A DNA stretch of 47,167 bases. Source: Candidatus Omnitrophota bacterium (GTDB lineage: Bacteria; Omnitrophota; Gorgyraeia; Zapsychrales; Zapsychraceae). The translations under genes were made by a program, and so were the position numbers. Below the pieces are notes generated by a model that was given only the letters and a program-made list of their open reading frames with translations, ran no database searches and had not been told where the DNA came from. Positions 1 to 47,167 of the stretch are shown piece after piece (positions within the stretch are counted from its first letter, which is position 1; the number at the start of each line of letters is the position of its first letter). The stretch is from contig JAJDCB010000011.1 in NCBI GenBank assembly GCA_029261065.1, forward strand, positions 1 to 47,167, in the 5' to 3' direction.

Positions 1-1
1 T

Positions 2-3000
2 CAGAGAGTAGGTGGTGGTGGTGCTGATATACTTTCATTTATTATGAAAGATCTCATAGAAACTAAGGAGGAGGACGGTACACCAATATCCGCAGAAGAA
101 AATGAAGCAAATAGACGTGAAGAAATTAAAGAAACAAAAGAAGCTAGTTTAGCAAAAAGAGAACAACTAATGAAGTTAGCTTTAGGAATAACCGATGAAG
201 AAGAGCGAACCGCCTCACCACTTAAACTCATTGAAGATGCAAGCCCTATCATTCACGGGGCTATTAGCAGTGGTGTTGATGTTGTACAGCATTTGGCTCC
301 GCAGATAAATATTAACCCTAGGTGGGTGCTTTCGGGTACTGGGCTTTTGATACAGAATGAAGAGACTCATCATCAGTCGGCGTTTTTTGAAGAGATGAAG
401 AAGTACTTCATGGAGACTATTCGAGAAATGATTAGAGGTGGAGCACCATATCGTATTTCTGCCGAAAGAAAATGGATTATGAGCGAGTCGTATAAGGCCC
501 AACATTTGGTGCATGAATTTGCTCATTATATCTTCATTACACATCCAGAAATTTGGCAAAGATTCTTAGACCTTGTAAAGAGTATACCTGACACAGATGA
601 TTCCTTAGGGAAGTTTAAAATTGAAACGGAAATTTATCCAGTTTTTGGAAATAACTTCAACATTTTTGATGTCATCAAAGTTAATCCATCCATAGGCGAT
701 GACTTACTTGAGTATCTCAGTGATATATTTGCCCATGAATTTAATTATTGGTCAGGATATAACATCAACAAAGATCCTACGCGTACTCAAAGAAAGCTGA
801 AAGGGTTCTTTATCCAAAATAACTTTCTAGTGGATCCAAATTTTTACAAATCTGTTTATAGTGTAAGGTATGGTGAAAATTTTGAAACGGGACCGTTTAG
901 GCAAACAACCTCGTCATCTCTTAAGAGTTTAAGCGAAACTAAAAAATTGATAAAAGACCTAGATGCTAGTATCTATGACCATTCAATCGTATTTACACCA
1001 GAAATCGCGAAAAGATACGCCACTTTACCCGGCGGGTTAGGTCAAGAAAAGGTTTTAAGCGCTGCAAGTCCGCTGTCCTATGAACCAGGTGAGGACGACA
1101 TACATATTATGTCCACAAAGTTAAGTGAACTTGGAGAGAAGAAGGATAGAGATTATACGCAAGAAGATTACGAATTTATAAGTATGATAGCAGAAAATAT
1201 TATGCGAAGAGCTTTGGCGGAAGATGAGTATCGAGAACGGTTTGAATCTATATATGATGTTAAACAAGCACTTGATGCTCATACCGTTCTTGAATTATCA
1301 GAAGACAGTTTAGCTGAGGTTGCTTCTCTTATAGGGAGTCGCGATGGGATAACAACGCAGTTTTTCTTTGAAGCTCTTAGAGTTGCTTATAAGTATAAAA
1401 AGAAGGAATCATTTGAAACGAAAAGAAATGCTATCAAACGGGATCGAATCAGACGTCGTGAAATTGTATTGCTAGAGGCAGCACGAAGAATGACACCTGA
1501 TGACGAAGATCTATTGACTCGATTGGCAGAGGCCTATGCGTTTTTTAGACAAATAAACGAATCAAGAAGCATTCAAGCATTAAAGAAGGTGAAGGGTGTG
1601 CGGGATCATCTCGTTGAAGCAGATCTTGATATGTCTATTGCCAGTGATCTATTTGCTATAGGAATAGATTTCTTTAAAGATGATGAGACGAGCCGCGGTT
1701 ATGAAAGTATACAACAAGCCTTAGATATATTAGATAAGTCGATTGATAATTTATTATTTGTATTAAGTCAGACCCAGAAAATTAGCAAAAACAAACCTAA
1801 CGGAGGCAAGAATGGAACCAATAGAGGTAATGGAATAAATGATACCCATGAAACAAATGAAAAAATAGATTCAAGAGTTAGAAATATTAGTAGAGCGTTA
1901 TCCGAGGCTGAGAGATTAAAAGCAAGAATTTTATACAATGCAGAAATGCAACCAAACCTAAGACGTGATGAAGGTGAAGATTTTGCCCTTGATGCATTAA
2001 TACACTCAACCAATGCTTTCCGTTATTCATTGAAAGCCTTACAAGAAGAAATTAAGCCGGGAAGAGATAAAGACATCGAATTAAATATCAAAATAACTGC
2101 GCTTATCTATCAAGTTCTTCGAAGAATTGATTTGCGTGGAATTAATCAAGGAGAAAAGAACGATGGCTTGCTTCAAGCCTTAAAAGATATTGACAGAATT
2201 TTAATCAACTATCAGGTTTATATTGATATTAATAATTTAGGAGATATGACAAACATTATTCATATTAGTAAACATTTAATGCGAATGATAACTGGACCTA
2301 AGAAAGAGGTTTTGAAGAAGTTGGTTGATGTCCTACAGAGAAGAGAACAATATTTGCGCGATCATCAAGAGGTAACAGTCTTAAAAAACCAAGGAATTAA
2401 TAAAGCCTTATTTTCGAATCAACTTTTTCAATCATATGATCATTCAGTGGTTAAGTTTCTTAGACGATTACGTAATTATGTTATTAGTCAATTAGATGAA
2501 AGGCCAGATGACAATCGATTGCATATATTTGATAGAGTGATTTTAGCGGATTTAGATTTAACACCTGAGGACTTAGTTGTCTTAAAGTGGCAGTATGTTT
2601 TAGAACCACACGAAAGAACTGTTGAGAGCATTCTAGAAATAGCTATCTCCGAAATTATTGAAAATGAAGAAAAAGTTCGTGCTAAGAATGAAGGGCAATC
2701 GAAAGCGAACTCTTCTCTTAAAAGTAATGATGAAAATGGAGCAAGTCGAGAACAACAACTATGGAAAGAGTTAACGGACCGTCTGACGAGTAACTATTAT
2801 CAATTAAGAGGAATACAGACAACAATTGTATATACAGAAAAAGTAGAAGACGTTGGCGTTAAAGAAGAGGCACAACCAAACCAAAGCCAAAATCAAAGCA
2901 ACCGTAGTGATCAAGCTTCAAACAACGGCAAAGACCAAGATGAAGAAAAGCTTCCTGCATCCAGTAGAAGAGCATACAGAACCAGAGATGTACAAAAGGA

Positions 3001-6000
3001 TATAGATAAGGATAAAAAGAGTCTAGAGGCGATTGTGAAACTCGCTTCTGACGTATATCCATGGTCAGATTCAGCTGAGATGAGGAATTTAAGGCGAGAA
3101 AGAGTTAGGGCCGTTTTAATGTTGGATGAATTCGAGACTATTGCTAAGACATTTAAAGCAGGGGCGAGCAATCACACAGAGGAAACTAAAAATCAAGAAA
3201 TATATAGATTGTTCAAAGAAGGGTCAAGAGCAAAAAAGAAAATGGGATTTACAGCTTTGATTCTAAAAATGGAAGCCCGATTGGATCGTGCTTTAGCAGC
3301 TATCGAAGAGCAGGTAAAGGGATCCGAAAGGGTGATTGATGGGTATATACAAACGGTACAGAGTTACAGATTGAGATATCCTTTAGCAGAATTGGCTCGC
3401 ATAGAATCTAGCTTAGCGGATTTAAAGCCTCAGCTAAAGAATTTACTTAGTTCTAAACATCCTCATTATTTGTCGACCGCACAATTCGCATCATTGCAGA
3501 GAGAAGGTAAAGATGACTTTGAAGAAACACAGTTTATTACAAAATATATGAAAAGTTTAGACAGCCTTATGATCATTGTAAATGAGGTTGAACGCCTATT
3601 AACTATTATCAAGGGAGTGTTTAAAGGCAAGCTAATAGAATCACTTGATGATTCCTTTTTAAATCTTAAGGAGGATTTAAAAAATGCAGCCAAACAACAA
3701 GGAAACTTTGAACATAAATTAGTAGATATAGAAGATAAATTTAAGGGTCTCTTAAATCTTCTTACTAAAATACAGAACATCCTTGTTCTTCACGATCAAA
3801 TTAATAAATTGATACCAAGTTTTATAGCAAAATTTGACGACATTACACCTGACCAAATACACTCGAAGGTAAAAGAGTTTAGTAATTCATTACTTGAACA
3901 AGAAATAGGAGATTCATTCGAAGAAGATGTAATGAGCACAATTGAAAAGCTTGCGAGATTTGCTAAAAATATACGATTGTCTATTAATTTAAGAGAAGGA
4001 GTTGCTGCTTTGAGAAAAGAAATGGGTGCAAATATTTATTTTTATCAAGGTAACAGGCAATTTATGGAGAACCCAACCGTAGAGTATACAGAAAAAACGC
4101 AAGAATTAAGAAATATAACTACAGAAGCGGACGACTTAATAAATACTTTGGAATCATCCCAACTAGATCTTGGGCGCCTAGATTCTCATGTAGCTTTAGT
4201 AAGAAGACAAAGGCATCAAATCCGAGCGCTGATTCGCGAAGCTGGAGGTCTTGCTTTGGATATACAAAAAATGAAGAAAGACATTATTTTGCCACAGGTT
4301 AGACATGTCATCAAATTTGCATCTGCATTATTTCAATGGGTACAGGGAGCGCTCTTTGTTGATTATTCTGGCGATTCAACAAAGGTCATTAAATTCCAAA
4401 CAGCTATGGATCAATTTATAGTTGCTCTTACGGAGTTAGAATCTTTATTAGGTGATGATAATTTATCTAATGAAGCCTTTGATGAAAAGATGAAAATTGT
4501 AGCTGATGGGGCAAAGTATACATCAGTCCAAGATGTATTAGTGGAATTTGTTGAGTCAGAAGTAAAAGAGTTATCTCTCGACTTGACCGATGTGGCGGTA
4601 GTAGCTTTGAAGAAATTAGAAGATGAAAGAATTCACTACACGCATTTGATGATTGGCTTAGAAAAAACTGGCAAAAGTTATCCTTTAAGTATAAAAATTG
4701 TTACTGTTACCGAAAGGGGCGATGTTCTTAGTGATAGTGATGATTTGGCGCTTAAGATTATGCAAACGGAGGCTGTTAACCAGATGATAGATAAAATCGA
4801 TGACATCTTTGAAAAGAGGAGAGAATATAAGAGTTTTACTGATTTTCCAACATCTGAGATTTTCGGAATATTAGTCTTGGCAAGTAGGTACTACCAACAG
4901 ACCCTTTTAAATAATCTTGATCTTCCTATTGTCGATTTACATAATTTAGTTGATCTTGCCTTTTATACAATGAAAGGGGTTGAGGATAAAGCAGAGCCTT
5001 CGTTTATTGAAAAAATAGTATATGGTGAACCAATAGTACTTTCTATAGATGCTAAGACAGAGTTGAAAGCCATTCAATCTATGTTGTTTGAGTCTACCGG
5101 TGTATCAAAACAAGATTCATTTTCAAGAGACACTTTAAATCTTGTTAAAGAAAAATTGAAGACTGGGAAAGTAAAGGATTTAGCAGGAATTCAAATAACT
5201 GAGGAGGATAAAGCTCGAAGAAAAGGTTCTTCTCCAATCCGCGCCGGGCCATCAAACTTCAGTATTAAATTTATGCATAGCGCAAGCCCGCTAACTATCC
5301 TCACACCTGCACAAGGAATTCATAAAATTAAGCAAAGATTTTATCAGTTGATCGACGATGAGATGAGACGACGAGATCATAAGCGAAAAGCTTCCTATGT
5401 AAATAGAAGTGCGAATTTGGATAGTCATATGATTGATACGTTGATCGAACGTTCCGGTGAGAATGTTGATATAAATAGATTCATGTTGTCGTTGCTTCAA
5501 AATTTATTAATTAACGATGTAGAAGTAGAAGGACGGGCGAGAATAGTGGTTGATGGGAATGAATTTGAATATTTACGAAGAGATATGGGTAAAAAATCTT
5601 TTATCATACATGTTGAACAAAGAGAAAATTATTTGAGAACGCAGAAGTATCGAAATGATAATAAAATGCTGGCTAATTTATCTTGGTTATCTCGATTAAG
5701 CATATATTTAGTAGATATGTCGACTCAAGAGGATCTCTTGGCCGTAACTCTTGATCACGGTAATTTTAATGATATTGATTTTATTATTAATTGGTCGAAA
5801 GAGGCGCAGTTAAGTGATGAGGAGTTTAAAAAGCTTTGGAATCGTGATGTGAGCAACTCTTCTCCTATTGTTTCAATTGCACCCATAGCCAAAGGTTTCC
5901 TTTCTTATGTAAGAAATTATTTTGAGGAAAATGAGGCAAAAACTCCGCCGCTTCTTGAAAGAAAAATGTATTTATTAGATAGTTTGGCAGAATATATACA

Positions 6001-9000
6001 AAAGCAACAAAGATCAAAGAAACGAATTGTTTTATCAAATTTAGGAAGATTTATAAACATTCTTTTTTCAACAAAGAAACACAATTTAGATAATTTGGTT
6101 AATAAAGGAACGAAGGAACAAGTCGAAATTAATAACGCAACCTTTAACCTTGCTGAAAAATTAGCAATGATATTGGAAGGAAACACGTTCACGGAAGATG
6201 CGGAAGCTGTAGGTGTTCAGGCTGTCGAAGTACTTATCATGCTTATGGAGATGAAAGCCAAGAATGAGAAAATTAAGACAACGAGAGATAGAAGCTCTAG
6301 GTTTGATCGACTTGCATCTAAAAAACAATCACGCAAAAAGAGCAGGTTGGGCCATCGAGTCATAGAACCTGAACAAGAAACAAGTTATCGAGGTCTTAGC
6401 CAATCACGAATGAGTACGTCATCTTCAGCCATTGACACCTTGGTTGAACATCTAAGAAATAAATTGCCAGAACACGTAAGACATTTAATCCATATTGAAT
6501 TAGTCGAAACATGGGTTGCCACTGCTCAAGGAGATTATCTCCAAAGATTATTCAAATCAATTCTTCTATTCACTCATTCTACAAAAATTGCACGTAGTAT
6601 AAATGTTTCAAGTGAAGAAAAAGGAAAAGAATTTATAGAAGTCTTTCATCAACTAGGTTATATCAAATCAAATCCGTTTGAAGATAAACGGTCTAGCAGT
6701 TCTCCGTTAAGTAAAAAGAAGACATCTAGTCGGATAAAAACGCTTTCTTATTCTGTTAAACATTTTCATAGATATATGACTGACACCGATGGAATTTCGT
6801 TGGCGGAATTGGGGCTTACTGTTTATACCATTGAGAAAATTCTTAGGGCACAAAGAGAGGGGCCATTTAAGAGTGTATATGATTTTGATATGAGGGCTAA
6901 TTTGCTTTCTAATTCACGACGGTCTGTTAATTTACTTAAATTTCAAAAACATACTTTGATTGATCCAAGTGTTAGAAGGCATCCCTTAAGGATGTTGAGT
7001 GAACAATTAGATCTAACCGAAGACGAGAATCCATCCGTGGCCGAACATGCAGAGCAAACGATCAGTAGGTGGGTAGAAGACTTGAGAATAGAGCAAAGTA
7101 AACAATATGTTCCTATTTCATGGGCTGCGTATAGTCAACGTGTGGCTAGTCATTTAACCAGTAACCATCCAGAGTTAGAAGGCCTTAGGGAAACATTATT
7201 CGTAAGAAGCTTCGGACGAGAAAAGGCTATAGACTTTGTTAGATATCTATATAAGTTGGCCAATAAAAAATTAAAACATGTTTCGAAACGATCGTCTTCT
7301 GTTAAGTCAAAACGATACAAAGAGAAAGCCTTATCTCAACCCGTAGAAAAATACAAGACAGTGATCCGCAATCCGAAAGCTTTACAGTTTAGATTACTAA
7401 ACGAGGGTCTATTGCTTGATTTTTATCGGGCTGATTTTGGATATGCCGATGCGATGTATATTATTAATGAAAGAGAAAATGGTGAATTTGATAAAGATTA
7501 TCGAGCATTTTTATTAAGAATGGATAGGCATTTACGTAGAATTCGAAAAACAGCGGTTTCTGCAAATACTCTTGTAAGAAGAGTTAAGCGGTTGTTGTTA
7601 ACTGGAGATATTCAAATTACAGATCCAGAGGGTTTGACAGGAGCCTTTAAAATATTGCTCAATGAGATTAAAAATGTTCCTTTTAAAGATGGAGAAGTAG
7701 CTGACGATAATCATCCTGCTTTTATCCAATTGAATCAATGGTATTTTAAGGCTATTCAAGAAGGCCAAAAAAGAGTAATCACCAGGGCCAAAAGATTAAA
7801 TTTAGAGGAATTGGACGCAAATCAATACATGAGGAATCACAAACGAGTGTATGATAATCCGAAAAGGTTTAAAGGTAAAAAATTTAATCCACAACGGAAT
7901 CAATATGATGCGATGTCTAATCTAGTAGATCAATATCACAGAGGATTTGTCAAAGATGACATTACATCGATAGATGTGGTCATAGGCATTAGTGATGAGA
8001 AGATGGTTTTCTTAGCGGATTATCTTATTAAAGAAGTATCTTCATCGATTAGTATAAGTAAAAAAGTAACGGGCATGTCTGGATCTTCAGCTCTGACGTC
8101 AGATCGTAACCTTACCAGACGGCAATCAAGTCCAATTACAGAAAGAATGGAGCGTCTAACGGATAATTTATATATACAAGTATCACTGCTTGGCATATCA
8201 ATTGCTATAGTTACATTCGGTATCTATTTACTTTCAACTGAGCTAACAGATCTTGTATCCTATGCCACGGCAAGTTTTATTGTTCTTACGGCTCTATTAA
8301 CATTCGGACATTTAAAACGAGATGAATCTTTAGCCGATAGAGATTCTCATATCGAACAAAGAGTCATTATGATGGCCAAACGAGCTGTGAACTTCATTGA
8401 TCGATTATTTAATTACTATTACCAAAATCCAGATGCGGTCTTTAAAGAGGTAATTATTCTTTCGATTCCATTTTTGTTTATTTACTTTGGATTTGAGGGG
8501 GTTGGGCAAATATCACTTGTCATTTATACATCTATTCTTATCACAATCGTTATGGCTAAAGTTTTAATTCAAATGAGTCCTATAAGCGAGTTTAAACATT
8601 ATATAGAAATATCAACAACACAATATCGACGTTTACAACCTCATAAAATCAATACGCGATTTTTTACGCGACTTGATAGGAAGTTTATTAGTCGTATACA
8701 ACAATCCTTTGAAGAAACGTTTAGTCAAATGGGAATGGATATTCCAAAAATTTATCGCGAGATTAAAAGGATTGGAGGGTTTAGACATATCGTAAAACGT
8801 TTTATCTCCAAAAGTTATGTTCCGCTTCCGACAAAGATGAAAATTTACGTTGCTCTTAGTTTTGCTGTTGGCATAACAGCTATCAAAGGAATAGTTGCCG
8901 CCAAAGCAGTTCCTTTTATCTTACGAGCCATTGTCGTTGCCATTTTCTTAAGTATCCACAGACGACGCATTAAAAATATACTTCACGTACTTGTAACGAT

Positions 9001-12000
9001 CGAAGATAGATACACCTTCTTCAAACACATTGTCTACGAATTGTTAAGTGATAAATATAAGGTCGAACTCTACATTGAGACTATTGAAACGTTAAAAGAA
9101 GGAGTCAAACGGGAGGACAGACGACTGATCTATAATATCCTTAATTTCTTAGGTCTTAAAGATATCGCCAATGACGCCGAATACCAACAAATTGATATTC
9201 TAGAATTAGCTAAAATCCTTTTATCCATTGAAGCTTTTACCGCCATTATTCCAACGGACGAACCAGTCTCCAGGAAAAATATAGATATTAAGAAGGCTGT
9301 TCGATACTACGAGAAAAATTACCCAAATATCATAAAAAACTTAGCTGAAACTTCCAAAGTCAAAAAACAATTAACAATCTATCAAACACATATGGGCAAT
9401 GCTCCTCCTGAAGGAAACATTAATGAATTAAAACAAAAGTTATCGACACTCGCCTATGATCTTGCGGAAAATCTTTCATCTGAAAATATTCGTATATCTT
9501 CTTCCCCAGTATTTGTCTCACTTCTTGTGAAGACATTAGCTGCAACGATGTCCTCTCCGTTAAATCAAATAAATATGAATGTTATATTCTATAAAATTTT
9601 GTTCAATGATTTTCCTTTGGGTGGTTTGATTAAGGGGATGTATAGTCCAGGAAGTGGATTATTAAATTTTGGTTTGGAGTATCTTTCAGGAACATGGATA
9701 GTTCTTATTTTTGCGGTTTCAATCGTAGTGTTGTGGACAGTGTATTGGCAGTTTCAGCTTTTCTCTAAGAAAGCAGTAGCCGCTCAGCAATTTAAACAAT
9801 TAGCCCAGATTATATCTGAAAAATATGCACAACATAAAAAGGATGGAACTAAACGTGCATTTATTGTGCTTATGATAGGAGAGTCAGGTTCCGGAAAGAC
9901 AACGTTAAGCCGTATTCTTAAAGAACACATAGAGGGTCAAGGTCTTAAAGCGACTCTCTTCAATGAGCTTGACGATTATAAGGATGTCACGAGTGATACT
10001 ATTTTATCGAAACAAAAGAGCTCTCCAGATGTTTTAATTCGTGAAGCAGTCGCACGTATGCCAGAAGATATGGATCGGACGGATGTCTATGTTGTTTTAG
10101 GAGCTGAGGGTAACATACGATTCTTCCGAAAGGGTCAAGAATTTGATAGAACAAACCAATATATTAATGAAGAAGACTTATTACTTTTGATTAATGCAGA
10201 GATATCTCCCTCACATGACAAATACCCAATTGACTTATGGATAGATACAACTAACGTAACAATAGCTAAAACTCGAGCACAAATTAAGAAAAATCTACAT
10301 TTACCATCGTCCTCATCTACTGATGTTCTGTCAAGTTCACCTATCTTTAATTTTACATCTAAAGTCATTCGCACCCCAGTAACCCTACCAGCTCACGCGC
10401 CAAATAAGAAAGATGAAATGCCTAGCGAGAGGCAGACTGAGGTTGTTGTGGATTTACTTGGAGGAAGAATGCTGTTAGACATTTACGATATAGAAATATC
10501 CGAATTATGGATAAGCCCGAGCTTAACGACTTTAGCGGAAATTAGGTATGGAAGATTATTTGTCCATCCTATCATTTTCGATACGTCCCAAAGAGGGCCA
10601 CCCGCTGATCAAATACGAATATTTTTTGACTACCTTTTCCGTTTTCTGACTGACGCACCCGGAGACCAACTTACATCCATTCTCAATACGTATCTACCTA
10701 TGTCTGAAAACAAAGATGCCCATATCGAATTTCTGCTCACCAATAAAATTGGTTTAATGGCTGATACTAATTGGTTCAGGTTTGTGGCTTATAACATATC
10801 CTATCCTGATAGTTTAATAATTAGGATGCACCTTCCCATCCAAGTTGTAATGTCTCTCATAGGTACGGCTGTTGTACTCTATGCCGGCGCAAATATTGCT
10901 ACCGATACACATGTATGGAAAATCATCAGCGCGATAGCTGCAGTGCTCATACTAGTATTTGGAGTATTTGCCGCCCCTCTATACCAGGAAAAACGAAAAG
11001 TTAACAGCGGCATTAATTACACGCAAATCCTATTGCGATATAGCAGACAGGTAATGGATTATAAACATTCAAAGTTCTTTAAAGAGAAAGCCATCCGAGA
11101 GATATTACACGACATAACCTTAATAAAATTAAAAATGCATAATCTAGCAGGATTATATAAAACCAAAAAATTAAGAAGAACACTTCAGAAGGTGGAAGAA
11201 ATTGAAATAGAATTAGAAAAGGAAGAATATTCCAACTTTGCCAATTCACCGCTTATCGAATTTGTAGGTATTACGTTACTTGCAATCGGTGCAATTATTT
11301 TATTTTTCTGGCATCGCCATCTTCACGAAGAAGAAATGTCTAAAATACGTAAGGAAAGTCTAGAGATCAGAGAAGAAACCGAAAAAATTAAATCCTCTAC
11401 CCAACGAGACAGAATAAATGCAGCCCTGGGTTCAGCAAACACGAAATTGAAAATCATTGAAGATACAATTCGTTATTTTTCAATAATCAAGACGGAGGAG
11501 GACATTGAAGAAGACATATCGGACTTACTAAACAAAACATTAAAACGAATAAAAGAAGTATGGAAATTGAAAGATCAAGAGATTCATGAACTGACGGAAC
11601 GCACATTAATGAATATTAACGAACTTCTGAAAGTATTAATCGAATTAGAAAGAAAAATTCCTCAAAATCTAATCATAAGAGACTACATCTCACAAGTTCT
11701 TCGATTTATTATTACACATCTTTATTCAAAAGAAAATCTTGGGGCATTAGCATCAAGATCTTCTGATATATCAGATCTGTTAAAGAAACTTTTAGAAGAG
11801 AAAACATACTCAGAAGATACTCAAAGATTAATACATTTGGGCATAGAGTTTCGTAAGGTGTTAGCCATAAGCGATATTAGCACTTCTTCTTCTCTATTAA
11901 GCTCACGGGTTCGGCAACGGGTTTATCATGCTCTTATTTCAGCTGTTTCGCTGTTGTTGTATATCATTGTTCGATTTGTTCATACATACGATTTTAATCC

Positions 12001-15000
12001 ACAAACAATAAGGGATATTGTTCTTCAAACAACTCAGCGGGTCGGGACGAGGTTTAAGTTTGCTGTTAAGAGTGCACATCTTAATATTTATTATCCACGG
12101 GCTGTTTCTAAGCCGGCTCATGATAAGGCTGTCGCTAATTATGGAGAAAAGGATATTGTTACAATTGATGCGAAGTTGGTGAATGGGCGATACGAATTGC
12201 CGAAAAAAATTGAGTACAAGCCTGAACATATAGAAATAATTCAAAAACAATTAGACGAAATAGTTGAGTTTGTGACACGTCCAGATCCTTCTTTAGAAGA
12301 TGGAAAATTATCAGCATTTGATTCTGAAGTTAATCCTAGAGCTCCAACACATATCACTATAATCATAACCACAGATCCTGATCGATTAGGGAGAGACAAC
12401 AAAGGTCTTGTAAACCTTCATGCAACAAATCGAAAAGCTCGCCCCGATCCAAAGCTTTCCCCATATGCGTTTTTTATTCATCCCGGCCTTTTTGAATTAA
12501 ACATATTTTTTGTATTCAATGCTTTCTATGAGAATCTTATAGTTCGATTTATAAAAGGAATTAAAGATGATGACACTGTAGATCGCATCGCATCCAGAGC
12601 ACATGCCCAAAAAGGCTATTTAATATGGCGGATGTGGGAAACTACGATGAGGGTTGCATTGAATAAAGGAGCTATTACACCAAAGCAGGCAAAGATTTAC
12701 TCTGTATTAGTACGAACTTTTCTATTTATTTTTGTGACAACCGCATTCGTTCCAGGATTAGGAATTATCCCTAGATACATCATACTAATATTATTTAAAT
12801 TACGACATCCAAGTCTCCCAATATTTGTAGCCTTATTATTTGTATGGATACCAAAAGTTGGTGGCCCAATAAGTATCCCTTATCAGGTTTTTTATCTCAT
12901 GGGTGGAGAAGATTATACTATTCATCGATTATGGAAGGCTAGGAAAGTCAATGCAAAGCTCGAAGAAAGTATAGAAGAGTCTTATTTATCCATGGAAGAA
13001 AAGAATATTGAACTGTTCCCTTATTCTGTAGATATAGCCAACATGATTCTTCATTTTCAGTACACATCGACCGAATTTATGACTAAGGGAATTTCAAAGA
13101 AGGCTGCATTTGTTAAAGAAATAATTTATTCAGTCATCGATATAATTCATAGTTTCCGAAATCCTTATATGCGCGAAGGAATACCAAGAAAAGTCGCAGC
13201 AATCAAAGAACTGATACATAGCAATCGAAATCTCTTTACGCACGAAGGAACGCAAAAGAAGGCATTATCCATCAAAGACCTAGCGCATGCGATTGTCGAC
13301 CTAACTCTTAGTTTTCGAAATCCTTTTACGCATGAAGGAATACTCAAAGTTGAAAGTTCAAGGCTTAACGAAGAAACGCTTCTACATTATCTAGAAACAG
13401 AAACACCCATATTGTTAGTCGATTCCCCGAAAGCTATTAAACTCATCGCTAGATTTATTGCCGGTATCCGTGGAAAAGAATACCAAAACGGTATTAAATA
13501 TATTTACGTACTTTACATTAAAAGGTTTACAAGGTACGTCGAAAGACACAACAGAATGCCACCGGCCAAACAAGTTATTGTGAAGTTAAGTAATTTCTTG
13601 AAATCATCTGGTAAAAATAGTGAGCATCCAAAGGGTAGAAGTCGTGTCCATTTGAAAGGAAAGCAAAGGCGTAGTTCTTCTCCAGCGAAAGATGATGTTG
13701 ATTCATCAGGTATCATACAAAATTCCTATCATGAGTTGAACTGGCATGATGGGCCAAATTCTGGCGAACAACATATTATTATTCCAGTAGGTCCAATTGA
13801 GAAATTTATTTTTGTACACGCTAATCGCCAAACTGTCAGAGGGATAGATACTTCTGTTCATGGATATATTCAATCACCCCATCCACTTCCACCCATTGGG
13901 TACGCAGGATTTAGAACTATAGGAAGTAAAAGCGTAATGGATATGTCGTTACCTGGAAAACTATTCGGTGTAGCATTAACTGTTAACCTGCTTTATCGAT
14001 CAAGAAATATTGGGCAGATACTATTGAATCTTTCGCTCCAAAAGGCCAGAGAATTAGGGTCGAAAACATTTGAAGTGTATATAGTAAATAACAGGATGGG
14101 GCCAAGTGTTTACGACAAGGCAATATTTCAAACGTTAAATACGGATGAATTTAGTGAAACGCGCACTTATGATTTAACCCAAGTTGGTAGCTATAAAGTT
14201 CCTACAATAAAATTTGCAGATAACAATACGCAACACGCTTTGGAAAGTTATTTTTCAGAAAATCCTATTGAATCCCAATTTGTCGAGAAAGCTAAATTAG
14301 TTTACGCAGGGAAGTTGGTTTACAAATATGGCCGATGGAAATCTAAGACGTCTTCTCCATTTTCGCCTCCGGATGATAGTTCAAATCGTTATGATGTGAG
14401 TATTCAGAAGGTTTCTATAGATACAAATCTCAACCCATTTGGGGTGCATGTTAGATTTGATTACCAATTAAATATTAGTATCTTCAATCTTGATATCAGT
14501 ATTACCATTGAGAACGGTATTGTTTCTTATGTGGCGTATGCAGATTCAGAAGAGGACGCTTTTTCTGCCAATGCTGACTTTGAGATCAATCAAGAGATTG
14601 AAGTGCATATCAATGAACTATTGGAAAGACCATTTGGAACCATTACTGTCATAGAGGGACAAGCCAATAGTTATCTTGCTGTCATTGAGGAATTTAATGG
14701 AGCAACCATTACAATACTTATACCACGCTTAAACGCAGAAGGCTCAAGCCCATTTATTAACGCAAAACAAAGGGTTACATTTGATACTAGTAGTATGGAT
14801 ATCCTCGCTGAAAAAGTATCATCTGCTTTATTTAGTTCGACTAAATTAGAAATGGCTTCACGTTTTGAACGCGAGTTTGAAACTATTAAAAGGGTTTTGG
14901 CCGATCGTTCTAATGAAATAATTGAACGTATTTTAAGACAAGATAACTCCGTGCATAACTGGGCTGAGCAAGTACTAAAGCAGCAAGCTAACCAACTGTT

Positions 15001-18000
15001 TTTGGTGGGTATAACCATTTCTAGAAAAGAGCGTGCTTTACACAAAGGTCACTTATCCCAAACAGAGAATCGTTTGGATAGTACTTTAAGAAATCTGGTT
15101 GTTACACTTACAGAAGAGCAGTTGATACAACTAGGCGCTTGGATAGAATTTCATTTGATTCCTTTAGTGGTCCAAGCCGAAATTATAAGCTTAGAGGAAA
15201 ACGCTTTAGATAGCGAAATAGAAAAAATTGATGCTTTACGTGATACATTTTTTAGAAATAGAGACAGAAGACAGTTTTTAGCGCGAGGAGGGCAAGTAGT
15301 TCATCGAACCTGGAGAGCTGTTTATCAGAAAACTCAAAACAGTTATGAAAAAATTGGCGTTAATTTTCAGTTTGATCATGAGACGTTGTTGGCGGCCTAC
15401 GTGGGGCAAGCGCGAGAGTCAAAAAATCAGACGGTGACTTCTCATAATCAGGAGAATACGAATGGTAATGGAGCAAGACGATTTCTAAATAATTTAAGTG
15501 ATGTCATTGATCCGTTCAAGAAAGAGTTGAAAGAAGAAAATTTGAGAGTCTATCTAAGTCTTTTAAGAGCGGAATTAGAGTACATCTTAAACATTACCCA
15601 TGCTTCTTATAGACAGCAGGTTTCAACATTTAATATAAGAAAGTTGATTAGACAACACTCTTTAGAAAGTCATCCTATTAGTCGAGAACTGTTGGGTGCT
15701 TTTATACGAAATCCAAGGCGTGTACCTGCCGCAGAGTCCATCGTTGGTATTGAGGCTATAGTTCAGTCAGTGACGGATCTTCTTAAGGCAAGAGAGGGGA
15801 GAAGGGGTAAATATTCTACGCAATCAAATTACGATATTGATTATATCAATTTGTTATTTCTAGAAACCACTTTTTTAATAGAAGTAGGTCAGTACCATCA
15901 AAGACATTTTATCGCGGCTTCAAATAGAGCGCTTTCAATAGACTCTATGAGAGGGTTTACAGCAGGTGGCCATAAGCTTGAACTTGATCAAGAGAAGAAA
16001 AGAAGTATCCCTGCCCCATATAGCATTGAAGATCTAAAGTTTTATCAAACATTTTTTAGAGCCCTTACGAAGAAGCGTTATTATTCTCTAGATTTATTGG
16101 TCCAGATTTCGGGGTTAGAGAAAAGGCAAATCCGAAGCTTGATTAAAGGACATTATTATAATTTTAAAATCGTTACCTTAAATGCTTTTCAATCGACAGT
16201 TGATCATGTTCTTCGTGATCCTAACAGATGGAAAAACCAGAAAAGTAGTGAACGACTTCAAGAACGTAACCAACAAAAGCCTGTTGGTAATCGAAAATCG
16301 TATACACCGGAAACTTATTTTGAATTAACGGATTTAACATCGTATGAAAAGCTTCGTCGGTTACGAGAATACCAAGAAATAAAACGTCCCGGTGCCGCTA
16401 AGTATTTAGGTATAACTCCAAACTCATTATATAGGATAGAAGAAGGTCATATTCCTCAGAAAACATCTGTTAAATATGTTTGGGATCCAGCTTTCTGGAA
16501 AAATGCGGCTAGTTTATTAGATGTCGATCCATTTGTATTACTTTCAAATAATTTAGAACGGACTCAAGCGATGAAGCAAGGTTCGTCTGGGCAAAATATT
16601 GACCTTCTTATGTTAGCCCAAGGTTTTAGTTTAGATGATCTAGAAATTATTTTAGGTATTACCCGATCTAACGCGTTGATATGGATTAACGACAATGTAA
16701 TGCCTCAATTGAAGTATCGCGATAATCTTGTCAAATTGCTCAAATCATCTCGAATGGAAATATTTAAAAGCGAGAAGTCATTAAAGAGAACGGGGCGTCC
16801 TAGAAAACAATCGAGTCCTCTTTTAAAGAGTCGTGGTAACGTTGGTACAAGCGTCCTACTTAGACAAACGCTATTGAACGAAGAAGCAACAGTCTCTTCT
16901 TCTTTAAGAAGAACAGAAGCTGATAATTCAGAGATACCTTTTGAATCGTTTGCTGATGTATTTGATTTTGAAAAACAAGACTATGACACACAGCTAGAAT
17001 CTGGTCCTCAATATAACGTACCTGATATTGAGCAGATGCGTGATGAGTTAGATCAAGACTTACCAAGAGGTTGGAGGCAGTTAAATGGTATTATCCATAG
17101 TTCTGATTTTACTGTCCAGGGAGAAAATTGGGGAATTGTTGCGGAACTTTTGGAGCATCCTCAAGAAAGAATCAGAAAGAAAATTTGGCAAAAACTTTGG
17201 ACATTTTTTAGAGAAATGCATTTGGCGAAAGACAATAAAGCCGGACGCGTTAGATATGCTCGAATGTATTTTCAGCATCTAGAATACAAGCTAGAGGATG
17301 GGAAACTTCAAACGCCATTGTTTGGTGCGTTGAAAAGGCTGCTTTATTCAAAGAAGAGTAGCGATAGAGCAATGTTGTGGAGCCTTCTAAGACTTGCCTT
17401 TTATGCTCGAGAAGCAGATGGTTTAGCATATGACAAATTAAGCAATGAGATATGGCAAAGAGTATTTAGAGAACCTGATCCAAGTAAATACGGCAGGGAT
17501 GTTTATGAATTTATGGTTGAATCTTTAAGAGGCAGCGATGGCGCGTTTGTTCCAAGGGCTAAATCGCAAATATATATATATGCAAATCTCTGGAATAATG
17601 ATGAAAGGTATAACATTCCAGTTCATACCCTTATAGCAGGGTTGGAAGATCCAGATTATAATGTTCAATCACAATCAGCGTATATACTTGATGCCCTAAA
17701 TTTAGAAAAGATTATTCCCGTAAGTCCTAACTTAAAAGAAATTTTAGATCGTACGGACGATTTAACGACACGATATAGAGTAGGAATATTGCTTGAGAAA
17801 ACACTTCAAAGACATCAACCATTGTTTAGAGATGCAACCTTAACCGAGGTAAGGATTAAACGAATTCATACACGTGATTTATCCTTAGTACAAGGTTTGG
17901 TTTGGGATCTGCAAAGTATACGTCCATTAGATCTAACGGATCGCAATTTCTTAAGAACAAGTCGTACGTATTTGATGCCGGCCATAAGACATCAAGGTGT

Positions 18001-21000
18001 AACATATGAAACATTACATGGACGATCAATGGGATCTTTAGCGAGTAGAGAAGACTTTGAGCATCAAAGAGCAATTTCTTATGCAGCAAAGGGAGCAGGG
18101 CTATCCAAAAACCCACGTTGGCGATCTGATAAAAGAAGTAAGTTGACATTAAGACTTTTTGGCGGGGAACTTGATGAGGTCGCAATACATAATGGTTATA
18201 TTGGAAAAGTTTTAAGAGATATAGTTGTGACAGCACGAGAAGCCAAGGATCCTTTAACATTATTACTGGATAAAGGGTGGGAACCGTTTTTAGTTCCTCT
18301 TATGGATGTTCAGTATGTCAAAGGAGTTCTCCTTAATAAAACTAAAGATCAGCTTTTATCTGTTGATGCGCATACGATGTTTAAGAAGTTTGGAGTCTCA
18401 CAAGATTTAGAGGAACAACAGGTCGTTTCGTTTTATGCGATCGTAGGAGGAGTTAACACAAGATTGGAGGGAGAAGGATTAATAGACCGGAGCCTTTTGG
18501 AGCTTCATGCAACGTTAGCCTCTTATGGTATATTTCAGGTTGCCAGTCATTATCCAATTATTTTAGTTAAGGCTGTTAAAAGATTAGCATTCCAAATAGG
18601 ATCCATGCATCACTACTATAATGGAACTTTTACATCCAGAATTATAAGGCGTAATGCTATTAGTGCCGTACAAGCAGTTAATGTCACGGAAAGTGCCAAT
18701 ATCGTGGACAATGAAACGTTTGCTGCTGGCGCGACAGATACTCGCAAAGAACAACGCCGAAGACTTCAATTGCAAGGTATCGATTTAAGATTAGGCGTAG
18801 ACATTATTAGAATTTTGGCTGAACGGGTAGCAGGTCTTGATCCAATAGATTACAAGGAACACTTTGATTTAGGCATTAGTGTATTTTTTGATTTATTAGA
18901 AATACAACGAGATTGGATTATAGGATCTCGTCCAGATTTAGCCATTGATATAGAAAACGTAAAAGCCCTAAATCGAAAAGCCCGGAAGATACAGAGTCAA
19001 ATTCTTAAAGAACAATATACGTCCTCTCCTATGCACACGCTAACAAAGCAAAAAGTTTTCTTGATAGGGGATATGCATCAATTTAAAGATGATCAAATAG
19101 AGAGCTATTATCGTAGTGTCGCTGCAGAAATTTTACAGGATGAATTTCCTTATCAAATAAGTGATGCACAGGTTCAGGTCATTACAACACAACAAATGCA
19201 ACGTAAGTTTTTAGCAGAAATAGATGATATGAATTTTGAAACGGCAGGCAGTCCTCTAAGACCAGTGTCTTCCCTAGCCCCCGAAAGTTCTCAGATTAGA
19301 CAGGTGAATCAAATAGAAGAGGAGCGTAAGCATTCTTCCAGTCCAACTAATGCCAATAGAGAAAACCGTCTGGGTGCTCTATTATTTAGACTCCTCGGTC
19401 ATCCTCTCCATCAACCACATACGGATCATGGTAAGGTAGCCGATGCCCTTGCGTTGCGCAATAATTTTAAGGCGTTGAATTTGATCCTCTTCGAGACGCA
19501 TGGAGATGAGGCGTTTTTTGGGCTTAGGGAATTTGACGTTTTTGACTTCTTTAAGAGCTTCATCGTACTCGACAAGCGAGTGAGTCTCCCAGAAGCGAGC
19601 CTCTTCCATCTCAGTACGGAACTTAGGAATGTGTTTACTTTTCTTTTGCATAGTCTATCTCCTCCAGTATCTTTGCTCATCCCAATAAAAATGAGTGAAT
19701 CTCAAAGGATGACTCCTTCCTTGAAAGTATATATGTATATACAAAAGATGTCAAGAAGGGCTGTGATGTTTGGTAAGATTTTGACAGCTTTTAGGGTTAA
19801 AAAGATTGATTTGACGAAAATGAAGAGGGCAGGAGAAAAGCGGGGATATTTCACTTTCTTAAAACGTGACTATATCGCAGATTTAAAAATTGGTCAAGAA
19901 GATGTTATAGGAAGGAAAACAGCAGGCAGTCCACTAAAACCAGTTGTATCTCTAAAAGAGCACTTCCGATACTACTACGATTTTATTCAACAGTATTCCA
20001 AGCCAAGAAAGCAAACCAATAGATCTCCATTTGATTTTATGATCACAACAGATCCTTATTACGCTGCTGAAGATCATATTGCAAACAGAGGTGGTTTATT
20101 AATTGCAAGTGGGTGGGGTGGACAAACGGAAAGTGTGGCTACTGTTATGAAAGCGGAGCAGCTCTTAGAGTTAGATGATAATCCATGGATCCCATTGGTT
20201 CGCATGCCTATAAACGGAGCTCTAACATTATTGTCTTCCAATCGGATTGAATTTATATCGCGTTATGCGGGTGTTCCTGTTGATGCCTATACCGTTGATC
20301 GGTTACAACAAAGCAGTATGGAAACGATTAATGATTATTTTGTCAGAGAACAAATGTTTAACGATAAGTTCTTTCAAGATGTATGGTTGATGATCGAAGA
20401 GGCGTTCTCCAAAGAAGCTTATCCTAAAGCTCAACAGATGTGGCAATCAACGCGAAGGAATGGACGAGGGTTTATTTTGAGTTATTTACGAAGTTATTTA
20501 GAGCCTATGATTAAAGCAGAGGAGTTTTCTAAATCATCTTGGTTATCATCTGAAGAGAACTATCAACATATGCGCTCCCTATGGCTTGAGAAAAAGGTAT
20601 TTGCTCAATACGGAAACTGGGAATTAGAAGATCCAAAACGTTTAGACCAATTTAAGTCAAAAGCCTCAGTGGTCTTTACATCTAATGTCATGTCACACGT
20701 TATTTCAAATAGAGAAAAGTTGATAGAAAATATATGGTTCTTTAGCAATGAAAATACTTTAGTCGTTGATATGGGCATTGGCATTCAACTCTATCGTGCA
20801 GCTGATAGCATTCCAGCTTTATTAGACGAAATAAACATGATACGAGAAAACAATACAGTACCTGCTCAACAAACCCAGTCTGCTAGTCCGCTTGATTATA
20901 GTTTAAGAGAACAATACATTAATCAACCAAATTTTTCGGGAGAGGTATTTATTCTGACGCCTGAAAACATTAATTTTGTAACAGACAATTCTCCAACATA

Positions 21001-24000
21001 TCGCACGATGAATCTACCGTGGCATTTAAAGCATTTTGCTGAAGCAGACCGAAGAGCGAAGCTAGTTGATGAAGTTGCTGATAGACAAAAGTTTTCAAAC
21101 ATTCTACCAATAGCAATGGTGCAAGACATGCCAATTAAATTTATTGGACAAAACTATTTTATTCCAATCGAATTACTTCAATTCAAAAAGACTATCCAAA
21201 AAATTATTAACAATGCTCATGCCATTGATCCAAACGCCATTTGGCGAACAGCTTATTTGACACTACACATATCGAAGGTACTCGCAGGAGCAACACAAAG
21301 AACCGCGGGTGCTCATGTGGATGGTATTCAAGGGCCAAGATATCCGATCAAGTTTCCTTCAGAATATGCATTTTTTGTGACAAATGTCTTAGGATCTAGA
21401 TTCTATATTCAGCCGTTATACTTAGAGCATTTAAATCCAAACAAAGATAATATTCAGCATGCGGTTGCCGCCGCTATTAATGAACACTCCGAGGTGCAAA
21501 TATTAGCACCTTATGGCATTTATTTAGTGGATGGTTTTATGCCACATGAACCAAGTCAGGCCGTCATAGATGTTACTCGCATATTTTTCCGCATAGAATA
21601 TTCATACAAAACTTATGACCGTCTCGGAAACACGATCAATCCACTTCTTAGGTTGAATTTAGACTATCAGAAACGTACACGTTTTGACGGTTCACAAGGC
21701 ATTGAAAGTAAGGACGTTTTAAGATCAATTCAAAAGGGTAGCAGTTCTCCATTTAAACAAGAGAATAAAAATGATCAGCTACTCAAAAGATTAACAGACA
21801 ACGCTCTTACGGGGGGTGCGATTGGTTTAATCATGTTAAGTTATTCCGTTTTAGAAATATATCGTTTAATTAAATTCTCGCAAAGTCAGCTTTGGAGGCT
21901 AAGACATATTTTTAATCGTTTCAAAGGTCTAGGCAAAGAATCCTTAGTCGATATTACAGGAGAAGGATTGTCAACACTTTATGATAAAGGAACAGATAAG
22001 GTTGGCGCCATTTTAGATAAATCTACCAGTTTAGTAGCCTTAATTCGAAATAAAAGGTTTACATTTACACAGTTCATTGAGCTGACAAAGACTCTAGAAA
22101 AAATTTCCGCTCAGAATTTAAATGACCAACACATTAACATTCTACGCCGTGGAATCAAAAAATTAGCCAAGAGGAAACGAACAGATGAAGAAGATCTAGC
22201 ATTTTTAATTGCCGTTAACAAACTTTCGCAAAATCAAAGCGTACAATTAGATGACATCATTGAAGACATTATTAAAACGATTGAAGAAATAAATCTCGGA
22301 TTAGTCAACAGGCTAAAAGGACCGATCAAAAAACTTATCGAATTTGCACTCTCAAGAGAAATCAAAAAGTTTAAAAATGATCGAGATCATACGGGGCCGG
22401 GTAATAGTGGCGCTTCGCCTTTAGTTCAAACAAACAAGATAAGAAAACTTTATTTAGTCGAACATCTACACGCCCATATGTCGCTTGAATCTAAAAATTT
22501 TGTTACGTCTTTAATAGAGGGTTTTTCAGTTCAAATGGCCAAAGACCAAGATGTTTTGGAAAAGGTAAAAGGAATTTTAGTTATAGGACAAAATCGATTA
22601 GAAGAATTTAGGCGTGAGATGGATTTCGTTAGATCGCTTAAGGAGATTGATACCATGGCATGGGAAATGAGTCAAGAAGAGGCGGAACGTTTTATAGGAA
22701 CTTACGATGAGATATACAGCAATGCCTTGGGTTACACTAGAAAAACTGGTGTTTCAAAACGAATAATGAAAGATCTTGTTTTATCAGCTGTTGAACCTGA
22801 TAGATTTTTATATCTAGAAAAGGATCCTGCTGTTAAAGGGCTTACATTTGAAGGCGTAGACAGCTTTGAACTAAGATACGCAACTGATGTCGTATTAAAA
22901 AGGTTAGATGCTCTTGATTATCAATTTAAAATGTTTATCGGAGAAGAAAAGACAAGATTGTTTAAAGCAGAATTAAAGGTGTTGTTTGATGCTCATTATA
23001 TATTTCAAGACTTTGAAATCGGTCTTTTAGCCAATAAAATTGGACATCCACAAGCTGAGAAAATATTAAAAGCAGCTTCGCAGACTAAGGAAAGGTTTTT
23101 AAATTTATCTAAGCACCGAGGTGATCTCATGGCGGATCGTTTACTCGCTTTGGAAGGAAGTGTGCTTTTATTTGCAGGTGCGGATCACATTTCAGAAATA
23201 GAATCAAGGATCGGACACGCCGTTGAGATTGAGGTTATCCCACATTCAACTTTTGTAGCATCATCCCCATTAAATCTTGGAGTATTAGACAACCAAACTA
23301 TATTTAATCTGGGTGCAGCTTTAATAAGGGAAGCTGTTAGAAGTCGAGAAGAGATTATAAATACAATCTTTACAAATGGAAATCCAAGAACACCAAAGGA
23401 AGTTACTGAAAGAATTATAGACTTCCAAGATTCATTAAATCTTAGCGGTTGGGAGTATGGTTCATTTAAGCAGGATGATCAACCAGAGGCCCGCAATGTG
23501 ATCACCGAACTATACCGTCGTGCAGGTCATATGGGGGATGGATACACTATATCTCACGATCGAACTATGGTAATTAGTACGGTTTCTCAAGATAACCTTA
23601 ATGCTGTATTAAATTATCTGGTCGTAAGTTTACTTAATCGTTTCGCTCCGTCAATTGAAAGAGGTGAGTATGATGAGATTAGGGAAAAGCTAAAAATTGT
23701 CCTTGATGCTTATTTGATGGAAGTGACATCTCTTTTGACTCCAAGAATTTGGAATAATCCACAAGCGAATCTAGAAGGGGTTCAAAAATTAATAGATGAT
23801 ATACACAATCCAGATTTAGGTTCAAGCGGTTGGTTGTTTGTTGAACGTGCATCAACATTATTATTTTTACTAAGCTCAGCGTTTACCGATAAGTTCGAAA
23901 TTTATAAATCGTTAAACGACAATATGCGATTATTAAATCCAACAGAGAGAATTGATTTTGTCACAATCAATGTCGTAGGTACCGCAAGTCATCTGCTTTT

Positions 24001-27000
24001 CCAAAAGAGAGGAGTTATTCTTGATTTTGCTAATACGGAAGAGAATTTTATTCGAATAGAAAACTATTCAGATTACCCCATTTTGATTAAAAATTTGATC
24101 ATCTTGTTAGAAGAACTAGAAAAGATAAATGATTTTGGTGCGAGTCTCAGTCTAAAGCATCAATTGCAAAAGCAAAGAATTGCGGAAGCTTTCCTTTACA
24201 TTTTTGCCGCTGACCGAGAGCTGTTCCTATATGATATCGGAGCAAGATTTCTAAAACCAATATTTGAAAAGGCCAATCAGGAAGAAGATATCCCAATAAT
24301 AGATCGTTATTTTGCCCTTAAGAAAAAATTAATTAAAGGATTAAGAGATGACATAGCCAAACTCGATCCAGCCAACCTACATTACTCTTTAATGCGCGAA
24401 CAATATTTCTTCCCGCTACGTACACTTAGAACAATGTTTATGACGGCTATTGAATATGATGCCAACGATGGGTCAACTGTAGATGATGCTAAAAAACCTT
24501 TATTGCTAGACAAACTGAAAAACCTTTCTTTTGAAAGAGTTATGTTTGTTGATCCACATGAACAGAATTTTACAATAAACAACCATCAAAAGAAGCTCTG
24601 GTTTACCGTTGCCGAACAAGTAGACCAACAACAATATCCAAAACTAGATCCAAAAAATCGAGATCGCAATAGAGTTGCTAAAACAGAACCTGAAAGCCAA
24701 ATCCAAGTTCTTAAAGAAGGCATTAACGATCCAGCCCTTTATTCAGAAATTATCAAAGAGCTTTTTAAAGAAGATCGAGATCAAGCTGAAATGTCAGCTT
24801 CACCTTTTAACTATAGAAGAATAGAAGATCAAACGCTATTTAACATGGGTGCACAGGTTATAAGAGGTGCCATTAGAGGGAGAGAGCAGATTTTAGATAG
24901 AATCCTTGGAAATGGAGAATTAAAGGATGGTGGTGATTTTATTCGAAGTCTCTATGCTTTTGAAAATTCTTTAAATTTTGGAGGTTGGGAGATTGGACAC
25001 TTTAAACAAGAGGCCTATCCAGAGGCTCGCCTTATTTTGATGGAATTATTCCATCGTGCAAATAATAGGGGTAAAGGATATACCATATCTCTTGATCCAG
25101 AAGGGGTTATTGCAAGTTCAGTTCCTCAGGATAATCTTCGTGCTGTTCTAAAGTATATGACTAATAAAATTTATGATCGTTTTCGGTCATCGAATGAAAG
25201 AAGTGAGCATGCTCAGATTAGAGAAAAGCTAAAAGTTGTTCTTGATGCTTATTTGATGGAAGTGACATCTCTATTGACGACAAGGATCTGGCAAAATCCA
25301 CAAGAAAATTTAGAAGTCATTCAAGAATTAATAGATGATATACACAATCCAGATCTAGGATCAAGCGGTTGGTTGTTTGTCGAGAGAAGTTCAACGCTGT
25401 TAGTCCTCATAAGTTCAGCTTTTACAGAAAATTTTGATGTTTATAAGATGTTAAACAAAAACATCCGCTTACTTAGCCCAACACAGCAAATTGACTTTGC
25501 CTTGGCTAATGTTGTATCCATAGTAAGTCATTTGCTTTTCCAAAAAATTGGTCTTCTTGATACGGATGAGAGTGATGAGCAGTATATTCGAACAAGAAAT
25601 TATTATGATTATCCAGTTTTGATCGATAATTTAATTCTCTTGTTGGAACAATTGGAACATTTAAATGATTTAGGGGCATCTATCAGCTCCTATCAACAAT
25701 TACAAAAACATAGAATGGCAGAAGTCTTTCTATATACTTTTGCAGCTGATCGAGAGCTATTTTTATATGAGAGTGGGGCACCATTATTAGAAAATTTATT
25801 TAAAAAGGCTGATCAAGAAGAACACGTCAAAGCCATAAAGCAATACTATACTCTTAAGAATAAATTGATCAAAGGTTTAAGGGAAGACATGCTTAAACTT
25901 AATCCAGAAAATTTACATTACTCCCTTATGCGTGAACAATATTTCTTCCCATTAAGAACATTACGAACAATGTTTATGACTGCGGTTGAGCACGATCACT
26001 ACGATATGACAAATTTAGATGACGTTAAAAATTCTTTGTTTCTAAGTAAGTTAAAGGCCTTAACATTTGAAAGAGTCATGTTTGTTGATTTGAATGAACA
26101 GAATTTTGATATAAATAATCAACAAAAAAAGCTTTGGTTTACCGTCGCCGAACAAGTGGATAAACAAAAATACCCAGGTCTAGACTCCGACGCTCAATAC
26201 TATTACAGAAAAACACAACCAATATCTGGAGGCCGATCTCAAGTTCTCAAACAAGGCGTTAACGATCCAGCGCTTTATTCGGAAATTATCACAGAACTTT
26301 TCAAAGAAGAGAAGGTAGCATCAACATCATCTTCACTTTCTTCTATGGATGCAGATGATAGCCGGATTAATACACTTAGTCAAAAAATGTACCAAGTATT
26401 ACCTCATTTACCAAAGGTCGATGTGGGGAAAATAATTGATCATATCTTAAATAGACCTGTTCCGGTTAAAGGGCGTAAACCGGATACTGACAAATTTGTG
26501 TATCATCATCATATGCTTTCGATTTGGGCTTCACAATCAGCGATGGATTCTCCAGAACAAACTGTTGAATTAATCGCAAAAGAGTTTCAGCGTGAAGGAA
26601 ATGAAGAAATTAGCCGGTTTTTAAGACGAAAACCAGTATCAATGGCTGCATCTAAGGATGAGCTAAGAGAGTATGAACCTTTAAATAAGTTAATTCATCT
26701 ATTCTTCCCATTTTTAAAGGGCCAAGAACATCTGTTGTTTGATTCGGAAAGGGTGTTTCCATTTTCTTGGGAGGAGCTTCAAAGTGAGCGAATCCTTTAT
26801 TCATTAGGCCATGTCGATACCCGCATCAAAATCATTTTACAAGATATTAGTGCTGCTCGCTTGGTGGCTAAAGAAGACGTTCCTGCATTAGCCGAAAGGG
26901 CGCATCGAATTCTCACGTACTTACTTAAATCTAACGATTATTCGATGATTAGATATGTCAATAATATGTTAGTCGTATATCTTCAGGATCGTGTTATCCA

Positions 27001-30000
27001 ATTGTTAGTCGGGCAAAAGCGATATGAAGAATATAAAAAACGTGTCATGATTCCAGACCTTATGGCGAAAAATGACGCTGCCCTTGTTGAGTTAAAGAGG
27101 ATTCTTCCTCTTGGCATTGAGGAAACAACGGATAGGATGTTGACGTTACAACTTATTGCAGGGGTAGCTTTCCCTCAAAATAGAGGCGGAAGGGCCTTTG
27201 TCCCGCCAAATGAATTTATTACTGTTGCCAACAATCCAAGTATCGACACAAGAAGTTATCTTGCCATTAATCATTTATATGAGCTCATTGCAGATATTGA
27301 AAGTGCTAAAAGTCCACGAATTATATTTCTCCTTGATGATGTTGGAGAAGCCATTTTTGATTTGCTGTTTATTCAAACATTGCTGCTTCAGCATCCTAGG
27401 CTGAAGGTCACTATTTGGGTTAATCGGTTTGCGGTTGAGAATAATATGTGGACCGCGGAATTATTACGTGTACTGGATGATTCTTATTTCTTAAAGCTTA
27501 AACAATCTCTATATGATAATCGGGTCTCTATTTACCAAACGAATACGGCTCTTTTAGCCCCGGATCCTCGATTTATTAGTGAAAAATCATCGCGTAGTTT
27601 GGAGAGCGCCACTGCTGTAGTCATCAAGGGAGCAGCCACTTTTGAAACGACCCAAATCCCAAGTGCAAATACGTATTACGGCTTTGCCAATTATCATCAA
27701 GCCACGAGTGAAGTTACGGGTATTCCGCCTGGTACATTAAAGGGAGTCTTCGTTCATGTTCCGCCTGGTCAAATCGGATACGAATATCTTCCACAGGAGA
27801 AAAAGTTTATAACAACTCTCGATAAAATAACAGGTGACATAAAGCATTCAAGTTCGCCACTGGATGAGGGCGAGAGAAACAAATCTAAATGGAAGCTAAC
27901 ACTTACCACGCAAGCCTTACTCCTCACTTCAATTATGGCTACACCATTCTCCATCTTTCATCACACACGCACCTTAGATGATACTGTTCAATTGGGCATC
28001 TTAGTTCTTATCTCAACTGTATATTTAGGGGGATCGTTATTAACACTTTTGACGGCTTCTGTTGATCGTATGCTTAAGCGTTACAAAAATGTATATGTTG
28101 TTGATGGTCAAGAAAATGAAACAATTAAAGAGAATATTCGTAACCAAGCCAAAGCTCATATTAGATTAGAGGCGATGAAGGGATTTTGGGCTGTGGTGTT
28201 AATGTCAATTGGGATTGCTGGCGTTATTGTTGGAGGGGCGGCCTCCACATGGTATTACTTGCCTATTTCAGTTGCTGGAGTTCTGCTTCGTTTAACGGGA
28301 CGGCTTATGCACAGTGAGATTGGTGAGCTTGTGATGCGAAATATTTTACCAGGTTTTAAAGTTAATCTTAATGTTGAGAAGATCCAACGTTTTGGTCCAG
28401 GTGTTCGGTGGCTTGGTAATATCATCATCATTGCAGATATGATTATTTGGGAATTAGACAAACCAGGAATACAAGTCCTTGCTTACTTTTTATTTATGAT
28501 TCTTGATATCGGATTAACACAGTGGGGACTGACACTTAAAAAAGTTCAAAGAAAACTTCGCATATTTTTAGAGGTTGTTGGCACCATCTCAACACTCGTA
28601 GGCCTTCAATTCTTGATCCTTCTAGATTTTATCTTCAACTGGAAGCGGATCATGACATTAGACACGATTGAATTCGCCGTTGGTCTTATTGTCTTTATAT
28701 CAATATATTGGAAGATCAAAGGCGAAGTTAAAGCCGACTTAGTTGATTCAGAGAATTCAGAAAAGCAATCAGATAAGACATCGGAGTCGTCAGATGAAAA
28801 CGAAAAACCACATACATCTGCGTCACCGTTGACACCCACACATCGAATAAGAGAAAACACTTCTTGGAACAACACGGACTACAGAAATCTCGCTGACTTG
28901 CCTTCGTTTTTCATGCATCGTGGTGTATCTATCGCAACATATATTTTGGGGGCACGTTATGGTGAATTTGAAAAGGATTATCAATTATTTACAGGATTAA
29001 GAAATGTAAGTCCTTACCTATTAGAATCAGCTGTTCATGAGACATTGCAGATCTATCTGTTGTTAAGGGAAGCCAATAGTCAAAACAGGTATTTGATATC
29101 AACGGATTTAATCAAAGCAAATAGTCGTTTAACTACGAGCAGAAGCGTAATAACGGAGGAACATATTCTCGATCAAGCCATGCGCTGGTTAGAGTTAAAG
29201 GGATTCCCGATGCGAAGAGAGTTTAGAAAGGTTGATGGGCATTGGAGAAATGTTTGGGTTGTACGAGGTTTGATCGCTGAAAGTAATAATATTATTAGTC
29301 CGGATCAATGGCCATCGCGTATTCAAGGAGAGTCGCGAAGAATTACAGCGCAACGTGTTAAAGAAGATATTATGCCGATCTATGGATTAACATTAGAAGA
29401 CATAAAACCAGTTATGGGTAAATCCATACATACTATTAAAAGTCAGCTAAATGATGCTATATCTGAAAGACGTTTATCAAGTGGACACCAAGGAAACACA
29501 GATGCAGCGCATGAGAAGTTGTTAGAGGAGTGGTCACCTGTTTTTGGTTTTGAACCAATTTTCTTAAGAACATATGAGAGCAGGAGGGACGCAAGGGACG
29601 CTTATTTAGAAGTAGTCTCAGAATTAAATATAGGTCAAAGAGCTTCACAGGCCAGAAGAATAGCTGGTTTAAGTCGTATCGCATTAGCGAGAATTCTCGC
29701 ACAAGCCCTTGATCAAACGGATGATACAAGAGTCATTAATACTTATAGGCAAATGATTCTTCGATTAGAAACTAATAAAAAAATGATGGCTACAAGAAAA
29801 ACGCTTCAAGACAATAGAGTTTGGCCACTATTGGCGCAAATTTATGATATGGATGTATTTGAGTTGTTAGTAGGATTCATTCGAGCACGAGTGTTACGAA
29901 AATTAGATTTAGATCAAAGAGTCGACATCCTCATAGCGGCTAAAGGTATGACAGAGGCACAATATCGTACTCAACTTTCTAAACTTATAGATCAAAAAGG

Positions 30001-33000
30001 TCGCACAAAAGAATCATTATTGTGGGCAAAAAGTAAGATATTTAAAATAAGCCTCGAAGAACTCGAGCCAGATCCAAGGAAACGTATTTTACTTCATCCA
30101 AGAGCGAGAAAGTCTCATAAAGCCACGGCAAAAATTTCCGTTTTACAAAGAGAAGTTCTATCAAGCAGCAGCCCGTTTGTGGAAAGAGAAGAAAGTATTG
30201 ATCAATTATTTAAGGGGTTATTTAAAGATCAGTTTATCGTTGTATTAAAAGATAAATTTGGCAATACCAAAGATGAACATATTGCACACATGGTTGAAGG
30301 GGCAAAGCAATATTATGATAAGCAATTGGGCGACGCAAGACTTAAGTCTATTTTGAATAGCATAGAAATAGTCTTAGTTAAGAATACAACGGCTATACTT
30401 TTCTCTTCAGAATCAAACAATACCCAATTAACTCTTGTTGACTCAAAACGAAAGTATTTCATTATAGGTGAGAATTTGTATCGAAGCATAATACGGGAAC
30501 TAGATGAAGAACAGCAAAAAGACTATTTTACAATATTGTTTATGATGAGTGTTGCAACATTTGACGATGTTCATAATTGGAGGCAGGCTATCCTCGACTT
30601 TGTTATGGAAACAAAATCACCTCAGGACATTTCAAATGAATTAAGTCATTTAATAAATAGAATGCAAATGAGTTTGCAAAGAAATTTGGAAGTAATTTTC
30701 AGTCTCTCTCTTATTCCTCATTGGTTGCCGATAGTAATAAGGTCAAGGCTTATACACGTACTGTTAAGTGTACTGCGGTTAGTTAAAAAGGCGGGTATAG
30801 TTAATTCCGAAGGAATGATGCACTTTTTAAGAAAAAGGAATCTTGCGTTTATCAAAAAGACGGGGGACATTGATAACTTAGTAAGTTATGCGATTGAGAG
30901 TTTACATCAGGGTATGGATTCCCATTTTCAGTTAATAAATGTTTCTATTCCAAATATTGTTAATAGAACATTTTTAATGTTGCTCTATTTCCAAGATGGC
31001 AATCAAAGGATGCATTTATTGGAAAAATTGGATGGATTTTTCAAGAAAATGAGTGATCTTGAGAAAGCGGATGTACGAGCGTTGCTAGATCATTTAAGTA
31101 AAACGGATATACAACCAATGGTTAAAGAAAAGGCGCGAGAACTATTAGCAAAAGTATCATCTCCATTTGTTATTTCCCCAAGACCAAGCAGCAGCCCGAT
31201 GAATAAAAGGGAAGAAAGTCTCGATAAATTGTTTAATCAATTATTTGAAGATCGGTTCACATATCCTATAAGGAGTAGATTAGGAATCCCATTTGATTTG
31301 CATATTGAGCCAATGATAACAGGAGCAAGGAGATATTTAAATGGTCGACTTAATCCTATCTTAGAAAAAATAGAAGTTGTTTTAATCAGAGATGCTATGG
31401 CCGTCTTTTATTTAGGAAATGAAGAAGGGTTTGCTGATTTCATGTTTGGCTATGTCGATCCCCATCATAGGTATTTATTTATAGGTGAGAAATTGTATCG
31501 AAAAATGGTAAAAGATTTGACGGATCAGCATAAGATTGATTCTCTTGCATATTTATTTAATGGCGGTATGGAAAGAATTGAAGGTAAGGTTTATTCGACG
31601 GAAGTCATAATTAATTTTATCGGCAAAACAAAATCAATTGAGCAGATGGCTGAAGAAGCTGATGAATTACATGGTCAAATGCAAGAGAGTCTGCAAAGTA
31701 AGTTGGAACTAATTTATAGCATTTCTCTTATCCCTCATGGGTTGCCAATAGTATTGAGATCAAAGATGCTAAGGGTTGTGTCTATGATACTTCGGTGGGT
31801 TAAAAAGATGGGGATAAGTAATTCTGATGGGATCATGCATGTGTTAAGAAAAAGGACTTTTAAATATATACAAAAGAAAGGGCATGGAGATAGTTTAATA
31901 AATTACGCGCTTGAAAGTATGCAAAAGAAAGATGAGTATAATCTGCAGACAATAAATATGTTACCTTCCAACCAATTTAATATCATTTATTTAATGATGC
32001 TTTATTCTGGTCATGCTCAGAGTAAGCAAATATTAATCGCAAATTTAGAAGAATTTCAAGAAAACATGACGGATATAGAAAAAGAGGATATTCTCGCTTT
32101 ATTAAATTATGTAAGCAGAGCTGATGTTCAACCTATTGTTCGTCAAAAAGCGCGGGAGCTGGTAACGAAAATGTCATCGCCAATACGCGGGAGCCCAAAG
32201 AAACAAACTTCTTCACCGTTCAAATTCTTCGTTAATCCCCGCATGAAACAAGAAATAACCCGATTTGTTCAATCATCTCAATGGACAGACTTTGTCAATC
32301 AACATGAAAGAAATAAACTTTTATTAAATAAAGTCCGTAGTGCATTGCAATTGGAAATAGTAGCGGAAGAAATCAATGAGTTGCAAAGAAATATGATTAG
32401 CATGCGCGCAACAATCATTCAATGGCGAGACATGCGATCAACGACAGACAATAAAGATTTCGATAGTCAGTACGAACTATTCTATTTTACCTCCCTTAAT
32501 GCCAAAGCAGCAGCCACCCTAGGTCCAATTTATTCCTTTGTTGAAAGACTAGAAAAGTTTGAATCAATGTCTCGCAGAATGGAGGTTTTTGAAAAACTTA
32601 TTCCACCAGCCTTAGTAAAATTATCCCAACTTTTTACAGCCGTATATGCCCTTGAGGCTCTGGGTGAAAGGCAACCTTTCCGAATCACACAAGATATCGG
32701 AGATATCGACTTTGATAACCTTTTCAATCGTTCGAATAAAATTCTTCAATCCAAGCGTGTTTCAAGTCCGCTGTCACGCAGAAGTTATCCATTTGATGAC
32801 GTGCTCATAGAAGGTGGGGCTGAGGAAATAAGAGAGAAGCTTAAGGGAGTGCTTCGAGCATTAACTCATCGAATACCAATTCGTTTTGCAGATACAGTTA
32901 AGAAATTTATTATTGAAAGTAGTGCGACACGTTCAGGAAAAGCTCCGGTATGGAATAATGGCGTAATTAAGATAACTGTTACAAAAGAACAATCCATTGA

Positions 33001-36000
33001 GTCTCTTACAGAGACAGTTGTTCATGAAATTGGTCATTTGATTCAATCTAGTGAAGACAAACAGATTAGAGCTTTCTTTAAACAGACAAGTCTTTTCTCA
33101 GCTAGTAGAACAGCGTTACGTATTTTGATATGGATTATTCCTGGTGTCGTGATAACGTTCTACTTCTATGTAACAGGTTTAACAACCTTTGTAGCTGAGA
33201 CAAAAAGTATAGAAGGAATATTTTTGGTCATTTTTGCACCTCTTCTTGCCGGTAACATATTTGACTTGTTGTATAAGGGGATTTTAGGCCTTAGATGGAA
33301 ATATACAAAAGTTCCATTTGTTAGTGCTTATGCGATGACAGATTCGATGGAAGACTTTGCTGAGACGTTTATGATGTACGTTTTAGACCCAGAAAGATTC
33401 GATGAGCTAGTAGCACAGCGTCCTGGACTATTAGAGAAAAGAGAGTTTATAAGAAGACTATTTTTGGAGTTCCAAGATACTCCTGTGGACTCGCCTTTAA
33501 AGAGAATTAATGAAATAACCCATCATGCGACGCTGATTAAAGGTGGCTGGCCAACATTGGGTCTTCCAACAACTATCGGTTCGATACCAGAGAGTGCTCA
33601 GTTAATTATTCGTTTAGCAGATCGTCAGGGTGTAGAAGAATCTGCATTAGGTGAACTTCTAGCCAAGGGAAGTACGGCAAAGATTATAAATCGTGCCATT
33701 GGCCATATAGAGGGCGTTGGATTTGCTGATGTTGTAGCACTTCCATATGCGATCAATATTTTTAAAGGTGAGAAACTTGATATTCCCGTTATCTACAAAT
33801 TCCTTAAAGAAGCAGCTGAATCAGGGCGTATCATAGGAATTATTCCACCATCAGAAATGAAGTTAGCTTTGGTTAATGATCCAATACTCCAAACGTTGTT
33901 TGAAGATCGTATCGATGCCGCCGCAAAATTTGGGATTGATCCTATTGTGATAGATAATGGACAACTTTTTGGAAAGGTCAATAATGCGACAAGCTTAGAG
34001 CAGGTTATGAGTCATGATTTTGAAAATGGTATACAAGGAAGAAAAGGTCTTATATTCCCACCGTTAGGCACAGGTGTTATTCAATCCGTTGCCCTAGCTT
34101 CACGGGGAGCTAATATTATGTTGTTTGGTAATGAAACTTTAACAGCTGAAATAGAAGAGGCCAAGAGAGCTCTTGGTCCAATGACATTCAAAGGAACACT
34201 TGATTTACGTGATTCAAGTAAAAGAGACGATCTAGACGCAATTATTGCCTTCGCCCGCGAAGCGGATTTTCTCATCGAAGCACAAGAACATACCGAAGGC
34301 GGTAAAGGATACGATTACCGATACTTAGAAACAATATTAACCGATGAAATATTTAATGCCACAATAGAAAACACATCACGAGAATTATCTGTTTATTCTC
34401 TTGCCTATAAACATCCATCAACAGATAACCTTGATCGATTCAAAATCCAAACAAGGAAACCAATTAAGACAATAATGGGTCAAGAATACGTAAACCGTAA
34501 TAATCTCAACCACGTTTTAGCTATGGCCCATTCATTATTAAATAATCACGGAATCAGTCGTGAATCCGTGGAAGAGGCGTTTGCGCAGACTTCTTCTCCT
34601 TTTGAATGGAGTAAGGAGGATGACGAATATTCTGAGCAGCGAGGAGAAATGACGCAAAGTGAAACAATTGAATATTTTCATAATGTGTCGATGGCAACAT
34701 GGATTGTCATGGAAGAACTATTGGATTATGGTCTTATGAATAAGGATGTTCTTATTTTTAATGAATTAGATGGAGCATCAGAATTAATTTCATTAGGTCA
34801 AGTGGAAGAGCTATTGGACAATAACGCAGAGAGCGTGATAGCCTTCCGATTTAAAAATTTTGATCCGGAGTTGGAATATAAAAATGACATGTTTAACAGG
34901 TATTTATTTAGATCAAGGCTTAGGAAGATTAAAACGATATCGATTGAAAGGTTAAGTCCGCAGATTTTAGAAGATATTAAGTTTTTTGGTTTAATGCATG
35001 TCCTAGGAGAGGTTGGAATATTATATGAGCAATTTTTAGACATAGGTGAAGACCGAGGTTTGGCGTGGCTGAAACCAACACAAGAGGAGGCAAACAATTC
35101 ATATGTGGAACAAGAAAGAGAGAAAACGGGAATGGAAGATATTTTCATTGATCCAGAACTGTTTGCTCAGTTTGGTGCTGTTACCGGAAAGCAACGTCTA
35201 GAGGTTGTCCGCCATTCAAGTACTCTGCCGATACTCAAGAAAAGATTTACCGGGCTTAAGAAAAATTATGAACGCATAGGAAATTTGGATGAGACTCTTA
35301 TTGAGCTTACAAAAATAAATCAAATACTCGTTTCTTTAGAAGATTTAGAGCCAAGTTACCTCTCAGCACAACTTTTACAATTTCAAACAATATTTTCTAT
35401 GGAAGTAACAGATTATATGCTCGATATCGTCAATCAAAGATATATCGGCCAAGCGATAAATGTAACAATCGATCGAACGCAATCCATAAAACTGAAACAA
35501 TGGATGGGTAATGGAAGGATAACATTCCTTGTTGGAGACAATATGAATATTCCGTTTCCTGAAGATTTATTTGAAGACGTCGAATCAGGCTTTGATACGA
35601 AATTTATGGCTAGTATAGATTTAAGAAACGAATCTCCTTGGAACTTTGACGTCGAATTATTAATTCGCACACAAAGAATAGAAGAATTTGTTGGACAATG
35701 GTTGTTGTTAAAAGAGGTCGATGAACTAGGGCATGCTAAACCCGGCAACAAGAACCATTTTGCACAGCTTAAATTTGATATCGACGAAGATAACTTAGTG
35801 ATCGCCCAATTTAAAAACCTTCCGGCTGGATTTTATCTCCTTGATACAAAGGAGCAGACCGCTTCACCACTGTCCCTTGATGCCCAAAAACACCAGGCTT
35901 ATAAACATTTTCTAAACTTACCAATATTTATCTCAGAAAGATATTTGGATGAATTAGCAGAGGATGTCGCAGGTCTATTTGAAAATCTTCCGCAAGGTTT

Positions 36001-39000
36001 ACAAATTGATGGAGAGATAAAAGCAATCTTCCTAAATGTAATGAATATGCTCAATCATATGCAATATCAACAACGAAAGACCATCCTAACGAATGCACAA
36101 CTTTGGAAACTTTATGCGTTAGTGAAACAATACGCAGACTTAACGATTGACATTCTTAACAAATCGACATTCATTGAGAAAAGAAATTTAGGAAAACATA
36201 CGGTACAAGAAAAGAATATGAAGGAACTTGGACTACATAGAATTGAGAAAAAGTTGTTTGCCATAGAAGACCCTAATGCATTAGCTAAGAATGTTGATAA
36301 TTTGAAAAATCATCTCTCAGGATATCAGGGTGTTTTATCTTATGCGCCACATATGTACTTTGATCTGCCTAATATGGCCTATGTTATTGGTGTTCTTGAA
36401 GAAGAATTTTATTTGCCGCTACGTGGTGGGCATCTCTATCAAAGCACCCTTACAAACGAGATAGCAAATATTATAAATCTAACACGCAGAGGTGATGTGC
36501 GATTCCTTGCAATTGGTCTAGAGGATTTAATTAATAATGTTGAGAACGTAAGCATCTTTGAGCCAGTACCAATACAATATTTTCTTTCAAGTTTAGGTGA
36601 TGATAAGAGAGACGTTGATCCATTGGATCCAGAATTTTTAGGATTGCACAAAACCTTAGCCTTTAGCGTTCTGGATTTGACATATCACATCTCCAAACGA
36701 GGTTATTTAAAGCACCTAGTCCGCAATAATAAAGCAGTAATCAAATTTGTTGAGGCCTTCTTAGAGTTGTTTTATAAAATGAAAATAGAACAATTTGATT
36801 CAATATTATTCGTAGATAATCCGTTTGGTAATTTCTTAACGGCTTTAGGGTTCAACGCCACAGAATTAAATCAGAGAACAGAAGAATTTCAAGAATCAAA
36901 GAGTGTTTATAGAGAAACATCAGGAAATCTTGCTTTAGCCACGAAGGGAACCTTCACTCAATTAGAAGGCCACTTGAATCAATCAGCGGTGCAAACCTTT
37001 ATCAAATCAAACGAATTACCCAAACACATCATCGTTCGGCTGACAACCATGCAAGAACTTGCCTTGAGAAAAGACCTTAAAGCTATAGGACTCACCATAA
37101 CAAATATATGGGGCCAATTACCTATTTATTCAGATGAGTCTAGGTTAGTATTTTTATCAGTGGACAAAATTAAGATGGGCGGCCAATCAAGTTCGTCATT
37201 AAGTCGCATATCCACTGAATCTATAAATATATGGAAACGAATACGCTACGCTCGTGGTGTCACTCAGTATGCGCCGCAAATAAAAAATGGGGAAACAAGG
37301 CATTGGTTAACTGCGTTGGATCAAGAAGGAAAGATAGGGCGTTTTGTGTTAGATGTGGGTTCTAATGATTTGCCAATATCGCTCAATCTTGCCAACAAAG
37401 AGGGGCGTGTTATTTTGGGAGTTGATGCAACGATTTTTGAGAACGAAATCATTTTTAGAGACTATGAATCGGAGATTATGGTTGTTAATGGAGATGCACA
37501 GGACTTAGCGTCTGTTTTTAAGAAAACATTGGTAAGTCAATTTTTGAAAGACGTCGTTGTTGATAAACAGGTTCGCTTTGATACCGTTCTCTATTTTGAT
37601 GTCCTTAATTATGTAGACTTCCGCCAAGTCATCTTAGATAGCTTGAATTATTTAAAATCCGAAGGAAGATTGATAATTGTTAATATGGCTGGCGTTGGTT
37701 TCGAAGGCCCTGTTGCTCCAGTGAGTGGTGTAAAAAGTAATAAAGAACTTCGTGACTATTTAGATTCTTTGGGTCTAACCTTCGAGGAAGAAACAAGCTT
37801 GGCCAAAGAAGATGTTGCCACTAGTTTTAGAACATCCGAACGGGATTATCTTGTTGTTCGAAACAGCACGGCATCATCTAGTTCGCTCTTAGCTGAACAA
37901 GACCATCCAGATGAAACCACATTCACCAAACTTTTAAAACGATACAAACTTCCTAATGGCATCAGTGCCTTTGTTGCAATAGGTCAAGTCCTCACGCATC
38001 CACAGGTAAAACTAATCTTTAAAGAGCTAACGGCCCATCAAAATCAAATGGACGCCATACTCACGCAGCTTTATAGGAAAACGACAGGAATACACAAGTC
38101 GGCAAACTCACCATTAAGCGATCGTCTGTTTACCCCGCAGACAAAACAAGTGATTCATCAGTTATGGCAAGTAATAGAGTGGCGAGATACGGCTAGTCTT
38201 TATGATCTGGCAAGTTCGTTGAAGCTAATATCCAATAAAGAAAGCATGGAGATTTTGAGTTACGCCTATGCAGTCGGTAATGATTCAACGTTAAGAATTA
38301 GTAACCGGGGAATAACGGGATTACAAAAAATTTATGATGAGGCGAATACCGCATTGGAGGCGGCGATTGTAAATATTCGTCAACATGCAAATAATTATGG
38401 TCTTATTTTAAAATGGACTGAAAAGACAACAACAGGGCAAATGAGGATAACTTCTGTAGTTCTTGATCGAGGTGATGGGTTTATAAGTAACAGAGATTTA
38501 GCTAATGTGCATCATGTCCCTATTCATTTGGCTGTCTTACGGGGTCGAGAATATTCTTTTGGATACGGTGGTAATGCCGGAGTAGATTTAGCCCTAGAAG
38601 TCATATTTAGCACGGAGATGTCTATTGTAGCTGTCGATAAAGCTACAGGTGTTCCTCAAGCTTACTATTGGGAAAAAGGTGATGAGTTAGAGACATTGCT
38701 TGAATCTGTTCCTGAAGGGATAACAAGCGGAACGCAAATTATCATGACAAGAATAGGAAGCACAACGTCATCGTCTTTAGACACGTTTAACAGTAAGCGT
38801 GGTTATAAATACACAACATTCATCTCCACATTGGTGTCTGTTGTTGAAGATAAGTTTAAGGTTTCTCGATCATTTGCGAAATTCCCACCCCAAGCCCAGA
38901 GAAAACTTATACATTATGGCGGTATCATTCCAGTCAAAGTTAAATATTCTGACAGAGGCAAAACAGAGGAGTTGTTTGAGTATAAGCCGACACGTGTTCA

Positions 39001-42000
39001 TTCCACTCCATTAGTAAAACAATTAGCAGCCCATTTAGATGACGAAGAATACTTAGAAGACTTAAACGCCACCCATCTTAGAGGTCTGCTTTATTTGAAG
39101 CTTACAAAGCTTTTTACAACCGCCTACTCTTATAAAGATGACTGGGTTTATTTTTCTCGCCATTTTATAGCGAGGGTCTCAAAAGTATATTCTTCAGATA
39201 GTAAAATTTCTCAAGCAATTTTAACCAGATTTGTTAATGATCCCTTTGGAATGCTTTATACACAATTCCTTCAAAGTGAAATTAGACGATTACAAAGACA
39301 AATTAAGCTTTCGACTATGACATCAAAGGTAGTGTCTGACTTAAAGCAGCAGGGGTATTTGATTCGTCGGGTTAACGCAAAAGAGATTGAGCAATTTATG
39401 GACTCAAGAAATAAGCAGTTTTCAAAAGATCTTTTGATCACAATGGAAATTTTAGTTGATGAACTATCCGATAAGTATGTTTCTTCTTCAAGCCTGCTTA
39501 AACAAACACTCGGAAATACATTAAACAATCAAACAGGCAAAATTCATTCTGACCTCATCCTTTTTACAGGTTTTGCCATAGCCATCTATTATGCCTTACA
39601 ATTTTATGCCATAGATATACAAGTTTTTATTGATCAATGGAACAATGAAATAAGTGTGCGTGGGCCGCCTATTTTTAACAGCAATCACTTTATAAATAAC
39701 GCCATGGCTTTTAAGGCATCACTCAAATTATATGTGCCATACAAAATTCCAGCTCAAGGGTCAGCGTCGCCTCCAGTATCCTCTCCATTAATTCCACAAC
39801 ATCTTATTACTCCTGCTACATCACAAGCTTTTAATAATGCACGTGAATTGTCTGAGAAAAATCTTATGATCAGTGTAGATAGTCAAGGGGATGTTGCTTA
39901 TCAAGCCGCTCGAATCGTTATACGTCAAACAACAAATATAGATGGTGCCAAGAATATTGTTTTTGAATTTCTAGCGGGAGGTTCCTATTCAAGCCTTTAT
40001 CTTTTAAAATTTACTCCTGATTTTGCTTTAGCTGGGGAGGCTCAAGAACGCTCCTTTGTCATCGAGGTTCCACAATTTGACGATGATCCTATGGGAGGTA
40101 AAAAATCTATTCGAGATACTGTTCGTAGCAATGCAGAGAATTTTAATTATTATTATAGTTTGGGATTAAAGCGTTTTCTTCCGCGAGTTATTATTTTTAG
40201 GACGATAAAGGATGAAAGTACCAAAAAAGAAATACCTGTTGTCGTAACAGAAATTCTCGAAGGCTTTACATTGAATTTTGCTGATGGTCAAATGAGATGG
40301 TTGGATCATAGCAAAATTTATCCAAAGAATGTTATAGCAATGAACGCTGATGAACGACGAGAGACGCTTATAGAAATTGTTGCAGCGTTAGTCTATCATT
40401 TCATCCCTAATGATGATGGAACAATTGTATTTCCAACAAATGTATTGGTTAATAATGGGGATTTTATGTCTGTTAGAGATAGCACTGGCACGGTCGTTTT
40501 AAATGAATTTGGTCATCCTTCGATTAAGATGACCACTATGCGTTCGCTTCTAAAGCAAGTATCTCGTGGTGAGATATTAAAATATTTGTCTGGTCTCATC
40601 GCTTATGAATTGATGCTCTCCGACAAAGTTAAATTTGTAGAAGAAAGTACAAATGACATAATTCTCTCAACCTTCGCCCCTGTTCAAATAACTAATGTTG
40701 AAATTGCTATGGCAGGGCTTATGAGAGGGTTAACTTATCGGTTCTTCGATTTGGGATTTGGTACATACAAAGAAATGGCAAGAGAAGAAGCGCTTAGTTG
40801 GGTAACACAATGGAGTGAATACCTTCTTCCAGATTTTGAACGTTATAGTGATCAAAAGGATGTTCCGACATTTGGGCTAGATTTAAGAGAGGCTCAACCT
40901 TCAGTGATGGCCATGAAACTTCAAAGGACATCAATGGATAAAAAGCGTAGCCATATGAATAGTTTTACTCAGAGAGAACAGGAATCATTAAAGGATACAC
41001 TTGCTCATCTTGATCAACGCATTATTAAAAGAACCACGCAGTATCTTCAAACCATCCCACTTCAAGAGACGTTTAAGTTAGATGTACAAAGGGCCATTGA
41101 TCCAAAACTCGTTGGTCATGACGAATTGTTTATCGAACTCCTTATTATTGGTTCTTATCCTAAGCATGAACGCAAGAAAATGTTAATCGAATTCGTAGAC
41201 AAACATAAGTCTTTATCTCTTAATTGGAATAGCAAAAGGCGTTCGGACATCTCTGAAGGTGTTGGTCAGGTTGTTGATTCCGTTACTAATGATATCGAAG
41301 AAGCCCTTTTTGGTGGAAATGATGATCAAGCCGCGGGTTCTTCTCCGCTTAGAAAGAGTAAGGCGGGTGGGGTGATGAAATATGTAGAAGAGATGAATCA
41401 AGAGGTATTACGTAGATCGTTACTTGGGTTGTTTGTTTTTGGTGCCGCTAGTCTTGTGATATTAGAAATACTAATTATTTCTCAATATATAAAGTTAGGT
41501 TGGTGGGAAAGATTTGGAATAGAAATTGTATTTTTTATTATTTCCTCTTTAGGATTCTTAGGCTTTATTCGTTATTCACGGGAGTTTAGAAATGAGGTCT
41601 TAATGAATCTTAAAGAGGATTTAAAGAAATGGGATCCATTGCAATACTCTGGTAGTTATTTGGGAGACAATTTTAGTGTGAGTCGCTTTGAAGGAAGAAT
41701 ATTCATCGATATTCCCGATTTCTCAAAATTTAGCGTTGACCTTAAAAGTCACAGCATTAAAATTAATCAGTTTATCTTTCCATACGTAACTCCGCTTTTT
41801 TTGAGTATTGCTTTAAAAGTAACATTACATAATTTAGTTAAATTAAACACTGTTATTTTTGATATGCCTCGGTATCAAATTAATCAAAAAGGGATCCGAG
41901 AAGATGCAGAAGAAAATATTCATAAGGTGTTAATTGAACTGAGCAAAGCTTTATATCATTTTGATCCAGATAACGAAGCCAGCACAGATGTAAGGTTAAT

Positions 42001-45000
42001 CATTACAAGCGCGGGACATGAAATATTTCCAAGCTTAATTAGAGAAGACATACCTCAACAAAAAGGCGAATTTCAGTTACGTGAACAACTATTAGTAGAA
42101 GCTATTATTGAAGATGGAAAATTAATTGTGTCCATACAGTTTAATCAAACGCCAAACCATAATAATATGGCAAATTCTCCAATGAAACTTTCGAAGAAGA
42201 GGCAGGATCGGTTAAAAAAGATCAAGGTCATAGCTTTTGATTTGACGATGACGTTACTATTTGGTGGACTAGTGAATGCTTATCAAAGAATTGCAGAGGC
42301 GTTTGTTAAGGGTGAGGACAATAGAGAAGAATTGCATGAGAAAGTTAAAGGTTGGCTTAAGACCGGCGAGATGGCGCAAGAATTTAAATATCATAAGATA
42401 TCGGAAAGTGTGTTCTATGATAATATTGCAAAATCTCTAGGGGAATATTTAATGTCAAAAAGTTTAGAAGAGCGAACGGAGGAAGGAGAGAAATTTATTA
42501 AATTAACGGGTAATGATATTCAAACGAAGCGCGATATTATTGATTATTACATCATCTCATCCTATTTAGAAATCCCTGGAATAAAAGAGATGATTCTTGC
42601 CCTTGAAAAAGGCTACCATCTCATGGTCTTTACCGATATTGAAATACAAAGAGCCATCCGAATTTTACGTCAGTTTAAATATTTTGAAAATATGTTTATT
42701 GTTTCAGCAACGGATATTAACCATGAAAAGACAGAGGTCGCAGCCTACCCTAAAGCCTTTGAGTTGATAAAGCAACGATGGCCGGATGTCACATTAGAAG
42801 AAGTTGTAATCTTTTTTGAAGATAAATTAGAAAATATTCGTGCGGCACATAAGGCTCGTTGGCAGACTGAACTTGTTTATGCGAAACCTGATAACACAAA
42901 AGGCGAGAAGAGCCTGCCAGAATCGGATGTTATTAGATTTTTAATTGGTAACATCAAGCGCATGAAGTTTCTTCTTCGCGTGTACATCATTATTCCGACA
43001 TACCCACTAATTGAGTTTCTAATGGGCACAGTATTTAGATCAATTTTCAATCTTTGGCTAGCAGGGTTATTAAGCCTAGTGATTATAGTGGGCACCGTAT
43101 GGATTAAACTTTATCACAAGTCCAACGACGTTCTACACAATAGCGGTTCTCCAAACAGCCAAGTATCACCGAAACCAATTACGGTTGAAAAGTCCAATTT
43201 TATCAGAGAAGTAAGCCGTGGTATTCAAAAACGTCATCCCCCAACGGGGCCACCAGCAACTTCTAAGACCGACCGAGTTTCATCACCATTTGTCCAGTGG
43301 GAAAGACTAGAGTCACTTATCTCCGAGCTAGAAAATGGTATTGAAATGGCGAAGGAGAAAAAATTGGCTGGTTTTAATAGTTCCAACATCGACGTTCAAG
43401 TTCAAATTACGCCTATATTCAAAGAATTTGTAGAAATGAGTATAGTTTTACTATCAAAACCTCCATACCATCTTGCCGTTCCTGAAAATTTACTTTTAAG
43501 TAAGAGAATACTTGGCATCTTTGTTGACATCTCGTTTAATTTTACCTTTGGCCAGGTACAAGTCTCGTATCTGGAAGAAAATTATTTCCGCTATTCTATT
43601 GCCCGTATTGCGATGCAGCTTGCAGTGGGTATGGTCGAAGGAAATGTTATTTTAGAGTCACATCTTCTAAGAAAAATTAGAGAGAATGAAGGGCCGCTAA
43701 ATGTCGAATTAATTAAAAACATTCAAGCTGACGTGCTAACGATAATCAAACCGTTTAACACATTAAATGATTTAAAAAGTTACCATCATGATTCTATAGA
43801 AATAGTTGCAAAAAGAAAAAAATATTTTGTAATGCCACAGTTTGGATTCTCCATTATTAAGTCTCATCAAATACCAAGCGAAGAAAATCAAGATCAGCCG
43901 CTAGTTGTTTTATCGAATTCCATAGGCACTCCAAGGTATCATTCATACATGCAACATAGTGGTCGTTTGAATTTTTACGACACTAGTTTTGTTTCTAGAT
44001 CCCTCGAGGAAGAAAGTGCGCACTTTGGTCTTAGAAAAATTAAATTAACACTAACAACCAAGGCTATTGCACCATACGAGCTTGCTGTTTTCGATTCTCA
44101 ACAGTCCAGGTGGGTAATAGAGCAAGATGACGTAGACACAATAACAAAAAGACTACAAGAAATCGGTTTGCTAAAAAGAGATACATCATCCAGCCCATTT
44201 GATACTCAATCGCAGAATATTATCAACACCCCAGAGATTCAATTAAATTATATCAACAATACCTCAGACGGTCTTGACTGGCTTCGTATCTTAAAGTTTA
44301 CTAAAAATAAAACAACCCAAGATGTTCAAATGCGTATCATTACAACTGTGATAAGCAGACAGCCCTTTGACACCTTAGACACTTTCCTAAAAGATTTGAC
44401 AAACACAGCGACACTTGTATCAAGAGAACCTTTATTGAAATTAGTGCGTACAACATTGGAAACGAAACAATTGAAGTGGGTGAATCCAGAAGTTAATCGA
44501 GCGGCCATTGCCCTTTTAAGGTCTCTATTGTCTAGGGCGGCATTAGGAGAAAGGGATGCGATTGAAAAAATCCGAGAGTGGCATGATGTGGCAAAAGGAG
44601 TTAATCGAGACAAATATGAAGGTTATGGAGACTTCTCTGCTCATGAAAACATGATGAAAGTTCATCAACGAATCAACCATTTATACTGGTTGCTAAGACT
44701 AATGTATCGTTTCAATGATCAAAACAGACTAAACTTTGCTGACGTTCTTTATGAAAATGTAGCAAAAGAGGGGCAGGTCATTTATATAGCAGCTGACAAA
44801 GAAAAAATAGATAGTGGTTCTTCAGCAATGAAAAAATTACCTGAGGCTGTTAGCCTGCTTCACAAATTTATGCACAGAAAGTTAAGGCAAGAGACATTAT
44901 CTGATGCAAGGAATGCTCTGGATCCGTTCGTGCAAAATTTACGAACGACACTCAATGTTGAGGATCAAACCCTTTTTGATGCTGAAGTTGAAATCCTAAG

Positions 45001-47167
45001 CGCCAATTTACTTTCACGCGCTGTTTTAAATTATTTAATTGAGATGCAAGATTTAGGGTTGGCTAGGAGAATTAATTTTTCTGATCAAACAGATGCGTTA
45101 GATACACAGCCAGACATCCATCAGATTCAAGCCTATTTCAACAGTCGTTTTGATGTTGTCATAGCGCTGAATTTTGATTTTATCGAGCCGATTGGTATTG
45201 AAAGAGATGTTGAAGAGGATGATTTAACGAAACAATCTGAAGGAGTAAACAGATTACTTAAAGATATTGGATTATTTGAGGGTCTTGTGCAGGATATCAC
45301 AAAGCTTTCAGAGTTGGAGGCGGACGAATCTATGTATCCTACTTTACATTGGGAGGACGATGAAGAATTGACAGAAGCAATCAGCGTAGAATCTGTTGAG
45401 GCGCTCGTTGAGTCGTTTAGGGTAATTAAAGATATTTTTGTACATAAAGTCTCTAGAGACGAATGGGTTAGTGTGTTGGGGAATGGGCTTAAGGCCGTTC
45501 TAAAAGAGGTTGCTCATTTAGAAGCCGTTGTATTAAAGTTTGAACGTGAAGGTTATCCATTAGCGGCATTAGGTCAGTCAAAAGAAACACTTGATGAAGA
45601 ATATACATACACTTTACTTGGCTATAAATCTCGATTTTATTCAATTAGTGAGTCAATAAAAGCGATTACGGATATCTTTAGTATTGATCGCAATATCGAA
45701 ACAGCGCTTAGTAAAGTTCGATTGGTGATAGAAGAACTAACAAATTTGCTTGATTCTAATTTAAATGAAATTGTTCAGATTAATGCCAGCGATTTATTGA
45801 CACGAGCGCAGGATCTTGAAGAAACGCTGATTGATAAGCCACAAATATATTATCAATCCGTTCCAGAAAATCGTGAAGCTCGCCAATTATTAAAACAAGC
45901 CTTTGCAAAAAACAATACGATTAAAATCATCGATGTTGATGAAGATCACATTATTACGCAGGGTGATGTTGGCATAACGCTTTCAACTTATCTTGGCCAA
46001 GGCCCAGATTGGAGCAACTATCATGTTTCTATTGCTATCACGATTCCGTCACGAAATTACATAATTCCTCTTGGATTGCCAATCGCCCTTACAAATGTTA
46101 AAACACAAAAGCAAGAAATTCAACTTGTTAAAACGGCCTTCTTTTCTAAAGAGACAAATGTGTACGTTGTAAGGTTTAAGTTACCACCAGGGACGTATAC
46201 ATTAAGTGTATTTGAGTCTACTTCATCGCCAATGTCGTCGTTCCCTTCCCGAAAAGGCGGAGATGCACCCGTATTGGGCTTACCAGAAGGTTTGATAGCC
46301 ATACGTGAATTAATTGGTCAATTGTCACCAAATGAACCCAACATTGTTTATCTATTTGGCAGACTACACTCTGGTACGGAAACGATTGCTAATATCATTT
46401 ATCAAGGGTTAGATATTTTCCAACTGACGCATGAAGATGTAGCGCTAATGGAGATTGATGGTCATAAAATTATAACAATAGATCCTACAACAGGAAATAT
46501 TGTTAAGCATATTTATGATGAGTATGCAAAAAAAGCAATTCCATATGTTGAAGAGAAAAAATTGGTCATTGCTCATGGCGTTTATTCATGGAAATTTAGC
46601 CAACAGGCAGGCATTGTTGTTAGAGTTTTTAGTTACGATGAAGCAAGATCTCACAATGAGGTCTTAGCCCAATTGCTTGAAACAACTAAAATTGACTTAA
46701 GTATCGAAAATTCAATCGATTATGATCTTGGAGACATGGTCGATGTATTTCGTTCCGGCTCTTCACCGTTTTTAACCTCATTGTCATCACGCAACACGCT
46801 TGAACTATTAATGACAGTGGAATTTATTGAGGGTTTCTTGTTTGATATTGGCTTAATATCTACTTTAGTTATATTGGTCATATTAATTATCGATAAACTT
46901 AGAGAGCGGAGTGCGCGTTTATTTATCGAACATCTTAAAGGGGCAACCTCAAAAAATGATATAACAACGCGACTTAAAGAATTAAGCCGACAAGATGAAG
47001 GAACAACCCATTGGTTATTGCGTTCTTTGCTTAATTCTTCTAATCCACAAGAACGATACACAACTCTACAACTTTTGGGTCTGATGGATCGAAAAGTATC
47101 TCTTAAAAAGATACGAAGGATGTCCATGAAAGATCCTAAATTAGAAAATCGAAATCTAGCCAAGCGA
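2..47167 (+). CDS. Internal segment of one giant multidomain protein (about 15,722 codons in the window; both ends run off the window)
   Basis: Frame 2 (positions congruent to 2 mod 3) was translated at the start, end and throughout with no stop seen. It begins ...QRVGGGGADILSFIMKDLIETKEE... and ends ...LKKIRRMSMKDPKLENRNLAKR. The ORF track lists only frame-3 ORFs on the plus strand (17085, 27198, 38799), although an in-frame ATG exists at nt 44; a frame-2 stop would have produced a listed ORF. Confidence 0.95.
440..960 (+). other. Zinc-metalloprotease-like module (HEFAH)
   Basis: Frame 2: KAQHLVHEFAHYIFITHPEIW (HExxH at 512-526), followed by EYLSDIFAHEFNYW, consistent with a downstream E/D zinc ligand region. 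Confidence 0.55.
8160..9770 (+). other. Transmembrane-helix cluster in the giant protein
   Basis: Hydrophobic runs: VSLLGISIAIVTFGIYLLS, YATASFIVLTALLTFG, VIILSIPFLFIYFGFEGVGQISLVIYTSILITIVMAKVLI, AVPFILRAIVVAIFLSI, WIVLIFAVSIVVLWTVYW. Confidence 0.75.
9840..10290 (+). other. P-loop (APS/adenylate-kinase-like) module with an intact Walker A
   Basis: FIVLMIGESGSGKTTLSRILKEHIEGQGLKATLFNELDDYK (Walker A at 9878-9904) and the kinase-like tail PIDLWIDTTNVTIAKTRAQIKKNL. Confidence 0.65.
10830..12910 (+). other. Further transmembrane clusters separated by coiled-coil-like stretches
   Basis: LPIQVVMSLIGTAVVLYAGANI, IISAIAAVLILVFGVFAAPLY, FVGITLLAIGAIILFFWH, ALISAVSLLLYIIVRF, TFLFIFVTTAFVPGLGIIPRYIILILF; helical EEMSKIRKESLEIREETEKIKSS between them. 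Confidence 0.7.
13151..13342 (+). repeat. Three diverged copies of a short repeat: SFRNPYMREGI / SNRNLFTHEGT / SFRNPFTHEGI
   Basis: Copies start at 13151, 13220 and 13310 (e.g. tttcgaaatccttttacgcatgaagga), each preceded by a helical segment. Confidence 0.75.
13730..14330 (+). other. GNAT acetyltransferase-like module
   Basis: LPGKLFGVALTVNLLYRSRNIGQILLNLSLQKARELGSKTFEVYIVNNRMGPSVYDKAIF resembles the GNAT motif A/B layout (R-x-x-x-I-G plus N...vYdKa.F). Confidence 0.5.
16335..16560 (+). other. XRE-type helix-turn-helix module
   Basis: SYEKLRRLREYQEIKRPGAAKYLGITPNSLYRIEEGHIPQ matches the HTH_3 layout (LR..R...AA..LGI....L.RiE.G..P). Confidence 0.6.
19241..19276 (+). repeat. Linker repeat, left copy (TAGSPLRPVSSL)
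   Basis: acggcaggcagtcctctaagaccagtgtcttcccta; matches 19919-19954 at 28/36 nt and 10/12 aa, counted by hand. Confidence 0.7.
19382..19651 (-). CDS. CopG/ribbon-helix-helix family antitoxin (PF12441-like, BrnA-type partner), apparently orphan, embedded antisense in the giant gene
   Basis: 89 aa: MQKKSKHIPKFRTEMEEARFWETHSLVEYDEALKEVKNVKFPKPKKRLISMRLEEDQIQRLKIIAQRKGIGYLTMIRMWLMERMTEESK. It shows the family pattern IPKF-x-E-E-EA-FW-TH ... ISMRLEEDQIQRLKIIAQRKGIGYLTMIRMWL. It has a Shine-Dalgarno sequence and promoter upstream. G+C by hand is about 47% (112/240 over 19381-19620), against about 37% in sampled flanks. Confidence 0.9.
   Translation of the reverse strand: MQKKSKHIPKFRTEMEEARFWETHSLVEYDEALKEVKNVKFPKPKKRLISMRLEEDQIQRLKIIAQRKGIGYLTMIRMWLMERMTEESK
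19658..19665 (-). promoter_or_regulatory. Shine-Dalgarno sequence GGAGGAGA for the antitoxin
   Basis: Minus strand ...ctGGAGGAGAtagactATG; GGAGG lies 9 nt from the ATG at 19651-19649. Confidence 0.75.
19726..19754 (-). promoter_or_regulatory. Sigma70-type promoter for the antisense antitoxin gene: TTGACA - 17 nt - TATACT
   Basis: On the minus strand: -35 TTGACA (plus 19749-19754 tgtcaa), 17-nt spacer, -10 TATACT (plus 19726-19731 agtata), about 75 nt upstream of the ATG. Confidence 0.75.
19727..19742. promoter_or_regulatory. Candidate autoregulatory operator: perfect 7-bp inverted repeat GTATATA-TG-TATATAC over the -10 and spacer
   Basis: Plus strand GTATATATGTATATAC; arms GTATATA and TATATAC are exact reverse complements. 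Ribbon-helix-helix antitoxins commonly bind short palindromes overlapping their own promoter. Confidence 0.6.
19919..19954 (+). repeat. Linker repeat, right copy (TAGSPLKPVVSL)
   Basis: acagcaggcagtccactaaaaccagttgtatctcta, in the same frame and 678 nt downstream of the left copy; the two bracket the antisense antitoxin. Confidence 0.7.
23258..24780 (+). repeat. Tandem module duplication 1, copy A (about 510 aa)
   Basis: SSPLNLGVLDNQTIFNLGAALIREAV... to ...INDPALYSEIIKELFKED. The matching NQT/DQT and NDPALYSEII codons lie exactly 1536 nt apart between copies at both ends. Confidence 0.9.
24794..26313 (+). repeat. Tandem module duplication 1, copy B (about 510 aa)
   Basis: SASPFNYRRIEDQTLFNMGAQVIRGAI... 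to ...VNDPALYSEIITELFKEE. It shares 32 nt identical DNA with copy A (cttgatgcttatttgatggaagtgacatctct) and a 53-nt stretch with 2 mismatches (ttaatagatgatatacacaatccagat..tagg.tcaagcggttggttgtttgt). Confidence 0.9.
26340..27790 (+). other. DUF89/ARMT1-like (damage-control phosphatase family) module
   Basis: IIFLLDDVGEAIFDLLFIQTLLLQHPRLKVTIWVN (27332 onward; cf. DN-GE-xxFD) and ATAVVIKGAATFETTQIPSANTYYGFANYH (27617 onward; cf. lvIaKGq.NfEt). Confidence 0.65.
27890..28710 (+). other. Multi-pass transmembrane cluster
   Basis: LGILVLISTVYLGGSLLTLLTA, FWAVVLMSIGIAGVIVGGAASTWYYLPISVAGVLLRL, WLGNIIIIADMIIWEL, VLAYFLFMILDIGL, VVGTISTLVGLQFLILLDFIFNW, FAVGLIVFISIYWKI. Confidence 0.75.
30161..31180 (+). 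repeat. Tandem module duplication 2, copy C (about 340 aa)
   Basis: SSSSPFVEREESIDQLFKGLFKDQF...FIIGENLYRSII...MQMSLQRNLEVIFSLSLIPHWLPIVIRS...MVKEKARELLAKVSSPF. Confidence 0.88.
31183..32183 (+). repeat. Tandem module duplication 2, copy D (about 335 aa)
   Basis: SSSPMNKREESLDKLFNQLFEDRF...LFIGEKLYRKMV...MQESLQSKLELIYSISLIPHGLPIVLRS...IVRQKARELVTKMSSPI; offset about 1017-1023 nt from copy C. Confidence 0.88.
32800..33490 (+). other. Zinc-metalloprotease-like module (HEIGH) interrupted by transmembrane helices
   Basis: SLTETVVHEIGHLIQSSEDKQ (HExxH at 33023-33037), hydrophobic LRILIWIIPGVVITFYFYV / IFLVIFAPLLAGNIFDLLY, then AMTDSMEDFAETFMMYVLDPERF (33350 onward), the E-D-F-A-E type distal motif. 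Confidence 0.7.
37320..37860 (+). other. SAM-dependent methyltransferase-like module
   Basis: GRFVLDVGSNDLPISLNLANKEGRVILGVDATIFE...VVNGDAQDL...FDTVLYFDVLNYVDFRQVILDSLNYLKSEGRLIIVN matches the class I MTase motif order. Confidence 0.65.
38110..38780 (+). other. GHKL/HATPase_c-like module
   Basis: ALEAAIVNIRQHANNYG (N-box-like), VLDRGDGF (D-x-G-x-G-like), YSFGYGGNAGVDLALE (G2-like). Confidence 0.5.
39950..40880 (+). other. Protein-kinase-like/APH-like fold, possibly a pseudokinase
   Basis: FLAGGSYSSLYLLKF (glycine-loop-like), NVLVNNGDFMSVRD...VVLNEFGHP where a DFG-like motif would be expected. Confidence 0.35.
41400..41590 (+). other. Transmembrane hairpin
   Basis: SLLGLFVFGAASLVILEILIISQYI and IEIVFFIISSLGFLGFI. 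Confidence 0.7.
42195..42890 (+). other. HAD-superfamily-like module with a degenerate motif I
   Basis: KVIAFDLTMTLLFGGLVNAYQ (42236 onward), YHLMVFTDIEIQRAIRILRQF, EEVVIFFEDKLENIRAAHKARW. The second Asp of DxDx(T/V) is replaced by Thr. Confidence 0.6.
42955..43125 (+). other. Transmembrane hairpin following the HAD-like module
   Basis: LRVYIIIPTYPLIEFLMGTVF and LWLAGLLSLVIIVGTVWIKLY. Confidence 0.65.
46325..46690 (+). other. P-loop-like fold with a degenerate Walker A
   Basis: NIVYLFGRLHSGTETIANIIYQGL (46358 onward): GxxxxG is kept but Lys is replaced by Thr; later EEKKLVIAHGVYSWKFSQQAGIVVRVF. Confidence 0.35.

Follow-up and report, generated by a model that had tools for sequence, protein, structure and literature searches.

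An antisense CopG-type antitoxin gene, probably the remainder of a brnT/copG-type cassette, within a giant Omnitrophota coding sequence

How does an apparently complete antitoxin gene come to lie on the opposite strand of a coding sequence that continues, without a stop, for tens of thousands of codons, and does the cell still make use of it? The question is raised by a stretch of 47,167 nucleotides (the window) that opens contig C3 (249,583 bp) in a draft Omnitrophota genome of 2.71 Mb and 36 contigs (G000). The entire window reads as one uninterrupted forward frame (2-47167, plus strand). On the contig this frame extends over C3:2-134569, that is, 44,856 codons with zero stops; its 5′ end is open at the contig edge and it accounts for 5% of the genome. 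Thus, the giant protein does read straight through the antitoxin gene, as proposed in a preliminary description of this DNA. Pfam searches with about 15,000 residues of the giant frame in the window returned two domains only, one of them an ARMT1-like phosphatase domain (PF01937, 1.4e-9) at approximately 27251-27649 on the plus strand. The giant ORFs reported from Omnitrophota/Velamenicoccia are likewise stop-free over tens of thousands of codons, poor in known domains and poorly conserved, the one of V. archaeovorus reaching 39,678 amino acids; they occur in 77 of 116 Velamenicoccia genomes, and the accessible text of that report does not contain the word "toxin" and describes neither nested antisense toxin-antitoxin (TA) cassettes nor the SSP linkers discussed below (PMC10066038).

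The antitoxin gene lies at positions 19382-19651 of the minus strand. It starts with an ATG codon and specifies 89 amino acids, which match the CopG_antitoxin profile PF12441 over its full length (profile positions 1-78 of 79; E=1.4e-17; 64.6 bits for a cut-off of 28). This identifies the product as a member of that family and bears out the complete CopG/RHH antitoxin of the preliminary description. Comparison of the antitoxin profile with the PDB gave no match. The codons of the gene are exactly antiparallel to those of the giant frame, an arrangement designated register -0. Long minus-strand ORFs as such appear chance-like in this register, 17 of 80 codons or more being present where 10.3 are expected; the antitoxin ORF is judged real because of its family, its promoter and the selection acting on it, rather than because of its length. 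Taken together, the sequence data support the existence of a genuine antitoxin gene that lies antisense within a giant coding sequence free of stops.

The gene is preceded by a sigma-70-type promoter, TTGACA-17-TATACT (19726-19754, minus strand), the first hexamer of which starts at 19754 and the second ends at 19726. The promoter agrees with the consensus at 11 of 12 positions and is the best of six sites found in a promoter scan (3.3 expected). A perfect inverted repeat, GTATATA-TG-TATATAC, covers part of the spacer and the -10 motif (19727-19742) and probably represents an operator. Both elements had been reported in the preliminary description, and comparisons with related loci confirm them. 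The 31 nt that comprise promoter and palindrome, TTGACATCTTTTGTATATACATATATACTTT, are identical in a second copy of the cassette (see below) and in L015, a non-nested locus of another family. The sequence TTGACATC followed by TTTGTAT is found again, exactly or to within one base, in further relatives; the -35 motif and the beginning of the spacer are kept in eight further relatives, and the palindrome is nearly conserved in L237 and L240. Since identity or conservation extends to nested and free relatives, promoter and operator must be more than chance occurrences. At the sequence level, the region has the makings of the autoregulatory promoter with operator palindrome that characterizes brnT/copG TA modules, and binding of the antitoxin to it is predicted.

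The second copy of the cassette lies in the same giant ORF, also antisense, at C3:79707-80435, approximately 60 kb from the copy in the window. Its antitoxin gene (C3:79709-79975) encodes a protein 83% identical to the window antitoxin and has a toxin gene upstream, specifying a full BrnT protein (PF04365, 7.1e-13) with weak sequence matches to the PDB toxins 7vd7 and 3u97. Homology to this copy (two blastn blocks, 82% and 79% identity) delimits the whole window cassette to the interval 19383-19898 (minus strand), and both edges fall in the same codon phase in the two copies. Alignment to the intact copy (L002) showed the window cassette to be missing 213 nt of the toxin gene, which amounts to 71 codons, in frame. 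What is left of brnT is a 16-residue ORF starting from a TTG codon, MRFTHFYWDEQRYWRR followed by a stop (19655-19705, minus strand). The GGAGG sequence that serves the antitoxin start is thus present ahead of the gene, as previously described, but instead of forming part of a free-standing leader it sits in the last codons of the toxin remnant. Type II modules of the brnT/copG kind are defined by a toxin gene that immediately precedes the antitoxin gene; it is intact in the second copy and represented by a remnant only in the window. Judging from this alignment, the window contains a brnT-type (brnT/copG, type II) module from which the toxin has been deleted.

How can a gene be accommodated opposite a frame that never stops? 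Because codons in register -0 are exactly antiparallel, a stop in the giant frame can arise only from the antitoxin codons TTA, CTA or TCA, all of which have synonyms. These three codons make up 5.7% of the codons in ordinary genes of contig C3. In 13 nested register-0 genes, none of the 144 leucine and serine codons belongs to the avoided type; free relatives contain 239 avoided codons in 6821, and genes nested in other registers 43 in 908. A larger sample is provided by the DUF433 family, where 36 nested register-0 genes have no avoided codon among 392 leucine and serine codons (about 76 expected), as opposed to 122 of 622 in free copies. The count is also zero for 10 nested CopG genes (0/149). 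Dynamic programming showed that in register -0 synonymous choice alone suffices, whatever the protein, to keep the other strand open, and that such choice is insufficient in antisense registers 1 and 2 and in the sense +1 register. The idea that full purging is confined to antisense register -0 proved wrong, the sense +2 register being fully purgeable as well. Ordinary copies of most families have the most stops to remove in sense +2, and for most of these families the fewest stops need purging in antisense registers 0 and 1.

The differences between the two antitoxin copies number 9, 5 and 36 at codon positions 1, 2 and 3, respectively. This corresponds, in the antitoxin frame, to a dN of 0.092, a dS of 1.22 and a dN/dS ratio of about 0.08, which includes the time before the deletion of the toxin, so that the antitoxin could have become a fossil since. 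In the giant frame, the same overlap has a dN of 0.238 and a dS of 0.131. The pattern is general: in 31 pairs of nested antitoxins, including the present one, third positions of the antitoxin are always those with the largest number of changes, and dN exceeds dS in the giant frame of most pairs. Hence both frames are open and the nested one evolves under purifying selection, as befits an antisense nested gene; in the host frame, avoidance of stops is seen alone and constraint on the amino acids is not. In short, the antitoxin is conserved, the giant amino acids opposite to it are unconstrained, and still the giant frame is never stopped. The earlier impression that the segment is functional in both directions thus holds in part: it agrees with the selection on the antitoxin frame, and for the giant protein it must be restricted to the maintenance of an open frame.

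In the preliminary description, the antitoxin gene stood out as the sole minus-strand ORF with a recognizable family. This is true within the window, but farther along the same giant ORF there are at least four more antisense TA modules. They comprise a DUF433 gene (2.7e-23) with a shortened DUF5615 toxin gene, the match covering 46 of 110 positions (C3:58822-59371); a gene for an MqsA-like zinc protein (weak match, 0.0019) with a DUF4258 gene (1.2e-21; C3:73187-73768); the second BrnT/CopG copy (C3:79709-80257; PF12441, 6.6e-16, and BrnT, 7.1e-13); and a PIN_3 gene (2.4e-20) with a small partner that has no family match (C3:80686-81370). All BrnT, PF12441-type (E <1e-5), DUF433, DUF4258 and PIN_3 matches of this genome fall in the giant ORF. 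Within the taxonomic family, antisense nesting was observed for 8 of 12 DUF433, 6 of 30 PIN_3, 1 of 6 DUF4258 and 5 of 30 HicA loci; most BrnT copies are free (2 nested of 27 classed), and none of 30 ParE toxin loci and none of 30 Y1 transposase loci was nested. Nesting is thus a habit of some lineages and not a rule. A survey of 384 genomes from the phylum placed 43 of 95 DUF433 genes inside long ORFs (29 of 57 genomes). All 43 are antisense and none sense, 36 of them in register 0; indeed, every nested TA case counted (DUF433, HicA, PIN, BrnT, CopG) is antisense. When a sequence collection was scanned with the CopG profile, the gene proved to be nested in register 0 in 7 of the 11 records that bear the name Omnitrophota; in other phyla, there was one record named Planctomycetales and otherwise no convincing nested case. 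Such recurrence across Omnitrophota suggests that TA cassettes have adapted to life inside giant genes. In the Planctomycetales bacterium record (L243, SBBM01000013.1), a giant ORF likewise harbours this nested CopG cassette; the record possibly represents a mislabelled Omnitrophota MAG or a transfer. Six nested PIN_3 genes (L082, L083, L084, L093, L094 and L100) are all in antisense register 1 and tyrosine-poor, as this register demands.

Cassettes are found at many unrelated positions of giant genes and have moved between non-homologous giant contexts. Two genomes of one genus have an 815-nt cassette in common (89% identity, no gaps), and no homology was detected between the same two contigs outside of it; lack of flank homology is a weaker sign of movement between distant genomes than within one genus, because giant flanks evolve fast. 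The edges of the 815-nt cassette coincide with a motif of the giant frame, SSP. The giant protein encoded by the window genome has 106 of these motifs (7.9 expected, a 13-fold excess), the ordinary ORFs of contig C3 a single one. Since the 106 motifs are specified by 58 different codings, SSP is conserved as protein and not as DNA; it resembles a site at which modules are linked, or at which a giant of the polyprotein kind is processed. The residue after the motif is almost always L, I, F, M or V. Nested modules lie close to linkers in SSP-bearing giants, and in the window a linker of this type, HSSSPT (19331-19348, plus strand), is found 15 codons from the 3′ end of the antitoxin gene. That nesting requires SSP linkers was considered and rejected, many giant ORFs with nested DUF433 genes having none.

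A repeat search further revealed that the window cassette is bracketed by two copies of a 28-nt direct repeat, coding in the giant frame for the linkers TAGSPLRP (19239-19266, plus strand) and TAGSPLKP (19917-19944, plus strand). These copies, the only two in contig C3, are identical at 25 of 28 positions and lie 678 nt, or 226 codons, apart. Cassette edges coincide with linker-coding direct repeats in several cases. As an insertion mark the 28-nt repeat is suggestive only: when 60 stretches of 1.6 kb were drawn at random from the giant ORF, 5 contained an equally good repeat, and no flanking direct repeat was found around the second copy. The loci compared included no homologues of the window flanks, and hence no empty site, so that the point of insertion is deduced from the second copy together with the flanking repeat. 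In the phylogenetic tree of DUF433, which is poorly resolved, the nested state is clustered (about 12 changes for a mean of 31 after shuffling) and the register is constant in most clades, the five register-2 genes forming a single clade. These features suggest that cassettes, once frame-transparent, spread in that state. A separate, dispersed repeat containing GTGACAGGCACC brackets the DUF433 module (L004:11751-11798 and 12762-12809, around 58.75 and 59.76 kb of C3); its first copy codes for LSSPMS in the giant frame, and related copies lie near 57.57, 72.58 and 75.09 kb of C3.

We consider it probable that the window feature is a brnT/copG-type TA cassette that inserted antisense in a giant Omnitrophota gene and subsequently lost its toxin, and that the antitoxin is likely active. 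According to this scheme, a TA cassette would enter the giant gene in antisense orientation and be purged of TTA, CTA and TCA codons, allowing the giant frame to read through; lineages of frame-transparent cassettes would then move between giant-gene sites. In the window, the in-frame deletion of 71 codons would have eliminated the toxin and produced a self-contained antitoxin gene that brings along a promoter, an operator and a ribosome site. The antitoxin, most likely still made, would repress its own promoter and might also bind and neutralize the intact BrnT encoded some 60 kb downstream. Because the same operator is found at the intact copy, cross-repression combined with BrnT neutralization would be its likeliest present function. 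Losing a cassette with an active toxin would presumably be punished, an addiction that would make cassettes persist and penalize deletions in the giant gene too. The more general proposition, that mobile TA cassettes adapted to coding on both strands have made the giant genes of Omnitrophota their dedicated habitat, where they lie antisense in a fixed register, jump between linkers and lock segments in place, is offered tentatively, as one we would rate at slightly less than an even chance.

The deletion of the toxin in the window, like the shortening of the DUF5615 toxin in another module of the same ORF, could also indicate a decaying fossil whose antitoxin is neither expressed nor needed and whose open frames await disruption. 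We regard this as unlikely, since the antitoxin gene retains an intact ORF and start together with an intact ribosome site, promoter and operator and, at several sites that differ between the copies, it is the window copy that has the outgroup residue; hence, it has not evolved faster than the toxin-bearing copy. An intact promoter and operator placed antisense within a giant gene might alternatively act in cis, the cassette being kept because antisense transcription or operator-bound antitoxin roadblocks or destabilizes the giant mRNA. The antisense orientation of all nested modules would fit such control by convergent transcription; however, it also follows from the economics of reading frames, antisense registers 0 and 1 having the fewest stops in most of these families. 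Moreover, free copies, which face no giant gene on the other strand, possess this promoter and operator too, and the positions taken by cassettes in giant genes are unrelated, all of which makes a role as cis regulator quite unlikely.

Could a TA gene simply happen to be stop-free on its other strand, within a giant ORF that is not under selection? Some free genes do lack stops in register -0 (2 of 25 BrnT, 5 of 52 DUF433). Nevertheless, an unselected ORF would hardly run for 44,856 codons; for the window gene taken alone, the probability calculated on its leucine codons is about 1%, and for the group the absence of the avoided codons from nested DUF433 genes refutes the proposal, genes in other registers using these codons normally. 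Chance thus seems barely credible. The same can be said of a misassembly that joined the cassette to the giant gene, conceivable as this may be in a draft of 36 contigs: the second copy resides in the same ORF, 29 genomes of the phylum have DUF433 genes nested in phase, and independent named records show the arrangement too. Accordingly, neither of two findings that might have undone the preliminary description, a lack of family match or a cassette physically outside the giant gene, was encountered.

With known type II modules made of BrnT/BrnA and CopG_antitoxin (PF04365/PF12441), the cassettes share the toxin-to-antitoxin order, an RHH-type antitoxin and a palindrome over the promoter; free BrnT/CopG copies have the same families and the same promoter sequence. 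The window cassette differs from them in having no toxin, in coding DNA that leaves the opposite frame open, and in its location inside another gene. Sedentary chromosomal integrons also contain TA modules, each driven by a promoter of its own, within a large array that they are thought to stabilize; here, by contrast, the array is a single ORF and the modules are antisense. Pairs of DUF433 (COG2442) with PIN or DUF5615 (vapBC10-like) belong to the same families as those nested here and in 29 genomes, and are treated as ordinary loci in the accessible portions of PMC3834315 and PMC4963859, which make no mention of nesting in giant genes. Antisense overlapping genes and the excludon concept (PMC7154746) likewise involve transcription and coding on opposite strands, but not full nesting, codon purging and recurrent insertion of one functional class. 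We found no account of TA modules lying antisense in giant genes in the open literature, preprints and most subscription journals falling outside this coverage, and priority for the finding is not established.

Complete nesting of a bacterial gene on the opposite strand of another is rare and a matter of dispute. In the present case, one functional class nests antisense dozens of times, and a codon signature that can be measured shows that both frames matter. This constitutes independent evidence for the translation of giant ORFs from end to end, through "junk" segments, and provides a candidate, testable answer to how enormous genes escape deletion. Because gene callers usually drop genes that lie wholly inside longer ones, these programs and TA surveys probably miss many modules in this phylum. 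A scan for coding potential was too noisy to serve as a detector by itself: it caught parts of several nested modules, and membrane-rich segments also scored low. A register -0 ORF at C3:50714-50974 (minus strand; MGIVINIPKILRDKLTEEG...) has higher coding potential than the giant frame; it has no Pfam match and was recognized as DUF1640-like by eye. Finally, a 27.7-kb contig of another genome (G003:C51, L221) contains an ORF of 8721 codons in which no fewer than four TA modules lie antisense. Two of them are DUF433 modules, one is a HicA module and one, as identified by eye, a MazF/PemK-like pair at 11493-12089.
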